Assembly (NCBI RefSeq): GCF_001645685.2
Contig: NZ_CP017080.1
Span: 2,781,051 to 2,845,050 of the forward strand
From: Peribacillus muralis
GTDB lineage: Bacteria; Bacillota; Bacilli; Bacillales; DSM-1321
Direction of reading: 5' to 3'
Length of the DNA: 64,000 nucleotides
The position numbers and the translations under genes were made by a program. The notes under the pieces are model-generated. The model was not told the DNA's origin. It searched no databases and was given only the letters and a program-made list of their open reading frames with translations. Each line of letters starts with the position of its first letter. Position 1 is the stretch's first letter. This document shows positions 1 through 64,000 of the stretch, one piece after another.

Positions 1-732
1 TACAATCGTTCCTAATACGAACCCGTTGCGGTCTGCAGCTGCGTGGAATGAATAGGCAAACTGTTTTGTTCGTTCATCTTTCACATAGTAGCCACTCTCG
101 GAATCCGTTGTACTTTCTTTTATTTCTTTCGTTTCGTTCTTATCAAATTTATCCGGTGGAAAAGGCTTCTTTCCATGGTTTTCACGGTCTTGATTGATTT
201 CATCTTGAAGTCGTTTTTGATACGCACGTGTTTCTTTGCGAACGATTTTCTTTTCAAATTTCTTCTTATTCGCACTGGCTTTCACATGGGTGGAATCCAC
301 GAAAACATGTTCAGCACGTATTAACTTTTTATTGGCAGCTGTCATTAAGATGTAATAGAAAATCTGTTCAAACAGGTCTGTATCTTTAAAGCGCCGCTCA
401 TAATTTTTGCCGAAGGTAGAGAAGTGAGGGACTTTATCATGGAAACCATAGCCTAAGAACCAACGGTAAGCCATATTGGTTTCGACCTCTTCAATCGTTT
501 TACGCATGGAACGAATACCGAAGGTATATTGAATGAATGCCAGCTTGACTAAAACAACGGGATCAATACTAGGGCGTCCTATCTCAGAATACATCTCTTT
601 CACCAAGTCATAAATGAAAGTGAAGTCAATGGCAGCCTCCATTTTACGAACCAAATGGTTCGGTGGCACCAATTGATCTAACGTAATCATTTCAAGTTGA
701 TCTCGCTGAATAGAATCATGTGTAGAAAGCAT
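1..732 (-). CDS. IS1182-family transposase, C-terminus cut by window edge
   Basis: The reading frame runs from an ATG at 732 to the window start without a stop, so about 244 N-terminal residues are visible. It begins MLSTHDSIQRDQ and contains an early GRPSIDPVVL segment followed by FGIRSMRKT and a later FVDSTHVKAS block; this arrangement (DUF772-type N-terminus, then the first catalytic aspartate in VDSTH) is typical of IS1182/IS5-like DDE transposases. A GTGAGGTG Shine-Dalgarno lies 6 bases before ATG 732; an in-frame ATG at 738 sits on top of it and is less likely. The enzyme would move its own insertion sequence. I cannot see the far terminal inverted repeat, so whether the element is intact is unknown. 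Confidence 0.85.
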   Translation of the reverse strand, partial: MLSTHDSIQRDQLEMITLDQLVPPNHLVRKMEAAIDFTFIYDLVKEMYSEIGRPSIDPVVLVKLAFIQYTFGIRSMRKTIEEVETNMAYRWFLGYGFHDKVPHFSTFGKNYERRFKDTDLFEQIFYYILMTAANKKLIRAEHVFVDSTHVKASANKKKFEKKIVRKETRAYQKRLQDEINQDRENHGKKPFPPDKFDKNETKEIKESTTDSESGYYVKDERTKQFAYSFHAAADRNGFVLGTIV

Positions 733-816
733 CCTCATCACCTCACGTTTTGATCCTTCTATTTTAAAACAAGAATCCTTTTCGGTAAAAGGGTTCTATC
801 TAAAGGGACAAACAAA

Positions 817-942
817 GTTGATTGGAACGGAAGGTACGAGACTCCTGCGGGAAGTGCGAGTCACGGGAGACCCCACAGGCTGTAAAGCCGAGGAGACTCC
901 CGGACCGCCCGCGGAAAGCGAGTGCCTGGAGAGGAAATCAAC
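817..942. repeat. Palindromic intergenic repeat (about 126 bp) with GTTGATT/AATCAAC ends
   Basis: GC-rich block beginning GTTGATTGG and ending GGAAATCAAC, so the two ends are inverted copies. The inside holds paired segments such as GAGACTCC/GGAGACTCC and CCCGCGGAAAGCG. I recognise this as the kind of dispersed non-coding repeat common between genes in Bacillaceae, often near transposases. A shorter diverged copy is at 42097-42160. The small frames crossing it have no plausible protein. Function unknown. Confidence 0.65.
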
Positions 943-968
943 GGCCACATTGTGCAACTCATAAAAAT

Positions 969-998
969 AGACAAACTCGATTTTCATCGAGTTTGTCT
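969..998 (-). terminator. Rho-independent terminator of mntR
   Basis: A perfect 13-bp stem (969-981 with 986-998) closes on a GAAA tetraloop when read on the minus strand and is followed by ATTTTTAT. A second hairpin, AAGCTGCC/GGCAGCTT at 1008-1026, overlaps the mntR stop codon just upstream. Both lie directly after mntR. Confidence 0.8.
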
Positions 999-1024
999 AC
1001 AGTCTGAAAGCTGCCAGCGGCAGC

Positions 1025-1453
1025 TTATTTTTGATTTTCTTCATTTCTTTTTTGTATCTTGCGTAAATCCTCGACACGTTCAGGCGCTTCCTCAAAAAAT
1101 TCCACAAGGTCCCCAATCCTATCGATGGCATTCCAACTGAGATGGTGTTCGATTCCCTCAACATCATGATATATATTTTCTTCCTTGACCCCAATCAATC
1201 TTAGCATCTGTTCTAAAAGTTCATGGCGATATACAAGCCTTTTCCCGACTTTTTTTCCGTTTGCCGTTAAAACGAGACCGCGATACTTTTCATATATCAA
1301 ATATTTTTCATGATCGAGTTTTTGAACCATTTTTGTCACGGAAGATGGATGGACCGAAAGATTTTCAGCAATATCTGAAACCCTTGCATACCCTTTTTCT
1401 TCAATAAGTAAATATATTTGTTCTATGTAATCCTCCATGCTTGGTGTAGGCAT
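1025..1453 (-). CDS. mntR: Manganese transport regulator MntR
   Basis: 142 residues, the usual length for Bacillus MntR. This DtxR-family repressor binds Mn2+ and shuts off manganese importers (and controls exporters) when the metal is plentiful. The N-terminal winged helix ([15 protein letters not shown]) is followed by the metal-binding/dimer domain. The residues known to bind Mn2+ in B. subtilis MntR are present: D8 and E11 (MEDYIEQ), H77 (YRHELLEQ), and E99, E102, H103 (VEGIEHH). The start at 1453 was chosen because GGAGG lies 7 bases before it; a further upstream in-frame ATG at 1468 overlaps that site. It stands alone, with its own terminator, downstream of topB on the same strand; no Mn transporter is adjacent. 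Confidence 0.96.
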
Positions 1454-1555
1454 TCGGAGTCCTCCCATTCAAAAGCATATCTAAAAATATTACTATATAA
1501 ACGTCCCCGAAACAAGCCGTTATTGTCTCAGGGCACCAATAAATGCAGTTTCTGC

Positions 1556-3730
1556 TCAATTTTGATTGACGGCTTGTCCTGCCGGGAATGTAAAATTGAT
1601 TTTCTTTTCCGAGTCGGACCAAGATAAAATCGCATCAAAGGTTTTTTCACCTTTCTTAAACCCGCTTATCAAGTCCGTTTCACCGCTCGCCAGCAGCTTT
1701 TTAATATTGGCTTGGCTAATTTTCTTATTGAGGATTTTTTTGGATATCGTAAAGTTACACTTCGTTTTTTGATAACTCACACACCCATAGAATTCCCCTT
1801 TATCGACAATTTTTGAACCGCATAGCTTACAACTGCCCACGGATGCGGAACTCCTCTTTTTAGAACCGCTTCTTTGAATGGATTCCGTATCCAGCCCTTG
1901 GAAATCCCAGCTTTCCGAAGACTCGACAGCATCGCTGATGATTTTTGCTGACATCTTTTTAACAGCTTCCATAAAGGCTCCGGCAGAAGCCCTTCCTTCG
2001 CCAATTTCCCTTAATCGCTGCTCCCATTTGGCCGTCATCTCTGGCGAGGCGAGGATTTTCTCCCCAATTGCCGATATCAGCACCTTTCCTTTATCGGTTG
2101 CAAATACCTGGTTTTTTTTTACATCAATGTATTTACGGTCTTTAAGCATGGTAATGATCCCAGCTCGTGTAGCTTCGGTGCCAAGGCCTTCCGTTTTCAT
2201 CAGCACTTTTTCCAGCTCTTCATTATCGAGGTGTTTTCCTGCCGTTTTCATCAAGGTGATCAACTGGCCCTCCGTATAACGCTTTGGCGGCTGTGTTTTT
2301 CCTTCCTTCACCTTCAGTTTGGCGACCTTTCCGGAATCTCCTTTTGAAACCGACGGCAATAGGACATCATCGTCTTCTTTATCATTTTGGAAAATCACTT
2401 TACGCCATCCTTCTTGGATTTGCTGCTTACCCTTTGAAATAAATTCGGCACGCCTATCGACAAGGGTCTTAATGGTCGTATAATCGAAGATCGCCTTCTC
2501 GTAATGAGCGGCAATCAGCCTGCGTACCACCAAGTCATATATATTGCGTTCTTCAGCCGAAAGACGCTTTGGGTCAGTAACCTGCTCCGTTGGAATTATC
2601 GCATAGTGATCCGTCACTTTCTTTTCATTTACATACCGCTTATTATTCATGATGCTCGGCTGCGGTAAAGGGAAAAGAGCTTCATATTCCGAAAAGCCAC
2701 TAAGCTTTTGCAGGATATCAGGAAATGTCGCCGCTTCCCCCTCTGTCACATAGTTCGAGTCGGAACGTGGATAAGAGACGATTCCTTTTTGATATAAGCT
2801 TTGAACGATATCGAGCGTCTGCTTTGGTGAATATTTATAAATCTTATTCACGGTTGCCTGCAATGACGATAGATTGAACAGCAAAGGAGGCTGATATTCT
2901 TTTCTTTCTGTATCCATTTCAGCTATTTCCGCTTCCTTGTCCTTGCAAAATGCGGCAATCTTTTCAGCAAGCTCTTTTGTTTTTATTCTTGAATCATCGT
3001 TCTGCTGCCATTTGCCCTGATATTTCTTACCATCCATCTTGAAATCAGCGAACACTTCCCAGAACGGTTCAGACTTGAACCGCTCAATCTCCATTTCCCG
3101 CTTAACGATCAACGCGAGGGTGGGAGTTTGAACCCTTCCAGCTGAAAAAACATCCGATACACCCTTTTGTTTCAATAAAATGCTATAGGCCCTTGATGCA
3201 TTCATGCCCACAACCCAGTCTGCGCATGCCCTTGTGTATGCTTCATGATAGAGCGGCCTCGTTTTTTCTTCGCTGATCAGGTTTTGGAAACCTTCATAAA
3301 TGGCTTTCGGGGTCAAAGAGGAAATCCATAAACGCTTCATCGGTTTATGGATGCTGCATAGATTAACGATGTTGCGTACAATCAATTCTCCTTCACGCCC
3401 GGCATCGCCGGCATGGATGATTTCATCGACATCCTGCTTCCTTAGCAACGTCTTCACGACATTGAACTGCTTTGCCTTTTGCCGGGTCACTTCATATTGA
3501 AACCTCTCTGGAATCATCGGTAACGTATCCAGCGACCATTTCTTCCAATTCGCGTGATACGTTTCCGGAGACACGAGTTGACATAGATGCCCGACAGCCC
3601 ATGTCACATAAGCTCCATCGGGGAAAAGTTCATTTGGCATTATCTCTATATATCCCTGTTGCTTCCTTGATTTAAATTGAGCTGCTAACGTTGAACCTTG
3701 ATCCGGTTTCTCCGCTATGATTAGCTTCAT
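1556..3730 (-). CDS. topB: DNA topoisomerase III
   Basis: 724-residue type IA topoisomerase; it breaks one DNA strand, passes another through and religates, mainly resolving intermediates of replication and recombination. Toprim motifs are visible (IIAEKP near 4-9, DAGREGE near 109-115). The catalytic tyrosine is about Y320 in GIVSYPRSDS. The TRAGII-type helix (TEGLGTEATRAGII) is near 545. The C-terminal tail has a zinc-ribbon-like CKLCG...GC...C pattern plus a basic topoisomerase C-terminal repeat. Three in-frame starts exist (GTG 3742, ATG 3736, ATG 3730); AGGTG lies 9 bases before 3730, and the protein then begins MKLIIAEKP as in the family. No operon partner. Confidence 0.95.
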   Translation of the reverse strand: MKLIIAEKPDQGSTLAAQFKSRKQQGYIEIMPNELFPDGAYVTWAVGHLCQLVSPETYHANWKKWSLDTLPMIPERFQYEVTRQKAKQFNVVKTLLRKQDVDEIIHAGDAGREGELIVRNIVNLCSIHKPMKRLWISSLTPKAIYEGFQNLISEEKTRPLYHEAYTRACADWVVGMNASRAYSILLKQKGVSDVFSAGRVQTPTLALIVKREMEIERFKSEPFWEVFADFKMDGKKYQGKWQQNDDSRIKTKELAEKIAAFCKDKEAEIAEMDTERKEYQPPLLFNLSSLQATVNKIYKYSPKQTLDIVQSLYQKGIVSYPRSDSNYVTEGEAATFPDILQKLSGFSEYEALFPLPQPSIMNNKRYVNEKKVTDHYAIIPTEQVTDPKRLSAEERNIYDLVVRRLIAAHYEKAIFDYTTIKTLVDRRAEFISKGKQQIQEGWRKVIFQNDKEDDDVLLPSVSKGDSGKVAKLKVKEGKTQPPKRYTEGQLITLMKTAGKHLDNEELEKVLMKTEGLGTEATRAGIITMLKDRKYIDVKKNQVFATDKGKVLISAIGEKILASPEMTAKWEQRLREIGEGRASAGAFMEAVKKMSAKIISDAVESSESWDFQGLDTESIQRSGSKKRSSASVGSCKLCGSKIVDKGEFYGCVSYQKTKCNFTISKKILNKKISQANIKKLLASGETDLISGFKKGEKTFDAILSWSDSEKKINFTFPAGQAVNQN

Positions 3731-3914
3731 GTTCATCTTCACCTAATCCGTAACATAATATCTTTCCCTATTATTATACCTTAATTATTTCAATCGGGTA
3801 GAGATGACTTCATTTTTAGAAAACTGTTCTGAAGAAGTTTGAACTGACAGTTGCTTTTTTTATTTTTCCATCCTTTTCTACGGTGTGTCAGTGGCAGAAG
3901 CAGCTTGAATGCAA

Positions 3915-4350
3915 GAAAGGGACATTGAGCTCCTGGAGGCAATACAAGCAGAAATAGAACATTTACGGATGGGAAATTGCCTATTTAAAAGGTTGAATGC
4001 CTTAGTTCAAGCATAGAAAGAGGACAAACAACAAAAAGGTAGTATGGCTATCTGCCCTGTAACCTTGAATTCCGTACTCCAGGCCATGTTTTAAACCGCA
4101 ACTTCAAACAAACTGGTTAGAATGCCCCCCATTCCCTGAAATGAGACTTCACAGCTTTACGCACAAATTAGAGCGGTGTTAGAGTTTCACCTTTTTGGTG
4201 AGAAACGATACTTCCTCTTATTCTCAAACTTTATACTGCAAGAATTTGAGAGCAGGAAACTATAGCCACAAACGAATCAAGGCAAAATTAAAAGGATAGG
4301 TCCGGTGTGATACCGAACTCCATCCTTATTTGGAGAAGCGTAATTAAATA
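3915..4350 (+). pseudogene. Decayed IS3-family transposase (OrfA tail and OrfB tail)
   Basis: Two separated fragments match the ends of IS3/IS150-like genes. At 3915-4016 a frame reads ERDIELLEAIQAEIEHLR, continues to FKRLNALVQ and stops, which is the usual OrfA coiled-coil C-terminus. At 4261-4345 a frame reads HKRIKAKLKG, then a stop and frame change, then PV and YRT; the OrfB C-terminal consensus is NNHRIKAKLKG followed by SPVQYRT. A weak LYCK/FES segment near 4225 could be the preceding OrfB block. The rest is deleted. Nothing else codes in 3731-4422. Confidence 0.55.
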
Positions 4351-4422
4351 AAGAGTCTAGCTTTTTAATCAGAACTTGGGAGCAGGTCTTTTTGCATACG
4401 GTGAATATCTCGCCTTCACTTG

Positions 4423-4745
4423 TCATACAGTCCCTTTTAGCGTCTTTTTTTCCTGATTCAAAATTTTCATTTCAAACGGCTGCAGCACATTTTCTTCAAA
4501 GACTGCTTCCTCGTGGTTATGGTTCATGACGATCATATGTCCGTTACGAACGACCACTTCTAAGCCAGGTTCGCTCTCAATGAATGCGTTAAAGGCAGTC
4601 AAAGGACAGCACACCTGCATTTGCACCGGTTCCGACGTAGTACGCTAGTCCATTTCCATACTTGTTGACAGTTAGTGCTGCATAGTTTATATAGAAACGG
4701 TCGCTGTAGGAATAAAGTGCATTTGCCGTCGTTGGGCAGATTATA
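4423..4745 (-). pseudogene. Remnant of a GH42 beta-galactosidase C-terminus
   Basis: One frame (about 4745-4610) reads ANALYSYSDRFYINYAAL followed by TVNKYGNGLAYYVGTG, then hits a stop; after a frameshift the minus-strand frame ending at 4423 continues with FIESEPGLEVVVRNG and VMNHNHEEAVF. In GH42 enzymes the trimerisation domain is followed by exactly such a VNKYG-GKAYYVGT stretch and then a small beta domain with a V-R-G...NHN pattern. The catalytic barrel is missing, so the gene is a dead 3-prime fragment. It lies directly downstream of the hexitol PTS operon. Confidence 0.6.
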
Positions 4746-4834
4746 TCTCTCCATCATACTTGCCTTTTTCATAAGGCGAACTTCATCACTAGAAGATACA
4801 CGCTTGCTCATAGAAATGGAACCTCTTATTCAAA

Positions 4835-6268
4835 TTAGCTTCCTTTTAATTCATTGATGATCTGCACAAGATTCGGATCATTGATATAATTTTCTATAGT
4901 AATGATATTTTTGTCTATATGCGTTAATCTCGCTCTTTCTAATAGGTCTTTATGAACCACGATTATATCGGAATCTTGGGGGACATCTTCTATTCTATAA
5001 TGCTTCACATCAATTCCGGATATATTTTCCTTTTGCAGTCTTTTTCTAAATGTAGTAGCACCGAGCGCGCTGCTGCCAGCCCCTGCATCACAAGCAAATG
5101 ATATTTTACTTACGTTATTCATAGTTGGCATTTCATTGGTTTTACTTAAGATTTCTTTTCCTTCCGATTTCATGGATTTTGATTTTTCTATTGAACTGGC
5201 AAATACTTCGTCATCTTCAGTTTTCTTATCAAGCTTTAAAATGATGGATGTAACGATGAAAGATACTACTGCAGCAACAAGTACCCCTAAAATGATGCCC
5301 ACAAAATTCCCTTTAGGCGTTAACGCTAAATACGAGAAAATGGAACCAGGGCTTGGTCCGGCTACAAGGCCTGCATCAAAAATTTTGAAAACAGTGATTC
5401 CGGACATCCCTCCAGCAATCATTCCTATTAATGTAAGTGGTTTCATTAAAACATATGGAAAGTACAATTCATGAATGCCGCCAAAGAAGTGAATGATAAT
5501 TGCACCTGGAGCCGTTCTTTTAGCGGCCTTTTGTCCAAAAAAGCTAAATGCCAATAATAAACCCAGCCCCGGTCCTGGGTTCGATGCTACGGTAAAATAA
5601 ATTGATTTTCCCGCTTCAAGCGTCTCCTGCATGCCTAAAGGATAATAAATGCCTTGGTCAATTACGTTATTCAAGAACAAAACCTTGGCAGGCTCATTGA
5701 TAATTGAAAGCAACGGTAACATACCCGTCGAAACTAAAGCTTTAATTGCCGATGTTACAAGGTTGTTAGCCGATTCGATAACTGGTCCTATGAAGAAAAA
5801 GGACAAAATCATTAATAAGAAGCCTAAAATACCAATTGAAAAGTTATTAACGATCATTTCAAATCCTGCAGGAACTTTATTTTCGATGGATTTATCGAAC
5901 TTTTGGATAACCCACCCCCCTAGTGGGCCAATGATCATTGCTCCTAAGAACATGGGGATATCTGATCCAACTATTAACCCGATGGCTCCAATGGCACCCA
6001 TTACAGCTCCTCTTTGACCAGCAACCATCCTTCCCCCGGTGATGGCTAAAAGCAATGGCAGCAAGTAAGTAATGGCTGGACCAACAATTCCCTCAAGTTC
6101 TTCGTTTGGAATCCAACCAGACGGTATAAACAACGCGGTGAGTATACCCCAAGCTATAAAAGCTCCTATATTAGGTAAAACCATATTGGTTAAAAAGCCA
6201 CCAAAGGCCTGAACACGAGCACGAGTTGATGGGGTATTGACTTGGGTTACATTCACTACATTCGCCAT
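4835..6268 (-). CDS. mtlA: PTS mannitol-type transporter, IICB
   Basis: 477 residues, the length of Bacillus MtlA without a fused IIA. The N-terminal two thirds is the membrane IIC part, closely like E. coli MtlA (FLTNMVLPNIGAFIAWG, EPAKVLFLNN, and the GGIHE substrate-site motif). After a charged linker near 350-380 comes the IIB domain with the phosphorylation cysteine C393 in ISFACDAGAGSSA. It imports a hexitol and phosphorylates it. Start by AAGGGTG 7 bases upstream. It is the last gene of a five-gene operon with IIA, MtlD, a SIS isomerase and an epimerase. Mannitol is the obvious substrate, but the two extra enzymes leave room for another hexitol. Confidence 0.9.
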   Translation of the reverse strand: MANVVNVTQVNTPSTRARVQAFGGFLTNMVLPNIGAFIAWGILTALFIPSGWIPNEELEGIVGPAITYLLPLLLAITGGRMVAGQRGAVMGAIGAIGLIVGSDIPMFLGAMIIGPLGGWVIQKFDKSIENKVPAGFEMIVNNFSIGILGFLLMILSFFFIGPVIESANNLVTSAIKALVSTGMLPLLSIINEPAKVLFLNNVIDQGIYYPLGMQETLEAGKSIYFTVASNPGPGLGLLLAFSFFGQKAAKRTAPGAIIIHFFGGIHELYFPYVLMKPLTLIGMIAGGMSGITVFKIFDAGLVAGPSPGSIFSYLALTPKGNFVGIILGVLVAAVVSFIVTSIILKLDKKTEDDEVFASSIEKSKSMKSEGKEILSKTNEMPTMNNVSKISFACDAGAGSSALGATTFRKRLQKENISGIDVKHYRIEDVPQDSDIIVVHKDLLERARLTHIDKNIITIENYINDPNLVQIINELKGS

Positions 6269-6356
6269 ATCATATCACCCTTTCTCAGTGTTTTTAAACC
6301 CATTTCACATTCGTAACTTGAGAGGTGTTACTTCAAAATGCCCAATGCACGAGATG

Positions 6357-6794
6357 CTATTCGACCATTTCCATCAGCTCTATTATTTCCTCTTCATTAT
6401 CCGAACTTTTAAATTTACTCATAACCTCTTCGTCAATTAAGATGGAAGACAAATCTGAAATCAAATCTAAATGTCCTACGCTATCTTCAGCGGCTAAAAC
6501 AATCAGAAGGCTTACCTCTTTATCTTCCGGAAAAAGTACAGGTCTTTTCAATTTCAATAACGATATACCGGTTTCGATTACTCCTCCTTCATTTTTCGCA
6601 TGAGGCATGGCAATCCCTGGAACAATTACAATATACGGGCCATTCATCTTGACATTATCGATCATATCTTGAATATATTCAGTTGTAATATTGCCTTTTG
6701 TTAATAACGGATCAGCGGCTACTTTTATGGAATTCTCCCATGAAGACACTTCATCTAAAAAACGGATATTATTTTTCAAATATTTACTTAGCAT
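6357..6794 (-). CDS. PTS IIA component (fructose/mannitol/ascorbate IIA-2 fold)
   Basis: 145-residue cytoplasmic IIA protein that passes phosphate from HPr to the IICB. The active histidine is H65 in VPGIAMPHAK. The surrounding sequence (NGPYIVIVPGIAMPHAK, then GGVIETGISLLKLKRPV) resembles UlaC/SgaA-like IIA proteins more than classical MtlF, whose active site reads IPHGT. It sits 88 bases upstream of the IICB gene and 12 bases after mtlD, so it is clearly the dedicated IIA. GAGGAG lies 7 bases before the ATG. Calling it MtlF would follow function rather than closest sequence type. Confidence 0.88.
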   Translation of the reverse strand: MLSKYLKNNIRFLDEVSSWENSIKVAADPLLTKGNITTEYIQDMIDNVKMNGPYIVIVPGIAMPHAKNEGGVIETGISLLKLKRPVLFPEDKEVSLLIVLAAEDSVGHLDLISDLSSILIDEEVMSKFKSSDNEEEIIELMEMVE

Positions 6795-6806
6795 ATTAAT
6801 TCTCCT

Positions 6807-7988
6807 CTACTTAATTAGTTGTGCAAGCGTTTCACTACTACTATTTTTAAATACATCATATTTTTCTTTCATTTTATTCCGCAATTCTTTATTTTTAATC
6901 TGTGTAAAGTGCAAAATTGCTTGATCTATGCCTTTTTCACTGATATATTTCTGTAAAATGACTGATTCTTCATCATGTGGATTATCAAATAGAAAGGCAG
7001 CAGCAACCGCCATGGTTAAATATTCTATTGAAAGACCTGCATCAAAACTTTCCCTGGTCGGTTTGGTCAATCGTTCCTCATAGCCTATTTTCCGTATAGG
7101 AGATCTTCCCACCCGAAAAATATCATCGCTGATATTTTCATTTTTAAAGCGCTTCATGGTCTTTTCAATGAAAGAGCTCATGTCTTCATTTTCAATACTG
7201 AATTTTCGAATAATATATTGTGATGCTTCATTTAATGTATTCCTCACGAAACGTTCAATGCCGGGATTCGCCAGTGCGCTTTGAATGGTGGTATGTCCCG
7301 TTAGAAATCCAATATAAGCCGTTGCTGCATGTCCCATGTTGACAATATAAAGCTTACGTTCGATATAAGGTTCCAAATCATCAACATAGCTTGCGTTTTT
7401 TATTAAAGGTAAGTCCAAATTAATCATTTCGGATTTATTGATGATCCACTCGTACATAGGTTCTACAAGCGCTATCTCCCCTTCCCCACCGCTTCTTGAT
7501 AAAGCTAATCGATCAATGGCTGAATTGGGGAACCCAATGAAAAAACTGATTTCTTTCATTTCACCACTTGTTACATGCCGTTCTATTTCTTGTTTCAAGG
7601 TTGAAGTAGCATGGATGGCGTTCTCATTTGCCATGATGTCGAGCCTTTTTTTGTTTTCCTTCACTCTCTTCAACAGACCTTTAGAAACGATATTAGCGAT
7701 TCTAGATAAATTATTCACTCCTACAGATGTTGTAATTAAATCCGCCTCTACGATTGCATCAATCACCCTTGCTTCTTGTGTAATGACATTCAAAGCTGTC
7801 ACAGGCGAGATTACTTCTACTGTATGACTATCATCCAAAAGTTCCACTATGTAACTTTCATTTTTGTTTAGACGATCAACCATTTGTTGATTGATATCAG
7901 CAAAGCAAACATCGTAACCTGTTTTGTTTAACAAATAACCGATAAAACCCTTTCCGATATTCCCGGCGCCAAAATGCAATGCTTTCAT
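6807..7988 (-). CDS. mtlD: Mannitol-1-phosphate 5-dehydrogenase
   Basis: 393-residue polyol-specific long-chain dehydrogenase. It oxidises mannitol-1-phosphate to fructose-6-phosphate with NAD+. The Rossmann motif FGAGNIGKGF starts at residue 6; the family signatures NMGHAATAYIGF, a catalytic lysine region near 200-215 and GRSPIRKIG follow. GGGGGAGG is 3 bases before the ATG. It is the third gene of the operon and supplies the only oxidation step, so the imported polyol phosphate must be its substrate. The family acts on mannitol-1-P; activity on an epimer cannot be excluded from sequence. Confidence 0.93.
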   Translation of the reverse strand: MKALHFGAGNIGKGFIGYLLNKTGYDVCFADINQQMVDRLNKNESYIVELLDDSHTVEVISPVTALNVITQEARVIDAIVEADLITTSVGVNNLSRIANIVSKGLLKRVKENKKRLDIMANENAIHATSTLKQEIERHVTSGEMKEISFFIGFPNSAIDRLALSRSGGEGEIALVEPMYEWIINKSEMINLDLPLIKNASYVDDLEPYIERKLYIVNMGHAATAYIGFLTGHTTIQSALANPGIERFVRNTLNEASQYIIRKFSIENEDMSSFIEKTMKRFKNENISDDIFRVGRSPIRKIGYEERLTKPTRESFDAGLSIEYLTMAVAAAFLFDNPHDEESVILQKYISEKGIDQAILHFTQIKNKELRNKMKEKYDVFKNSSSETLAQLIK

Positions 7989-8039
7989 ATTCCTCCCCCT
8001 TCAACTATCACAATGAACGGTTTATTAATATAAAAAACA

Positions 8040-8612
8040 TCATTCCAAATTTGCATGGTATTTCCATAGACTAGGCATATCAAGCTTCTGTTCCCGAATC
8101 ATCATTAATGCTAATGTGTCGCCCAATAATAATAAGCTTTGTTCAAAAAGACTTGTCATTGGCTGTACAGATGGTATTTCACCTGGCAATTGTAATTTAG
8201 TGCTTACAGGTATTTTAACGAAACAGTCCGAAAATTCTCCCATTGAACTATTCGCATTTGCACCGATATGAGCTACTTTGGCCTTATATTGTTTTGCCTT
8301 TTTGGCAATGATCAGCGGGAAAGCCGACTCACCGCTCCCTGAACCTACTATTAATAAATCTTTTTCCGTAATGGCCGGCTCAGTGATCTGTCCAACAATA
8401 TAGGTGTTGAAACCGAGATGGGCCAACCTTTTAGCAATTGCTTTTAAAGATAATAAAACTCTACCAACCCCTACAAAGAAGATTTTATCAGCCCTTTGGA
8501 TTTCCGATAGCAACGTATTTATATCTTCACCATCAATGTTGCATAAAGTCGTGGTCAGTTCATTCGTAATTTCCTTCGCAATATCCTTTGCACGATCACA
8601 GTATTGGCTCAT
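8040..8612 (-). CDS. 6-phospho-3-hexuloisomerase-like SIS protein
   Basis: 190 residues, a single SIS domain of HxlB/PHI type (FFVGVGRVLLSLKAIAKRL, then LIVGSGSGES as the sugar-phosphate loop, and the C-terminal FEQSLLLLGDTLALMM helix). The family interconverts fructose-6-P and 3-hexulose-6-P. It overlaps no gene: it starts one base after the epimerase stop, with AAGGAGG upstream, and is co-transcribed with a hexitol PTS. No HxlA (hexulose-phosphate synthase) is nearby, so a formaldehyde-fixing role is unlikely here; an isomerase step on a hexulose phosphate made by MtlD fits better. The exact substrate is inference. Confidence 0.75.
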   Translation of the reverse strand: MSQYCDRAKDIAKEITNELTTTLCNIDGEDINTLLSEIQRADKIFFVGVGRVLLSLKAIAKRLAHLGFNTYIVGQITEPAITEKDLLIVGSGSGESAFPLIIAKKAKQYKAKVAHIGANANSSMGEFSDCFVKIPVSTKLQLPGEIPSVQPMTSLFEQSLLLLGDTLALMMIREQKLDMPSLWKYHANLE

Positions 8613-8613
8613 T

Positions 8614-9318
8614 TTAATTTACCTCCTTATATAAACCTTCTAAAATGGCAGCTTCCATTACTCTTTTATTTTCTGCTAGACTTTCGTTAGGAAGGAACAA
8701 ACTCGTACTTCCAGCGACTAACGTATCCGCTCCAGCTCTTACCAAGCTTGGGATTGTCTCCAAAGAAACTCTGCCATCGACTTCAATGCTTGTTTCCAAT
8801 CCTTTTTCTTTTATCAAGCGATACAGATCTTCCACTTTTTTCACTGCATAACTTACTTGTTTTTCATTCTTATCTGTTGCGAATCCCGGATTGATTAACA
8901 TCAATAAAACCGTATCACACTGTGGCAATACATAGTCCAAAACAGTTAATGGAGTTGCTGGATTAAGAGCCAATCCCACTTTCGTGTCATGTTTTTTTAT
9001 TAATTGAATAAAACGATCAATATGTGTGCTCGTTTCTTCATGGAAAGAAATTTGTTGAACACCTATGTTTAGCATCTCTTGAATAAAATACTCATTATTA
9101 GTGGACATGATATGTACATCAAAATTCATATCCGTTATCTTTCTTAATTGTTTAACGGTTTCTATCCCCAATGGCATACTTGGACTGTACGATCCGTCAA
9201 TGATATCTATGTGCAATGTTTCCAATCCTTCTCTTTCAATCTCCCTTACACTTTCTTCTAAATTGCATAAGTCTGCACACATAATGGAAGGAGCGATTGT
9301 AATATTATCTTTTTGCAT
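8614..9318 (-). CDS. Ribulose-/allulose-phosphate 3-epimerase family protein
   Basis: 234-residue TIM barrel of the RPE/AlsE family. The metal and catalytic positions are kept: H36, D38 and D41 in HIDIIDGSYSPSM, H69 in FDVHIMS, NPGFA near 142, and a late EVDGR aspartate. The phosphate-binding GADTLVAGSTSLF is present. The usual RPE reading MDGHFVPN is replaced by IDGSYSPS, and AlsE-like features suggest a 6-carbon ketose phosphate may be used. It is the first gene of the hexitol operon, with AGGAG 8 bases before the ATG, just after a clear promoter. A housekeeping pentose pathway role is less likely given this location. Confidence 0.8.
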   Translation of the reverse strand: MQKDNITIAPSIMCADLCNLEESVREIEREGLETLHIDIIDGSYSPSMPLGIETVKQLRKITDMNFDVHIMSTNNEYFIQEMLNIGVQQISFHEETSTHIDRFIQLIKKHDTKVGLALNPATPLTVLDYVLPQCDTVLLMLINPGFATDKNEKQVSYAVKKVEDLYRLIKEKGLETSIEVDGRVSLETIPSLVRAGADTLVAGSTSLFLPNESLAENKRVMEAAILEGLYKEVN

Positions 9319-9359
9319 GTTTATGTCTCCTATTTCTGCGTTTTTGCGCCTTTTTTCAT

Positions 9360-9388
9360 ATTATAAAGCGTTAACACGCTTTAGTAAA
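9360..9388 (-). promoter_or_regulatory. SigmaA promoter of the hexitol operon with palindrome/cre in the spacer
   Basis: Minus strand: -35 TTTACT (9388-9383), 17-base spacer, -10 TATAAT (9365-9360). The spacer is filled by the inverted repeat AAAGCG-TTAACA-CGCTTT, and ATAAAGCGTTAACA at 9363-9376 matches 12 of 14 positions of the CcpA cre consensus. A bound repressor (CcpA or the divergent DeoR protein) would block polymerase directly. Confidence 0.75.
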
Positions 9389-9416
9389 GCTTGTTTGTGC
9401 ATATTTGTAATGTTTT

Positions 9417-9446
9417 TTGCCTGTTTGCTTAAACGTATGTTAAAAT
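9417..9446 (+). promoter_or_regulatory. Probable promoter of the deoR-type gene
   Basis: Plus strand: TTGCCT at 9417-9422, 18-base spacer, TAAAAT at 9441-9446, preceded by an extended -10 TG at 9438-9439. The gene starts 30 bases further on. Confidence 0.5.
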
Positions 9447-9476
9447 GAAAGAAATAAATGAAGGGGTAATTACACA

Positions 9477-10226
9477 ATGCTAAAAGAAGAACGGCAACAA
9501 AAAATATTACAGATATTAGATGACGAGCATAAAGTGATTGCAAGTGATTTAAGTAAGCGCTTATCTGTTTCAGAGGATACCATCCGAAGAGATTTAAAGG
9601 AGCTGGATACTCAAGGACATATAAATAGAGTCCATAGCGGTGCCTTGAGAAAAGGGCCTCCTGTTGTGGATTTTTCAACAAGACAGAATATATCTAATGA
9701 AATAAAGGGCAATTTAGCACGAAAAGCGCTGGATTTCATTAAAGAAGGAATGGTTCTACTAATAGATGGGGGTACAACGAACTTACAATTGGTAAATCAA
9801 CTGCCATTAACATTTAGCGCCAAGGTCATAACTAATAGTCCGCCCATTGCTATGGCACTTATAAATCATCAAAATATTGATGTAATTATGATTGGCGGAA
9901 CCCTATTCAAGCAATCATTAGTTAACTTGGGAATCGACACGGTTGAAGCACTGCGCACAATGAGAGCCGATTTATATATAATGGGCATTTATAAAATCGA
10001 TCCCCAATTAGGCATTAGTGTCCCAAGTCTCGAGGAGGCATTGGTCAAAAGAAAAATGGCTGAAATTTCCAATAACATACTTGGAATGGTCACTTCTGAT
10101 AAATTAGCTACAATTTCTTATCAAATCATTTGCCCGACAAGTGATTTAACTTATTTAATAACGGAAAATGTCAATGAAGATATCAAAAGACTTTATAACA
10201 AACAAGGTATACATGTGATTGATTGA
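9477..10226 (+). CDS. DeoR-family transcriptional regulator
   Basis: 249 residues. N-terminal DeoR helix-turn-helix (ASDLSKRLSVSEDTIRRDL, about 20-40) followed by the DeoRC sugar-phosphate sensor domain (MVLLIDGGTTNLQL near 92, then ITNSPPIAMAL and MIGGTLFK). Members of the family are usually repressors released by a sugar phosphate. It is divergent from the hexitol PTS operon and shares a 158-base control region with it, so it very likely senses an intermediate of that pathway. Weak GGGG Shine-Dalgarno before ATG 9477. No transport gene lies downstream; a terminator follows. Confidence 0.88.
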   Translation: MLKEERQQKILQILDDEHKVIASDLSKRLSVSEDTIRRDLKELDTQGHINRVHSGALRKGPPVVDFSTRQNISNEIKGNLARKALDFIKEGMVLLIDGGTTNLQLVNQLPLTFSAKVITNSPPIAMALINHQNIDVIMIGGTLFKQSLVNLGIDTVEALRTMRADLYIMGIYKIDPQLGISVPSLEEALVKRKMAEISNNILGMVTSDKLATISYQIICPTSDLTYLITENVNEDIKRLYNKQGIHVID

Positions 10227-10292
10227 TAAAATATGCCTACCTTCGCCTTACCTTTAAAAAAATATCCTTCCTTTGTTTTGAGATAAAGGCAA

Positions 10293-10327
10293 AAAAACCT
10301 GACTGGTCCGGAAACCAGGCAGGTTTT
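10293..10327. terminator. Bidirectional terminator between deoR gene and membrane-protein gene
   Basis: AACCTG/CTGGT pair with ACCAG/CAGGTT around a short loop, flanked by A-rich sequence on the left and TTTTT on the right, so it can serve both convergent genes. Confidence 0.8.
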
Positions 10328-10351
10328 TCTATCTTCCATCAGTCGGTCTAT

Positions 10352-10987
10352 TCAGATTGAATTGCTATTAGAAGGCAGCTTGTCCTTTTTTCTTCCTTTA
10401 CGATCAAATTTCTTTCTTTTCCCCCACGGTTTTAAATAAGAAATCACGACTAAAAAAGTTAGGATCGTTACGCTGATTCCCATACCTAAAAATAGGATTT
10501 GCCGGCTCTGAAAGTAAAGGGGGTTTTGGAAGGGCTGCACATCACTCGAAATGATTTTCGGGAATAGGTTATGTACTACATTGCCAGTAATGGTTGATCC
10601 TAATAAGATGGCGAAGATGTTACCGACCCACTTGGTGATGACCCAATGATATGTCGTAAGTCCTCCCCAATTCGTTCGTAATGCGATCCAAATTCCTGTA
10701 ACGAAGGCGCCCATTGCGCCTGGGATCGTTAAATAGTCGTCAAAATAACTGATGAATTTCAGTCCTGCAAGAATAGACTCTTTATCTGAAAAGGAAGCCA
10801 TTGAAAACAGAACCACAAGTTGACCGGCAATGCCGCAGAAATACACAATAACAAAAAGGATATGGGCAATCACCCACCATCGTTTTCGTTTAATGGTCCA
10901 TTTTTTTGTTACTTTTTTAGCGATGAATACCATTAATCCTATTAACAATAATAATATCGCTGCTACCCGTATAATAAAAATGACCAT
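10352..10987 (-). CDS. Multi-spanning membrane protein, DUF2269-like
   Basis: 211 residues with about five hydrophobic segments (roughly 4-24, 38-62, 85-105, 118-138 and 162-185) and a very basic hydrophilic tail (GKRKKFDRKGRKKDK). The pattern, including an IPGAMGAFVTGIWIALRTNWG block and WVITKW, resembles the DUF2269 predicted integral membrane family; biochemical role unknown. GGGAGG lies 7 bases before the ATG. It is monocistronic and convergent with the deoR-type gene. Confidence 0.6.
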   Translation of the reverse strand: MVIFIIRVAAILLLLIGLMVFIAKKVTKKWTIKRKRWWVIAHILFVIVYFCGIAGQLVVLFSMASFSDKESILAGLKFISYFDDYLTIPGAMGAFVTGIWIALRTNWGGLTTYHWVITKWVGNIFAILLGSTITGNVVHNLFPKIISSDVQPFQNPLYFQSRQILFLGMGISVTILTFLVVISYLKPWGKRKKFDRKGRKKDKLPSNSNSI

Positions 10988-11095
10988 ATGCTAGCCTCCC
11001 AAAAGTTTCAACTGACGCTTGAATAACATACTGCATTACAATTACGGGGGAACGGATTTCCAAATTCATCATCTTCCACCAAATGGAGAAATTAG

Positions 11096-11266
11096 GGTTT
11101 TAACACCGAAAATTATCCGAGGCTTCACATTCGATTTGTCGGGGCCGTTTATGCAAGTATCGCTGTCGGCGATCCAGTAAGTGGTTCGCTGTTTTTCCTC
11201 ATCGGTTACATTTTAATAGCCGGTTCTTATATTTATCATCATAAAAAAGAAAATTCGCTTCAGTGA
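11096..11266 (+). pseudogene. Fragment of a small membrane protein
   Basis: An open stretch without a start codon reads YPRLHIRFVGAVYASIAVGD, then a hydrophobic segment SLFFLIGYILIAGSYIYHH and a basic end before TGA. The preceding in-frame TAG at 11093 and the lack of ATG/GTG/TTG with a ribosome site indicate a broken or truncated gene. I do not recognise the family. The remainder of 10988-11299 shows nothing else. Confidence 0.35.
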
Positions 11267-11299
11267 ACGATAACGATCGTCATAACCTTGACACTTCAG

Positions 11300-11336
11300 T
11301 TAAAGAAAAAGCACCTTGATGGTGCTTTTTCTTTAA
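11300..11336. terminator. Strong bidirectional terminator
   Basis: 16-bp stem from TTAAAGAAAAAGCACC with GGTGCTTTTTCTTTAA around a 5-base loop. On the minus strand it is placed 74 bases after the DinB gene. Confidence 0.85.
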
Positions 11337-11409
11337 CTAATTCCTGCATCATAACTCCAGATTGTTGAAGGTCATTGGTTAACCAGTAAGAAAAAAACTT
11401 GATTTTTCA

Positions 11410-11913
11410 TTAAAGTGGTGGATTTTTCACGCCTAGATGAATCCAATCTTCTTTTGGCGGTCCATAGACACCAGGAGGCTTAATTCCTGCTTGGCGCATT
11501 AAAACCGTCATTTGCCCGCGATGATGAACGATATGCTTGATTAACCCCATTAAAATCTCAGCATTCGATTCTTGTCTTCCAAAGGCAGTCCGCGTTTGTT
11601 CGAGTGATTCGTCTGTCCATTGCTGTTCGATGATTTGGGCTGCCTGGGAGCTAATGTCCTTAAAGGTCGCCGCAATTTTCCGGGCTGATGCCGGGACGCT
11701 TTCTTCGTCCTCTACCCTATCCACCTTGAATCCGAAGTGAGTTAAATAATCAGGGATATTGGTTGTTACATGCCACGCAATTCTTCCTAAAGTGCGCCCT
11801 TCGGCATACACTTGTTGTGTTAAGGCATCATCTGTCAAGCTATCCAAAACATTTTGAGTTAAATTGGCTTCTTTATTCCATTCTTTAATAAAATCGGAAA
11901 TTGAACGATACAT
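11410..11913 (-). CDS. DinB family protein
   Basis: 167 residues, the usual DinB/YfiT four-helix size. The three metal-binding histidines are visible: H48 in RIAWHVT and H127/H131 in KHIVHHRGQM. Proteins of this superfamily often use thiols such as bacillithiol or act as metal-dependent transferases; the specific reaction is not predictable. A PPGVYGP segment near the C-terminus is common in the group. GGAGG upstream of the ATG. Monocistronic. Confidence 0.85.
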   Translation of the reverse strand: MYRSISDFIKEWNKEANLTQNVLDSLTDDALTQQVYAEGRTLGRIAWHVTTNIPDYLTHFGFKVDRVEDEESVPASARKIAATFKDISSQAAQIIEQQWTDESLEQTRTAFGRQESNAEILMGLIKHIVHHRGQMTVLMRQAGIKPPGVYGPPKEDWIHLGVKNPPL

Positions 11914-11979
11914 ACCTTTACCTCCTTATAATGAAACTGGATTGCTCAACATCGAAAACATACATTACAATATTTCATA

Positions 11980-13099
11980 TTAAACGTTCATTCTTGAAAA
12001 AAACGCTTCAAATGCCGTTGTCGGATCGGCGAACCATTGAGCAATTTCGTTCGCTTTATCCTGATCCTGTGCACCCTGCATCAGTAATTGAACAACATGC
12101 TCAGGCAATGGTCCTGTCATCGCATTTGTCCATTCCGTTATTTCTTTTACGTATTGTTTCGTCCGCTTCCAATAAGATTCTCCCATTTCGCCGTCCCACT
12201 TGGAATGCTTCCATTCAATAAGGGTTTCATACAATTGTTCCGCACAAAAAGAAGAGAGATTACAGCCTTGACCAGTAATCGGATCATTTAGAAATACGCT
12301 GTCCCCGCAGCCTACCACGAGCTTATCATGAACCATGAGATACGGCTTCCTTATAACAGATGTTATCGCTGGATAGCCGTTTTCATCACATAACTTAAAT
12401 TTTTCCATATCCATGCGCTTATAAACATGAGGAAAGAAACGTTGCACTGCATCACTCATTTTACAAGTGAATTCCTCTCCGTTTTTCATCCCTTTAAATA
12501 CGTCCAGATCAGATTTTGGAATGGCCATGATGAATAAAATCGTAACAGGTCCCTGTTCAGTCATTGAGGGGATTTCAAACATATATACCTGCAAAATAGC
12601 CAACAATGCACTTTCGCTGCGGGGCTGGAAAGGGAGACAGCTCCGTTTCCAGCGGAAACGGAAAAAGAGGTCCATTTTTCCCGGTACAATCAATGATTAA
12701 ATCAAATTTTTCAAGTTACGCTTTCGCACTTTCGTTATCCTCCTTTTCCCTTCGGAAGGAAACGCCTTTTTCGGCAAGAACTTTCATTGAATGGGCGTAA
12801 AACAAACGCTGATCAACAGATGATGCCGGCTCCTGCAACATACCTGCAAATAGTTTTTGATTTCCAATCGTAATATGGATGCTTTCAATCAGAGATTGTT
12901 CTTCCCATTTTGGCATGTTAAAACGTTCCTCACGTGACCTTGTCGATCCGAAGTGGACCTGGGTGGACATGATGCGTCCTTTCCTGATTTGCTCTGATGT
13001 ATGACGTTCGATGACAGTGATATCAAATTCGTTCCTTAGGGCATATGCCAGGTGCAGCCCGGCTATACCGCTGCCAATGATGCCAATATTCTTTTTCTA
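11980..13099 (-). pseudogene. Broken FAD-dependent monooxygenase, styrene/indole monooxygenase (StyA) type
   Basis: Three frames together give one flavoprotein. The N-terminus reads KNIGIIGSGIAGLHLAYALR (FAD-binding GxGxxG) but is preceded by TAG at 13099-13097 where a start would be expected. The next part, STQVHFGSTRSREERF, runs to an in-frame TAA near 12718; it continues with LIIDCTGKNGPLFP and then shifts frame with an apparent small deletion near 12590. The last part (to 11980) holds VVGCGDSVFLNDPITGQGCN, the second flavin motif, and a StyA-like C-terminus. A lost start, a nonsense codon and a frameshift make it inactive. Substrate of the ancestor unknown. Confidence 0.8.
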
Positions 13100-13417
13100 C
13101 AGACCATTTCCTTATCGGGAACAAATTTTTTTCATCATTCAGGAGCTTCCATGTTTGCTGCCTTTGGATGATAATCTGAACAGGTTTACAGCTTATGCTG
13201 GCTAACATTTCCAGCCTTCTATTTATTTTATTGGAGGCTGTTTTTCATGTAAATGGTTCTTTAGTGACAACATGGCAGGCTGAAAAAGTATTGAATTCAG
13301 CAATGGGACGTCCAAATTCTTTGAAACATCTCTATCGCTTATGTGAATTTTTCCTGTCGCCCAGTATAACGGGCCCTTCTTTTTGAATAGGCAAAAAGGT
13401 ATATGAGAAGTGAATTA
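13100..13417. other. Gene-free stretch with two terminator-like hairpins
   Basis: No convincing gene on either strand. CAGCCT/AGGCTG (13212-13240) followed by TTTTT and GCCC/GGGC (13359-13374) followed by TTCTTTTT both look like plus-strand terminators, although no intact plus-strand gene precedes them; they may be remains of deleted genes. Confidence 0.4.
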
Positions 13418-13426
13418 TGCTATAAT
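13418..13426 (+). promoter_or_regulatory. Extended -10 promoter of the 2OG oxygenase gene
   Basis: TGCTATAAT, a perfect extended -10 (TGnTATAAT), 69 bases before the chosen start. No good -35 is seen, which is normal for this promoter class. Confidence 0.5.
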
Positions 13427-13495
13427 TAGAAAATGAAAAATTACTGAAAAAAAATATTATTCAGTAAATTAGACCTTTTGAGGAGTCGATGGAAA

Positions 13496-14131
13496 TTGAC
13501 AATTGATATCAGTAAAGAACAAACCATCTTTAACCACATTGGAAATAAAATCAAAACCGAAGATAGAGTGATTAATATAATTGCTAGAATGGAAGAACCA
13601 CTAATCCTAATTTTAGGAAACGTTTTGAGTAATGAGGAATGTGACGAACTGATCGGATTGTCAAAAGACAAATTACATCGTTCCAAAATTGGCGATACAC
13701 GCGAAATTAATGAGATGAGAACAAGCAGCAGCATGTTTTTTCAGGAAAATGAAAATGAAACCATTACCAGAATCGAAAAAAGAATATCAACCATCATGAA
13801 TATCCCCAGTGAACATGGTGATGGCATTCAAATTCTTAAATATACTCCCGGCCAAGAATATAAAGCTCATTTTGATTTTTTCACTAGTAAAGAGACAAAG
13901 AATAATCGAATCAGTACACTTGTCATGTATTTAAATGATGTGGAGCATGGAGGGGAAACTTTTTTCCCTAAGCTGAATTTATCCATATCCCCACATAAAG
14001 GAATGGCCGTGTACTTCGAATATTTCTATAATGACCATGAAATGAATAAGCGAACCCTGCACGGCGGTGCACCCGTTATAGCCGATGAAAAATGGGTTGC
14101 AACCCAATGGATGCGAAGACAAAAAAGGTAA
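13496..14131 (+). CDS. 2-oxoglutarate/Fe(II) dioxygenase, prolyl 4-hydroxylase type
   Basis: 211 residues. The double-stranded beta-helix iron site is complete: H125 and D127 (HFDFF), H189 (TLHGG), and K199 (DEKW) to hold 2-oxoglutarate. The family hydroxylates proline in proteins or peptides; bacterial members include enzymes acting on collagen-like sequences and on EF-Tu, and the target here is unknown. I prefer the TTG at 13496 (AGGAG 10 bases upstream, protein starting MTIDISKEQTIFNH) to the TTG at 13478, which precedes that site. Monocistronic, plus strand, between a dead monooxygenase and a spore gene. Confidence 0.88.
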   Translation: MTIDISKEQTIFNHIGNKIKTEDRVINIIARMEEPLILILGNVLSNEECDELIGLSKDKLHRSKIGDTREINEMRTSSSMFFQENENETITRIEKRISTIMNIPSEHGDGIQILKYTPGQEYKAHFDFFTSKETKNNRISTLVMYLNDVEHGGETFFPKLNLSISPHKGMAVYFEYFYNDHEMNKRTLHGGAPVIADEKWVATQWMRRQKR

Positions 14132-14276
14132 CGTTTTAGTGGATTTCCCTGTTAAAGGCGGTACGGTTTTATGGTAGCTTTCGCCTTCAAAAAATATTTT
14201 TCCTATCATGTATATTACCCTTTACAATATCGAAACCTATGACTAGCAACACATTAAATTATTAGGAGCTGAAGAC

Positions 14277-14480
14277 ATGGCTAAGAATAACAACAGCAAT
14301 CAATTGGTAGTTAGTGGTGCAGAACAAGCTCTAGAACAAATGAAATACGAGATCGCAAATGAATTTGGCGTAAACCTTGGTGCTGATACAACAGCACGCG
14401 CAAATGGTTCTGTTGGCGGAGAAATCACGAAACGTTTAGTGCAAATGGCTGAACAACAATTAGGTGGACGAACTCGTTAA
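14277..14480 (+). CDS. Alpha/beta-type small acid-soluble spore protein
   Basis: 67 residues. SASPs coat and protect DNA in the spore core and are degraded on germination. Both conserved family blocks are present: YEIANEFGV, which carries the germination protease (GPR) cleavage site, and the DNA-binding [19 protein letters not shown]. Glutamine- and asparagine-rich N-terminus. TTAGGAG lies 8 bases before the ATG. It is monocistronic with its own terminator, as usual; a forespore SigG promoter is expected but I could not place it with confidence. Confidence 0.95.
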
Positions 14481-14501
14481 ACGAAATCATATGTACTGCT
14501 G

Positions 14502-14523
14502 GGGATAGTGATTATGCTATCCC
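14502..14523 (+). terminator. Terminator of the SASP gene
   Basis: GGGATAG/CTATCCC stem with 8-base loop followed by TTTTCATTTTG, 22 bases after the SASP stop codon. Confidence 0.8.
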
Positions 14524-14619
14524 TTTTCATTTTGTTCATTCCTCTTTAAACTCGATCTCCTTTTAGGGTATCTCCATCATCTCCTCCATATCAAACCTTT
14601 TCAGCAAAAAAAATTCAAA

Positions 14620-14653
14620 CGGCCTTTCCCCGATCAGTATCGGAAAAAGGCCG
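14620..14653 (-). terminator. Terminator of the aldehyde dehydrogenase gene
   Basis: On the minus strand CGGCCTTTTTCCGAT pairs with ATCGGGGAAAGGCCG around a 4-base loop; a T-rich run (TTTGAATTTTTTT) follows. Confidence 0.75.
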
Positions 14654-14710
14654 CAGCTTGATTTTCATTTCATATGCTAGTTTGTCGAGGTTACGTTTAC
14701 GAAAGCAATA

Positions 14711-16138
14711 TCAAGACGGCATCCCCAGAATGGCTTTTGGCTCCAGGAATTCTTCAATTCCGTAATCGCCCCATTCACGTCCGATTCCTGACTGCTTGAA
14801 CCCGCCAAACGGTGCTGAATAGTCTATTTTTGCATTGTTGACGGTTATCTGACCAGCCCGAATATTCGTAGCCACTTTTCTCAATTGCTCTGGGTCCTGG
14901 CCGAACACATACCCAGCTAAACCATAAATCGTATCATTGGCGATCTCAATCGCTTCGTCAATGGTTTCATACGTAAGAATGGACATGACGGGACCGAATA
15001 TTTCTTCTTTGGCTATCGTCATATCGCTTTTCACATCAGAGAAAACCGTAATCTTCGTGAAATAACCTTTTTCAAGGCCTTCTGGTTTTCCTGTGCCTCC
15101 AGCGACAAGTACCGCCCCTTCGTCCATTCCCTTTTCAATGTAGGATTGGACCGTTTTCCACTGTCCCTCCGATACTTGCGGACCCATGAAGGTGGCCTCG
15201 TCCTGCGGATCTCCTACAGGGAATTCCGGAAGCACCTCTTTTATCGCTTCAATAAACTCATCCTGCATCGATTTAGGAATGATGGTCCTCGTTGCAGCCG
15301 TACAAACTTGTCCAGTATTCATCGCCACATTCAAAACAGCGGTTCGCGCGGCTTCTTTTACATTGGCGTCTTGTAAAATCACTAATGGGGATTTGCCGCC
15401 AAGTTCGAGTGACACTTTCTTTATATCCTGAGCGGCGTTTTCCATGATTTTTGAACCGACGCTCCCAGATCCAGTAAATGAAACAAAATCTATATCAGGG
15501 TGGGAGCTGATCGCTTCCCCAATGGTGGAACCAGAGCCATTCACTAGATTAAATACACCTTTTGGCATTCCAGCCTTTTCGAAGATTTCCGCGAGAATGA
15601 TTGCTGTAAGCGGCGTCATGGCAGCAGGCTTCAATACGACTGTGCTTCCTGCAGCAAATGCACTCGCCAACTTCGTGCAAACTTGGTTGGCAGGGAAATT
15701 CCATGGTGTAATGAGTCCGGCTACACCAATCGCCTCTTTTTGGATGAAGGTGTCTCCGCGCTGTTCCGTGAATTCGAAGGTTTTCAGCTTCTCGGCCGCT
15801 TCCTTAAAATGCTGCAAGCCCATCTCATACTGAACTTGTTCACTTCGTGTAATAGGAGAACCTAATTCTTCTGTCATGACTTTGACAAGGTCATCCTTCC
15901 GATTTTCATATTCCTTGGCGATATTCTCCAATAACTTGATCCGCTCTTCTATTTGCATTCTAGAGAATGAAGGAAATGCTGCACGAGCCGCTTCAACTGC
16001 GCGGTCGACATCCTCCTTGGTACCCGAAATGATCTTTCCGATGACTTCTTCCGTAGCTGGATTGATAACATCAATCGTTTCCGACCCTGTAGAATCAACC
16101 CATTCTCCATTGATATACTGTTGTGTATAATTACGCAT
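14711..16138 (-). CDS. NAD(P)-dependent aldehyde dehydrogenase
   Basis: 475 residues, a full-length ALDH. It oxidises an aldehyde to the acid. Cofactor motifs [10 protein letters not shown] and the FTGSGSVG loop (221-228), general base E245 in LELGGKSP, and catalytic cysteine C279 in [11 protein letters not shown] are all present, with EEIFGP and the C-terminal [13 protein letters not shown] block. Substrate cannot be told from sequence; the group is often annotated as DhaS/YwdH-like. It is monocistronic with its own terminator, so the context gives no clue. Confidence 0.92.
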
Positions 16139-16310
16139 CTTTCCAGCTCCTTTATCTTGTATGGATTTATTTATATAGATTATTTTCCCTAAATTATTTT
16201 CAGTAAACCCTTAAACAAAATTTGAAATTTTGAATCAACCTTCAAGAACCCTTCTTTTTGACACGATTAACTACCGCCTTACTTAAGCCCCGTCGACGCT
16301 CACGCAAAAA

Positions 16311-16336
16311 CCCCGTTCGGCTTTTCCCGAACGAGG
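16311..16336 (-). terminator. Terminator downstream of the broken MFS gene
   Basis: Minus strand CCTCGTTCGG/CCGAACGGGG stem with 6-base loop followed by TTTTTGCG. Confidence 0.8.
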
Positions 16337-16339
16337 TAG

Positions 16340-17235
16340 AAAAATAGATGTCAAAGTTCCAGCTAAAATCAAGCTATTCTTTGCCCCGATTTTATTCACG
16401 ATGAATGGGGCTACGAATAGCATGCCTGCCTAAAAGAATACTTGGAACGAATTCTGATAACCGAATACCTCGTTCCCCATGGCAACTGACGGGAATAAAG
16501 ATACGTAATATAGGGGAAATTGTTGATCATACACGGCATAGACGCAGGTCACTCCCATTACGTACAGCATCAAAAACCAAAATCCTTCAGTAAGAAAAGG
16601 CCGCCAACATCCTTCAAGGTTATGGAATCAGCTTTGACCATCTCGTAATCTGTCACTTCTATCTTTACAGACATGATGATGGCAACCAATATGATCGCTG
16701 ATGCCGATGCCACCCAAAAATTGATATTCGGGTTCACGTTGAATTGCTGACCTGCAAAAAAGGTGGCTGTCTCCCATCCCAATGAACCCCACATTCTCGA
16801 TTTGCCATATTCAAATCCATATTTCCGACTGACTTTTTCAATGTACGATTCAATGACACCAATTCCAGCCAAAAACGATACGCCTTAATAAATGCCCCCG
16901 ACCACTGCACCTAAAATGAGATGGTATCGCAAGAGTGGTCCGTACACAAAAATAAAAAACGGTCCTACAAAGATGAGCAACATACTGATGAAGAACAAGA
17001 TATTCTTCTTTAAACCTATCCTATCCGAAATATAACCATATATAGGTATAGGCTGCATGCATAAAGCGGAGATAGCATTCAGGGAGAAGATGATCCCTGT
17101 GGCTGACCCGTCCAAATGTATTGCTTGTCCCAACCAAATGGAAAATAACGCCTAACTGAAAGACCATGTGAAAAAGAAAAAATAGGCACTTAATTTCCAA
17201 TAAAGCCTTTTTGAATCATTCCTTGTAATTGCCAT
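16340..17235 (-). pseudogene. Broken oligosaccharide:H+ symporter (LacY/RafB/CscB-type MFS)
   Basis: Pieces in order from ATG 17235: MAITRNDSKRLYWKLSAYFF, an in-frame TAG after FTWSFS, then LFSIWLGQAIHLDGS, SLNAISALCMQPIP, GYISDRIGLKKN, a stop after VVGGIY near 16886, then GIGVIESYIEKV and RMWGSLGWETATFF, another stop after DFGF (16570), and finally NKIGAKNSLILAG before the frame ends at the terminator. This order is that of the oligosaccharide symporter family, with the last helices deleted. It follows the sugar ABC genes on the same strand and may have been an alternative importer for the same sugar. Confidence 0.8.
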
Positions 17236-17370
17236 ATGATAGCCCCTTATACTTGAAAATTCCAACCTTATATCGGGAAGAAACAGCCACCGCCTGCATC
17301 GCTATTGATAAAGTTGCTTCATTCTCACTGAATGCTAATATGTGCACAGGTAATTCCGGCACATGCAAAC
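17236..17370 (-). other. Unassigned coding-like fragment
   Basis: Between the ABC permease stop and the MFS remnant a minus-strand frame reads HVPELPVHILAFSENEATLS and then AMQAVAVSSRYKVGIF. It is short, lacks a start with ribosome site and I do not recognise it; probably another gene remnant. Confidence 0.25.
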
Positions 17371-18222
17371 CTACTTAATGCCAGTTCCCGAGCCTCCGAG
17401 GCCTTCCAAGATGTATCGTTGTGCCACGATATAAATAAGAATCAGAGGAATCGTGGATATCGTCAATACAGCCATGACCTGATTGATGTAAACTGGATCG
17501 GTACTATTGATGGCAGTTATCGCCACCTGGATAGGGAATTTCGACTTATCCGTCAAGACCATAAGCGGCCAGATATAATCATTCCAGCTTCCGATGAACG
17601 CCAATGTTCCAACTGTGGCGACAGCCGGCTTTGACATCGGCAGCATGATTCTCCAGAAAATCTGCCAATTGTCGGCACCATCCAGTTTTGCCGATTCGAT
17701 AACTGATTCCGGAATCGCCATGAAGAAGTTTCTGAACAAATAAATATTGAATGCTCCTGCCAATGCGGGCAAAATAACCGCGAGACGCGTGTCCACTAAG
17801 CCGAGTTTGTGAATAATGGTAAATTGGGAGATTAAGATCGTTTCGAATGGTACGATCAAAAGCGCCAACAATATCCCGAACAACCATTTTTTCCCGCTGA
17901 ATTTGAGTTTAGCGAATGCATACCCCGCCATCCCATTGATAATGATGGAGCCGATGGCCACACACCCGCCATAAAACAAACTATTGCCGATATAACCGAT
18001 TAAATGAAAGCGTGATAGAACTTGACCATATGATACAAACCATTCCGAGATATGAAAGGATGGCAGGAAAGCCTTGAATGTATTCATATTATTGTAAACT
18101 TCCGCCTCAGGCTTCATCGAGGATGCTACCATCCAAAATAGCGGGAAAATGAATAGTATCGCTAACATAACCAAGCAAACGTATTCAAGAATGGTTAAGG
18201 GCCTGAATTTCTTCTGCATCAA
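17371..18222 (-). CDS. Carbohydrate ABC transporter permease (MalG/MsmG type)
   Basis: 283 residues, six predicted membrane helices beginning with LVMLAILFIFPLFWMVASSM. The EAA loop that docks the ATPase is ESAKLDGADNWQIFWRIMLP (about 190-209). It forms the channel with the permease encoded just upstream, whose gene it overlaps by 4 bases, so translation is probably coupled. No ATPase gene is in the cassette; like other Bacillus sugar importers it would rely on a shared MsmX-type ATPase. The broken sugar symporter gene follows it. Confidence 0.9.
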   Translation of the reverse strand: MMQKKFRPLTILEYVCLVMLAILFIFPLFWMVASSMKPEAEVYNNMNTFKAFLPSFHISEWFVSYGQVLSRFHLIGYIGNSLFYGGCVAIGSIIINGMAGYAFAKLKFSGKKWLFGILLALLIVPFETILISQFTIIHKLGLVDTRLAVILPALAGAFNIYLFRNFFMAIPESVIESAKLDGADNWQIFWRIMLPMSKPAVATVGTLAFIGSWNDYIWPLMVLTDKSKFPIQVAITAINSTDPVYINQVMAVLTISTIPLILIYIVAQRYILEGLGGSGTGIK

Positions 18223-19163
18223 TCATCGTCCTCCTTGACCAGTTTTCGTTGCGCAACGGTAACTATTCCAATGATGGTACCAAACAAAAGCGCCATCGAA
18301 CTGGCATAACCGACCATCCGATCCGTAAATCCCGTTTGATAAATGTAATAGACAACCGTCATGGTGGAATTCATCGGTCCCCCTTGTGTCATGACCATTG
18401 GTTGGACCAACAGTTTAAATGCCCCAATCAACGTTGTGATGAAGATGAACACGGAAGTCGGCTTCAATAAAGGTAAGGTGATGTATATGAATCTGTGCCA
18501 TTTGTTCATCCCATCCATTTGTGCCGCTTCATATACATCCACCGGAATATTCTGCAACCCAGCCAAAAAGATCAACATCTGAAAACCTGCCCCTTGCCAA
18601 GCCGAAACCACAACAATCGTAAATATTGCCTGCTTCGGACTCGTTAGAAATGGTTGAGCCGAAATACCGATGTTTCTTAGTGCGTTGTTGATGATTCCCT
18701 CATTCGGATTCAGCAAATATAGCCAAAGAACGGAGATGACCACAAGTGACATGACGACGGGACTGAAGTAGGCCACTTTAAAAAACGTATTGGCCCTTCG
18801 TTGTTTATTTAATAGGAGGGCCATCCCAAGCGCTGCCCCTACCTGTAATGGAATGACACAAACTACGAATTTCAGTGTGTTTAACAAGCTTTTCAGAAAG
18901 ATAGGGTCTTTAAATAAATTGAAAAAGTTATCCAGTCCCACAAATTTACGCATATCGGGTGTCAGTAAATAATAATCGGTAAAAGCATAATAGACTGCCA
19001 TGATTGCCGGTATGACCAGGAACATCGACAAAACCAATAAAGCGGGCCCCAAAAACGCATATGCGATCATATTATCCTTCCAGTGGATACCACCCCTCAA
19101 CCCTCTCTCCGATTTCATTACCGTGTAGGCCAAACCATTCGTTTTCCATCCCATTCTACTCAT
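18219..19163 (-). CDS. Carbohydrate ABC transporter permease (MalF/UgpA type)
   Basis: 314 residues with a hydrophilic N-terminus of about 30 residues and six membrane helices. EAA loop near 212-231: EAAQMDGMNKWHRFIYITLP. Partner of the MalG-type permease. GGGAGG precedes the ATG. It begins 11 bases after the binding-protein gene, so the three genes form one operon under the cre-containing promoter at 20534-20562. Confidence 0.9.
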   Translation of the reverse strand: MSRMGWKTNGLAYTVMKSERGLRGGIHWKDNMIAYAFLGPALLVLSMFLVIPAIMAVYYAFTDYYLLTPDMRKFVGLDNFFNLFKDPIFLKSLLNTLKFVVCVIPLQVGAALGMALLLNKQRRANTFFKVAYFSPVVMSLVVISVLWLYLLNPNEGIINNALRNIGISAQPFLTSPKQAIFTIVVVSAWQGAGFQMLIFLAGLQNIPVDVYEAAQMDGMNKWHRFIYITLPLLKPTSVFIFITTLIGAFKLLVQPMVMTQGGPMNSTMTVVYYIYQTGFTDRMVGYASSMALLFGTIIGIVTVAQRKLVKEDDD

Positions 19164-19174
19164 ATATCCTCCCT

Positions 19175-20473
19175 CTAATTGGCCTTATCAACAGCTGTTT
19201 GCATTTCTTTCGCTCGCGCATCCAGAACTTTCTGAATATCGTGATTTTGATCATAGAAGCTGATATCATCGACCGCTTGCTGGAAGGCACGCGTCACTTG
19301 CGGATAAGCTGGTGTCACGGGGCGTGCGTGTCCTGTTTCCTTTAATTGCTTCATGAATACATTCATTTGCTCGGAAAATTCTTTCGACATAACTTCTTCG
19401 GAAGAAAAGCGAACTGGCAGTGCGGCAATCGAACGGCTAAGCTCTATATTGGATTCTTTGTTCGTCATCCAATCGACCAATTTTGCGGACCATTCTTTAT
19501 TTTCCGAGGTTTGCGTCATGGCAAATTGCCAGCTTCCTGAAGGAGAAACCAATTTCTTCGTATTTGGTGAGACTGGATATGGCATGACACCATACTCCAC
19601 TTCCGGGAAGTTTGTTTTCAAATCCGTCACTGTCCATACACCACTAAATTTCATGGGGTATTTTTCCGTTTCAAATGCTTGTTTGACCGGAGTCCGTGTC
19701 GTATAGCCTTTCTTTAGCATCGTCTGGATGAAATCCATAGCTTCAACGGTAGCAGCTTGATTGAAGACACCGTCGGCTTTTTTTCCATCCTTCGAAATAA
19801 GATCACCTCCAGCTGACCATACAAAAGGCGTCAGTGCATATGTCAGCATTTCATCTTTCGCTTGTAATTGCATATCGATCGATGGTTTTTTATATTTATC
19901 TGTTAGCGTTTTACAAAGCTCAAGGAATTGGGTCCATGTCCAAGGGGAATCGACGGTTGGCAGCGTTTTCAAATCGACTCCAGCCTCTTGAAGCATTTTT
20001 TTATTGTAATAAATGCCTACTGAGGATTCACTCACACCGATTGCATAAAGCTTGTCCTGATACGTTCCCTGCTGCTTAATACTTGGAAGCAAATCATCCT
20101 GATCTTTCACATATTCGTCCAAAGGCGAAATGACACCAGATTTGGCATATGCGGCTGTATTGGGCCCGTCCAAAGTGATGACATCAGGCAAGGTACTGGT
20201 CGTCAGCGCTGCATTCACTTTATCCTCATAGCCCCCGCCATTTCCGCTGCGCGGAATGAACTCGATTTTGGCTTCGACATGATCGGAGGCATACTCCTTG
20301 TTAAATACTTCAACACGTTTTTGGTAAACCTTTCCTTCTTCATTTTCATCCGAAACGTGGACCCACATTGTGATATTCTTTTGCCCATCGCCATCCACGC
20401 TTTCACTTTTGCTGCAACCAACCGCTACAACTAGCAATAATAGAGATATCCCGACAAAAAGTAATTTTTTCAT
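19175..20473 (-). CDS. Sugar-binding lipoprotein of an ABC importer
   Basis: 432-residue family 1 extracellular solute-binding protein. Lipoprotein signal peptide with lipobox VAVGC and lipidated C20, so it is anchored outside the membrane. It captures a sugar and delivers it to the two permeases encoded next. Residues about 35-420 form the binding fold (ITMWVHVSDENEEG, LPDVITLDGPN, GIYYNKKMLQEAG). The divergent LacI regulator and the dead oligosaccharide symporter downstream suggest a di- or oligosaccharide such as a sucrose- or raffinose-type sugar; this is inference. Confidence 0.9.
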   Translation of the reverse strand: MKKLLFVGISLLLLVVAVGCSKSESVDGDGQKNITMWVHVSDENEEGKVYQKRVEVFNKEYASDHVEAKIEFIPRSGNGGGYEDKVNAALTTSTLPDVITLDGPNTAAYAKSGVISPLDEYVKDQDDLLPSIKQQGTYQDKLYAIGVSESSVGIYYNKKMLQEAGVDLKTLPTVDSPWTWTQFLELCKTLTDKYKKPSIDMQLQAKDEMLTYALTPFVWSAGGDLISKDGKKADGVFNQAATVEAMDFIQTMLKKGYTTRTPVKQAFETEKYPMKFSGVWTVTDLKTNFPEVEYGVMPYPVSPNTKKLVSPSGSWQFAMTQTSENKEWSAKLVDWMTNKESNIELSRSIAALPVRFSSEEVMSKEFSEQMNVFMKQLKETGHARPVTPAYPQVTRAFQQAVDDISFYDQNHDIQKVLDARAKEMQTAVDKAN

Positions 20474-20513
20474 GGCCTTTCATTCCCCCTTATTCATTTT
20501 TAAGATTCATGAG

Positions 20514-20527
20514 TAAAAGCGCTTTCA
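20514..20527 (-). promoter_or_regulatory. cre site (CcpA catabolite repression)
   Basis: TGAAAGCGCTTTTA on the minus strand matches 13 of 14 positions of the cre consensus TGWAANCGNTNWCA. It lies just downstream of the -10 of the ABC operon, where CcpA acts as a roadblock. Confidence 0.75.
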
Positions 20528-20533
20528 ACTAGA

Positions 20534-20562
20534 ATTTTATGTCAACCGGTACCACATGTCAA
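20534..20562 (-). promoter_or_regulatory. SigmaA promoter of the sugar ABC operon
   Basis: Minus strand: -35 TTGACA (20562-20557), 17-base spacer, -10 TAAAAT (20539-20534). The spacer holds GGTACC inside a larger interrupted AACCG...CGGTT repeat, a likely operator for the divergent LacI protein. Confidence 0.8.
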
Positions 20563-20808
20563 TCGGTTGTCATGTTTTTTTTGAAAAATTAAAATTTTAT
20601 GGTAAACTTCAAAAAAGAATGATGTTGGAAACTATTAAAAATATCCAGCCAAACTAGCTTCCTGTTAAACCATTACATGCTTCTTCGCAAAAACAAGGGA
20701 CAGGTCGATATCGAAACGAAAAAAAGCTTATACAGTTACTATTTAAGAAAGATGTCTGTACAATATGAATGGACGTGTACTTTACAATGACAAGCGGGAG
20801 GAATGAAA

Positions 20809-21792
20809 ATGAAGCCCAGCATTGATGATGTAGCAGAAGCTGCAGGCGTTTCAAGGACAACGGTTTCACGTGTCTTGAATAATCGCGGTTACATCAGTCA
20901 AAAAACGAAAGACAATGTATACAAAGCGATGAAGGAAATCAATTATATTCCAAACGATTTGGCTCGTTCCCTTTTTAATAAGCGAACCCATATCATTGGA
21001 CTGATCGTCCCCAAAACGAGTAACCCCTTTTTCGGTGAACTAGCCTTCCACATTGAGAGCATTTGCGCTTCTTTCGGTTTTAAGGTGTTGCTGTGCAACA
21101 GTGTAAACAGAATGGACAAAGAGGAAAAATATCTTGAAATGCTTTTACGAAATCAGGTCGACGGGGTAATCGTTGTCACCTATAACAGAGGAATCATGAA
21201 TTATCATCGTGAAAATTTCCCTGTCGTCGCGGTTGATCATTACCTTTCAGAAAAGATTCCGGTCGTTGGCTCTGATAATTATGACGGCGGAAAACAAGCT
21301 ACCGAACTATTATTGAAAAAGGGCTGCCGACATATTATTCATATTAATGGCCCTATTGAGCTGGAAACGCCTGCAAACTTAAGAAGAAAAGCTTATGAGG
21401 ATATCATGATGGAAAATGGAAGAACGCCCATCACATATGAAGTTTCCAATACATTTGACCAGCAGATCCATCGGGAGCTGATTTGTAAGCTTTTTGATGA
21501 GCAGCCCGAGGTGGATGGGATCTTTGCAAGCGATGATTTAATCGCGGCTTCCGTAATGGCTGAAGCTAAAAAACGCAATAAAGTCATCCCTTCGCAATTG
21601 AAAGTCGTCGGGTATGATGGCACGGAAACCGGTCAGATTTTATTACCGGAATTGACCACGATCCAACAGCCAATTGATTTAATCGCAAAGACGGCCATCG
21701 ACATTTTATTGAAAGAAATTGAAGGCGAGTTCAACGATCTGCCGCTGGAAACATGCCTCCCCGTCACTCTCATTGAAGGAGGAAGCACGTAA
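20809..21792 (+). CDS. LacI-family transcriptional regulator
   Basis: 327 residues from ATG 20809 (GGAGG 7 bases upstream; the in-frame ATG at 20803 is too close to it). N-terminal LacI helix-turn-helix: IDDVAEAAGVSRTTVSRVLN, then the hinge region, then a periplasmic-binding-protein-like sensor (IIGLIVPKTSNPFFGEL, DGVIVVTYN, GIFASDDLIA). It is divergent from the ABC sugar operon and most likely represses it until the sugar is present. The HTH recognition helix SRTTVSRVLNNRGYIS resembles sucrose-type repressors (ScrR), but the ligand is not certain. Confidence 0.9.
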   Translation: MKPSIDDVAEAAGVSRTTVSRVLNNRGYISQKTKDNVYKAMKEINYIPNDLARSLFNKRTHIIGLIVPKTSNPFFGELAFHIESICASFGFKVLLCNSVNRMDKEEKYLEMLLRNQVDGVIVVTYNRGIMNYHRENFPVVAVDHYLSEKIPVVGSDNYDGGKQATELLLKKGCRHIIHINGPIELETPANLRRKAYEDIMMENGRTPITYEVSNTFDQQIHRELICKLFDEQPEVDGIFASDDLIAASVMAEAKKRNKVIPSQLKVVGYDGTETGQILLPELTTIQQPIDLIAKTAIDILLKEIEGEFNDLPLETCLPVTLIEGGST

Positions 21793-21809
21793 AATCCATG
21801 ACAGCCTAC

Positions 21810-21856
21810 ATAAGCAAAAAGCCTGTATCCGGAATGGATATAGGCTTTTTGCTTAT
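21810..21856 (+). terminator. Terminator of the lacI-type gene
   Basis: About 20-bp stem: ATAAGCAAAAAGCCTGTATCC with GGATATAGGCTTTTTGCTTAT, 5-base loop. Because both arms are A/T-run rich it can also end lacD transcription from the other side. Confidence 0.85.
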
Positions 21857-22051
21857 AGATGAAAAAGGCAAGAATGTTTGATGGATACAACATATAATTA
21901 AAACTCCGTCACGTCTGTATCCGAATTTTCTATGGGCCTGGTTGATTTAATTTCAGGCGACAATTTCGAAGACTGAATTTTCCGTATCTTTTGGGTGCAA
22001 TTCCTTACTACATATAACTATAGTTCCAGTCCTCAATAAAAGGCAATCGGT

Positions 22052-23047
22052 TTAAGTTGAAACGGTTATTTTCCTAAACCAGGATTCAGCTGTCGCTTTC
22101 AAAACGACATTCAGTTCTTCAATATTTCTCTTACCAGTATCTTGTAGCCAGATACGGCCTGCTTGTTCTCCGCCTATGGCAAAAGGTGGCACACCCTCTT
22201 TCCAGGTTGCCCGGCCACATAACACACCATTAAAGGTAGAACCAGATTCTTTGGCAAATTTCAATGTTTCTTGAAAGAGTTTTGCACTCACCCCAGCACT
22301 CAAGAAAATAAAGGGCAGTTCAGTTGCTTTACTTTGCTCATTGAAAAGAAAGGCAGCTTCTTCTTTACTGTGAACGGCTTCTTCCTCCGCATACCCTTCC
22401 ACAAAGTTCATATTAACCGGAACCTCAACCTTCAATACATCTACTTGGTATTGGGGTTTGGAGAACTCCTTCATGGCCCCAATCACTTTATTCGGTTTGA
22501 CTTTTGCAAATTCTTTACTTTTCACATCATCGTTTTTCGCATCATAAGTTATAATTTCCAAGAAAAATGGAAGATCTTCAGCCGCACACTCGGATCCAAC
22601 CCGTTCCATATAAACATGTTTGGAGTTATTAATTTTATCTGCTTCATCGACATCATAATACAGGAGGAATTTGATCGCATCGGCGCCGGCTTCTTTCAAG
22701 CGTTTCACTGACCATTCCGGCAGTAAATCAGGTAGACGTCCCACGTCTGACGCATCGTAGCCTGTTTTTTCATAGGCTACTAATAAACCTGCGTTCTTGT
22801 CACGCACCTTTGCCGCTGGGATACCATATTCAGGGTCCAAAAGAATAGCCGTTGCAAAGGGTGTTAATTCCTCAGAAACCAACCTTTTGAAACGAATGAT
22901 ACCTTCATCTCCCACATGGCTAGCATTACCGGTTGCAATCATTTTCTTCAAGGAGCCACGTTGATCAATGGCCAATGCTCCAATCACACCATGTTCATCC
23001 GATAAACGTTTAAGAGCTTCCAATTTATTTTTTGTTAGGGCTAACAT
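22052..23047 (-). CDS. lacD: Tagatose-1,6-bisphosphate aldolase
   Basis: 331 residues, class I LacD type. It splits tagatose-1,6-bisphosphate into dihydroxyacetone phosphate and glyceraldehyde-3-phosphate. LAIDQRGSLKKM near the N-terminus and the Schiff-base lysine in DVLKVEVPV (K208 counted from the upstream ATG at 23053) are family signatures. GAGGAG is 7 bases before ATG 23047. It ends the pathway that starts with galactosamine-6-P isomerisation by AgaS and phosphorylation by LacC, both encoded upstream in the same direction. Confidence 0.94.
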   Translation of the reverse strand: MLALTKNKLEALKRLSDEHGVIGALAIDQRGSLKKMIATGNASHVGDEGIIRFKRLVSEELTPFATAILLDPEYGIPAAKVRDKNAGLLVAYEKTGYDASDVGRLPDLLPEWSVKRLKEAGADAIKFLLYYDVDEADKINNSKHVYMERVGSECAAEDLPFFLEIITYDAKNDDVKSKEFAKVKPNKVIGAMKEFSKPQYQVDVLKVEVPVNMNFVEGYAEEEAVHSKEEAAFLFNEQSKATELPFIFLSAGVSAKLFQETLKFAKESGSTFNGVLCGRATWKEGVPPFAIGGEQAGRIWLQDTGKRNIEELNVVLKATAESWFRKITVST

Positions 23048-23061
23048 CGGCATTCTCCTCT

Positions 23062-24000
23062 TTAATACATTTTTTCAACTTTTACAAAGTTGAAGAACTG
23101 TTTAAATTTGTCTTTATTAATATAGCCGGTTCTGGCTTCAATGGTATTTAACATCCCTGTGGTCATAGCCGTTTTCAGCACATTGTCCACAGTTTGATTT
23201 CGGTTCAGGGCCACAGCAAATCCGGCAACGGTGGCATCTCCCGCCCCTACTGGATTGATCGCATTTATTTCTGGAATCGTAACCCGGTAGTAATCAGCCC
23301 CGTGCTTGACAAAGGCTCCCCTACTACCCATGGACACGACAATCCATTCAATCCCAGCGAAAATCTTATGGTTTAACGTTTGTTTCAAATCCATGATTTC
23401 AGCTTCCACTTCGAACCCCAGCAACTGTGACAATTCCGCGGTATTCGGCTTGATGGCAAAAGGTTTTTTCTTTTGCATCAAGACTTGTTTTAACGATTCT
23501 CCTGACGTATCGACAATCACGCGTTTCCCTTTTTTATGACTGATTTCAACCATTTCACAGTAATAGTCAGTAGGTAAGCCTTTGGGTAGACTTCCTGAAA
23601 TTGTTACTAGGGAAGCATGAATTATCAAACCTTCAAATTTTTCTAGAAAAGCTATTCCTTCTTGCTCTGATAATGTCGGTCCAGATTCTAAAATTTCGGT
23701 TTGCATTCCTGCATGAAGGATGGCGATACAATTCCTTGAATCACTTTCAATTCTCAAAAAGTCATTTCGAACATTACTTTCATTTAATTGCTGAACAATA
23801 TAATCGCCAACCGTTCCGCCTAAAACACCTGTTGACATGACATCTTCTTTCATTTGTGAGATTACTCGGGCAACATTCAAGCCCTTTCCACCAGCCGTTT
23901 TTCTTACCGTTTCTACACGATTGACATCATCCAATTCAAATCGATTTAACGAATAGGAAATATCGACCGAAGGATTCATTGTTACAGCTACAATCATCAT
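23062..24000 (-). CDS. lacC: Tagatose-6-phosphate kinase (PfkB family)
   Basis: 312 residues. Phosphorylates tagatose-6-P to tagatose-1,6-bisphosphate with ATP. PfkB signatures: TAGGKGLNVARV near 37-48 and the ATP/anion-hole motif NPVGAGDATVAG near 250. The gene is 14 bases upstream of lacD. Sequence alone cannot separate LacC from 1-phosphofructokinase; the LacD neighbour decides it. A weak GGAAAGAG site precedes the ATG at 24000; a second ATG follows directly. Confidence 0.88.
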   Translation of the reverse strand: MMIVAVTMNPSVDISYSLNRFELDDVNRVETVRKTAGGKGLNVARVISQMKEDVMSTGVLGGTVGDYIVQQLNESNVRNDFLRIESDSRNCIAILHAGMQTEILESGPTLSEQEGIAFLEKFEGLIIHASLVTISGSLPKGLPTDYYCEMVEISHKKGKRVIVDTSGESLKQVLMQKKKPFAIKPNTAELSQLLGFEVEAEIMDLKQTLNHKIFAGIEWIVVSMGSRGAFVKHGADYYRVTIPEINAINPVGAGDATVAGFAVALNRNQTVDNVLKTAMTTGMLNTIEARTGYINKDKFKQFFNFVKVEKMY

Positions 24001-24084
24001 AATCACTCTTTCCGGATGTTGTTAAGGCTTGATAACGACTGTCACCATTCAAACTAGCTGGATCCAATAAGATAAAGCAGCCTA

Positions 24085-24335
24085 CCCCTTTTTCAATTTA
24101 CTCCCATTCGTTTTCGATTTGAACACTTATAGCAGGAGCATCACTTCCATCTAAATGGCTTATACCGTAATAGCTATACCCCATTGGATACCTTTTTTGA
24201 TGGCATCTCTCAAATACAAGGACCTGCCTGCTAAAATTCCACCTTCATTTCGGGCAGCTCCATCTTTAACTTCTATAGGATATTCTGCGAGTAGATAAAT
24301 CCCTTCAGACGTACGTCAGTATCATACAATCAGGA
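24085..24335 (-). pseudogene. Remnant of N-acetylglucosamine/galactosamine-6-P deacetylase (NagA/AgaA), fused to another scrap
   Basis: Between lacC and agaS a minus-strand frame (about 24325-24186) reads EYPIEVKDGAARNEGGILAG then LRDAIKKGIQWGIA, the C-terminal signature of NagA/AgaA deacetylases (VKDGxARxExGSLAGS...AVxxxxxWG). Only this piece is left; the metal-binding N-terminal two thirds is gone. A frame change then leads into GISHLDGSDAPAISVQIENE, a different unidentified protein tail ending near 24096. The deacetylase step of the surrounding pathway has thus been lost locally. Confidence 0.6.
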
Positions 24336-24394
24336 AAAAACAAGGTTGACATGCCAAATTCTATAAAACTACTAAAAGCTCAAGGACATATCAT

Positions 24395-25561
24395 TTACTT
24401 ATACTCGTACAGGGTTACCCCTTTTACAACACGGTTGACGGTGCCTGTCGGTGAAGGTGTATCAGGTGTATTACCGACTTTTATGGAAGCAAGTAGTGAG
24501 ACAGTTTGCCCAACCATGACAAATGGTAATGCCAGGTAAGCATCAGGTACGGACTGAGCGTCACAGTTAAATAAAAATGTGTTCCCGGCATATTTGGTTT
24601 TTCCATCAACTTCAATGGCACAGATGTAGTTAGCAATGTTATCACGCTGCAATTCATTTAACAGATCCAAATCATATTGACGTGTATAAGGATGATTCGA
24701 AACAAAAACAAAAACCACCGCCTTTCCATTGACAAATGATTTGGGTCCATGACGGAATCCTAATGGGGAATCGAATGCTGTTACGATTTTGCCTGCTGTC
24801 AGCTCTAATATTTTTAACTGAGATTCCCTCGCCAAGCCTTCCAAGCACCCTGATCCAAGATAAATTATCCTTTCAAAATCATGATCGATAATTTTTTGGA
24901 TATCTTCTTCTCGCCCGATAACACTTTCGCCCATTTGAGAAATCCTTTGTACAAGTGATTCCTTTTCCTCCAATGGCAGCGGATCAAAAACGAGTAATGC
25001 TGATAGCGTCATGCATGAGTAGCTTCCTGTCATAGCAAATCCTTGATCATTCGCTTTTTCGGGCATCAACAATAAAAGATTATCTTCGTCACCTTTTGCC
25101 CTTCTCGCTAGCTCTCCATCATTTGCACAAGTAATCGTTAACTGGTAGAAATTAGTGATAATACGCTCCGCTAATTCTACGGCAGCCAAGCTCTCAGGGC
25201 TGTTGCCACTTCGAGCAAATGAAACCAACAAGGTTGGGATATCAGCTTTTAGAAATTCATAGGGGTTAGACACCAAAGTGGTAGTTGGGATATTCAGTAA
25301 TTCCCACTTTTTTTCATTCATTTTCCCTTTTAAATAAGGTGTAACCGTATCACCGACGTAGGCAGAAGTTCCCGCACCTGTAAAAATGACACGAATCCGT
25401 TCATATTGTTCGGCTAATTTTTGTAAAAATGCTTGAATTTCTACACGTTTCTTTTTATACAATGAATAGGTTTCATCCCATAAAACAGGTTGTTGCTTGA
25501 TTTCACCTGTTGTAATCGATGCACCTAACGATACTAATTTTTCCTTATTAAGTGTAAACAT
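24395..25561 (-). CDS. agaS: Galactosamine-6-phosphate deaminase/isomerase AgaS
   Basis: 388 residues with two SIS domains. AgaS converts galactosamine-6-P to tagatose-6-P and ammonia. The first SIS has IFTGAGTSAYVGD and LLVSFARSGNSPES; the second has IIYLGSGCLEGLARESQLK and the FRHGPKSFV motif typical of AgaS and related sugar-phosphate isomerases. Start at 25561 chosen because GAGGAG is 8 bases before it; the upstream in-frame ATG at 25582 overlaps the ROK kinase stop. Its products feed LacC and LacD encoded downstream. Confidence 0.9.
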   Translation of the reverse strand: MFTLNKEKLVSLGASITTGEIKQQPVLWDETYSLYKKKRVEIQAFLQKLAEQYERIRVIFTGAGTSAYVGDTVTPYLKGKMNEKKWELLNIPTTTLVSNPYEFLKADIPTLLVSFARSGNSPESLAAVELAERIITNFYQLTITCANDGELARRAKGDEDNLLLLMPEKANDQGFAMTGSYSCMTLSALLVFDPLPLEEKESLVQRISQMGESVIGREEDIQKIIDHDFERIIYLGSGCLEGLARESQLKILELTAGKIVTAFDSPLGFRHGPKSFVNGKAVVFVFVSNHPYTRQYDLDLLNELQRDNIANYICAIEVDGKTKYAGNTFLFNCDAQSVPDAYLALPFVMVGQTVSLLASIKVGNTPDTPSPTGTVNRVVKGVTLYEYK

Positions 25562-25578
25562 CCTTAACACTCCTCTTT

Positions 25579-26484
25579 TCATGATCGTCCGAATACGTGC
25601 AATCCTGCCCCAATGACGCCATTATCTTGCTTCAATGTACTGATGCTCATCTGTCTTAAAATATGTTGTTGTTCAGGTAAAAGGTAACTTCTTAGCTTTC
25701 CTTTAATTAACTTCAGCAGAAAGGGGTTATTAACGATGACACTGCCGCCGAAAACCATTTTATGTGGATCCAATAAACAGGAAATCGCATATAGTCCTTG
25801 AGCTAGGTTGTCAGTCACCTCTTCGATGACAGGTAGGTAATCACAAGCCCCCTTTACATAGCCTCCAAAGACTTCTTTAGTGGAAATTTGGTCGATTTGC
25901 AATTCCATTTCCGCCAACTTTTTAATGGCAGGTCCAGCCGCCACTTGTTCCAATCGCCGATTTTCCTTATCGTTCGCCTTAGAAAGTACTGGTATTAACC
26001 CAAGTTCCCCGGCAAATCCCGCCCCCCTGAAAAATGTTCCATTTTGTATGATGGAACAGGAGATGCCGGTACTAATAGTCACATAGACAAATGTTTCATT
26101 CCGCTTTTCCTGTACAACCTTCCACTCGGCATATGCTGCCATATGGACATCATTGTCAATGCTTATCCGTTCAATGCCGAATTGCTCTCGCAATCGAGCG
26201 ATGACGGGGAATTGTTCCCAAGGTAGATTATTTTGAAAAATAGCGATTCCATTCTCACAATCCACTTTACCTGGTACACCCACACCGATACCCTCTATAT
26301 CAGCCAAGGAAAAAGAGGTTTTTTTAAGAAGTTGCTCCACTGCTTCCAAGACTCTAGCAAACATTTTTTCCCGATCTGATGGATCACTTTCAACCTCCTC
26401 ACGCATTAGCATTTCTCCGGATTGTGTTATCATCCCCGCTGCAATTTTAGTCCCTCCAATGTCAATGCCGATTGCCTTTTTCAT
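25579..26484 (-). CDS. ROK-family sugar kinase lacking the zinc motif, probable GalNAc kinase
   Basis: 301 residues. Phosphate-1 ATP motif GIDIGGTKIAAG at the N-terminus and catalytic aspartate D112 in SIDNDVHMAAYAEW. The standard ROK zinc site (GEIGH followed by CxCGxxGC) is missing: the chain reads GELGLIPVLS at 159-168 and has no cysteine cluster after it. Placed between an ABC importer and agaS, it most likely phosphorylates imported N-acetylgalactosamine (or galactosamine) at O6, giving the substrate for deacetylation and AgaS. Start 26484 has GAGGTG 7 bases upstream; two longer in-frame starts lack this. Confidence 0.75.
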   Translation of the reverse strand: MKKAIGIDIGGTKIAAGMITQSGEMLMREEVESDPSDREKMFARVLEAVEQLLKKTSFSLADIEGIGVGVPGKVDCENGIAIFQNNLPWEQFPVIARLREQFGIERISIDNDVHMAAYAEWKVVQEKRNETFVYVTISTGISCSIIQNGTFFRGAGFAGELGLIPVLSKANDKENRRLEQVAAGPAIKKLAEMELQIDQISTKEVFGGYVKGACDYLPVIEEVTDNLAQGLYAISCLLDPHKMVFGGSVIVNNPFLLKLIKGKLRSYLLPEQQHILRQMSISTLKQDNGVIGAGLHVFGRS

Positions 26485-26647
26485 TTTCCTGCACCTCATA
26501 TCCCTCTCCAACGTCTACTTTTCCAATTCAAGCTGTTACTTTCAAAAGGAGCCAGCTATTTTTCAACTTTCATACCCATCGGTTGGGTTGTTGGTATAAG
26601 TTGTTCTTGTAAAAAACTCCTAGCCAAATACTACGAGTTTTTTATAC

Positions 26648-27481
26648 TTATTTACCGCCAGTTACTGCAATTCCTTCAATGAATTGTTTTTGTAAGATGA
26701 TGAATAAAACGAGCATGGGCAGTATAGCTAAAAAGGAGCCAGCCATAAGTATAGGATAGTTCGTTAAATACTGACCTTGAAGAGATGACAATCCAACTGA
26801 AAGTGTCATTGATTCAGGAGAACTGTTCACAATCATTGGCCACATCAATTCATTCCAGCTCCAAAGAGTCGTGAAAATACCCAAGGCAATTAAACCAGGT
26901 TTGGCAAGAGGAAGCATCACTTTCCAGTAAATTTGGAAATGGTTACAGCCATCGAGTCTTGCTGCCTCTTCTAGTTCTTTTGGAAGGCCCATAAAGAATT
27001 GCCTTAGCAGGAACGTACCGAATGCACTGAACATTCCTGGGACTATTACCGCCTGTAATGTATTCAACCAACCAAGTTTAACCATAATCATATATTGTGG
27101 GAGTAAAAACACTTGCCCTGGTACCATTAAAACGGATAAAGCTAACAAAAACAGGATATTCCTGCCAGGAAATTCAATTCTCGCAAATGCATATGCGGCT
27201 AACGAACACAAAAATAATTGCCCTGCTGTCCGTACGACCGTAATTATAACTGTATTAAACATAAATTTGAAAAATGGCAGAAGTCCAAAAATTTCTATAT
27301 AATTACCCCATTGCAAATCCTTCGGAAATATAATGGGCGGAACGTGAATGGACTCAGCATACGTTTTTAAGGAGGTTAAGATCATCCATAAAAAGGGTGT
27401 GACCATTGCTATTGATCCCAAAATAAGGACGAAATGGATAAGAAATGTTTTACTTGTCACAAGCTGCCTCGTTTTTTCCAC
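26648..27481 (-). CDS. Carbohydrate ABC transporter permease (MalG type)
   Basis: 277 residues, six helices; EAA loop EEAARLDGCNHFQIYWKVML near 180-199. Starts with GTG at 27481, 8 bases after AGGAGG, and 14 bases after its partner permease. Last transport gene of the importer in the putative aminosugar operon. No ATPase is encoded here, so a shared MsmX-like subunit is expected. Confidence 0.9.
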   Translation of the reverse strand: MEKTRQLVTSKTFLIHFVLILGSIAMVTPFLWMILTSLKTYAESIHVPPIIFPKDLQWGNYIEIFGLLPFFKFMFNTVIITVVRTAGQLFLCSLAAYAFARIEFPGRNILFLLALSVLMVPGQVFLLPQYMIMVKLGWLNTLQAVIVPGMFSAFGTFLLRQFFMGLPKELEEAARLDGCNHFQIYWKVMLPLAKPGLIALGIFTTLWSWNELMWPMIVNSSPESMTLSVGLSSLQGQYLTNYPILMAGSFLAILPMLVLFIILQKQFIEGIAVTGGK

Positions 27482-27495
27482 TGGCTCTACCTCCT

Positions 27496-28443
27496 TTAGT
27501 CATAGTGAACCCATTTTTTCTGTAAGACCATTTGGACTGCAGTGATAATCAAGATTACTATCAATAATAGAACAGCGATTGCTGCTGCATATCCTTTATC
27601 GTTTAATACAAATGCGTGCTGATAGAATAGATAAACAACTGATTGCGTACTTTCCAAGGCTGTACTGCTTTTACCAATCATCATGAAAATCAGATCAAAA
27701 ACTTGAAAAGCGCCAATTAAGGACGTGATACTCACAAAGAAAATTACAGGGGAGAGAAGCGGCAGTGTAATATTGAAGAATACCCTGAACGGGCCAGCTC
27801 CATCCATTTCAGCAGCTTCATAATAGGACTTCGGAATTCCTTGTAATCCGGAAAGGAAAATGATCATGTTGTAACCGATCCCACTCCAGATTGCTACGAC
27901 AATTATCGAATATAAGGCAATTTTCGGATCACTCACCCATTGTGGGCCCTTGATTCCGAATAGAGACAAAAGATAGTTTAGCAGTCCGTAATCAGAATTG
28001 TATAGCCATTTCCAAACCATTGCGATGGCAGCTGGCATGGTAATTACGGGTAAGAAATATAATGTGCGATAAATGGATTTCCCTTTAATATTTTGGTTCA
28101 GGAGTACAGCTATTAGTATCGATAGGAAAATCCCGAAGGGAACAGTAAGGATAATATATATCGCTGTATTCTTAAATGATTTTATGAGGTTTGTATCCTC
28201 TAGCATGCGCTTATAGTTATCCAGCCCCGTCCACTCATATTGTCCAAAGGCTCCCCATTCGGTGAAACTAAAGTAAAAGTTCTGAAAGATGGGCCAGAGA
28301 TAAAAAATGAACAAGCCTAACATGGTAGGAGCAATCATGAGATAAGCCCAAAAAAAGTCTGAACTTTTCCTTGTCTTCGTTAAGTTAGTAACCTTAAGTT
28401 TTGTATTCGCTTTAACCTCGACCTGGAGAGGATGTTCCTGCAC
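27496..28443 (-). CDS. Carbohydrate ABC transporter permease (MalF type)
   Basis: About 315 residues from the GTG at 28443 (AAAGGAG 7-8 bases upstream; the GTG at 28452 directly abuts that site). Long polar N-terminus, then six helices beginning ISAP-like MIAPTMLGLFIFYLWPI. EAA loop YYEAAEMDGAGPFRVFFNIT near 205-224. Pairs with the MalG-type protein; both serve the binding protein encoded upstream. Confidence 0.88.
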   Translation of the reverse strand: MQEHPLQVEVKANTKLKVTNLTKTRKSSDFFWAYLMIAPTMLGLFIFYLWPIFQNFYFSFTEWGAFGQYEWTGLDNYKRMLEDTNLIKSFKNTAIYIILTVPFGIFLSILIAVLLNQNIKGKSIYRTLYFLPVITMPAAIAMVWKWLYNSDYGLLNYLLSLFGIKGPQWVSDPKIALYSIIVVAIWSGIGYNMIIFLSGLQGIPKSYYEAAEMDGAGPFRVFFNITLPLLSPVIFFVSITSLIGAFQVFDLIFMMIGKSSTALESTQSVVYLFYQHAFVLNDKGYAAAIAVLLLIVILIITAVQMVLQKKWVHYD

Positions 28444-28500
28444 CGTATTCACTCCTTTTATGTAAAGAAGAGAAGAAACATCTTCCCTCCTTCAATTTTT

Positions 28501-29748
28501 CTATTTCTTTGATAGTGCCCCATTTGCCTTGTTTGTTAACTCTTTTACGGCATCCTCCACACTTACTTCTTCGCTCCAAACCTTTTTTAGAACATCCGTT
28601 TCATACTGCCAAATTTCTCCTGTGTTTTTAACACTAGGCAGCGGAACAGAATAATCAGCGCCATCAATAAAGGCTTGAAGATTTATACTGGGAACGGCTT
28701 GAACCCAAGCCTCTTGTGTCCCATTATAGGCTGGAATGACCGTCCCTGTTTTGGCAAATATCTCTGCCGCTTTTTTAGAACCTAGGAATTGGGCAAACTT
28801 CCACGCAGCATCTTTATGCTTTGTGTTAGCCGCAATAACATTGGCTAGGCCATGAATGGCAACTGCACGCTGTTTTCCTTTTGGCACGACAGCAACATTT
28901 ATATCTGGATTGTCCTTATACTCTTGTAACATCCATGGGCCATCGAACATCATCGCTACTTTTCCAGAAGAGAATAATTCGGAAGCGGCTGTTTCTGTCA
29001 TTTGGGCTTGTGTGGGAGATAATCCTTCCTTTATGAAACTAGTATTATAATGAAGTGCCTCAATCGCTTCCGGTTGATCGAATCCTACAGACTTTTCATC
29101 GTCAGAAATGATATAACCCCCATTTTGCCAAATGAAATCATAATAACCACCTTGGTTGCCCATTAAAGCTGCATAACCCCAAATACCTTTTTTATTATCT
29201 GTCAGTTTTTCAGCGTTTTCCTTTAACTTATTCCAATCCCAGGTGTCATCTGGATATGGCACACCTGCTTCATCAAAGATTTTTTTGTTATACCATAAGC
29301 CTGTTGTATCAAAATCTTTTGGTATACCATATATATCTCCTTTGACAGTATAAAGATCAATTAAAGATTCCGGATAATTATCCAAGCTATAGTTTTCTTT
29401 TTTTGCAAGATCGGTAAGTGGTAGAATTACCTTTCCCTCAGCATATTGTTGAACATGGGCACCATTCATCCACATAACATCAGGCAACGCCTCACCAGTG
29501 GCAGCAGTTTCAAGTTTTTGAAAATACTGACCGTAAGGAGTTATCTCCTTTTTGACTTTAATGTTCGGATATTTTTCGTTAAATGCTTTGATAACTTCAT
29601 CTATGGCAGAGACTTGCTTCTTATCCCAAAACCCATACGTGATTTCAACATCCCCGTCCCCTGAGGCTGCGTCCTCATTACTACATCCGGCTATTACCAT
29701 TAATCCTAAAATCGCTGTCAAAACCATTAGTGGCCATTTTTTCATCAT
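28501..29748 (-). CDS. Sugar-binding lipoprotein of the aminosugar-type ABC importer
   Basis: 415 residues. Lipoprotein signal with lipobox VIAGC, C22 lipidated. Solute-binding family 1 fold: ITYGFWDKKQVSAIDEV, LPDVMWMNGAHVQQYAEG, FDTTGLWYNKKIFDEAG and GKVAMMFDGPWML. First gene of the importer/kinase/AgaS/LacCD series. The downstream enzymes suggest it binds GalNAc, a GalNAc-containing glycan fragment or galactosamine; this is inference from context. The 274-base region upstream contains no clear promoter that I can name. Confidence 0.9.
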   Translation of the reverse strand: MMKKWPLMVLTAILGLMVIAGCSNEDAASGDGDVEITYGFWDKKQVSAIDEVIKAFNEKYPNIKVKKEITPYGQYFQKLETAATGEALPDVMWMNGAHVQQYAEGKVILPLTDLAKKENYSLDNYPESLIDLYTVKGDIYGIPKDFDTTGLWYNKKIFDEAGVPYPDDTWDWNKLKENAEKLTDNKKGIWGYAALMGNQGGYYDFIWQNGGYIISDDEKSVGFDQPEAIEALHYNTSFIKEGLSPTQAQMTETAASELFSSGKVAMMFDGPWMLQEYKDNPDINVAVVPKGKQRAVAIHGLANVIAANTKHKDAAWKFAQFLGSKKAAEIFAKTGTVIPAYNGTQEAWVQAVPSINLQAFIDGADYSVPLPSVKNTGEIWQYETDVLKKVWSEEVSVEDAVKELTNKANGALSKK

Positions 29749-30022
29749 ATTTCCCTTCCTTTTAATAAAGTTTAGTAGATTTCTTAAAACGCCTAGGACA
29801 TGATGGTTTTATGCACAGTTCCACTTTGGTAGCCCTTACATTTCCTTCATCCCTTTATCCATTTCTACTAGCTAGCCGATAAATAGCTACAAATGCTGAT
29901 AGCTTACCACCCCCACTAAATAAAAAAGTCTCAGAAATAATTTTTCATTTCAGCAAATGACTTCTTGTTTATAAGCCCGGTTGTGAACAAACTTACTTTA
30001 TAATCGCCCATGTGCCCATGTA

Positions 30023-31297
30023 TTAAATCTTTGTATTTTCTTCTAAACTACGGTAATAATGGTCAATATTAATGGATTGACCTTTATTTAACCTTGACTC
30101 TTCAGCAGCAAATGCCATTAGGTGACTTCTTACCGAAGCTAATGCGGATGAAACGCTATCCTGTTTATTTCCAAATTGAATTTCTCTCAAAAAAGTCCTT
30201 ATGATGCTACTATCACCACCACCATGTCCGCCAATCGGATTGTCAAATTTTATAACCGTTTCATGCTTAGTGAGAAAATTAAAGATCGAAATACTATTTT
30301 CCTCCATGTTTCCACGTATTTCCCCTTTAGTTCCCATTATCTGAACAATACGTGTTTGCTCCCTAGTAAACCCGCACATACTAAATGTCGCTGTTGCCCC
30401 ACCCTCGAATTCCATATTTACGACTTGATGATCCACCACGTTATTATCTGAGCGATAAACACATTTTCCGTATGGAGTATCATTTAATGCTTTTATGATT
30501 CCTTCATTCGTATAATCTTCTGTAAATTTCCTTGCCCACCCTCTACCTTCACCAAGATAATACCTTCCAGCATGATAGGGACATTCATATTCAACAGGAC
30601 AACCATCCAAACATCTCTTTGGCGCTCCGACTGGTGCATTATCTTCTTTAAAATGCATAAGCGAACCATATGAACTTACACGTTTACAATCCCTGCCTAT
30701 TACAAAAGAAATGATATCCATGTCATGACATGACTTTTGAAGAATCATTGGGCTCGTTCTTTCTTTATTATTCCAATTACCACGTACAAAACTATGAGAC
30801 ATATGCATCACTTCCACGTTTTCATTTAATTGCAGCGACACTACCTCTCCAATTTCCCCAGTGGAAATAACCTTTTTTATCGCTGTCCAAAACTCCGTAT
30901 ACCTCAATACATGACATATTGTAAGATTTCGATTATATTTTTGGGCTGCTTGTTCCATTGCAATGCATTCCATCGGATCTGGGGACATCGGTTTTTCCAA
31001 AAGAACATGATAGCCCAGTTCCAATGCTCTCATGGTCGGTTTATAATGATGGCGATCCAGTGTACATATGATTGCAATATCTGCTATTTTTCTTTTTAAT
31101 TGGAATGCCTCCTCCCACGATTCAAAACTATTTTCAATGGAGATATTATGTTCTTTTTGAAATTTAATTCTTCTATCTTTATTCGGTTCTGCCACACCTG
31201 TAATCTTAAATTCATGAGGATTCTCTAAGGCATAAGGTGCGTACGCTCTCCCTCCTCTGTCACCTGCTCCGATAATTATTGCTGTCATTTGTTTCAT
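30023..31297 (-). CDS. Gfo/Idh/MocA family oxidoreductase
   Basis: 424 residues. N-terminal Rossmann fold with AIIIGAGDRGGRAY, then the family EKP motif (LLEKPMSPDP near 99). The mid-domain has SCHDMDIISFVIG, the usual catalytic H/D segment, and an unusual cysteine-rich insertion RCLDGCPVEYECPYHAGRYY near 230-250. The family covers NAD-dependent sugar oxidoreductases and also NAD-dependent glycosidases (GH109 alpha-N-acetylgalactosaminidase), so in this aminosugar cluster either a dehydrogenase or a glycosidase role is possible. Start 31297: GGGAGA 7 bases upstream. Confidence 0.82.
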   Translation of the reverse strand: MKQMTAIIIGAGDRGGRAYAPYALENPHEFKITGVAEPNKDRRIKFQKEHNISIENSFESWEEAFQLKRKIADIAIICTLDRHHYKPTMRALELGYHVLLEKPMSPDPMECIAMEQAAQKYNRNLTICHVLRYTEFWTAIKKVISTGEIGEVVSLQLNENVEVMHMSHSFVRGNWNNKERTSPMILQKSCHDMDIISFVIGRDCKRVSSYGSLMHFKEDNAPVGAPKRCLDGCPVEYECPYHAGRYYLGEGRGWARKFTEDYTNEGIIKALNDTPYGKCVYRSDNNVVDHQVVNMEFEGGATATFSMCGFTREQTRIVQIMGTKGEIRGNMEENSISIFNFLTKHETVIKFDNPIGGHGGGDSSIIRTFLREIQFGNKQDSVSSALASVRSHLMAFAAEESRLNKGQSINIDHYYRSLEENTKI

Positions 31298-31381
31298 GGC
31301 ATATTCTCCCATCTTTGTTTTTCCAATCATTTTCCGGATTTTAGCCAAACGTTTTCCGATAAGTTTTAAAAAAAGAACCGC

Positions 31382-32431
31382 TCAGGTTCGTTTTATGTTA
31401 GAAGATTCTCGAATGACTAATTCAAACGGCAGTATAATTTTCACCGGGAGTTTAATTTTCCCTTCAACCATTTCTATAATCGTTTTAGCTGCCATTCTCC
31501 CCATTTCATATTTAGGAATATCTACCGTTGACAGCTGGGGTGACGAATATTTGCCCATCTCTAAATTATCTACTCCAAAGAATGCGATGTCCTCTGGAAT
31601 TCTAATTTTATTTTCCCTGGCAGCTCTCATGGCAGCGATAGCCATCAAATCACTGGCGCAGACCATTGCTGTTGGCAGGTGCAACGGATTCTTTTTAATC
31701 AATCTTTTCATTTCCACATAGCTATTTTCCATTTTCCACCGTGTATTCAATACCCATTCAGGTTGGATTTCCAGTCCGGTTTCTTCCATGGCACGTTGAA
31801 AGCCTTTAAAACGATGTTCAGCATACAAATCTTCAAATGTTTCATTAACACCTCCACCAATAAAACCTATATCGCGGTGACCTTGCTTAACTAAATACTT
31901 AACAACCATCTTGATAGAAGCCGCGCGATCGTAATCAATGATCGCTATATTTTTATCTGCATAAAAAAAGTCCAACCCTACTAGTGGTATATATTGTTGA
32001 ATATATTCGATCATATTATCATTAATCTTATCGATGAGAAGCAGTCCTTCAATCCCCAGATCATGAATGGTCTTAAGGAGCAGCGCCTCGTTTTCAAGTT
32101 CATCCTTAGTAATACTAATCAAGTTGTACTCATTATTGGTTAATTCATCACGAATGCCTGTATAAATATCTGCAAAGTACGGGTTAATCTCCGCTTGTTT
32201 GGGGTTGGCTACCCATCCAATCTTCATTGTTCTTACGTTCCGCTTCTCTTGCTTATTAGCAACTAAATTTCGGGCATGCTGATTTGGTATATACCCTAAC
32301 TCTTTAACTGCCTCCCAAATTCTCGCTTTTGTTTCCTGGTTAACATTTCTAGTTTGATCATTTTGAATTACTCTCGAAACAGTTGAGATAGAAACTCCTA
32401 CTTGTTCAGCAATATCCTTTAGCCTTATCAC
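31382..32431 (-). CDS. LacI-family transcriptional regulator
   Basis: 349 residues. HTH: RLKDIAEQVGVSISTVSRVI with the hinge-region helix GYIPNQHARNL, then the sugar-sensor domain (IGWVANPKQAEINPYFADI, GFIGGGVNE, VCASDLMAIAAM). 84 bases upstream of the Gfo/Idh gene and same strand, so the two may be co-transcribed from the promoter at 32676-32704. Probably a repressor for the aminosugar cluster; ligand unknown. The sequence around IGWV resembles EbgR/MsmR-type regulators of galactoside use. Confidence 0.9.
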   Translation of the reverse strand: MIRLKDIAEQVGVSISTVSRVIQNDQTRNVNQETKARIWEAVKELGYIPNQHARNLVANKQEKRNVRTMKIGWVANPKQAEINPYFADIYTGIRDELTNNEYNLISITKDELENEALLLKTIHDLGIEGLLLIDKINDNMIEYIQQYIPLVGLDFFYADKNIAIIDYDRAASIKMVVKYLVKQGHRDIGFIGGGVNETFEDLYAEHRFKGFQRAMEETGLEIQPEWVLNTRWKMENSYVEMKRLIKKNPLHLPTAMVCASDLMAIAAMRAARENKIRIPEDIAFFGVDNLEMGKYSSPQLSTVDIPKYEMGRMAAKTIIEMVEGKIKLPVKIILPFELVIRESSNIKRT

Positions 32432-32629
32432 GAATAAAACACCTCTTAATTATGTACTTAACAGCCTTCTTAAATAGAATAACAAATATTGTATCCTTTT
32501 AAGAAATACTTTTGCATCTTTATTATGTCTTAAGAGAAGTTTTACTTTTTCCTATGGAATAATCATTTTAAAATTAAGTTAATGGGTTGTAGGTACAAGT
32601 TTAACCAAAAAAATATTCCAGCAAAATAA

Positions 32630-32704
32630 TGTTCACGTTAACTTCAATTATTGACAGAAAATTTTAACTAATACAAATATACACTTTAAAAGTTATCCTG
32701 TCAA
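32630..32704 (-). promoter_or_regulatory. SigmaA promoter and operator-like site for the lacI-type gene
   Basis: Minus strand -35 TTGACA (32704-32699), 17-base spacer, -10 TATATT (32681-32676). Thirty bases downstream, TGAAGTTAACGTGAACA (32630-32646) is semi-palindromic around a central ACGT and is the sort of site LacI proteins bind; it matches only 11 of 14 cre positions. The rest of 32432-32828 is AT-rich with nothing else visible. Confidence 0.6.
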
Positions 32705-32828
32705 CCCGACAACTAAAATGAATTTAAACCATAATTTGAGTCTTTTATCTTTGATAATTTATCATTTTATTTTTTTGTATGTTTAAAAAAGAAAACTCAT
32801 AGACACATTGCTATGAGTGATTGAATCT

Positions 32829-33566
32829 TTATGTAAGTTCTGTGTAAAAACGGCAACGATCACCTCGAACGATGGAAATGCAAAATTCAACAGGCTTTCC
32901 ATTGATATCATAAGCAGTTCTTTCAAGCAACAGAGCTGGACTGCCTTCTTCCGTTTGAAGGTACTCACTTTCTTCAGCACGAATAAGAACTGGTTCAAAT
33001 GACTCCTTTGCTCTGGTTACTACAATATTAAATTGTTGTGAAAGTAAATCGTATAATGATACTTCACCAACTTTTTTAAGTTGCTCTGTATCTGAAGCCA
33101 CGTTTTTCGGTATGAAAGATGATTCTAAAATATATGGTTCATCGTTGGCACAACGAAGGCGTTTCATTTCAATGACATTCTCATCTTCCCCAATCAGCAG
33201 CGCTTCCCTGATTTTTGAACTTGGATGTACTTCCTCTATTTTTAGAATGATATCTTTGGGATTCATTCCTTTTTCCTTTAATACTTTACTAAAGCTGTAA
33301 AACCCCATCAATGACTGATGCAATTTAGGTTTTGCCACGAAGGTACCTTTACCTTGAATTCGGTAGAGGATTCCTTCCTGTACTAACTCTTCAATAGCTT
33401 TTTTTGCAGTGTTCCGACTCACGCGAAATTGGTCCATTAATTGATTTTCAGATGGGATTTTATCACCGAGCGACCAATGACCATTTTCAATAGAACCCTT
33501 TAGCCTCTCCATTAATTGGTGATAAAGAGGTATTACACTTCCATGCTCCAGTGGTTTCATTATCAT
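32829..33566 (-). CDS. GntR-family (HutC/UTRA) regulator, NagR-like
   Basis: 245 residues from ATG 33566 (AAGG 7 bases upstream; other in-frame starts at 33581 and 33560). N-terminal GntR winged helix (IPSENQLMDQFRVSRNTAKK) and C-terminal UTRA effector domain (FYSFSKVLKEKGMNP, ERTAYDINGKPVEF). This subfamily often senses aminosugar phosphates such as GlcN-6-P or GlcNAc-6-P. It heads the aminosugar-type cluster and has its own promoter with an inverted repeat. Confidence 0.9.
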   Translation of the reverse strand: MIMKPLEHGSVIPLYHQLMERLKGSIENGHWSLGDKIPSENQLMDQFRVSRNTAKKAIEELVQEGILYRIQGKGTFVAKPKLHQSLMGFYSFSKVLKEKGMNPKDIILKIEEVHPSSKIREALLIGEDENVIEMKRLRCANDEPYILESSFIPKNVASDTEQLKKVGEVSLYDLLSQQFNIVVTRAKESFEPVLIRAEESEYLQTEEGSPALLLERTAYDINGKPVEFCISIVRGDRCRFYTELT

Positions 33567-33601
33567 AAGCCTACCTTCCATCCAAACTTGCTTTTTACCA
33601 A

Positions 33602-33629
33602 ATTATATCATCGACACTAATTGTGTCAA
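33602..33629 (-). promoter_or_regulatory. Promoter and inverted repeat of the gntR-type gene
   Basis: Minus strand -35 TTGACA (33629-33624), 16-base spacer, -10 TATAAT (33607-33602). GACAC-AATTA-GTGTC overlaps the -35 and spacer and is a likely autoregulatory operator. Confidence 0.65.
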
Positions 33630-33805
33630 ACCAGCAAGCACAGTTGTCTTAGGGTATGGTTTTACGATGGGTAATGAACAATCTATTAAGTTCTGTATTG
33701 TGTAGTAAGGTTCTCGACATTCGCCTCTTCCGCTAGCAAGGATCCCCTGTTTAAAAAAGTTATCCATTCACCCATTTCTAATCCGCCTAACAAACCGCTT
33801 CATGC

Positions 33806-35038
33806 TTACAGTGACATGGAATTCGAATTTTCACCATTTGTGGATCTCTTCTTTTTCAAAAGATCATTTAATTTTTCCGAGCCCAAGAACATCGCTGCCA
33901 CAAAAAAGGCAATGAAAAACGGAAAAATCCCGATAGTTGTGTGAGATGCGATGAAGCCAAGCAGAGGCGGCATGGACATGCTGCCTGTATAGGCCATGGC
34001 CATTTGAAAGCCCATGATGGTCTGGGAATGTTCCTTTCCGAAGCGTGCTGGCGTTTCATGCAGCATACATGGGAAAATTGGAGCGAATCCTAATCCAATC
34101 ATAATGAAACCTACAAGCAAGAAACCTGCCGGCAAAGGTAATAATAAAAGTACTGTTCCTAACAGGGCTGTCACCTGACCGAATCGTATCAGTGTACGAT
34201 TTCTGACCTTTAATGTAATGAAGCCCGTAATGAACCTTCCGATCGTTATTCCTGCATAATATAAGGAAACCCATTTTGCCGCTGCATCAACAGGCAATTC
34301 CTTTACATTCACAAGGAAGCTGCTTCCCCAAAGTCCTATTGTAGCTTCGGCCCCGCAATAAAACAAAAAGGACACAAGAGCAAGCTTCACACCCTTGATT
34401 CGCAAAGGCTTTGTTTGTTTAGCCTCTTCTTCAAGCAAGGCACCAGCCTGTTCGTCCTTTTCTTCCGAAGACATGGCAGCACTGTTTTTTGCGATTTTAT
34501 TCCATAAAGGAAGTGTGAAGAAAAGGATGACGACCAATGCAAACTGAATGCAGGCAATTGTAAGATACCCGCTTCTCCAAGAATTTTGCCCTGAAATGGA
34601 CTGAGCCATAATGATCGGACCAAGGGTGGCACCGACTCCCCAAAAGCAATGCAACCAACTCATGTGGTGTGCTTTGTAATGTGTAGCAACATAATTGTTC
34701 AATCCAGCATCGACTGACCCTGCGCCTAATCCCAATGGTATGGCGAATATGACCAGCCAGACAACCGATGGAGCAAAATGAAACCCTAACAGGCTCCCCG
34801 CCGTCAGTAAGCAGCTCACAAAGGTGACATTTCCAGTCCCGAACCGTTTAAGGACGGCTCCGCTAGCTAAACTGGAAATGATGGTACCGCCTGCGATCGT
34901 CATGAAAAGCCAGCCAGCCGTTTCAAGCGGAGCACCATATTCCGCGCTCATCACCGGCCAAGCGACTCCTAACAATGAATCTGGTAAACCTAGGCTGATA
35001 AAAGCCAAATAGATGATCACTAAAAAAAATGTTGCCAT
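33806..35038 (-). CDS. MFS transporter, FHS/YfkF-like sugar or drug permease
   Basis: 410 residues with about 12 hydrophobic segments and a central charged loop (near 190-215). It begins FFLVIIYLAFISLGLPDSLL, a start typical of the FucP-like (fucose-glucose-symporter) part of the superfamily. Located 53 bases downstream of a ROK-type repressor on the same strand, so it is probably that regulator's target and takes up a sugar or sugar derivative. GGGAGG 7 bases before ATG. Substrate unknown. Confidence 0.85.
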   Translation of the reverse strand: MATFFLVIIYLAFISLGLPDSLLGVAWPVMSAEYGAPLETAGWLFMTIAGGTIISSLASGAVLKRFGTGNVTFVSCLLTAGSLLGFHFAPSVVWLVIFAIPLGLGAGSVDAGLNNYVATHYKAHHMSWLHCFWGVGATLGPIIMAQSISGQNSWRSGYLTIACIQFALVVILFFTLPLWNKIAKNSAAMSSEEKDEQAGALLEEEAKQTKPLRIKGVKLALVSFLFYCGAEATIGLWGSSFLVNVKELPVDAAAKWVSLYYAGITIGRFITGFITLKVRNRTLIRFGQVTALLGTVLLLLPLPAGFLLVGFIMIGLGFAPIFPCMLHETPARFGKEHSQTIMGFQMAMAYTGSMSMPPLLGFIASHTTIGIFPFFIAFFVAAMFLGSEKLNDLLKKKRSTNGENSNSMSL

Positions 35039-35091
35039 GAATCTGCCTCCCGTTAAGTTGGTTTCTTGTTCTATTGTTGTCCCGTTGCGTT

Positions 35092-36126
35092 TCAGCTACT
35101 TTCTCCTGTAATCATCAGATTAAGGCCGAGAACCTGTAAGCCATATAAATAGTCTTGTTTCCAATCACTTGCTACAAGCTCTGGAAGATGTTTTTCCGGG
35201 ATATATGTCGAGCTTCTTCCTGAAATTTGTTTCAATATTGTCTCGTCGACTTCATCATTGCAAAAAATGATTGTTTTTGGATTGATGATGGCTGTAAATG
35301 AAGCGACTAGCCTGCTGAACGCATCGATTTCATATTCCTCACGAATGGCCTTCTTCTCTGTCCGCTTTCCTTTTCCCAACGCTTGCAGGAAGTTTCGATC
35401 ATCATACTGAGGGACAAAGGACACCTCTCCCGAAAAAAAGGTGCTCCCTCGAACCACGCCCCCGTTGATCAAGATTCCTGCACCTGGGCCATTTTGACCG
35501 GAATATAAATAAACGAGAGAATGATCGTGCTTGATTTTCCTCGTGTTGTGATAGCCAAGTACAGCAGCATTCATATCGTTTTCCACTACTATAGGTATCG
35601 AAAAATGATTTTCAAAATACCCTTTTAAATCAAAATCCTGAAGATGCTCATAGCCTGGAATAAAGAAAATCCGGCCATTATCAACAGATCCAGGCACCCC
35701 GACCGCCATGGAGCTCACCTGAGGATATTTATCCATGAGATCTTCAATATCCTTGGTTAGCAAACTAAATGCATCATCCTTTAAGGCAGGTGCCGTTTTT
35801 CCCTGCTCCTTCACTTCCCCGAAACAATTAAAAATCACATAATTCGTTTCATTCTCCTCCATGAATAAGGCCAAACCTAACTTATACTCTGGATTATATG
35901 TATATCTTTTTGCTCTTCGCCCACCACTTGAATCATCGAGACCTGTCAAAATAAGTTCGCCATCCTTCTCCATCTGCTGAAGAAATTTACTTATGGTCGG
36001 GAAACTGATTCCCAAATTTTCACTGAGCTCAACCTTTGTAGCACTTCCGCGTTCTAACAGGGCTGCTCGAATGCCATGAAGGATTGCCCTCTTCATGGAT
36101 TTTGGCTTAGCCACTAATTCATCCAT
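35092..36126 (-). CDS. ROK-family transcriptional repressor (NagC/XylR type)
   Basis: 344 residues from ATG 36126 (AGGTGG 7 bases upstream; in-frame starts reach up to 36210). N-terminal winged helix: ATKVELSENLGISFPTISKF, followed by a ROK domain (VGVPGSVDNG, VENDMNAAVLGY) for sugar binding. The ROK part is divergent: after SGEVSFVPQYDD no CxCGxxGC zinc cluster is present. Likely regulates the MFS gene that follows. Confidence 0.85.
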   Translation of the reverse strand: MDELVAKPKSMKRAILHGIRAALLERGSATKVELSENLGISFPTISKFLQQMEKDGELILTGLDDSSGGRRAKRYTYNPEYKLGLALFMEENETNYVIFNCFGEVKEQGKTAPALKDDAFSLLTKDIEDLMDKYPQVSSMAVGVPGSVDNGRIFFIPGYEHLQDFDLKGYFENHFSIPIVVENDMNAAVLGYHNTRKIKHDHSLVYLYSGQNGPGAGILINGGVVRGSTFFSGEVSFVPQYDDRNFLQALGKGKRTEKKAIREEYEIDAFSRLVASFTAIINPKTIIFCNDEVDETILKQISGRSSTYIPEKHLPELVASDWKQDYLYGLQVLGLNLMITGESS

Positions 36127-36307
36127 ATCGTCACCACCTGCTTCCATTGACTTATTAAAGAAGTTTAATAAGTTCCGATTCAATATATCATATCCAGTTA
36201 TTGAAAACAATGGATACTAGATTGTTATATTAATACATGCTGAAAACGCAAAGAAGCCTTCGTATCCACTACAAAGGCTGAGGGGATTGGCCTCCCTTTT
36301 TTTAAGA

Positions 36308-36796
36308 TTATTTTTTTAAGGTGACAAATGTTGTATCGGCAAGATCCTGAAGAAAATCGGAGATAATGAGCAGCTCGCTTTCGCTGTACTTTTGTAAAAA
36401 ATGTCCAAAGTTCATTTCCATTTCCTTATGTAATCTTTGATGGAGAATGAAAAGGTCTTGGCCAAGCGGTGTTGTATGGTACAGCACTTCTTTTTTATTG
36501 TTTGGGAGATATTCTGCTTTGATTAGTTTTTTTTCAATCAGCTTTCGGGTGATTTTAGATACACTGCCTTTGGGGATATTCAGCTGCCTTGAAATCGTTA
36601 TGCCATTGACGGGCTCAAACCGTCCGATGCCATCAAGAACATGAAGCATCAGGGTCGTCATTCCCATAATCGTTTCGGTGATGGCATCATCGCTGCTGTT
36701 TTGCACTAACCATTGTTTCTCCTCGTCATTCTCCGATTCTCTTTCCATTAATTTAATAAAAGAATCCAGTATTTGTTGTTGTGAAGAATCATTCAT
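36308..36796 (-). CDS. MarR-family transcriptional regulator
   Basis: 162 residues, winged helix (ISRQLNIPKGSVSKITRKLIEKK near 67-89) flanked by dimerisation helices. Divergent from a nitroreductase gene with which it shares a 168-base region containing two large palindromes. Most MarR proteins in this arrangement repress both themselves and the flavoprotein and respond to quinones, electrophiles or oxidants; the inducer here is not known. GGAGG upstream of the ATG. Confidence 0.9.
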   Translation of the reverse strand: MNDSSQQQILDSFIKLMERESENDEEKQWLVQNSSDDAITETIMGMTTLMLHVLDGIGRFEPVNGITISRQLNIPKGSVSKITRKLIEKKLIKAEYLPNNKKEVLYHTTPLGQDLFILHQRLHKEMEMNFGHFLQKYSESELLIISDFLQDLADTTFVTLKK

Positions 36797-36865
36797 AACA
36801 TTAAGCCCCTCCTTTGAATACTTATCATAATTTCATTTTACTGATATATCAAGACATTGATCAAT

Positions 36866-36890
36866 AATATTGTTTCTGAGAAACAATATT
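36866..36890. promoter_or_regulatory. Operator palindrome O1 of the MarR regulator
   Basis: Perfect inverted repeat AATATTGTTTC-TGA-GAAACAATATT, overlapping the first base pair of the nitroreductase -35 box. Shares the core TTGTTTC/GAAACAA with the second palindrome. Confidence 0.8.
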
Positions 36891-36917
36891 GACAACCGGT
36901 TAAAGCATTGATATTAT
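36889..36917 (+). promoter_or_regulatory. SigmaA promoter of the nitroreductase gene
   Basis: TTGACA at 36889-36894, 17-base spacer, TATTAT at 36912-36917. The -10 lies inside palindrome O2 and the -35 touches O1, so repressor binding would occlude both. Confidence 0.8.
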
Positions 36918-36947
36918 TGTTTCCAGGAAACAATAATACCAATGCTT
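36903..36947. promoter_or_regulatory. Operator palindrome O2 (45 bp)
   Basis: Centred on A36925: arms of 22 bases with a single mismatch (36911 against 36939). The inner part is TATTATTGTTTCC-A-GGAAACAATAATA; the outer part is AAGCATTG/CAATGCTT. Unusually long for a MarR box, and it could also form a strong hairpin in the nitroreductase mRNA leader. Confidence 0.8.
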
Positions 36948-36964
36948 GTTAGGAGATGACCTGA

Positions 36965-37714
36965 ATGAATCCAGTGATTGAAACAATAATGAGTCACCGC
37001 TCCATTCGCCAATTCAAGGATGAAAGAATTTCAAATGAACAAATTTCGTCCATCATAAAGGCAGCACAAATGGCCCCTTCTTCCCGATTCATGCAAACTT
37101 ATTCGATTATTGGAATAACCAACCCGCTTATTAAAAAAGAATTAGGAAAGATCACTGGCTTAACCTATGTCGAAAACAATGGACACTTCCTACTATTTTG
37201 TGCCGATTTACATAGATTGACGATCAAAGCCTCCGATAAGGAAAAGCAAAACATGCAAGATATGCTTGAAAGTACCCAGTTTTATCAAATAGCGACGATA
37301 GATGCATCGTTAGCCGCGCAAAATGCTGCACTCGCAGCAGAATCCATGGGACTGGGAGTTGTCTATATTGGTGCCATCGCAAAAGGATTACCTGAAATAG
37401 ACAAGTTGTTGAACATACCTTCCCATGTCATTCCTTTGTTCGGGATGGCAATCGGCTTTCCGGACCAGCAACCGGAAATTAAGCCTCGTTTACCGCTAGA
37501 GGCGGTTTACTTTGAAAATCAATACAATACCAATATGGATGAGCAGCAGGAGCTAATTGAAGGTTATGACCAAAAAATGAAAGCATATTATGAAACACGA
37601 TCCGAAAATCAACGGGCGGATACATGGTCCTGTAAGAATATTGCTCTCTTTCAAAAAAAAGCGGATGCACATTTTTCACAATATGTAAAAGAAAAAAGAA
37701 TGAATTTATTATAG
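36965..37714 (+). CDS. NADPH-dependent nitroreductase/FMN reductase (NfsA/NfrA type)
   Basis: 249 residues. Flavoprotein of the nitroreductase fold: FMN motif MSHRSIRQFKDERI near 9-22 and AAQMAPSSRFMQTYS near 33-47, AAESMGLGVVYIGAI near 120, and the long C-terminal lobe with SCKNIALFQKK of NfsA/NfrA proteins. It reduces nitro compounds or quinones by two electrons and may protect against oxidative electrophiles. TTAGGAG 9 bases before ATG. Controlled by the divergent MarR-type repressor. Confidence 0.92.
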   Translation: MNPVIETIMSHRSIRQFKDERISNEQISSIIKAAQMAPSSRFMQTYSIIGITNPLIKKELGKITGLTYVENNGHFLLFCADLHRLTIKASDKEKQNMQDMLESTQFYQIATIDASLAAQNAALAAESMGLGVVYIGAIAKGLPEIDKLLNIPSHVIPLFGMAIGFPDQQPEIKPRLPLEAVYFENQYNTNMDEQQELIEGYDQKMKAYYETRSENQRADTWSCKNIALFQKKADAHFSQYVKEKRMNLL

Positions 37715-37782
37715 AACGGTCTCAGCCCATGCTTTGACCGAATCCAGATAAACTGTTTTGTGAGGCACTATATTTCCTATCA

Positions 37783-37812
37783 ATCACCTTATCTCATTGA
37801 TTATAAGGTGAT
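37783..37812. terminator. Hairpin between convergent nitroreductase and gntR genes
   Basis: ATCACCTTAT/ATAAGGTGAT stem, 10-base loop. No T-run follows on either strand, so termination is plausible but weak. Confidence 0.4.
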
Positions 37813-37864
37813 GGATAGGTTGCGTACGAAAATGAATTTTCCTTGAATAAGATAGGTCCCCTTA

Positions 37865-38596
37865 CTATGACCTCTCCCTCTCCATATCGATTGTCAGCTG
37901 ATAGCGGTCTGCTCGGTAGACAGATTTGGCAACTTCAAACGGCTTGTTTGTCTCGAGCCTGCTTATCCGTTCAATTCGCAATACGGGGGCACCTTCTGCA
38001 ACCTCTAGCATCTCAGCCTCGATTTTTTGAGCGACGGAGGCCTCTATGGATTGCCTTCCAAACTGGATTTTCAGACCAAACGTTTTTTCTGCATGGCTAT
38101 AAATGGAGGAAAAGGCCATTTCTTCCGTCAATCCCCCTGAAAGTACCTTCGAAAGATAGGCGGTTTCTAATGACATGGGCAAGTGGTCGGCCAGTCTTAC
38201 CCGTTTCAACTCAAGAATTGGCGTTCCTGCTTCCACCTCAAGTTTAGCTGCCAGATCAAGTTCAGCTTTGATCTCTGATAAACTGATTACACGTGTACTT
38301 GGCTCAAGCCCCCTAGCTAGCATATCTTCGGAAAAGCTGGTCAAACCTTGCAGGGGCTGCACGATTTTTTGGTGGGTAACGAATGTTCCAATACCTCGCT
38401 GCCTATATAAGTATCCATCATTCACAAGATTAGTTATGGCTTGTCTAACCGTCATCCTGCTTATTTTGTATTTTTCCGTATATTCCCTTTCAGAAGGAAT
38501 CATCTCACCTGGCATTAATTGATGGGTATGAATTGCTTTTTTAATCGCTTCTTCAAGTTGATAGTATATCGGAAGCGGCGAATTCTTGTAGATCAT
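37865..38596 (-). CDS. GntR-family (HutC/UTRA) regulator
   Basis: 243 residues. Winged helix IPSEREYTEKYKISRMTVRQ near 33-52, then UTRA domain (QPLQGLTSFSEDMLARGLEP, LRIERISRLETNKPFE). Close in type to NagR/YvoA, which senses GlcNAc-6-P/GlcN-6-P. It is the last gene of the peptidoglycan-sugar series and the pathway product GlcNAc-6-P is a fitting ligand (inference). It is preceded by the CTAG-centred palindrome at 38616-38625. Confidence 0.9.
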   Translation of the reverse strand: MIYKNSPLPIYYQLEEAIKKAIHTHQLMPGEMIPSEREYTEKYKISRMTVRQAITNLVNDGYLYRQRGIGTFVTHQKIVQPLQGLTSFSEDMLARGLEPSTRVISLSEIKAELDLAAKLEVEAGTPILELKRVRLADHLPMSLETAYLSKVLSGGLTEEMAFSSIYSHAEKTFGLKIQFGRQSIEASVAQKIEAEMLEVAEGAPVLRIERISRLETNKPFEVAKSVYRADRYQLTIDMERERS

Positions 38597-38615
38597 TTAG
38601 GATACATCATCCTTT

Positions 38616-38625
38616 CATCTAGATG
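38616..38625. promoter_or_regulatory. CTAG-centred palindrome, possible GntR/NagR-type operator
   Basis: CATCTAGATG, 20 bases upstream of the gntR start. The known NagR (YvoA) site also centres on CTAG (GGTCTAGACC); here only the inner bases agree. Confidence 0.35.
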
Positions 38626-38698
38626 TAGGACAGCCAAAATACCTGTTTGGAACCTACCGAAATATATACCCTCGTCCTAACAAAAATCCACATTACAT

Positions 38699-39574
38699 TC
38701 ACTTTTCCGGCGTTTCCTTATTTCTTTTCGTGAATTTCAAGACAGATTCCCTTGAACGTTCAATCCCATTTTTATTTTCGTTATAATATTTTGAAACATA
38801 CGCATAGAAAATAATGCTGACCGTTAAAAGTTGTGCGAACAACGAGCTTGTTGCTGCACTTCGGAATTTAGCCTCCGGTGCACGTACATGCTGTAAAGGC
38901 ATATCGACTTTTTTCGTTAACCCATTGTCGCCCAAACGCGATAATCCAATCGTTTTAATGCCATAAGCTTTAGCGATATCAACAAGCTGCAGGACTTCTT
39001 CGGTTTCACCACTATTGGAAATACAGAAAAAAACGGTATTTTTTGATGCTGCCGCAAGCGCTGTCGCCGTAATATGAGGATCTTGATTTGCACTTACGAT
39101 TTTGCCCAATCGTAGCCATTTCTGTGTGATATCCTCCGCGATGAGCCATGAAGCCCCCAGGCCATAAACATAAATGACATCAGCTACCCTCATGGTTTCG
39201 ACTATTTGATCAAGGATGGCTTCATCCAAATAGTGTGCTGTTTCTTGTATGGCCTGAACGGAGTTGGAAACGATTTTATCTTTAATGGAGGCGATCGTTT
39301 CGTCAGGTTCTATGTCATGGAAGCCTTTTTTTTCCGGTTGCGAAATAAGCGATGATAAAGATACCTTTAGTTCTGAAAAACTGTTGACTTTTATGGAACG
39401 GCAAAACCTTGTTACAGCAGAACTGCTGGCATCGGCGTGAGCAGCTAATTCATGAATGGTCATTCTTACGATATCCTTTGGGTGTTCTAAAATATATTGG
39501 GCGATTTTTCTTTCTGATTTTGGCAACTGATTCAGTAGACTTTCAATTCTCAATAAAATATTCTCGACGTGCAT
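38699..39574 (-). CDS. RpiR-family regulator with SIS domain, MurR-like
   Basis: 291 residues. N-terminal RpiR helix-turn-helix (IHELAAHADASSSAVTRFCR near 40-59), then a SIS domain that binds a phosphosugar (VIYVYGLGASWLIAEDITQKW, VFFCISNSGETEEV). In MurR the ligand is MurNAc-6-P, and MurQ, which consumes MurNAc-6-P, is the first gene of this operon; the same ligand is the best guess. GAGGGAG 7 bases before ATG, 23 bases after the kinase gene. Confidence 0.88.
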   Translation of the reverse strand: MHVENILLRIESLLNQLPKSERKIAQYILEHPKDIVRMTIHELAAHADASSSAVTRFCRSIKVNSFSELKVSLSSLISQPEKKGFHDIEPDETIASIKDKIVSNSVQAIQETAHYLDEAILDQIVETMRVADVIYVYGLGASWLIAEDITQKWLRLGKIVSANQDPHITATALAAASKNTVFFCISNSGETEEVLQLVDIAKAYGIKTIGLSRLGDNGLTKKVDMPLQHVRAPEAKFRSAATSSLFAQLLTVSIIFYAYVSKYYNENKNGIERSRESVLKFTKRNKETPEK

Positions 39575-39597
39575 ATCATGGCTCCCTCGATCTTGTA

Positions 39598-40494
39598 TTA
39601 AGTAATATGATTCAACGCTATGTAATAGCAGCCCAGCGTAGATGAAACCTCATCCACGATAAAGGTCACTTCTGGTTTTTCAAGTTTAATATGATTGAAA
39701 AAGGAGCTTCGGACCGTTGGGATATGGGTGAGAATGCTGCCTTTTATTGCAATTGTAACATTCTCTCCAACATTTAACTTCCTGCAAACATCGAGGGCGT
39801 TCTTTGCAAGGTGATAACCTGCCTGAATAAGAATATTTTTTGAGAACTCATCACCTGAATCCGCTTGTTTGACAATGAACGGAACATATGCGGCAATTTC
39901 GGCTTTCGTTGCGGAATAGATGAATTTTTTCAATTCCCCTACACTTCGATAGCCCAGTTTTGTCAGGATCGCCTCCGTTAGTTGGCTATGTTCCAGACCT
40001 TCGTCTTCTTGTTTTGTCATGTTGATAAAAGCCTTCATCGCTATCCAATAGCCGCTTCCTTCGTCTCCAAGGAGATGACCCCAGCCTCCAGCCATTTCTT
40101 CGGCACCATCATGGATGCCGATACTTACAGCTCCGGTTCCTGAAATCGTCAATACCCCATCATTTCCTTTTAATAAGGCAGCATGGGCAATGATTCCATC
40201 ATTAACGATCGTAAAGGGGATATCGAATGCCTTCTTTAATGCACTTTTTAGGACTTGTTGGTTTTTCACCCCACCATATCCCGCTAATCCTAAGCAAATG
40301 TAAAGGCAGATTCCATCATCAATTGAAGCCTTGCATTGTTCAATGGCCTGGATGATGTTCGCAATCGCTTGGTCTTCATTTATGAGCAGGTTGCCAAACC
40401 CGGCATTGCCTTCACTTATTTTATGCCCCGCTAGCCCATAAGCGACTGCCTCTGTTTTAGTGCCGCCACCATCAACACCGATAATATACTTCAT
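39598..40494 (-). CDS. BadF/BadG-type N-acetylglucosamine/N-acetylmuramate kinase
   Basis: 298 residues from ATG 40494 (AGGAGA 6 bases upstream). ATP-binding IIGVDGGGTKTEAVAYG at the N-terminus, TISGTGAVSIGI and GGWGHLLGDEGSGYWI in the middle: the GlcNAc kinase group of the BadF/BadG/BcrA/BcrD ATPase family, which includes MurK (phosphorylates both GlcNAc and MurNAc). In this operon it would phosphorylate the unphosphorylated amino sugar released by MupG or GH4. Exact specificity not readable from sequence. Confidence 0.85.
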   Translation of the reverse strand: MKYIIGVDGGGTKTEAVAYGLAGHKISEGNAGFGNLLINEDQAIANIIQAIEQCKASIDDGICLYICLGLAGYGGVKNQQVLKSALKKAFDIPFTIVNDGIIAHAALLKGNDGVLTISGTGAVSIGIHDGAEEMAGGWGHLLGDEGSGYWIAMKAFINMTKQEDEGLEHSQLTEAILTKLGYRSVGELKKFIYSATKAEIAAYVPFIVKQADSGDEFSKNILIQAGYHLAKNALDVCRKLNVGENVTIAIKGSILTHIPTVRSSFFNHIKLEKPEVTFIVDEVSSTLGCYYIALNHIT

Positions 40495-40563
40495 TATCAT
40501 TCTCCTATTCATTAAAAAAAGGGAGGAATCTTTAATGTTCCTTCCCTTTTCGCCTTTAAACGA

Positions 40564-41649
40564 CTAATTCAAACTGAATTGAAATTTACCCCATGGCTCC
40601 AAATGATCCAAAAGGAAAATTTCCTCCTCAGTGATACGGCCCACTACGTTCGTTTTTCCTGAGTTTTTCATATCCTTCAAGGCAATCTGCAATTCACCTT
40701 TATATTGTCCGTACAGCTCATTTTCGATTAAAAGGTCTCCGCGTTTAATATCCGGCGTGAATGTCGGTTTAAATTCCTCATTCTTATACTTGACGCGAGA
40801 TTGAGTCGAACGAATAAGATAATCGGACACATCTCCACGGTAAAAATGAAATTCTTCCAAGACGATTTTTTTCTCTAAATCCGTTATCGTTTCATGAAGA
40901 TCCACATTGAATGTTAACAATCCACTATTCAGCAAGCTAAGCTGTTTCAATTCCGCTTCAGATGCATAGGCATTTGCAATGATTACATCATCTATTAATC
41001 CAGTTGCAAACAGGTGCTTCGCTTGTGTAGCACTCGCTAATTCCCGGTGCATCTCCAAAGTACATAGCCCCTCTGTTATAGGCCAAGGGCCAAACGTGGC
41101 CGCTTGTGAGCTAATGAAGGCTGCCGTGCGAATGTTATGTTTTTTGAAGGTTTGACAGCATTTCACAAAATGTGAATAGCTCAATCCTGCATAACGATGA
41201 GGATAGAAGTTGTGTGATCCAACCAAGTTACCTTTTTTCGGTTTGTAATTCATGATATTATCCAGATAATTCGTTGCATTGCTCATGTTTATTTCAATTT
41301 TCAAATCATATGGGTTATGTGTCATGATCGATTCTTCATTCCCTGTAAAGCCCATATCCAGCCTAATTCCATATGCACCTAATTCAGAAAAAAATGATAG
41401 GTCGTCGTAAGAAATGCCCAGAGTTCCAAAAACCCGCGGCGCAATATCCACCATCACTTCCATATTCAATTGGTTGGCAAAGCTGATCGTTTCTTTGAAA
41501 TCCTTCATGATTTTCTCTTTATCGCCTTCAACGGATAGCAGGCAAGTAAAAATCTTTTTGAAACCGTACTTATGTGCCAATGCAATGTATTCCATGTCTT
41601 TTGCTACGGTTGAATGTTCTGGGTAGATGGAAATACCTAGTTTGCCCAT
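40564..41649 (-). CDS. mupG: 6-phospho-N-acetylmuramidase MupG-like (DUF871, GH170)
   Basis: 361 residues from ATG 41649 (AGAGGTG 6 bases upstream; the GTG at 41658 overlaps it). The N-terminal barrel starts LGISIYPEHSTVAKDMEYI and holds GIRLDMGFTGNEE and NLVGSHNFYPHRYAGLSY, the C-terminal cyclophilin-like domain ends GRITEEEIFLLDHLEPWGKF. In S. aureus MupG splits MurNAc-6-P-(beta-1,4)-GlcNAc into MurNAc-6-P and GlcNAc in the cytoplasm. Its products are the substrates of MurQ and of the kinase encoded next door. Confidence 0.9.
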   Translation of the reverse strand: MGKLGISIYPEHSTVAKDMEYIALAHKYGFKKIFTCLLSVEGDKEKIMKDFKETISFANQLNMEVMVDIAPRVFGTLGISYDDLSFFSELGAYGIRLDMGFTGNEESIMTHNPYDLKIEINMSNATNYLDNIMNYKPKKGNLVGSHNFYPHRYAGLSYSHFVKCCQTFKKHNIRTAAFISSQAATFGPWPITEGLCTLEMHRELASATQAKHLFATGLIDDVIIANAYASEAELKQLSLLNSGLLTFNVDLHETITDLEKKIVLEEFHFYRGDVSDYLIRSTQSRVKYKNEEFKPTFTPDIKRGDLLIENELYGQYKGELQIALKDMKNSGKTNVVGRITEEEIFLLDHLEPWGKFQFSLN

Positions 41650-41670
41650 TTGTTTCACCTCTATCTTTAT

Positions 41671-42000
41671 TTACTGTTGTGGGGATAATTTTTTTATGAT
41701 CCGAATCATATGTTCAATCAACTTTTGTTCACTCAATGCCGTCATCAGGTGATCTTGCGCATGAATCATCAATAAAGTCTTTTCACTTGGAACTCCGTTC
41801 AATTCAGCTTGAATTAGCTTCGTTTGTGTTTTATGAGCCAAATTCAATTCTTCCTGAACTTGTTTAACCAATTCATCCGCTTTTTCAAAATTAAATTCTT
41901 CCGCTTCCGATAAGGCTTCAAATGCCAGGCTTCTCGCATTTCCGCTATGTGATATGATTTCGAAGATTTCCATTTCGTTATTGTTCAGTTCAGTTGACAT
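41671..42000 (-). CDS. PTS lactose/cellobiose-type IIA
   Basis: 109 residues from ATG 42000 (GGGAGTG 7-8 bases upstream). All-helical IIA of the lactose family: ISHSGNARSLAFEALSEAEE near 17-36 and the phosphorylated histidine H80 in LLMIHAQDHLM. Transfers phosphate from HPr to the IIB encoded at 45300-45608. Separated from IIB/IIC by the GH4 and small membrane protein genes but in the same operon, 21 bases before mupG. Confidence 0.9.
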   Translation of the reverse strand: MSTELNNNEMEIFEIISHSGNARSLAFEALSEAEEFNFEKADELVKQVQEELNLAHKTQTKLIQAELNGVPSEKTLLMIHAQDHLMTALSEQKLIEHMIRIIKKLSPQQ

Positions 42001-42096
42001 AGTTACACACTCCCGTATATGTTCAATATTGTAAGTTGTGTTTTCATTAAGCTGTATTCGCATGCTTTGCTACCATTCACCAAATAATGCGGTGTG

Positions 42097-42160
42097 GTTG
42101 AATTTCCCCTCCAATGCTCGCGTAACCAAAGGGCTCACTCGATCCGCCGCTCCAATCAAC
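42097..42160. repeat. Short, internally deleted copy of the palindromic repeat at 817-942
   Basis: On the minus strand it begins AAAGTTGATTGGAGCGG and ends ATTGGAGGGGAAATTCAAC, matching both ends of the first repeat (GTTGATTGGAACGG ... CTGGAGAGGAAATCAAC) but only 64 bases long. It sits in the 225-base gap between the GH4 and PTS IIA genes, which otherwise holds nothing I can name. Confidence 0.5.
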
Positions 42161-42225
42161 TTTAAAGCGTTTCGTTTTAACTAGGAAAGGGTTGAAGTCC
42201 ACACGCCGTCCGGGAAGGATTGGAT

Positions 42226-43575
42226 TTAGCCTTGGTTGTTCAACAAAGCATTGTCAGTGAAGAATTGTGGTAAGTGCTCCTCATGCGCCGCCAACAGCTT
42301 TTGCAAAACCGCTTCAGCCAGATCATCACTGGGGATCAGCGGGTTTATGGTTAATGCAAGCAAAGCTTTGTCATAGGAGCCTGTAACAGCTGCTTCAGCG
42401 CCCATTCTTTCAAACGATTTAATTTGCTGAATCAAGCCCAGTATTTGGACAGGCAGTTTTCCCATTGTCATTGGGATGGGTCCATTTTTGGTGACGATGC
42501 AGCTTACTTCGACAGCGGATTCAAAGTCGATTTCGGCAAGAGCACCATTGTTTTTCACATTCAGAACTTGAATGTCCTTTTTGTCATTGTAAATGGAAGA
42601 TATGACATTACAGGCAGCATCGCTATAGTATGCTCCGCCACGCTGCTCCAATTGTGGCGGCTTGATGGCAAGGGCATCATCCTTGTATAGCTCAAACAAG
42701 CCTTCTTCCAATGTTTTGACAATTTCAGCCCGGGTTTGCCCTGATTTGAATGCTTCCAACTCTTCTTCTAAAATGGTACTTGTTTTGTAATAATAACGAT
42801 GGTATGGGCAGGGTACAACACCTAATGATTTCAGGAATCTCCTGTTCCAAGGAAGCGGGGCAATATTCTTCATCGTCAATTGAATTTCTGGATTGGCGAG
42901 CATTTCAAGCACTTCATTGGTCACTTCCCGATCATCAACGAATACATGAATTCCGAAAACCATATGGTTCAGTCCCGCAAAGTCTATATGTACTCTTTTC
43001 ATTTCCACACCCAGCATTTTGGAAATGGACAAATGCATATTAAACGGCACATTGCATACTCCAATGACCTTTTTGTGGCTGCTATAGCGGAGAAGTGCTT
43101 CCGTTACCATTCCAGCTGGGTTTGTGAAGTTAATCAACCATGCGTCCGGGCATAGCTCTTGCATTTCCTCAGCGATTTCAAGGAGAACGGGTATCGTCCG
43201 CAGTCCTTTAAACAAACCACCAGCCCCATTCGTTTCCTGACCGATCAGTCCTAGTTCCAATGGAATCCGTTCATCTTTCACTCGTGCATCGAGTAAGCCG
43301 ACCCTCATTTGCGTAGTGACAAAATCTGCATTTTGCAAGGCTTGACGTCGATCCAATGTAAGATGGATTTCCATGGGCACTCCCGCTTTTTCAACCATCC
43401 TCCTAGCCAAACTCCCCACGATCTCAAGCTTTTCTTTTCCTGCTTCAATGTCCACTAACCAAAGTTCTTTAATGGGCAGCTCATCAAAACGTTTAATGAA
43501 ACCTTCTATCAATTCCGGTGTATAACTGGATCCGCCTCCAATGGTGGCTATCTTCAACCCTTTTGACTCATTCAT
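42226..43575 (-). CDS. GH4 6-phospho-beta-glycosidase (NAD+/metal dependent)
   Basis: 449 residues. NAD+ motif IATIGGGSSYTPEL at 9-22; metal site C174 (GVCNVPF) and H204 (GLNHMVFG); TNPAGMVTE near 151-159. GH4 enzymes oxidise C3 of the non-reducing sugar, eliminate the aglycon and re-reduce; relatives LicH/CelF act on 6-phospho-beta-glucosides. Here it is encoded between PTS IIC and IIA of a peptidoglycan-sugar operon, so GlcNAc-6-P-beta-1,4-MurNAc is an attractive substrate, but this is inference. Start 43575: GAGGTG about 9 bases upstream. Confidence 0.88.
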   Translation of the reverse strand: MNESKGLKIATIGGGSSYTPELIEGFIKRFDELPIKELWLVDIEAGKEKLEIVGSLARRMVEKAGVPMEIHLTLDRRQALQNADFVTTQMRVGLLDARVKDERIPLELGLIGQETNGAGGLFKGLRTIPVLLEIAEEMQELCPDAWLINFTNPAGMVTEALLRYSSHKKVIGVCNVPFNMHLSISKMLGVEMKRVHIDFAGLNHMVFGIHVFVDDREVTNEVLEMLANPEIQLTMKNIAPLPWNRRFLKSLGVVPCPYHRYYYKTSTILEEELEAFKSGQTRAEIVKTLEEGLFELYKDDALAIKPPQLEQRGGAYYSDAACNVISSIYNDKKDIQVLNVKNNGALAEIDFESAVEVSCIVTKNGPIPMTMGKLPVQILGLIQQIKSFERMGAEAAVTGSYDKALLALTINPLIPSDDLAEAVLQKLLAAHEEHLPQFFTDNALLNNQG

Positions 43576-43601
43576 TTTCCCATCACCTCTTTCTAAAGCT
43601 T

Positions 43602-43886
43602 TTATGCAAAGATGATTGCATAACAAACAACGACGCTGACTGCCAGTAAAGACAGGAATAATAGTGACGCCTGTTTCTTGTTTTTAAACTTACCTTCAAC
43701 CAAACATATAACCATCGTCAACCCTGCGCTTATCGCGAATGTATTTCCTAAGTAGAGGGATAATTGCTTATCCATACCGAGGGCATTCATCATTGCGTTA
43801 AAGATAAAATTAAAAACAAGAATGAAACTGAAAAAGAAAAAGGCACTTTTGTAACTGAAGAAGTGAATTCTGGATGTTGAATTCAT
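43602..43886 (-). CDS. Small membrane protein in the PTS operon
   Basis: 94 residues from ATG 43886 (GGGAGG 6 bases upstream). Three hydrophobic segments (roughly 12-32, 42-60 and 73-92) separated by a basic loop EGKFKNKKQ. I do not recognise a family. It is placed between IIC and GH4 genes with 73 and 26 base gaps, so it is part of the operon and could be an accessory to the IIC channel. The longer frame starting at 43940 has no ribosome site. Confidence 0.6.
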   Translation of the reverse strand: MNSTSRIHFFSYKSAFFFFSFILVFNFIFNAMMNALGMDKQLSLYLGNTFAISAGLTMVICLVEGKFKNKKQASLLFLSLLAVSVVVCYAIIFA

Positions 43887-43959
43887 GTTTATCCTCCCTT
43901 TCCTTATAATAAGAAAAGGAGTCTGGAGCAATTGATCCAAACTCCTTTTTAGATAGTGC

Positions 43960-45249
43960 TTATAAAGCGATTTTTTTATTTTCCGTTGTTTCTACCGTGT
44001 TTTCCTGCGCCAAAAGCTTTTTATCGTACATTTTAAAGAATGGCAGATATATAATAACCGAGATTGCTAAATTGACCATTACTAAAATGATCGCTCTCCA
44101 ATCACCGCCTGTTGATAGGTAGGCGCCTATTGGAGCAGGCAAGGTCCAAGGAACCATGACATAGGTTGGATTCACTAGCCCAATGGATGTTGCGATATAC
44201 GCAAGTGTTGCACCAATCAGTGGGGTTATGATAAATGGAATGATCAATACTGGGTTCAGTACAATGGGCATTCCAAAAATAACCGGTTCATTGATGTTAA
44301 AAATACTTGGGACGATCGTAGCTTTCCCCATCGCTTTACTGTAAGACGATTTTGCCGTTAAGAGCATAGCGATGACAAGGCCCAATGTTGCACCAGACCC
44401 TCCAATCCAGATGAACCACTGGAAAAATGTTTCAGGAGCTATGTGCGGAATTGCCTTTCCAGCTGCAACCGCTGCGGAGTTATTCGCTAAGTACACTTCC
44501 CAAACCGGCCTGGCAACGGCGCCCACAACTGACACGCCATGAATGCCAAACGACCAGAAGAATGTAATCAAGAACACCGGAACCAATACACCTGGCAAAG
44601 TATCACCTGCACTAATCAATGGTGCAACCGCTTTATCGACAAGGGAATGTAAATCAACAGCAAAGACGACTGTAACCAACGTCATGACAAGCAGGACGAT
44701 TGTAACCGGTATCAATGCTTCGAATGAACGGGCCACTGATGTTGGCACCGAATCCGGCATTTTAATGGTGATGTTTTTCGTCTTGCATAGCCGCAAGGTT
44801 TCCACGGCAAAAATGGATACAAGCATTCCCACAAATAGACCATGGCCTCCGAGATTTGTCATCGGCAGCACAAACCCCACGTCTTCCATCGTTTTTACGC
44901 CGATTGTGAACAAGAAGGCGGCCAGTGATAGTAGCCCTCCTGATAATGGATCAAGTTTATAGCTTTGGGATAAGCTGTAGCCTATACCAAATGTTATATA
45001 AAGCGTCATGATGAACATCGTTAACCGATATGGAATCAATATTTCCGCAATGTGTTTTGCTGACCATTCACCTATAGCCGAGTCTGCTGAAACAGGCGGG
45101 AAAGCAATGATTAAAAACAAACTCCCAAAGATGATGAATGGCAACGCAGAAACCACTCCATCCCGAATTGCCCGTAAATGCTTTTGCTCAGACAGTTTTG
45201 CCATCGGAGTTGAAAGATTATTTTCTAAAAACGCTACAAACTTGTCCAT
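43960..45249 (-). CDS. PTS lactose/cellobiose-type IIC
   Basis: 429 residues, about ten membrane segments; CelB/ChbC type. It starts MDKFVAFLENNLSTPMAKL, has RAIRDGVVSALPFIIFGSLF near 26-45, and the conserved FNINEPVIFGMPIVLNP block near 315-331. It carries a beta-linked disaccharide (cellobiose, chitobiose or similar) across the membrane for phosphorylation by IIB. The neighbours (MurQ, MupG) suggest GlcNAc/MurNAc disaccharides. AAGGGG about 9 bases before the ATG. Confidence 0.92.
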   Translation of the reverse strand: MDKFVAFLENNLSTPMAKLSEQKHLRAIRDGVVSALPFIIFGSLFLIIAFPPVSADSAIGEWSAKHIAEILIPYRLTMFIMTLYITFGIGYSLSQSYKLDPLSGGLLSLAAFLFTIGVKTMEDVGFVLPMTNLGGHGLFVGMLVSIFAVETLRLCKTKNITIKMPDSVPTSVARSFEALIPVTIVLLVMTLVTVVFAVDLHSLVDKAVAPLISAGDTLPGVLVPVFLITFFWSFGIHGVSVVGAVARPVWEVYLANNSAAVAAGKAIPHIAPETFFQWFIWIGGSGATLGLVIAMLLTAKSSYSKAMGKATIVPSIFNINEPVIFGMPIVLNPVLIIPFIITPLIGATLAYIATSIGLVNPTYVMVPWTLPAPIGAYLSTGGDWRAIILVMVNLAISVIIYLPFFKMYDKKLLAQENTVETTENKKIAL

Positions 45250-45299
45250 GGTTGTTTTCCCCTTTTACTTAAAATAGATAAGAAGCCCTCAATCGTTGA

Positions 45300-45608
45300 T
45301 TATTTTACTAGTTCAGTTACGAGTTTCAAGAGCTTAGGGCCGCCAAGAGGGCTGTAAGCTTGAGCGGGTATCGCCTCACATGGCACTCCCGCATCATCTG
45401 CGGAAGCCTTGAAGCCGTCAAAACGATGCTTTACCTGAGGTGCCACCATGGCAACATCCCAGCCGTTTCGAACCTCTGAATCGAATTCCTGCGTGCCCAC
45501 TGCTAACACTTCAATGTTCATACCTTGTTTTTCGCCTTCCTTTTTTAAAGCGCTTACAACGATTGCACTTGACATTCCACCTGAACATACGAATAATACC
45601 TTCATCAT
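45300..45608 (-). CDS. PTS lactose/cellobiose-type IIB
   Basis: 102 residues. Phosphocysteine loop VLFVCSGGMSSAIV with C8; VAMVAPQVKHRFDGFK follows. Receives phosphate from the IIA at 41671-42000 and phosphorylates the sugar during transport by IIC. Fifty bases upstream of the IIC gene and 28 bases after murQ. Confidence 0.92.
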   Translation of the reverse strand: MMKVLFVCSGGMSSAIVVSALKKEGEKQGMNIEVLAVGTQEFDSEVRNGWDVAMVAPQVKHRFDGFKASADDAGVPCEAIPAQAYSPLGGPKLLKLVTELVK

Positions 45609-45636
45609 TTATTCCTCCCTATTTTTTATTAAAAGC

Positions 45637-46521
45637 TTAGATCGTTTTTCTGATGAATCCTCGTGCTTTTTCCAAACGATTTGCAGCTTCTTCATATGAA
45701 ACATTCGTTAAAATCATCACGATGGCAATTTTAGGCTGTGAATGTGCCTTTGCTAAATATTCATCTGCCACGTCATAACTGCAGTCGGTGGCATCCATGA
45801 TAATCCGTTTTGCCCGTTCGACCAGCTTTTCGTTTGTCAACTGTAAATCCACCATTAAATTCCCATAAACTTTCCCGATGCCCACCATTGAAGCTGTGGA
45901 AAGCATGTTGCATACGAGCTTTTGGGCCGTTCCCGCTTTCAATCGTGTTGAACCAGTCAGTACTTCAGGACCGTTAACGACTTCAATGGCAACTTTGGCG
46001 ATTTTCCCTATCTCTGAACCTTTGTTACAGCTTATTGAGATGGTGCCTGCGCCAACTGAATTGGCATATTCAAGACCGGCAATAACATATGGCGTACGCC
46101 CGCTTGCCGCAATGCCGACAACTACATCTTCACTTGTTAATTCGATTTTCTTTAGATCCTCAGGACCTAATTCAAAGCTGTCTTCCGCACCTTCTACCGC
46201 TTTAATGAAAGCTTTTTCTCCTCCTGCTATAAGACCCACCACTTCCCCTGGGTCAGTATTGAAGGTAGGGGGACATTCCACGGCATCCAACAAACCGATG
46301 CGTCCGCTCGTTCCGGCACCCATATAGATCAATCTGCCCTTCTCATTCATCGCAGAAACAATCATATCCACGGCCTTTGAAATTTGCGGAATTTCCTTTT
46401 TAACACATTGTGCAACCTTCAGGTCTTCCTCGTTCATCACTTCTAAAAATTCCATCGTTTTCATTTCATCCAAACTCATGGTCTTTTCGTTTCGACGTTC
46501 TGTCGTTAAATGCTCTAACAT
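45637..46521 (-). CDS. murQ: N-acetylmuramic acid 6-phosphate etherase MurQ
   Basis: 294 residues. Cleaves the lactyl ether of MurNAc-6-P giving GlcNAc-6-P and D-lactate, the key step of MurNAc recycling. SIS-fold signatures: RLIYMGAGTSGRIGLLDAVE near 62-81 and VVVGIAASGRTPYVIAGLEY near 135-154; the C-terminal UBA-like helix bundle is present. First gene of the ten-gene minus-strand operon with a clear promoter. Start 46521 preferred; AAGG lies 9 bases upstream, and the ATG at 46530 touches it. Confidence 0.96.
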   Translation of the reverse strand: MLEHLTTERRNEKTMSLDEMKTMEFLEVMNEEDLKVAQCVKKEIPQISKAVDMIVSAMNEKGRLIYMGAGTSGRIGLLDAVECPPTFNTDPGEVVGLIAGGEKAFIKAVEGAEDSFELGPEDLKKIELTSEDVVVGIAASGRTPYVIAGLEYANSVGAGTISISCNKGSEIGKIAKVAIEVVNGPEVLTGSTRLKAGTAQKLVCNMLSTASMVGIGKVYGNLMVDLQLTNEKLVERAKRIIMDATDCSYDVADEYLAKAHSQPKIAIVMILTNVSYEEAANRLEKARGFIRKTI

Positions 46522-46571
46522 GCCTATCATCCTTTTTATTTCTGTAATGATGCTGTTGAATCTCTAAAAAG

Positions 46572-46600
46572 AATATAACACTACTAAAAATAAATTTCAA
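46572..46600 (-). promoter_or_regulatory. SigmaA promoter of the murQ operon
   Basis: Minus strand -35 TTGAAA (46600-46595), 17-base spacer, -10 TATATT (46577-46572). Immediately upstream (46610-46635) the palindrome AAAATTAATTTT within TTGAAAATTAATTTTAAAA resembles the TGAAA-type half sites of RpiR regulators. Confidence 0.65.
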
Positions 46601-46762
46601 TATAGTATATACATTTTTGAAAATTAATTTTAAAATAAGCGTAATACATCGATATTATGTTATTTCCTGGCTTCCTGCTTACAGTTGTCGCTTCATATGC
46701 TTTCACTTTTTTTAACAGGCATTCCTTGTCATGGCTTAGGTGAACTATGTATATTCATTATT

Positions 46763-46776
46763 TGTTAACGCTTACA
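46763..46776 (+). promoter_or_regulatory. cre site upstream of the GHL10/anmK genes
   Basis: TGTTAACGCTTACA, 13 of 14 positions of the cre consensus, 44 bases before the GHL10 start. Suggests CcpA control of the secreted hydrolase. Confidence 0.7.
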
Positions 46777-46819
46777 AATAATCATATAAAAAATTAGAAG
46801 CTGAAAAGAGGTTGTACGA

Positions 46820-48433
46820 TTGATGAATGAAATTATGACAAAGAGAAAACTAGGTTCATTGGCGCTGACTGCTTTGGTGGGAGGATCACTTCTCCTTCCC
46901 TCAAACCTGATGGCAGGAGCAGAAGCTCACTCCCCCTCTCCCCAAACTGCCTATGTAAAGCAGGAATTGCGTGCCACTTGGATTGCAAGTGTGTTAAATA
47001 TCGACTGGCCTTCCAAGCCCGGCTTGTCCGTTACGGCCCAGAAGGAAGAATTCATGAAGTATTTGGACGAACAAAAGGCAATGGGGATGAACGCTGTCGT
47101 CATGCAGATCAAACCGACGGCCGATGCTTTTTATCCTTCCCGCTATGGGCTTTGGTCACAGTATTTAACAGGTGTTCAAGGAAAGGATCCAGGATACAAT
47201 CCCCTTTCATTCATGATCAAAGAAGCCCACAAACGAAATATGGAATTTCACGCCTGGTTCAATCCTTATCGAATCACCATGCCTTTAGGGAAGACGGCTG
47301 AACTCTCGGATCTTGATAAACTGCCAGAAACCCATCCAGCCAGGCTGCATCCGAATTGGGTCATCCCCTATGGTCAGCAATTATACTTTGATCCAGGCAT
47401 CCCTGAAGTACAGCAGTTCGTGATTGACGGTATCATGGAAGTTGTAAAGAAGTATGATATTGACGCGGTTCACATGGACGATTATTTCTACCCATATAAG
47501 ATCGCCGGCATACCTTTTCCAGATGAAGCTTCCTATCAAAGATATGGGGCAAGTGAGTTTTCGAATGTAGAAGATTGGCGCAGGGATAATGTTAATAATC
47601 TAGTTAAACATATCAATGAACACATCAAAGCGGAAAAATCATATGTGAAGTTTGGTATCAGTCCGTTTGGAGTATGGCGTAACAAAGCAATTGATCCGAC
47701 AGGCTCAGACACCGCTGCCGGGCAAACCAACTATGATGATTTATATGCCGATACAAGAACATGGATCAATCATGGCTACATCGATTACATTGCACCTCAA
47801 TTATACTGGAATATAGGGCTGCCTGTAGCTGACTATGCGAAGCTTCTTGAATGGTGGACTAAAGAAGTCAAAGGTAAGAATGTGCAGCTTTATATTGGAC
47901 AAGCGGATTATAAAATCAATACAGAGTCCAACGAGGTGCAAAACTGGTTTGATCCGGAAGAACTGCCGAACCAGATAAAATTAAATCGATCTTTCCAGGA
48001 GTTCGATGGCAGCATGCATTTCAGTGCGAAAGATTTACGGAAGAACCCACTTGGGATAGCGGACCGGCTGCGTGAAGACATTTATCGCTATCCAGCTTTG
48101 GTTCCATCGATGCCTTGGATAGATAATGAAGCACCTAAAGCTCCCCAGGTTGGAAAGGCAAAACAAAAGGGTGCCCCAATCCAATTCGAAATTCGCGACC
48201 ACAAGCATTCAGATGCTTCGTATTATGCCATATATCGTTTCAATGGGAAGCATAAAGGAAATATTGCGGAACCAAAGAACCTACTGGCTACAGTCCGTAA
48301 AGAAGCGAAAGACCAACTATTTAACGATCGCACCGTCGAAAAAGGGCAAACTTACACATATGTAGTGACGGCCTTGGACCGTACTCATAACGAAAGCAAG
48401 CAAGCCAATCAGATTACCATTAAAGTAAGATAA
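46820..48433 (+). CDS. Secreted GHL10 (DUF187, YngK/DigH-like) glycoside hydrolase
   Basis: 537 residues (TTG 46820 with AAGAGG 9 bases upstream; ATG 46823 also possible). Sec signal peptide: basic MTKRK, hydrophobic core, likely cut after GAEA near residue 36. The barrel carries [17 protein letters not shown], the catalytic-region [12 protein letters not shown] near 215 and [11 protein letters not shown] near 318, and a C-terminal fibronectin-like domain (about 435-537). E. coli DigH of this family cuts stem-peptide-free peptidoglycan glycan strands. With anmK 44 bases downstream and murQ divergent, it is probably a secreted glycan-strand hydrolase feeding the PTS. Confidence 0.85.
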
Positions 48434-48477
48434 CATCCCTCAAATTTATAAAACTAACAAAAGTGGGTGACATGACC

Positions 48478-49635
48478 ATGTACATAGTAGGATTAATGTC
48501 CGGAACATCATTGGATGGTATCGATGCAGCACTTGTTCGCATGAATAATCGTGGCCTGAAAACGGAAACTGAAATGATTGATTTCATTACCCATCCTTTT
48601 CCTAAAGATGTGGAAGAAGAAATCATTCAGTCTTTATCCGTCAATACCTCCAATGTGCAATTGATTTGCAGTTTGAATTTCAAGCTAGGGAAATTATTTT
48701 CAGAGGCAACGAAGGAAGTTTGCCAAAAAGCCGGACTGCCTCTGAAGGATCTGGATTTAATAGGGTGCCATGGGCAAACGATTTATCATCAGCCCTTGCA
48801 GGAACAGAACATGGTTCCCTCAACCCTCCAAATTGGGGAGCCCGCAGTGATTGCTTACGAAACGAACACACCGGTCATATCCAATTTTCGCACAATGGAT
48901 ATGGCCGCTGGCGGTCAAGGGGCTCCGCTCGTACCTTATACCGAATATGTTCTTTACAGAAGTGAATCGAAGGGAAGATTACTTCAAAATATTGGGGGGA
49001 TCGGTAATGTGACAGTCCTTCCCAAGCAGGCCACCCTAGATGACATGTATGCCTTTGATACCGGGCCGGGAAATATGATCATTGATGAAGTATGTCGCCA
49101 GTTGTTTCATAGGAAATATGATGAAGGGGGGGAAATAGCGAAGCAGGGGCACGTTAATGAAGAGCTCTTATCCCATTGCCTCAGCCATCCCTATATAATG
49201 AGCCATCCGCCAAAATCAACAGGCAGGGAATTGTTCGGCAAGCAATATGTTGAAAACCTATTAAAAAAATTCGAAACGGTTCCTGGGCAAGACATCTTAA
49301 CGACAGTAACGATGTTTACCGCCAAGTCGATCGTTGAGAACTATCGGGCCTTCATTTTGCCGAAAACGGAAATAGAAGAAGTGATCATCGGTGGCGGCGG
49401 CAGTTACAATAACACATTAATCGAAATGATCCAGTCATTGCTAGGAGATTCCGTTACAGTCCTCACGCAGGAAGAATTGGGATTCTCATCTGAAGCTAAA
49501 GAAGCTATCGCATTTGCCTTGCTTGCAAATGAGACGTTTCATGGCAAACCAAGTAATGTCCCCAGCGCCACAGGAGCAAAAAAAGCTGTCATCCTTGGAA
49601 ACATCACCTTCCCTCCTTTAAAAGGTAGTAGATGA
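48478..49635 (+). CDS. anmK: Anhydro-N-acetylmuramic acid kinase
   Basis: 385 residues from ATG 48478 (GGGTGA 7 bases upstream; GTG 48463 and ATG 48472 also in frame). Opens [19 protein letters not shown], the family signature, with [20 protein letters not shown] and [10 protein letters not shown] further on. It hydrolyses and phosphorylates 1,6-anhydroMurNAc to MurNAc-6-P, the substrate of MurQ. AnhydroMurNAc is made by lytic transglycosylases, including the spore cortex enzyme SleB. Follows the GHL10 gene, same strand. Confidence 0.95.
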
Positions 49636-49669
49636 AGAAACATAAAGGTATGAGCTGAAAAAATACAAA

Positions 49670-49702
49670 AATCCCCCTAGGAAAAGGATCTTAGGGGAAT
49701 TT
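49670..49702 (+). terminator. Terminator of the GHL10-anmK pair
   Basis: AATCCCCCTAG/TTAGGGGAATT stem, 35 bases after the anmK stop, followed by T-rich sequence. Confidence 0.7.
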
Positions 49703-49831
49703 CTCATGCTGTTCCGGGACATCTGTCATAGGCGAGTATGATGAAAAGCAAGTCCTGGATGGCAAAAATACCTTCTATTCGCGCCAGTTGCTACAGCCAT
49801 GAAATCCTTCATGATATACACTTAGATAGAG

Positions 49832-49872
49832 AATAACCCGTTCGCAAAATGCCTCTTTGCAAACGGGTTATT
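49832..49872 (-). terminator. Terminator of the amino acid permease gene
   Basis: AATAACCCGTT with AAACGGGTTATT plus an inner CGCAAA/TTTGC pair; T-runs on both sides, 9 bases after the permease stop on the minus strand. Confidence 0.75.
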
Positions 49873-49880
49873 TTGTAAGG

Positions 49881-51302
49881 CTACATAATTTTCTCATTCC
49901 CGTTTTCCATCTTCATTGTCGGCGGGATGTTTTTTGCCAATTTGAGCTTATAGAATAATAGGCAGGCTACTAAAAACCCGATCCCATAAAGCAACCCCAC
50001 CCGTTGCGTCGGATCAAAAGCAAGGAAGATTAATACCATTAAGCAAAAGGCTAAGCAAAACAATGGTACAAATGGATAAAAAGGTACTTTGTATTGCAGC
50101 TCCTCCGTTTTCCCTCCCGCTTTTATGAATTTCCTGCGAAACATATATTGTGATAAGGCAATCCCCATCCACGAAATCGTGACGGAAATGCCCGCAATGG
50201 ACATGAGCAATACGAATACGGTATCAGCTGCCATGAAGCTGGTTAATAACGATAAAAGTGAAAACATTATCGTGAATAAAAGGGCATTCAAGGGCACTTT
50301 CCTTTTGGATAATGAACCGAATACCTTTGGTGCCATTCCATCATGAGCCATCGCCCAAAGCAAGCGTGTGGAGGCATAAAGACATGAATTCCCAACGGAA
50401 AGGATCGCCGTTAAAATGATGAAATTCATGATGCCTGCAGCATAAGGTACCCCCGCTATCTTCATCAAGGTAACAAAAGGACTTTCCAATAAGCCCAATT
50501 CCGAAGAAGGGAATATGGCAGAAAGGATGATGATGGACGCAATATAAAAGACGATGATCCTAAAAAGGACGTTGCGAATCGCCTTGGGGATATTCTCTTC
50601 CGGTTTTTCACTCTCCCCCGCTGCAATTCCGATCAGTTCCGAGCCTTGATATGAGAATATCACATTCATCATCGTGACGAAGATAATCGTTACTCCCCCT
50701 GCCGGGAAAAGTCCGGAAGGAGCAAGATTCTCAAAGAATGGAGTTGGACGATCCGATAAAGAGATAAAACCGAAAATGCCAGCGATTCCTATTAAGATGA
50801 ACAAGATGACGGCAATGATTTTTATTCCGGAGAACCAATATTCCGCCTCTGCAAACCCTCTCGTCGTTAAAGCATTCAATGCGAATAAAAGCAGAATGAA
50901 CACTGCACACCATATCCAGGTGGGTACGTGCGGAAACCAGTGCTTCATCAAGATTCCTGCTGCCGTAAACTCCACTCCCGCTGTGGCAGCCGAGCCGACG
51001 AAATACATCCAACCTAGCGAAAACCCCGCGGAAGGCCCGATATATTCAGCGGCGTATTTTTGGAAGGAACCAGTAACGGGCATATGAACCGCCAGCTCGC
51101 CAAGGCAAACCATGACCATATATAAAATGACACCGCCCGCTAAATAACCAATCAACGCCCCTCCTGCACCTGCTTGATTAATCGTATAGCCTGCATTTAG
51201 AAAAAGCCCCGTACCAATGACGCCGCCAAGCGAAAGCATGAATAAATGGCGTCGCTTCATCGAGCGCTGCAGTTGATCATCGTTCCCCAGTCCATTCCCC
51301 AT
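49881..51302 (-). CDS. APC-family amino acid permease, RocE-like
   Basis: 473 residues from ATG 51302, about 12 membrane helices. It begins with NDDQLQRSMKRRHLFMLSLG then GGVIGTGLFLNAGYTINQAG; this and EYWFSGIKIIAVI, FSYQGSELIGIAAGESE and FDPTQRV closely follow B. subtilis RocE, the arginine/ornithine permease. The frame stays open upstream to 51425 but the longer versions have no better ribosome site, so the start is uncertain. It lies at the end of an arginine-type catabolic region with RocB- and RocG-like genes. Confidence 0.85.
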   Translation of the reverse strand: MGNGLGNDDQLQRSMKRRHLFMLSLGGVIGTGLFLNAGYTINQAGAGGALIGYLAGGVILYMVMVCLGELAVHMPVTGSFQKYAAEYIGPSAGFSLGWMYFVGSAATAGVEFTAAGILMKHWFPHVPTWIWCAVFILLLFALNALTTRGFAEAEYWFSGIKIIAVILFILIGIAGIFGFISLSDRPTPFFENLAPSGLFPAGGVTIIFVTMMNVIFSYQGSELIGIAAGESEKPEENIPKAIRNVLFRIIVFYIASIIILSAIFPSSELGLLESPFVTLMKIAGVPYAAGIMNFIILTAILSVGNSCLYASTRLLWAMAHDGMAPKVFGSLSKRKVPLNALLFTIMFSLLSLLTSFMAADTVFVLLMSIAGISVTISWMGIALSQYMFRRKFIKAGGKTEELQYKVPFYPFVPLFCLAFCLMVLIFLAFDPTQRVGLLYGIGFLVACLLFYKLKLAKNIPPTMKMENGNEKIM

Positions 51303-51530
51303 ATTTTCCACGTCCTTATCTTGTCTATTAACTACCTTCTCCCTGACTATCTTAAAAAGAATCGAAAAACAGAGACACTTCGGTATCGCTGTCAGCCGTG
51401 ATTCGTTCTGCAACTCACCGTCCACCGCTTTTTAAGGGAGAAAGGAAAATAATGATGTCAATCCTTTGTCCGTTTGAAACGGTTAAAAGACTAACAGGGA
51501 GTAAAGCCACCGCTTCTTTTCAATTGTTAG

Positions 51531-52709
51531 TTACCGACCGCATAATTCATCTGCGATTCCGACAAAATATCTCACTCCATATTCCAATGCCCCTTCGTCG
51601 ATTTTAAATTTAGGATGGTGTAATGGGTAAGCTTGTCCAAGCTCATCACTATGGACCCCCAGGAATTGCATGGAAGCTGGAACAATTTCGGAAAACGCCG
51701 AAAAATCTTCTGTTCCAAACATAGGATCATCGACGATGATGACCTGTTCTTCCTCGAATATCCCCCCCATTACCGCTCTCGAAATATTAACGGCTGTCTG
51801 ATCATTCACTACAGCTGGATAGCCTAGATGCCAAGTCAATTCGTACCTTGCTCCATGTGCATCTGCAACACCTTTGACGATTTGCTCCAAGTACTCTCTT
51901 GCCTTCACTCGGCTATCGGAATGTAAGGAACGAATCGTACCGCCGATTTCGGCATATTCCGGTATGACATTGAGCGCACTTCCAGCGTGAAACTGTGTAA
52001 TGGAAATGACGGGTGCTTTAAGAGCGGAAATCTTTCTGGAAACGATGCTTTGAATATTGGTTGTCATTTCTGCGCCGATCATTAGCGGGTCGATCGTCAA
52101 TTCAGGGGTCGAAGCATGTCCACCCTGACCAATGATTTTGATTTCAAAGTCATCAGCTGCAGCACAGAACACCCCATCCCTTAAACATATTGTCCCTGTT
52201 CGTTCGTAAGGAGTCACATGAAGGGCAAATGCCAAATCGACTCCCTCCAGGACCCCTTTTTTCACCAACTCTTGAGCCCCCCCTGGCAAAACCTCTTCAG
52301 CGTGCTGGAAAATGAACCTTATCTCCCCATTGATGACGGTTTTTTTTTCAGAAAGGATTTTGGCCGCACCCAATAACATCGCTGCATGCGCATCATGTCC
52401 GCATGCATGCATAACGCCAGGATTCTTCGATTTACATTCCAATTCTGTTTCTTCTTCGATCGGCAGTGCATCGATATCTGCGCGAAATGCGATCGTATAC
52501 GGTTTTTGCGCTGAATTCTTCGTTCCTTTGAGAACCGCCATTACGCTAGTAGCAGTAGGTCTCGTTACCTCTAACCGTGGAAGGGCACTCAATATCTTGT
52601 AGATGTAATCCGAAGTCTCGTGCTCCTCATACGAAAGCTCGGGATTTGCATGAAAATGGCGCCTCCACGAAATCACATCATCTAGAATCGTCGCCTGTAT
52701 CTGTTTCAA
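51531..52709 (-). CDS. M20 family amidohydrolase (hippurate/N-acyl-amino-acid hydrolase type)
   Basis: 392 residues from TTG 52709 (GGAGG 9 bases upstream); the longer frame would overlap the transporter gene. Metal-binding motifs: HACGHDAHAAMLLG near 102-115, QHAEEVLPGGAQ near 140, LHVTP near 165 and the late FGTEDFS. M20D members remove acyl or carbamoyl groups from amino acids. Cotranscribed with a YfcC-type transporter (52 bases upstream), a RocB-like peptidase and two amidino-group enzymes, so an N-substituted amino acid is the likely substrate. Confidence 0.88.
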   Translation of the reverse strand: MKQIQATILDDVISWRRHFHANPELSYEEHETSDYIYKILSALPRLEVTRPTATSVMAVLKGTKNSAQKPYTIAFRADIDALPIEEETELECKSKNPGVMHACGHDAHAAMLLGAAKILSEKKTVINGEIRFIFQHAEEVLPGGAQELVKKGVLEGVDLAFALHVTPYERTGTICLRDGVFCAAADDFEIKIIGQGGHASTPELTIDPLMIGAEMTTNIQSIVSRKISALKAPVISITQFHAGSALNVIPEYAEIGGTIRSLHSDSRVKAREYLEQIVKGVADAHGARYELTWHLGYPAVVNDQTAVNISRAVMGGIFEEEQVIIVDDPMFGTEDFSAFSEIVPASMQFLGVHSDELGQAYPLHHPKFKIDEGALEYGVRYFVGIADELCGR

Positions 52710-52761
52710 TATAAAAGGCCTCCTCGAATAATTTATTTTGAAAATTCTGATATTTAAAAAC

Positions 52762-54216
52762 CTAAAAAGGGCCATATTGAATGCTTTGGGCAATGATCAA
52801 AAAGATAATCGCCACGATTATCTGTATCATTAGGAAAGGAAGCACCCATTTCACCCATTTCGTGAATGAGATTCCCGCTACGGCAAGACCGGCCAAAAGT
52901 ACTCCAGACGTCGGGAATATCATATTGGATATCCCATCCCCCAATTGGAAAGCCAGTACGGCAGTTTGTCTTGTCACTCCCATTATATCCGCCAACGGCG
53001 CCATGATCGGCATCGTCAAAGCTGCTTGACCGCTGCCGGACGGAACGATGAAGTTAAGGAACATTTGTACGATGAACATACCAATTGCATTGATGGCGGG
53101 CGGGAGATACTCGACCAAACCTGCCGCATAATATAAAATCGTATCCAGCAGTCCGCCACTTGTTATGATGACCAAGATCGTCTGTGCAACGCCTATTATC
53201 AATGCGCCTGAAACCATACTACCTGCTCCTGAAATAAAACCATTGGCCATCTTGGAAGAAGATAAGCCTCCTATCATTCCCATGATGATTGCGCTTAGTA
53301 AAAATAGGCCGCCAATTTCGCTGATATACCAGCCTAATTTAATCACACCATAGATTAATAAGATAAAATTCAACAATAAAATGAGTAACGCCGCAGAATG
53401 TCGTTTACTCATCTTAAAGTTATCATCGACCATTGTATGATCTTCACGCCTGAACTTCCCGTATTCACCTAGTTCAGGATTTCGTTTCACTTTCATGGCA
53501 TGAAAATATATATACATAACGGTTACGATGTAAAACACTGCAAGGATTGCGATTCTCAAGCCCATTCCCGAGTACATGGGCAGTTCCGCAATACTTTGGG
53601 CGACACCTACATTGAATGGATTGGTGATCCCGGAAATGAAGCCCGTTGCCAAAGTTCCAAGGATGACAATCGCAAAACCTGTAAGGGCGTCAAAGCCCAA
53701 GGCAATCGTCATCGGAACGATGATCGCGATATAGACGAGCGCATCTTCAGCTGAGCCAATCAACGTTCCCAATGATGCGAAGATCAATACCATTAGCGGA
53801 ATAAGCAATTTTTCTTTTGTCCCGAAACGGACCGCTACAAATTTAATGAATGAGTCGAGTGCACCTGTTGCCTGCATGATTCCAAGTGCACCACCAAATA
53901 AAAACACAAACAAGATGATCGATGACCCTTCGACCATTCCAGCATGAATGCTGCTGAACATTTGCAATAGTCCCACTGGTGTAGATTCAATAAATTCGAA
54001 GGACGTCGGATCAACGACACTTCTACCATCTTTTTCAATTCTTTCATATTGACCTGCAGGCAAAATATAAGTTAATATCGTTACAATTACAATGACAATG
54101 AACATCAATACAAAAGGATTGATTCCTTTTTCGGGTAACTCGGTTAGCTCGTTAGGCACCTTATTCTTCTGATTAAGCGGCTCGGATGTGATTTGCTCGT
54201 TAGGTAGGTTATCCAT
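52762..54216 (-). CDS. YfcC family transporter (arginine/ornithine- or C4-type)
   Basis: 484 residues, about 12 membrane segments after a 30-residue polar N-terminus. Family motifs NPFVLMFIVIVIVTILTYIL, the polar intramembrane segments SAEDALVYIAIIVP and TNPFNVGVAQSIAELP, and the duplicate VPSGSGQAALTMPIMAPLAD and QLGDGISNMIFPTSG. YfcC proteins are thought to carry basic amino acids or peptides; specificity unknown. GGAGGG before ATG. Lies between the RocB-like and M20 genes. Confidence 0.87.
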   Translation of the reverse strand: MDNLPNEQITSEPLNQKNKVPNELTELPEKGINPFVLMFIVIVIVTILTYILPAGQYERIEKDGRSVVDPTSFEFIESTPVGLLQMFSSIHAGMVEGSSIILFVFLFGGALGIMQATGALDSFIKFVAVRFGTKEKLLIPLMVLIFASLGTLIGSAEDALVYIAIIVPMTIALGFDALTGFAIVILGTLATGFISGITNPFNVGVAQSIAELPMYSGMGLRIAILAVFYIVTVMYIYFHAMKVKRNPELGEYGKFRREDHTMVDDNFKMSKRHSAALLILLLNFILLIYGVIKLGWYISEIGGLFLLSAIIMGMIGGLSSSKMANGFISGAGSMVSGALIIGVAQTILVIITSGGLLDTILYYAAGLVEYLPPAINAIGMFIVQMFLNFIVPSGSGQAALTMPIMAPLADIMGVTRQTAVLAFQLGDGISNMIFPTSGVLLAGLAVAGISFTKWVKWVLPFLMIQIIVAIIFLIIAQSIQYGPF

Positions 54217-54309
54217 ATTCGACCCTCCAATATATTTTCTTCTTTTTGGGGCTACAGCCTTGACCTTTACGTTAATTCATCCTCGCATGCTGTTTTATCT
54301 GCCGAAGGA

Positions 54310-55941
54310 TCATGGAGCCTCCTTCAATTCCCCATCAGGGATTTCCATCATGCTTTTGATTAATCTTTCAAGCATGAAAGGAGTCTGAATGAAGGCACTA
54401 TCGATGTGAAGCCGCTCAGTTCGCTGATGTGCATCCTTTCCGAATGGACCTACATTGAGCACCGGTGCTTGAAGTTGCAGCATATCATCAAATGGAATGC
54501 TATAACTATCCCCCCAAACTGGCGTGTTCTTTTCAAACGATGTCCAGCCATCAGAATCATCCTTATACTGAACATAGCTCAGATCGCAAAGACCATTGAA
54601 ATAATGAACCTGGCTGACTTCTTCCTTAAATGATTTCGCCGTTTCCTTTAATAGTTTAATGGACTCAATGATAAGCGGATCACTGGATGTATTGACGGCA
54701 GGATAGTAGGGCGGCGCAAACAGCAAGACAATGGCGGGTGCAAGCTCCTGGCATTGTATCATCAGTTTTTCAACGATCCGCATTGATTTTTCCCGCTCAT
54801 CCCAATCCGTATTTGCCTGGACGCCTCTTTTTATTTGCTCGACAAGTTCCGCCCCGAATTTCCCGACGGCATAGGATAGCAGCTTTTCGTAGCGCAGCAC
54901 CTGTACTTCGCCTACCCCTTCCATTCGTTCACGTTGGCATATAGCCTTATAGGACTCATTGCACTTTATCGCTGCTTCTTCTGCAACCTTCTCAAAAATA
55001 TCCATGATATCCGCAGCGCTTCTCTTCATGATGAAAACATTATAAAGCGCTGCTGCGCGGTAAGGCGTTTGTGTTGAATATTGCAATTTCAAATCTTTTT
55101 GCTGAAGTGATACAGGCAAAGGTGTTTCCTCCGAGAGATCTCTTTCCAAAAATGAAGGGTTCCACTCCATGAGCTGTGTAAGGAACGAAGCCATATAGTT
55201 AGCTGTCATCCCCTTCAATGGCTCGCCCACGTGTGTTTCCTTCCCATAAAAAAGCGCCGCTGGCATGATTTTCCCCATTGTTCCAGAATATATATAATGT
55301 CTTTCGTCTCCAGGTTTCTGTGAAAAAGATGGTTCACTATTAAAAAACATTTTATACGAGAGCCCATGTTTATCACGTAAGGCGACAAGCTCTTTGACTG
55401 CTGCCCTCATCCCGGCAGAATTGACTTCCTCATCAGGAACGGTTACGAGCAGGAGATTGATCGGCCATTCTTCCATGCTTGCTTTTTCGATGAGTGCCAT
55501 ATGTAGGGCTAGCCCCATTTTCATATCCATCGTTCCCCTGCCAAATAAGTATTTACCCGATTCGAGATCGATGCGCGCTTCTTCAGGCAAATCATCTTTT
55601 CGTTCATGAAGTTTTTTCGTAAGCTGTTCTGGCTGAAAAGCCAGTATCTCGAGGTCACCATATTCCTCTGTCTGTACCGTATCAAAATGGCTAATCAATA
55701 CGATTGTTTCTTTCACTTCAGGATGCTTATAAAACGCATTGACGAAGTGCCTCCCTAAATCAACTTCATGAAGTGATAGATTGGCCGGATTCTTCTTGAA
55801 AAAATCAAGCTTACCTAATTTCTCCTGGACTTTATAAGGAAATGTGATCTCTCCTTCTGTAAGCGTCCTGCTTTCCCAGCTCACAAGCTCACATAATAAT
55901 GCACGAAGCGCTTCCGGAGTTCCCCATTGTAAATGACCCAT
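54310..55941 (-). CDS. rocB: RocB-like M20 family peptidase
   Basis: 543 residues, the long M20 form seen in B. subtilis RocB (arginine utilisation protein). Metal ligands: HFDTV near 105-109, GRGTMDMKMGLALHMALIE near 155-173 and VPDEEVNSAGMRA near 188-200. RocB is induced with arginine catabolic genes but its reaction is not established. AAAGGGGG 6 bases before ATG. Operon with DDAH-type genes upstream and the YfcC transporter downstream. Confidence 0.88.
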   Translation of the reverse strand: MGHLQWGTPEALRALLCELVSWESRTLTEGEITFPYKVQEKLGKLDFFKKNPANLSLHEVDLGRHFVNAFYKHPEVKETIVLISHFDTVQTEEYGDLEILAFQPEQLTKKLHERKDDLPEEARIDLESGKYLFGRGTMDMKMGLALHMALIEKASMEEWPINLLLVTVPDEEVNSAGMRAAVKELVALRDKHGLSYKMFFNSEPSFSQKPGDERHYIYSGTMGKIMPAALFYGKETHVGEPLKGMTANYMASFLTQLMEWNPSFLERDLSEETPLPVSLQQKDLKLQYSTQTPYRAAALYNVFIMKRSAADIMDIFEKVAEEAAIKCNESYKAICQRERMEGVGEVQVLRYEKLLSYAVGKFGAELVEQIKRGVQANTDWDEREKSMRIVEKLMIQCQELAPAIVLLFAPPYYPAVNTSSDPLIIESIKLLKETAKSFKEEVSQVHYFNGLCDLSYVQYKDDSDGWTSFEKNTPVWGDSYSIPFDDMLQLQAPVLNVGPFGKDAHQRTERLHIDSAFIQTPFMLERLIKSMMEIPDGELKEAP

Positions 55942-56014
55942 TGTAATCCCCCTTTCCGGATTTCATCAAAATGCCAGGAAGCATGCATTCATGCTTTCCC
56001 GCATTTACCTTTAT

Positions 56015-56776
56015 TTAAAAGCGGAGCGATAAACAACTCAAACCGCCGTCCTGCTTTTGGAACTCAGACATCTCCAGCTCAATCGTTTCATACCCAGCTT
56101 CATTCAATTTACGTTTCGTCTGTTCATATCCGCTTGGGATGATCACATAGTCATTGACTAGAATGCAGTTTGCCGAGTATTCGTCTTCAGCTGACACCGT
56201 GATTTTTTTGTATCGGGTAAAATCTGGATGATCAATGAACTCACCTGCGGCAACAATTAAATCATCTCCCAAATACGCAATCCCTGTCTTTAAATGAAAG
56301 AACTTTTTTAAGGGAACAATTGTCCCTTTATAGCCTTCGGATTCTACGATTCTCTTTAACTGCTGTGCACCTTCCTCATTTGTCCTGTCGGATATGCCGA
56401 TATAAAAATGATCATCGACTTGAAGTACGTCGCCTCCATCTAAAGTTCCCGGAGTGTTTATATGGTGAACCGTTTCGTAAAACTCCTTCAGGGTGGGCTC
56501 CATAGCTACTATTTCCTTGTTTCTAGCGACATCGCCTGGATTCGTGATGACCGCAAATTCCGAGGCAATGATGGCTGTATCTTCAACGAATGTCGAATCG
56601 GGAAACTCTTCATCTGCAGGCAGGTGTGTCACTTCGACTCCGCACTTTTTCAAGGCTTCCACATAAGCGGCATGCTGCTCTAATGCTTTCGCATAGTTTG
56701 GTGTGCCGAGATCTGATGTTGTTAATCCATTAATATAACTTCTTCCTGGTGTTTTTACGATGACATGTTTATACAT
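56015..56776 (-). CDS. Dimethylarginine dimethylaminohydrolase (DDAH) family enzyme
   Basis: 253 residues, single pentein fold. Conserved: FPDSTFVEDTA near 58-68, TLDGGDVLQ near 110-118, the active histidine in FHLKTGIAY, and the nucleophile C248 in GGLSCLSLRF. DDAHs hydrolyse methylated arginine to citrulline and methylamines; relatives use arginine itself. Its ATG overlaps the end of the upstream paralogue by 8 bases. Together with RocB, RocE and RocG types this points to use of arginine or modified arginine as nitrogen and carbon source. Confidence 0.88.
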   Translation of the reverse strand: MYKHVIVKTPGRSYINGLTTSDLGTPNYAKALEQHAAYVEALKKCGVEVTHLPADEEFPDSTFVEDTAIIASEFAVITNPGDVARNKEIVAMEPTLKEFYETVHHINTPGTLDGGDVLQVDDHFYIGISDRTNEEGAQQLKRIVESEGYKGTIVPLKKFFHLKTGIAYLGDDLIVAAGEFIDHPDFTRYKKITVSAEDEYSANCILVNDYVIIPSGYEQTKRKLNEAGYETIELEMSEFQKQDGGLSCLSLRF

Positions 56777-57674
56777 AGCTCATTCCCCCATTATTCACGT
56801 TTTTTTTTCGTACTACCGGGCATGTCAAACAGGTTGGACCGCCTGTGCCTTTGTAACTGATTTCAGTTCCTTTGTATTCATATACAGTGGCGTTAGCATC
56901 TAGAAGCTTTTGCTTTGTGTAAGCGTTCCCTTCAGTCATTACACAAACCCTTGGAGCCAAGGCAAGTACATTGCAGCCTAGGTTCATATATTCGTCTTCT
57001 GGCACGTCGATAAGCTGGATGCCTCGTTCAATAAGGAGTTTTCTGAAGTAGACTGGCATAAGGCGAGAATGGACGACAGCCAAATCATGGTCAATCATGC
57101 TGAAGAAGGACATTAGATGGAGACACTCTGCCTCGCCTAGATCATGGGGAATCTGGACTACGATGAATTCATCCACTAGATGTCCAGTCATTTCTTTCAA
57201 TTGCCGGATAGCCTCGGCGTTAGTCCGGTAACCAAGTCCTGCAACCAGAGTCCTATCATCCAGCCAAACGAGATCGCCGCCATCGGCAACCGCATCACCC
57301 GTTAATTCGCCAATGATCGGGATGTCATTATCCATGCAAAAATGCTTATATACACGGGCCTCAGGCTGCCTAAGTTCTTTTCCGGACTTTAAAATAATCG
57401 CTCCTTCGCTTGTGAACTTGACTGGGTCATGCGCGTATAAGGAGTCAATGCCCACTTCGTTCGATGCGGGCAAGTAATTGATGTTGGCTACATATTTCTC
57501 CAAAATGGAAATGAAATCACCAAACTCCTTTACAGCCTCTTTAAAATCCGGCTCTTCGGAAAAATTGAACGTTTCCCACTTATCATATAAATGTACTTGA
57601 CTAATAAATGCATCGTGCGGATGTTTAACGATGACACGTTCTAAAGGGGCATACATAGACGAACAATAAACCAC
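56769..57674 (-). CDS. DDAH/amidinotransferase-fold hydrolase (second paralogue)
   Basis: 301 residues from GTG 57674 (AAAGGAGG 7 bases upstream; GTG 57680 overlaps it). Same pentein fold: LYAHDPVKFTSEGAI near 80-94, VADGGDLVWLDD near 126, the histidine in ECLHLMSFFSMID near 182, and a C-terminal nucleophile in GGPTCLTCPV. The larger size and the LYAHDP segment separate it from the shorter DDAH next door, so the two probably act on different guanidino compounds. First gene of the operon, behind an IclR-type operator. Confidence 0.85.
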   Translation of the reverse strand: MVYCSSMYAPLERVIVKHPHDAFISQVHLYDKWETFNFSEEPDFKEAVKEFGDFISILEKYVANINYLPASNEVGIDSLYAHDPVKFTSEGAIILKSGKELRQPEARVYKHFCMDNDIPIIGELTGDAVADGGDLVWLDDRTLVAGLGYRTNAEAIRQLKEMTGHLVDEFIVVQIPHDLGEAECLHLMSFFSMIDHDLAVVHSRLMPVYFRKLLIERGIQLIDVPEDEYMNLGCNVLALAPRVCVMTEGNAYTKQKLLDANATVYEYKGTEISYKGTGGPTCLTCPVVRKKNVNNGGMSYV

Positions 57675-57697
57675 TTCCACTCCTCCTTTTCCACAAT

Positions 57698-57714
57698 GCG
57701 GAAAACATTTCCGC
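57698..57714. promoter_or_regulatory. IclR-type operator palindrome
   Basis: GCGGAAA-ACA-TTTCCGC, a perfect 7-bp inverted repeat with 3-base centre, in the leader between the promoter and the first DDAH-type gene. GGAAAnnnTTTCC repeats of this form are typical of IclR-family sites. Confidence 0.75.
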
Positions 57715-57733
57715 CAATAGGAATTTTTCTTTT

Positions 57734-57763
57734 ATTATAAAATTACCCATGCTATAATGTCAA
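57734..57763 (-). promoter_or_regulatory. SigmaA promoter of the DDAH-rocB operon
   Basis: Minus strand -35 TTGACA (57763-57758), 18-base spacer, -10 TATAAT (57739-57734). Sixty bases upstream of the GTG start, with the IclR-type palindrome between. Confidence 0.75.
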
Positions 57764-57828
57764 TATGTTTTAAATATTCAAACAATATATCTTCAAGACT
57801 TCTGTACGGAAAGATAGGTGGAATGTTT

Positions 57829-58569
57829 ATGCAATCGATTGACCGTGCGATGAATGTCATTAACGTATTAGTTTCCAATTCATCGGTAAATTGGCTCTCA
57901 ATTACGGATCTCTCCCAAGAATGTGATCTTCCTGTAAGTTCCATGCATCGTTTGTTAAAAGCCATGTCCAAGCATGGTTTAATTCAACAAGATGAGCAAT
58001 CCAAGCATTATGGTTTAGGGAATATATGGCTCGAATATGGCTTGCGGATGTACGACAAAATGGATTATATCAGTCAAATAAGGCCTGAGTTGGAAAGGCT
58101 GATGAATAAAGTGGAGGAAAGTGTCTACCTCAGCCAGCCAATGGAAATGGAGTCCCTCATCATTGAACGAATCGATAGTGAAAAAAGCCAAATCCGTGTT
58201 TATGATCAGCTTGGCTCGAGAATTCCTATGCATATCGGTGCTGCCAATAAAGCTATGTTAGCCTACATGCCATATAGTCAAGCAAACGCAATCATAGAGT
58301 CTCTTCTTCCTTTACAGGAAAGGGCCGCTTTTTGGGATATATTGAAAGAAACCAAAAGGTTGGGATACGGAATTAGCCACAATGAGAGAACGGAAGGCAC
58401 CTCTTCTGTAGCCGTTCCGATCTTAAACCATTTTGGGGAAGTGCATGGCGGAGTGAGTATCGGTTTTGTCAGCTTTAATTTAAAAAGGGACAGACTTGAT
58501 TTTCTCATTCAAAATGTGATGGAAACAGGTAAGCGTATTTCTTCCATTTTAGGATATAGGGGACCATGA
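57829..58569 (+). CDS. IclR-family transcriptional regulator
   Basis: 246 residues from ATG 57829 (TAGGTGG 7 bases upstream; ATG 57823 is too close). Winged helix SITDLSQECDLPVSSMHRLL near 26-45 and the C-terminal effector domain (MHIGAANKAMLAYMP near 130, GYGISHNERTEGTSSVAVPI near 183). Divergent from the DDAH/RocB operon, whose promoter leader holds a matching palindrome, so it most likely represses or activates that operon in response to the guanidino substrate. Confidence 0.92.
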   Translation: MQSIDRAMNVINVLVSNSSVNWLSITDLSQECDLPVSSMHRLLKAMSKHGLIQQDEQSKHYGLGNIWLEYGLRMYDKMDYISQIRPELERLMNKVEESVYLSQPMEMESLIIERIDSEKSQIRVYDQLGSRIPMHIGAANKAMLAYMPYSQANAIIESLLPLQERAAFWDILKETKRLGYGISHNERTEGTSSVAVPILNHFGEVHGGVSIGFVSFNLKRDRLDFLIQNVMETGKRISSILGYRGP

Positions 58570-58639
58570 CAAGTCAGCCATGGCCCTTCCGTTTCTTTCC
58601 TTAACCAGCAAGGCAGGGAGGATGAATGAATGAATGAAA

Positions 58640-58667
58640 AAAGAAGATGAGTCATATCATCTTCTTT
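58640..58667. terminator. Terminator shared by the iclR gene and the small lipoyl-like gene
   Basis: AAAGAAGATGA/TCATCTTCTTT, 11-bp stem with 6-base loop, flanked by A-run on one side and T-rich on the other, between convergent genes. Confidence 0.75.
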
Positions 58668-58676
58668 CGCTTACTA

Positions 58677-58925
58677 TTAATCGCTGCCGGTCACGAATGA
58701 ATCTTCTCGAAAATAGGCGAGGACCTCCCCTGTCACCACTTCTTCCCCTTCCATTACCTCCAATGACTGTATCTCACCGCTGAGACCAATATCGATGATC
58801 TCTATACAGCCATCTGGCCTCCTGATTTGAAATAACTGTTCCCATTCGTAAAATCTTGAGTTTTTGGATATCGAAATTTTTTCAACCATGCCTTCGCATG
58901 GGCAAAGGATCACATCAAGATACAT
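58677..58925 (-). CDS. Small biotinyl/lipoyl-like (barrel-sandwich hybrid) protein
   Basis: 82 residues. The chain CPCEGMVEKISISKNSRFYE, then IDIGLSGEIQSLEVMEGEEV and VTGEVLAYFRED, has the repeated G-x-V/I...V-x-x-G-E-V-x-x-G-x-x-L pattern of a lipoyl/biotinyl domain. The modification lysine motif (MKM or DKA) is absent at the hairpin, where LSGEIQ stands, so it is probably not lipoylated or biotinylated. GAGGAGG before ATG. Lies downstream of rocG and a broken gene on the same strand; role unknown. Confidence 0.7.
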   Translation of the reverse strand: MYLDVILCPCEGMVEKISISKNSRFYEWEQLFQIRRPDGCIEIIDIGLSGEIQSLEVMEGEEVVTGEVLAYFREDSFVTGSD

Positions 58926-58984
58926 TTATATACCTCCTCTTACTATTTCCCAAAAATAAACGGGGATTGCAGGACTAACTTGAG

Positions 58985-59227
58985 AAAGTATTGGAATTCA
59001 AGGATATCTTCCAGTTCGATGCCAAGCGTCGGGACCATATCGATCCAAAGGAATATCGTCGGCACACATCAGGATCATCCTTCCGCTTGCATGGAGGTTA
59101 CCATTGCTTTACCGAAAAACTGCGCCGAATATACAATGGTCACATCATAACCATATTTTTTGGACTATAGCCAATAATGGTCGATCGCTTCGTTTTCTTT
59201 AATTTCGGAAAGAATGTCAAAATTCAT
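58985..59227 (-). pseudogene. Broken small gene downstream of rocG, family not recognised
   Basis: An intact start (ATG 59227 with AAGGAG 8 bases upstream) opens MNFDILSEIKENEAIDHYWL followed at once by TAG. Reading through gives SKKYGYDVTIVYSAQFFGKA, then after a shift near 59090 LMCADDIPLDRYGPDAWH. The good ribosome site and coherent protein in two frames say it was a real gene, now killed by a nonsense codon and a frameshift. No function assigned. Confidence 0.55.
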
Positions 59228-59260
59228 GGCATAGTCTCCTTCCTTCCAGCTCGCATCATT

Positions 59261-60538
59261 TTAGTACCTAATCCACCCTCGAAGCCTTGATGCTTCTGCG
59301 ATTTTGCGTATCCCTTCTATATATGCTGCAACCTTCAAATTCACCGAAAATTTTTGGGAGGTATGATGGACATTCAAAAAGCTTTCTGCCATCTTTTCTT
59401 TCAATCGTTCATCCACAAGCTCTTCTGACCAGTAATATCCTTGATTGTTTTGGCACCATTCAAAATATGAGACGATCACTCCCCCTGAATTGGCCAGAAT
59501 GTCCGGAACGAGGATGATACCTTTTTCATCAAGAAGTTTGATTGCTTCTTTTGTTGTCGGCCCGTTTGCGGCTTCAATCACGATTTTACATTGCAACCGT
59601 TCGACATTTTCTTTATGTACCACGCCGCTAATTGCCGCAGGAATCAGTACATCGCATTCCTTTTCCAGGATGTCGGAATTCGATAATGATTCTTTGAATA
59701 AATTGGAGACGACACCAAAAGAGTTCCTTTTCTCCAAAAGATATGGAATGTCCAACCCATCCGGGTCATATAAGCCCCCATACTCATCCGCTATCCCAAC
59801 CACTTTTGCCCCCAATTCGTGCAAATACAAAGCTAAGTGGCTGCCAACATTTCCGAACCCCTGGATGATCACACGCAGACCTTGAATGGGAATCCTCTCT
59901 AATTCACAGACCATTTGAAGCGTATATAACACGCCCTTGGAGGTAGCCGTTTCCCGTCCCTTGGATCCGCCTAATGTCAGAGGCTTGCCGGTAATGAAGC
60001 CGGGTGAATCGAATTCCCTGATATGATCGTATTCATCGAGCATCCACGCCATGATTTGGGAATTCGTATACATATCCGGTGCAGGAATATCCTTGGTCGG
60101 TCCCACTATCTGGCTGACTGCCCTGACATATCCTCTGCTTAATCGTTCTAGCTCAGACGAACTCAACAATCTGGTGTCACAAACAATCCCACCCTTTGCC
60201 CCTCCATAAGGAAGATCCGTTATTCCGCATTTCAAGCTCATCCAACCCGCCAAGGCCTTAACCTCTTCAGCTGTGACCTCCGGGTGAAACCGGATTCCTC
60301 CTTTCGTCGGTCCTGTCGCATCATTATGTTGGGCTCGATATCCTTGAAACATCCTCGTTTCACCATTATCCATTTGGATGGAAATGCTGACTTCCAAAAA
60401 TCGCATCGGCACCTTTAAAAATTGATAAACGGAATCCGGATAGCCTGAAACTTGAACCGCTTCTTTTAAGATATCCTGGAACTCTTGCAGGGGATTATCC
60501 GTTTGTCGTGTTTCCATCAGCTTTGTTTTGTTTGTCAT
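59261..60538 (-). CDS. rocG: NAD-specific glutamate dehydrogenase, RocG/GudB type
   Basis: 425 residues (RocG is 424). Converts glutamate to 2-oxoglutarate and ammonia, the last step of arginine, ornithine and proline breakdown. Signatures: GPTKGGIRFHPEV near 75, catalytic lysine in LPYGGAKGGIVCD near 110-122, VQGFGNVG-type dinucleotide motif (IIQGFGNVGSHLA near 222), and AAISGVVHKENV near 303. GAGGTG before ATG. The upstream sigma-54 type promoter matches the known SigL control of rocG in B. subtilis. Confidence 0.93.
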   Translation of the reverse strand: MTNKTKLMETRQTDNPLQEFQDILKEAVQVSGYPDSVYQFLKVPMRFLEVSISIQMDNGETRMFQGYRAQHNDATGPTKGGIRFHPEVTAEEVKALAGWMSLKCGITDLPYGGAKGGIVCDTRLLSSSELERLSRGYVRAVSQIVGPTKDIPAPDMYTNSQIMAWMLDEYDHIREFDSPGFITGKPLTLGGSKGRETATSKGVLYTLQMVCELERIPIQGLRVIIQGFGNVGSHLALYLHELGAKVVGIADEYGGLYDPDGLDIPYLLEKRNSFGVVSNLFKESLSNSDILEKECDVLIPAAISGVVHKENVERLQCKIVIEAANGPTTKEAIKLLDEKGIILVPDILANSGGVIVSYFEWCQNNQGYYWSEELVDERLKEKMAESFLNVHHTSQKFSVNLKVAAYIEGIRKIAEASRLRGWIRY

Positions 60539-60572
60539 TATAGCACCTCACTTTTATTTTTATTAAACTATT

Positions 60573-60590
60573 AAGCAACTTTCATGCCAG
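60573..60590 (-). promoter_or_regulatory. Sigma-54 (SigL) -24/-12 promoter of rocG
   Basis: Minus strand CTGGCATGAAAGTTGCTT: -24 GG (60588-60587) and -12 GC (60576-60575) with exactly 10 bases between; compare the consensus TGGCAC-N5-TTGCW, of which only one base differs. About 40 bases before the start codon. No bEBP activator (RocR) gene is in the window. The remaining 60591-60819 holds nothing else I can support. Confidence 0.75.
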
Positions 60591-60819
60591 TTTTGAAAAC
60601 ACCGGGTATGCAGACGTATAACGTGAGTGTGCCTTCTACTCCGTTGACCTTCATCCTTTCTCACTTATGTATGGATTCATAAGCCATTCAGGTTTGCATA
60701 TTATGAAACTGAAAGCATTAGCCATGCATATGCCTTATTACTAAATCCACCTCCATGGATGAGTACATTAAATGAAATATGCTTGAACTAGATTGCAGCG
60801 GACTAATTCAAGCAACAAA

Positions 60820-60843
60820 AAAAGGGCTGATGAACGCCCTTTT
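60820..60843 (-). terminator. Terminator of the nanE-containing operon
   Basis: On the minus strand AAAAGGGC pairs with GCCCTTTT around an 8-base loop, with further T residues, 56 bases after the nanE stop. Confidence 0.8.
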
Positions 60844-60898
60844 CACATCAACTCGTTTTGTGCAATGGAGACAGCCAAAAAAATCGTTCCCTAGGTGT

Positions 60899-61600
60899 CT
60901 ATTTTTCTCGCAACAGCTTCAATTCATCTACAAACCATTTAGTGATAATTTCCGGACGAGTTATGGCCGTTCCAACCACGACGGCAAAAGCACCGCTTTC
61001 AATGGCTTTTCGAGCATGTTCCTTCGTGTGGATATGACCTTCAGCAATGATGGGGACTTCACATGCAGCAGCTAGTTTACGAATGAGATCATAATCGACT
61101 TCTTTTACAAGCTTAGTTTCCTCCGTATACCCGGATAATGTCGTTGATACGATATCCGCTCCCAGTTCTTCTGCGATTTGTCCCTCTTCAAAAGTCGCAC
61201 AATCTGCCATCACTAAAATACCGGGATGCCCATTATGGATCTTCCCTATAATTCCTTCCAGCGTTTCTCCCCCAGGACGCCTTCGTTGGGTGCCATCCAA
61301 GGCTACAATGCAGGCTCCAGCATCAATGATGCTTTTAGCACTTTCATAGGTAGGGGTGATATAAACCTCACATTCATCAGACCATTGTTTATGAATCCCC
61401 AAGATAGGCAATGCCGTTACCTTCCTGATCGCTTCAATATTTTCAGGCCCGGTTGCCCTTATTCCAACGGCGCCACCTTTTTCTGCAGCCTTGCTTAAGG
61501 CACCCATGATATTCGCCCCATACATGGGCCATCCTTCCCTTGCCTGGCAAGACACAATCAAGCCATTTTTAAACGTCTTCAATATACTTTTTTTATCCAT
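60899..61600 (-). CDS. nanE: N-acetylmannosamine-6-phosphate 2-epimerase
   Basis: 233 residues from ATG 61600 (AGGTGA about 5 bases upstream). TIM barrel of the NanE family: LIVSCQAREGWPMYG near 14-28, AVGIRATGPENIEAI, VALDGTQRRRPGG near 120, and IIAEGHIHT near 185. It converts ManNAc-6-P to GlcNAc-6-P. Cotranscribed with a mannose-family PTS (IIC-IID ends 9 bases before), so ManNAc or a related amino sugar is probably imported and phosphorylated by that PTS. Confidence 0.93.
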   Translation of the reverse strand: MDKKSILKTFKNGLIVSCQAREGWPMYGANIMGALSKAAEKGGAVGIRATGPENIEAIRKVTALPILGIHKQWSDECEVYITPTYESAKSIIDAGACIVALDGTQRRRPGGETLEGIIGKIHNGHPGILVMADCATFEEGQIAEELGADIVSTTLSGYTEETKLVKEVDYDLIRKLAAACEVPIIAEGHIHTKEHARKAIESGAFAVVVGTAITRPEIITKWFVDELKLLREK

Positions 61601-61609
61601 CCTTATCAC

Positions 61610-63196
61610 CTACAATACTCCAAAAAATTTACCAGCTAGACCGACAACAAAGCAAAAGAGGATGAGCCAGTATATTGCCTTCTTATATTCTCGCAGCACC
61701 CATAAGAAGACAAGCGTCAAGATGAGGGGCAAAAGCCCGGGCAAGATCGAATCGAGAAGTTCTTGCAGGACGATTTCTTTGCCAGCGAAGTTCCATTTAG
61801 CGGCCACACCCACATGAACGAAATTGACGATCATTGATCCCGTTACCATTAATCCCACTATGGTTGCCCCTTGTACAAACTTATTGAGAATATCCGAATC
61901 TTTCATTTTTAAGATTAGGTTCATTCCAAACCGGTACCCATACATCAAGCCGTAGTAACGCGAGATAATGTTCAGCAATACATTGGGCACGATGAATATG
62001 ATCGGACCTAATGGGTTGCCCCCCAATGCCAAGCCAGCACCGATTGCCGCAAAAATGGTCATGAAGGTCGCTTTGAACACAGAGTCACCAATCCCAGAAA
62101 GAGGCCCCATCAAAGCGGCTTTCGTGGAAGAAATGGTTTCAGAGGTGATTGGTTTTCCTTGCGCCCGTTGATCCTCCAAGGCAAGTGTCACACCGATGAT
62201 GGCATTAGTAGTATACGGATGACAGTTAAAAAACTCATTATGGCGGACAATTGCTTCTTTTAATTCCTCATCATCTCCATAGAGTCTTTTGAGTGCCGGC
62301 ATTACCGCATAGCAAAATCCTAAACTGCCATACCGCTCATAATTTATGGACGTCATGCTGAAGAAGGAACGAAAAAAAGTGATGATTAAATCCTTCCTTG
62401 TCAGTTTCGCCTTTTCCATCTCACCTCGCTGGGGTGATGGAAGAGACATGTCACGGTTATCCCCCTTATTCATCACCACCGAAATGCTTATTGCAATTCC
62501 AAGACCCAACAAGGCAATCGACAGTACAGGAAGTTCCAAATAAACGGCCAGTACGAATCCAATCAGGAAAAATGACCAATACTTCTTGAAGTTCATCATT
62601 TTCAGAAGCATCGCCATACCAATGGCAGGCAGAATTCCAGCAGAAACCTTTAAACCATCCATAAACCAAGCAGGCATGGAATCCACAAAGTTCTTTACAA
62701 AGTCACTCCCGAAGTGAACAGCCAAAAATGTCGGAATGAACATAACTGTAAAAAAAACGATCAAACCAGACAGATGAAGCCGTCCTGCCCTTTTTAGATT
62801 AAGCTCTTTTAGAGCATTGTCAGCACGATGCACGAGATACATATTGAAGTTCCAAGCAAGCATGATCAAAAGCTGTGCCAGAATGCCAATTGGCAAGGCC
62901 AGGGCAATTCCAACCTCCGGTTTACCTCCAGCACTGATCGCAAAAATCGTACCAATCAGGCCTGCAATTTGTGCATTGGGAGGGACGCTCCCACCTATCG
63001 GCAGCACCCCCATGAACATCAATTCGACGCTTGCCCCTACGATCAATCCCGTTTGGAGGTCGCCCATCATTAAACCTAGTAAAGGGCCCGCAAAAATCGG
63101 TCGGCTGATCATCCAATATCCGTACCCATAATTTTCAGTCATTAGAACTGCAACAAAAGCGCTAAGCAAAACGGCCGAAAGGATGCCAATCTCCAC
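61610..63196 (-). CDS. PTS mannose/sorbose-family IIC-IID fusion protein
   Basis: 528 residues from GTG 63196 (AGGAGG 7 bases upstream; longer frames lack a site). N-terminal IIC (about 1-245): MISRPIFAGPLLGLMMGDLQ, the IIC signature, and GGSVPPNAQIAGLIGTIF. A charged linker around 245-270 leads into a full IID (LITFFRSFFSMTSINYERYG-like start, FNCHPYTTNAIIGVTLALE, MGPLSGIGDSVFKATFM). These subunits are normally separate genes. It transports and, with IIB, phosphorylates a hexose or amino sugar; NanE downstream suggests ManNAc. Confidence 0.88.
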   Translation of the reverse strand: MEIGILSAVLLSAFVAVLMTENYGYGYWMISRPIFAGPLLGLMMGDLQTGLIVGASVELMFMGVLPIGGSVPPNAQIAGLIGTIFAISAGGKPEVGIALALPIGILAQLLIMLAWNFNMYLVHRADNALKELNLKRAGRLHLSGLIVFFTVMFIPTFLAVHFGSDFVKNFVDSMPAWFMDGLKVSAGILPAIGMAMLLKMMNFKKYWSFFLIGFVLAVYLELPVLSIALLGLGIAISISVVMNKGDNRDMSLPSPQRGEMEKAKLTRKDLIITFFRSFFSMTSINYERYGSLGFCYAVMPALKRLYGDDEELKEAIVRHNEFFNCHPYTTNAIIGVTLALEDQRAQGKPITSETISSTKAALMGPLSGIGDSVFKATFMTIFAAIGAGLALGGNPLGPIIFIVPNVLLNIISRYYGLMYGYRFGMNLILKMKDSDILNKFVQGATIVGLMVTGSMIVNFVHVGVAAKWNFAGKEIVLQELLDSILPGLLPLILTLVFLWVLREYKKAIYWLILFCFVVGLAGKFFGVL

Positions 63197-63233
63197 TTTT
63201 TCTCCTCCTATAATAAATGACGTTCTTTCCCGA

Positions 63234-63704
63234 CTATATTTTCGTGAATAAATCGATGGATTTGTCACTTGGTGATGTCCTGATTTCACAGGCGATCCCG
63301 TGACCTCTTATTTTTCGAAAGACATCCCTATCTTCTTCGTCCAAATAGACAGTTTTACTTATTTCCTGTTTACCAGGTTTATAATACATGCCGCCTACAT
63401 TTATTGAAGGCAGGGTAATTCCCTTTTCAATCAGGGATAAGAGAACATGGGGACTTTTAACGACGATGAATGTTTTCACGGACTCCGGCTGTGCAGCTAA
63501 ATATCTCACTGCATTTTCGACGGAAAGTATTGCATGTTTTTTTCCGGAAGGGACTGCCATACTAAGCAGCAGGATTTGGGTCGGGTCGTTCGCCGCTTCA
63601 TCATCAATTACAAGATATTCCGTGACTTGATAAGCAACGCTCCATGAATAAGCGACCTGTCCATGTATAAGCCGTTCATCTATTCGGGTAATAACAATGC
63701 TCAT
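63234..63704 (-). CDS. PTS mannose/sorbose-family IIB
   Basis: 156 residues from ATG 63704 (AAGGAGG 6 bases upstream). Active histidine in VITRIDERLIHGQVAYSW near residue 14; this motif is diagnostic for IIB of the mannose family. Carries phosphate from IIA to the sugar held in IICD. Located 37 bases upstream of the fusion gene. Confidence 0.92.
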   Translation of the reverse strand: MSIVITRIDERLIHGQVAYSWSVAYQVTEYLVIDDEAANDPTQILLLSMAVPSGKKHAILSVENAVRYLAAQPESVKTFIVVKSPHVLLSLIEKGITLPSINVGGMYYKPGKQEISKTVYLDEEDRDVFRKIRGHGIACEIRTSPSDKSIDLFTKI

Positions 63705-63725
63705 GACCAACCTCCTTGACGATTA

Positions 63726-64000
63726 TTATTTGATTACTGAGTTTATATGACTAATGCTTTGGGAAGCATTGGCGATTAACTCTCCCGGACTAGCAGGTGA
63801 TAGGCAGCATTCAATCACCAAACCCAGATGGAAACCGGCGATTACGTGTATATCGCTCCCTCCCAACACTTGAAGTGTAGCTGCATTGCATGGGGAACCG
63901 CCTTTAATATCTGCCAGTATGATAATCTCTTGATGGCAGACCCGCAGTTGATTGACTGAAGTTCCGAGCTGGCTTGAAAATGATTCGAACGTTTCGTTCG
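63726..64000 (-). CDS. PTS mannose-family IIA, N-terminus outside window
   Basis: About 91 C-terminal residues before TAA at 63728-63726. The frame reads QEIIILADIKGGSPCNAATL, then HVIAGFHLGLVIECC and a helical end. ADIKGGSPCNAA corresponds to the conserved TDLFGGSPFNVA of EIIA-Man and IAGFHLGLVIE to the VTGVNLPMLLE block. The active histidine (in the first 15 residues) lies beyond the window. Completes the IIA-IIB-IICD-nanE order. Confidence 0.8.
   Translation of the reverse strand, partial: NETFESFSSQLGTSVNQLRVCHQEIIILADIKGGSPCNAATLQVLGGSDIHVIAGFHLGLVIECCLSPASPGELIANASQSISHINSVIK

Follow-up and report, generated by a model that had tools for sequence, protein, structure and literature searches.

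Background

The NamZ-NagZ-AmiE-MurP-MurQ route of Bacillus subtilis cuts its substrate outside the cell to single units, imports MurNAc via MurP and has no AnmK. The substrate of AnmK is 1,6-anhydroMurNAc, which occupies the reducing-end position and has no free O6 for PTS phosphorylation, so that a PTS could deliver it only behind another sugar. The B. subtilis genes lie in the order murQ-murR-murP-amiE, and Gram-negative recycling runs through AmpG-NagZ-AnmK-MurQ, as outlined in the available part of one report (PMC5061867). In S. aureus, a MurP-MupG-MurQ-MurR route handles MurNAc-GlcNAc (PMC6262408, available part). The chb cluster of L. paracasei serves N,N'-diacetylchitobiose, the use of which needs a GH170 enzyme and a cellobiose-type PTS; it includes the DUF3284 protein ChbD, and the part of the report available to us lists no murQ, anmK or kinase for it (PMC12791066).

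Here we describe an island that brings lactose-type PTS genes together with murQ and anmK. An open-access literature search found no paper describing the gene set, and the initial annotation knew of no account of it as one system.

Layout of the island

The window, by which we mean the whole 64,000-nucleotide stretch analysed, comes from Peribacillus muralis (contig NZ_CP017080.1), a genome of the Peribacillus simplex group, and the island occupies positions 37865-49635. The initial annotation had read a minus-strand series murQ–IIB–IIC–small membrane protein–GH4–IIA–GH170 ("mupG")–BadF kinase–rpiR–gntR, divergent from a secreted GHL10 hydrolase and anmK; all twelve genes are present, and profile models confirmed the families of all but the small membrane protein. 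MurQ, the MurNAc-6-phosphate etherase (45637..46530, minus), has a SIS domain and scores 406.7 bits against TIGR00274 (cut-off 302). The PTS consists of separate IIB (45300..45608, minus; PF02302, 45.5 bits), IIC (43960..45249, minus; PTS_EIIC PF02378, TIGR00410) and IIA (41671..42063, minus; PF02255, 111 bits) proteins, all of the lactose/cellobiose family. The GH4 6-phospho-beta-glycosidase (42226..43626, minus; PF02056, PF11975), for which an alternative start ATG at 43581 is possible, matched the structures 5c3m and 1s6y, both putative 6-phospho-beta-glucosidases, at about 700 bits. The small membrane protein after IIC (112 aa; 43602..43940, minus) has no Pfam match, and four counterparts gave weak matches or none; of 58 window-type IIC genes, three duplicate records included, 37 are followed immediately by a gene for a 70-160 aa protein that has two or more hydrophobic stretches.

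Regulatory genes end the series: an RpiR/MurR-type regulator with a SIS domain (38699..39574, minus; HTH_6+SIS) and a GntR/UTRA regulator (37865..38596, minus; UTRA 136.6 bits, GntR 66 bits), the latter at the same place in the Peribacillus-group loci with the exception of L016. Between murQ and the GHL10 gene there is a cre-like site, TTTGTAAGCGTTAACAAA, at about 46761-46778 within a longer palindrome; an alignment of nine Peribacillus-group loci, window included, shows it kept in eight. The island would be controlled by RpiR, GntR and this site.

The same genome carries a murQ–murR–murP–GH170–nagZ–namZ operon elsewhere, with a second copy of murQ (C1:2210289), and a third cluster that joins a lactose-type PTS to GH170 without mur genes. 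The search for a separate murP suggested with the initial annotation thus found one, and its wording that the lactose-type PTS stands "instead of MurP" is true only within the island; a role as substitute for a missing MurP is ruled out. Both systems lie side by side in a Streptococcus locus (L066), with two murQ genes and one GH170 of each kind.

Comparison of loci across genera

After removal of duplicates we compared 128 loci: 55 with GH170 and a window-type IIC, meaning at least 43% identity to the window's IIC, 33 with GH170 and another lactose-type IIC, and 40 with murP. Loci L009-L079 were selected for the similarity of their GH170 to that of the window; L094-L153 comprise all 60 places outside the genome of the window at which anmK exceeded the cut-off; L154-L193 are 40 of the MurP matches listed, chosen to span many genus codes; and L194-L221 are the surroundings of further GH170 matches, a part of such matches. 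L125, L201 and L206 repeat L015, L025 and L051 and were excluded from the 128-locus counts. Genes were called by BLAST likeness to this genome's genes (E 1e-5, half the length), a procedure that distant members may escape, and the BadF tally, at murP loci too, measures likeness to the window's kinase and covers BadF-like kinases only.

Of the 55 loci with a window-type IIC, 43 contained anmK, 35 murQ, 44 a BadF kinase, 17 GHL10, 26 GH4 and 39 an RpiR/MurR-type regulator; 10 had neither murQ nor anmK nearby. Eight of these loci had been reached via anmK, and excluding them leaves anmK in 35 of 47. At the 33 loci with another lactose-type IIC, anmK, murQ and GHL10 were each found in none and a BadF kinase in 10, and at the 40 murP loci among the matches listed murQ was found in 36 and anmK, BadF-like kinase and GHL10 genes in none. 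Counted by genus name or code, a tally that mixes the two and may overlap, anmK occurs in 21/29 with the window-type IIC, 0/16 with other lactose-type IICs and 0/36 with murP (among the matches listed), and murQ in 16/29 with the window-type IIC. The co-occurrence of a lactose-type PTS with murQ, GH170 and anmK, for which the initial annotation had proposed a search, therefore recurs across many genera. Since the window-type IIC is accompanied in so many of them by murQ, anmK and the BadF kinase, and sometimes by GHL10, peptidoglycan sugars are its probable cargo.

The IIC subfamily and its probable cargo

The IIC scores 416.7 bits, above the cut-off of TIGR00410 for the lactose/cellobiose IIC subfamily (236) and below that of the cellobiose IIC equivalog TIGR00359 (434.45). 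Trees in this study were quick builds with some long branches, from which near-duplicates and own-genome fragments were omitted, and the IIC tree and one GH170 tree each contain both L015 and its duplicate L125. In the 75-row IIC tree, a single set of 52 rows (SH-aLRT 97) takes in all 45 that have murQ or anmK in their neighbourhood, and the tree requires 7 label changes against a shuffled mean of 23.7. The other 7 IICs of the set have no mur gene nearby, and the subfamily may not be exclusively for mur sugars.

The only solved structure matching the IIC is 3qnq, named a cellobiose-specific IIC, which we take to be the B. cereus chitobiose transporter. Of its presumed sugar-binding residues, His250, Glu334 and Trp382 are conserved at the matching positions of the IIC, and Ser takes the place of Arg91 (by hand count), a pattern that does not decide the substrate. 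This match, with the 10 of 55 loci that have neither murQ nor anmK, is what would be expected if the PTS imported chitobiose, or a cello-oligosaccharide, and the mur genes were mere neighbours, with peptidoglycan disaccharides minor substrates or none. Chitobiose is moreover served by GH170 in L. paracasei and by GH4 in E. coli, according to the available part of that report (PMC12791066). MurQ and AnmK would, however, be superfluous for chitobiose, yet they accompany this IIC in 16/29 and 21/29 genus names or codes and none of the 33 other lactose-type GH170 loci, and the mur-less PTS–GH170 cluster of the genome could serve that sugar. We regard a chitobiose importer as unlikely.

GH170 and the order of the disaccharide

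The GH170 6-phospho-glycosidase (40564..41658, minus; MupG_N and MupG_C, PF19200 328 bits, PF05913 142 bits) groups with lactose-PTS-linked enzymes in the GH170 trees, away from all 27 MurP-linked rows (S. aureus MupG and L. paracasei ChbE are not among the rows). The "MupG" label given to it at first is accordingly doubtful, and we rejected a simple MupG orthologue; as an exception, L217 has a MurP-side GH170 located with a lactose-type PTS. We labelled three rows chb-like. A DUF3284 (ChbD-type) gene was found near two of them, L194 and L195, which branch off basally on the lactose side, and not for the third, L196. Given that position and the role of the L. paracasei enzyme in diacetylchitobiose use, GlcNAc-6-P is plausible, by analogy, as the sugar cut by island-type GH170s. 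No residue was found that distinguishes the GH170s of mur-linked from those of other lactose-type clusters, so their specificity cannot be read from the sequence.

These results bear on a second alternative, in which the lactose-type PTS would import MurNAc-GlcNAc and GH170 would act as MupG, cutting MurNAc-6P-GlcNAc for MurQ and leaving side products to AnmK and the kinase. It would suit the place of murQ as first gene of the operon and the Pfam families shared with MupG, and the released GlcNAc could be the substrate of the BadF kinase. The separation of the 27 MurP-linked GH170s from the island's, the murP and own GH170 already in the genome, and the absence of anmK from the 40 murP loci (among the matches listed) all speak against it, as does a reducing end that is GlcNAc and so offers no supply for AnmK. 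We hold it to be quite improbable. The claim of the initial annotation that a lactose-type PTS imports peptidoglycan disaccharides stands in part: peptidoglycan sugars are the likely cargo, by virtue of the mur-linked IIC subfamily; as to the disaccharide, MurNAc-GlcNAc leaves AnmK unexplained, whereas GlcNAc-(anhydro)MurNAc explains it. The order is probably opposite to that of the MurP/MupG substrate.

AnmK and the BadF kinase

AnmK (48463..49635, plus) exceeds the NF007142 equivalog cut-off (641.1 against 435) and is the sole AnmK match in the genome. AnmK lay above the cut-off in 61 of 299 genomes sampled from the class; none of the 61 loci, read for up to about 8.5 kb on each side and less at contig ends, contained murP, 10 contained a lactose-type IIC with GH170, and one contained GH170 on a 5-kb contig. 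In the AnmK tree, a branch with SH-aLRT 99 separates the 37 GH170-linked rows from 50 others. The BadF-family kinase (39598..40512, minus; PF01869, BadF/BcrAD) has a MurNAc/GlcNAc kinase as its nearest solved structure (E 1.6e-29) and scores 98.6 against the NagK model NF046058 (cut-off 370); it is likely a MurNAc/GlcNAc kinase, MurK-like.

GHL10 and SpoIID

The GHL10 glycosidase (46820..48433, plus; PF02638, 341 bits), with a signal peptide judged by eye, is the sole GHL10 match in the genome. GHL10 occurs in 7/29 genus names or codes with the window-type IIC, and Peribacillus-group loci make up most of the 17 positive loci; a chance neighbour was nevertheless rejected, given 17/55 against 0/33 at other lactose-type loci and 0/40 at murP loci among the matches listed. 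It is possible that GHL10 supplies the PTS with substrate. We take DigH, which acts on denuded glycan strands, to be a GHL10 protein. The bond that DigH cuts is left open between glucosaminidase and muramidase in the available part of its report (PMC12288456).

SpoIID is a lytic transglycosylase domain, as described in part of another report (PMC6635528). It is joined to GHL10 in one protein at L024, lies upstream of IIB at L020, and occurs in 9/60 anmK loci and 0/40 murP loci (among the matches listed). No lytic transglycosylase was noted among the island genes, which counts against the reading proposed below.

Proposed function

From these comparisons we infer substrate, direction of phosphorylation, GH170, GHL10 and kinase specificities and regulation as follows. 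With a probability of about 0.6, the island is a second peptidoglycan-sugar system complementing MurP, whose PTS would import GlcNAc-MurNAc and GlcNAc-anhydroMurNAc. GHL10 and other muramidases or lytic transglycosylases would release, outside the cell, disaccharides whose non-reducing end is GlcNAc and whose reducing end is MurNAc or 1,6-anhydroMurNAc, and IIA-IIB-IIC would import them with phosphorylation at O6 of GlcNAc. GH170 would split the 6-phospho-glycoside into GlcNAc-6-P (or GlcN-6-P) and free MurNAc or anhydroMurNAc, and GH4 perhaps acts on de-N-acetylated GlcN glycosides. The BadF kinase would phosphorylate MurNAc, AnmK would open the ring of anhydroMurNAc and phosphorylate it, and MurQ would convert MurNAc-6-P to GlcNAc-6-P and D-lactate.

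Two phosphoglycosidase families in one operon, with GH4 in 26/55 loci, also fit a broader salvage in which chitobiose, GlcNAc-MurNAc, GlcNAc-anhydroMurNAc and GlcN-MurNAc, all of them beta-1,4 amino-sugar disaccharides, would enter through one PTS, GH170 and GH4 dividing acetylated from de-acetylated substrates. In the available part of PMC12791066, E. coli GH4 cuts glucosamine-6P glycosides after deacetylation. Of the alternatives weighed here, we give this broad salvage the least credence.

Our preferred reading, GlcNAc-first import, could be carried further, although we rate the extension somewhat below even odds: a Bacillota PTS dedicated to GlcNAc-anhydroMurNAc and GlcNAc-MurNAc would be a group-translocating counterpart of AmpG, its GH170 branch would be a 6-phospho-beta-N-acetylglucosaminidase, it would cover both disaccharide orders together with MurP, and the feeding GHL10s would cut the MurNAc-GlcNAc bond. 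If so, two Gram-positive PTS routes would split peptidoglycan disaccharides by sugar order, the lactose-type route would be a defined source for AnmK in these bacteria, and the GH170 family would divide into two specificities. A set of "cellobiose/lichenan PTS" annotations would gain a testable new substrate, and the GHL10/DigH bond question would become testable via product analysis.

Comparison with known systems

Like the MurP-MupG system of S. aureus, the island combines a PTS for a putative peptidoglycan disaccharide with a GH170-family hydrolase, MurQ and an RpiR-family regulator. It differs in having lactose-type IIA/IIB/IIC instead of a glucose-type IIBC, and its GH170 and the MurP-linked ones fall on opposite sides of the family tree (S. 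aureus MupG not among the rows); AnmK, a BadF-like kinase and GHL10, present here, are absent at the 40 murP loci among the matches listed. The island thus shares MurQ with MurP/MupG systems and has neither a MurP IIBC nor a MurP-side GH170. With the L. paracasei chb cluster it shares a cellobiose/lactose-type PTS and a GH170 on the tree side of the DUF3284-linked enzymes (ChbE not among the rows), but it has murQ, anmK and a kinase, and DUF3284 (PF11687, ChbD) had no match in the genome. MurQ and peptidoglycan sugars are common to the island and the B. subtilis route, of which a similar operon lies elsewhere in this genome; that route, unlike the island, cuts to monomers outside, imports MurNAc by MurP and lacks AnmK. 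Gram-negative recycling shares AnmK, MurQ and, on our reading, a GlcNAc-anhydroMurNAc cargo, but it relies on the AmpG permease and on NagZ acting on the unphosphorylated sugar, where the island would use a PTS and a phosphoglycosidase.

The island and its host genome

The ten minus-strand genes running from murQ (46530) through gntR (37865), with GHL10 and anmK in the opposite direction, were found as the initial annotation had described them, based on open reading frames and family models; MurQ, AnmK and the IIC (by its subfamily model) also passed curated cut-offs. The 5.0-Mb genome (two contigs) is close to Peribacillus simplex, and the whole cluster is retained in P. simplex VanAntwerpen02 and Peribacillus sp. 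SI8-4, whose GH170 proteins are 92% and 93% identical to that of the island, the product initially called MupG. Directly after the IIC gene lies a gene for a small membrane protein (43602-43940, minus strand). Such a gene is directly 3' of 37 of the 58 IIC genes of this type (at least 43% identical to the window's IIC; duplicates counted), and the sequences are widely divergent. A cre-like palindrome between murQ and GHL10, a candidate control site, is kept in eight of nine aligned Peribacillus-group loci (window counted); the ninth, L016, has no GHL10 in its locus.

AnmK and GHL10 each gave a single match genome-wide, within the island; NamZ is encoded once, murQ (above cut-off) twice and GH170 three times. 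It had been proposed that the island's PTS serves instead of MurP. A search for a separate murP located one in the same genome, in an operon with the order murQ-murR-murP-GH170-nagZ-namZ (L091), which makes the island an additional mur system alongside MurP, not a substitute for it. The third GH170 cluster (L092, 5148-8518) has the order lactose-type IIC-small membrane protein-GH170-IIB-IIA with no mur gene adjoining, and chitobiose is possibly its substrate.

Conservation of the gene set

The neighbours of 71 GH170 relatives were identified by BLAST similarity to genes from the three GH170 clusters. The set recurs among these loci, in altered order and with a gene subset that varies by locus, in Listeria, Rossellomorea, Heyndrickxia, Paraliobacillus, Caloramator, Fonticella, Clostridium, Carnobacterium, Enterococcus, Vagococcus, Streptococcus, Ruoffia and Holdemania. 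A less biased sample of 299 genomes drawn from the class was searched for AnmK (above cut-off in 61), GH170 (in 90) and MurP (matches in 107 at E 1e-60, weaker paralogues included). The loci fetched were 60 for AnmK, 40 for MurP (among the matches listed) and further GH170 places. Three duplicate records are excluded from the counts by transporter type that follow.

The expected co-occurrence of a lactose-type PTS with murQ, GH170 and anmK proved to be conserved. Among the 55 loci combining GH170 with this IIC type, 43 carry anmK (35/47 without the eight found via anmK), 35 murQ, 44 a BadF kinase, 26 GH4 and 17 GHL10, the last in 7 of 29 genus names or codes. The 33 loci combining GH170 with another lactose-type IIC have BadF in 10 and GH4 in 13, and anmK, murQ and GHL10 in none. 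The murP loci among the matches listed have murQ in 36/40 and a MurP-kind GH170 in 25/40. Tallied by genus name or code, the share with anmK is 21/29 for this IIC type, 0/16 for other lactose types and 0/36 for murP (matches listed).

Starting from anmK (61 loci including the window, the stretch being shortened in 7 of the other 60, mostly by contig ends), lactose-type IIC and GH170 were present in 10, GH170 on a 5-kb contig in one, and murP in none within the stretch read. Another 40 have some of murQ, BadF, nagZ and namZ without murP or lactose-type IIC/GH170, and 10 have none of the queried genes. In the three loci without a PTS whose genes were inspected one at a time (L101, L105 and L145), ABC transporter genes lie nearby, as judged by eye.

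The trees are quick ones with some long branches and uncertain flagged rows. All 45 IIC rows with murQ or anmK nearby fall inside one set of 52 (SH-aLRT 97), both genes being absent nearby for the other seven rows of the set and for each of the 23 remaining rows; the labels change 7 times vs a shuffled mean of 23.7. As one example of set-specific residues, Gln277 is found in 52/52 IICs of the set and Asp in 87% of the others. In the AnmK tree one branch (support 99) separates the 37 GH170-linked rows from 50 others, and in the first GH170 tree a branch (support 100) sets the 27 MurP-linked rows apart. The lactose side of the wider GH170 tree holds 90 of 121 rows (support 98): 38 mur-linked lactose-type, 37 other lactose-linked, 12 unassigned, 3 chb-like and none MurP-linked. 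The other 31 rows are 27 MurP-linked, three unassigned and one lactose-linked. The last, L217, is an exception to the split, with a MurP-side GH170 beside a lactose-type PTS and a murR-like gene. A Streptococcus sp. locus (L066, 6607-18837) has a lactose-type mur cluster adjoining a murP cluster; murQ is present twice and each kind of GH170 once, that of the MurP side on a long branch.

Extracellular enzymes

The Listeria GHL10 (L017) has MucBP and LPXTG anchor domains, and both Enterococcus copies (L040, L045) have MucBP. Fonticella tunisiensis encodes one 1402-residue surface protein with GHL10 and SpoIID domains (L024, 12310-16515) and a terminal LPKTG-type motif (the anchor model scores below cut-off); it adjoins a lactose-type PTS, GH170, anmK and murQ. 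In Caloramator (L020) a SpoIID protein is encoded ahead of IIB. SpoIID likeness occurs in 9/60 AnmK loci (weakly in L110; three of the nine were checked against Pfam) and in 0/40 murP loci among the matches listed. SpoIID-like proteins lie near anmK, with no PTS found, in L099, L101, L103, L110, L120, L124, L128, L133 and L137; that of L101 is accompanied by ABC sugar importer-like genes, nagZ, namZ, murQ and a BadF kinase. PMC6635528 classes SpoIID as a lytic transglycosylase and, in one instance, as a muramidase acting on stripped glycan; PMC12288456 gives DigH activity as either glucosaminidase or muramidase. From the gene setting, GHL10 is predicted to release a product whose reducing end is MurNAc.

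Order of the sugars in the proposed cargo

MurP yields MurNAc-6P-GlcNAc and MurNAc leaves MupG already phosphorylated (PMC6262408), so the MurP route needs neither a MurNAc kinase nor AnmK. At the 40 murP loci (matches listed) no anmK or BadF-like kinase (by likeness to the window's kinase) was found, nor any GHL10, whereas anmK and the kinase, whose family includes MurK, are usual in the island type. The substrate of AnmK is anhydroMurNAc, in which O6 is locked in the anhydro bridge and which is possible only at a reducing end. The simplest cargo would be GlcNAc-anhydroMurNAc together with GlcNAc-MurNAc. GlcNAc-6-P would then be the sugar cleaved off, as with chitobiose, and this fits because the island GH170 is on the lactose/chb-like side of the tree. 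Catalysis by GH4 enzymes involves oxidation of the cleaved sugar at C3, the position at which MurNAc bears its lactyl group; the presence of GH4 thus also suggests a GlcNAc- or GlcN-ended cargo. In E. coli, chitobiose is phosphorylated by the PTS at C6 of its non-reducing GlcNAc, and GH4 cleaves glucosamine-6P glycosides (PMC12791066), by which analogy the island GH4 may serve de-N-acetylated peptidoglycan. The kinase by itself is not decisive for the order, because released GlcNAc needs a kinase too and BadF is found in 10/33 other lactose-type loci. The gene context supports one part of the initial reading, likely import of a peptidoglycan disaccharide by the PTS; the order of its sugars is probably the opposite of the MurP/MupG substrate.

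Comparison with known systems

Searches of an open-access library listed no paper that treats a PTS of the lactose type and MurQ or AnmK as a single system; prior mention elsewhere is possible. Passages of an Enterococcus cecorum survey handle a 431-residue lichenan-type IIC and AnmK separately, at frequencies of 84 vs 85 of 113 and 14 vs 14 of 33 (PMC13391275), near-equal as if both lay on a single island of the kind seen in the present Enterococcus loci. Compared with the known PTS-based recovery of peptidoglycan disaccharides, the island has a different transporter family from MurP and probably takes the opposite disaccharide.
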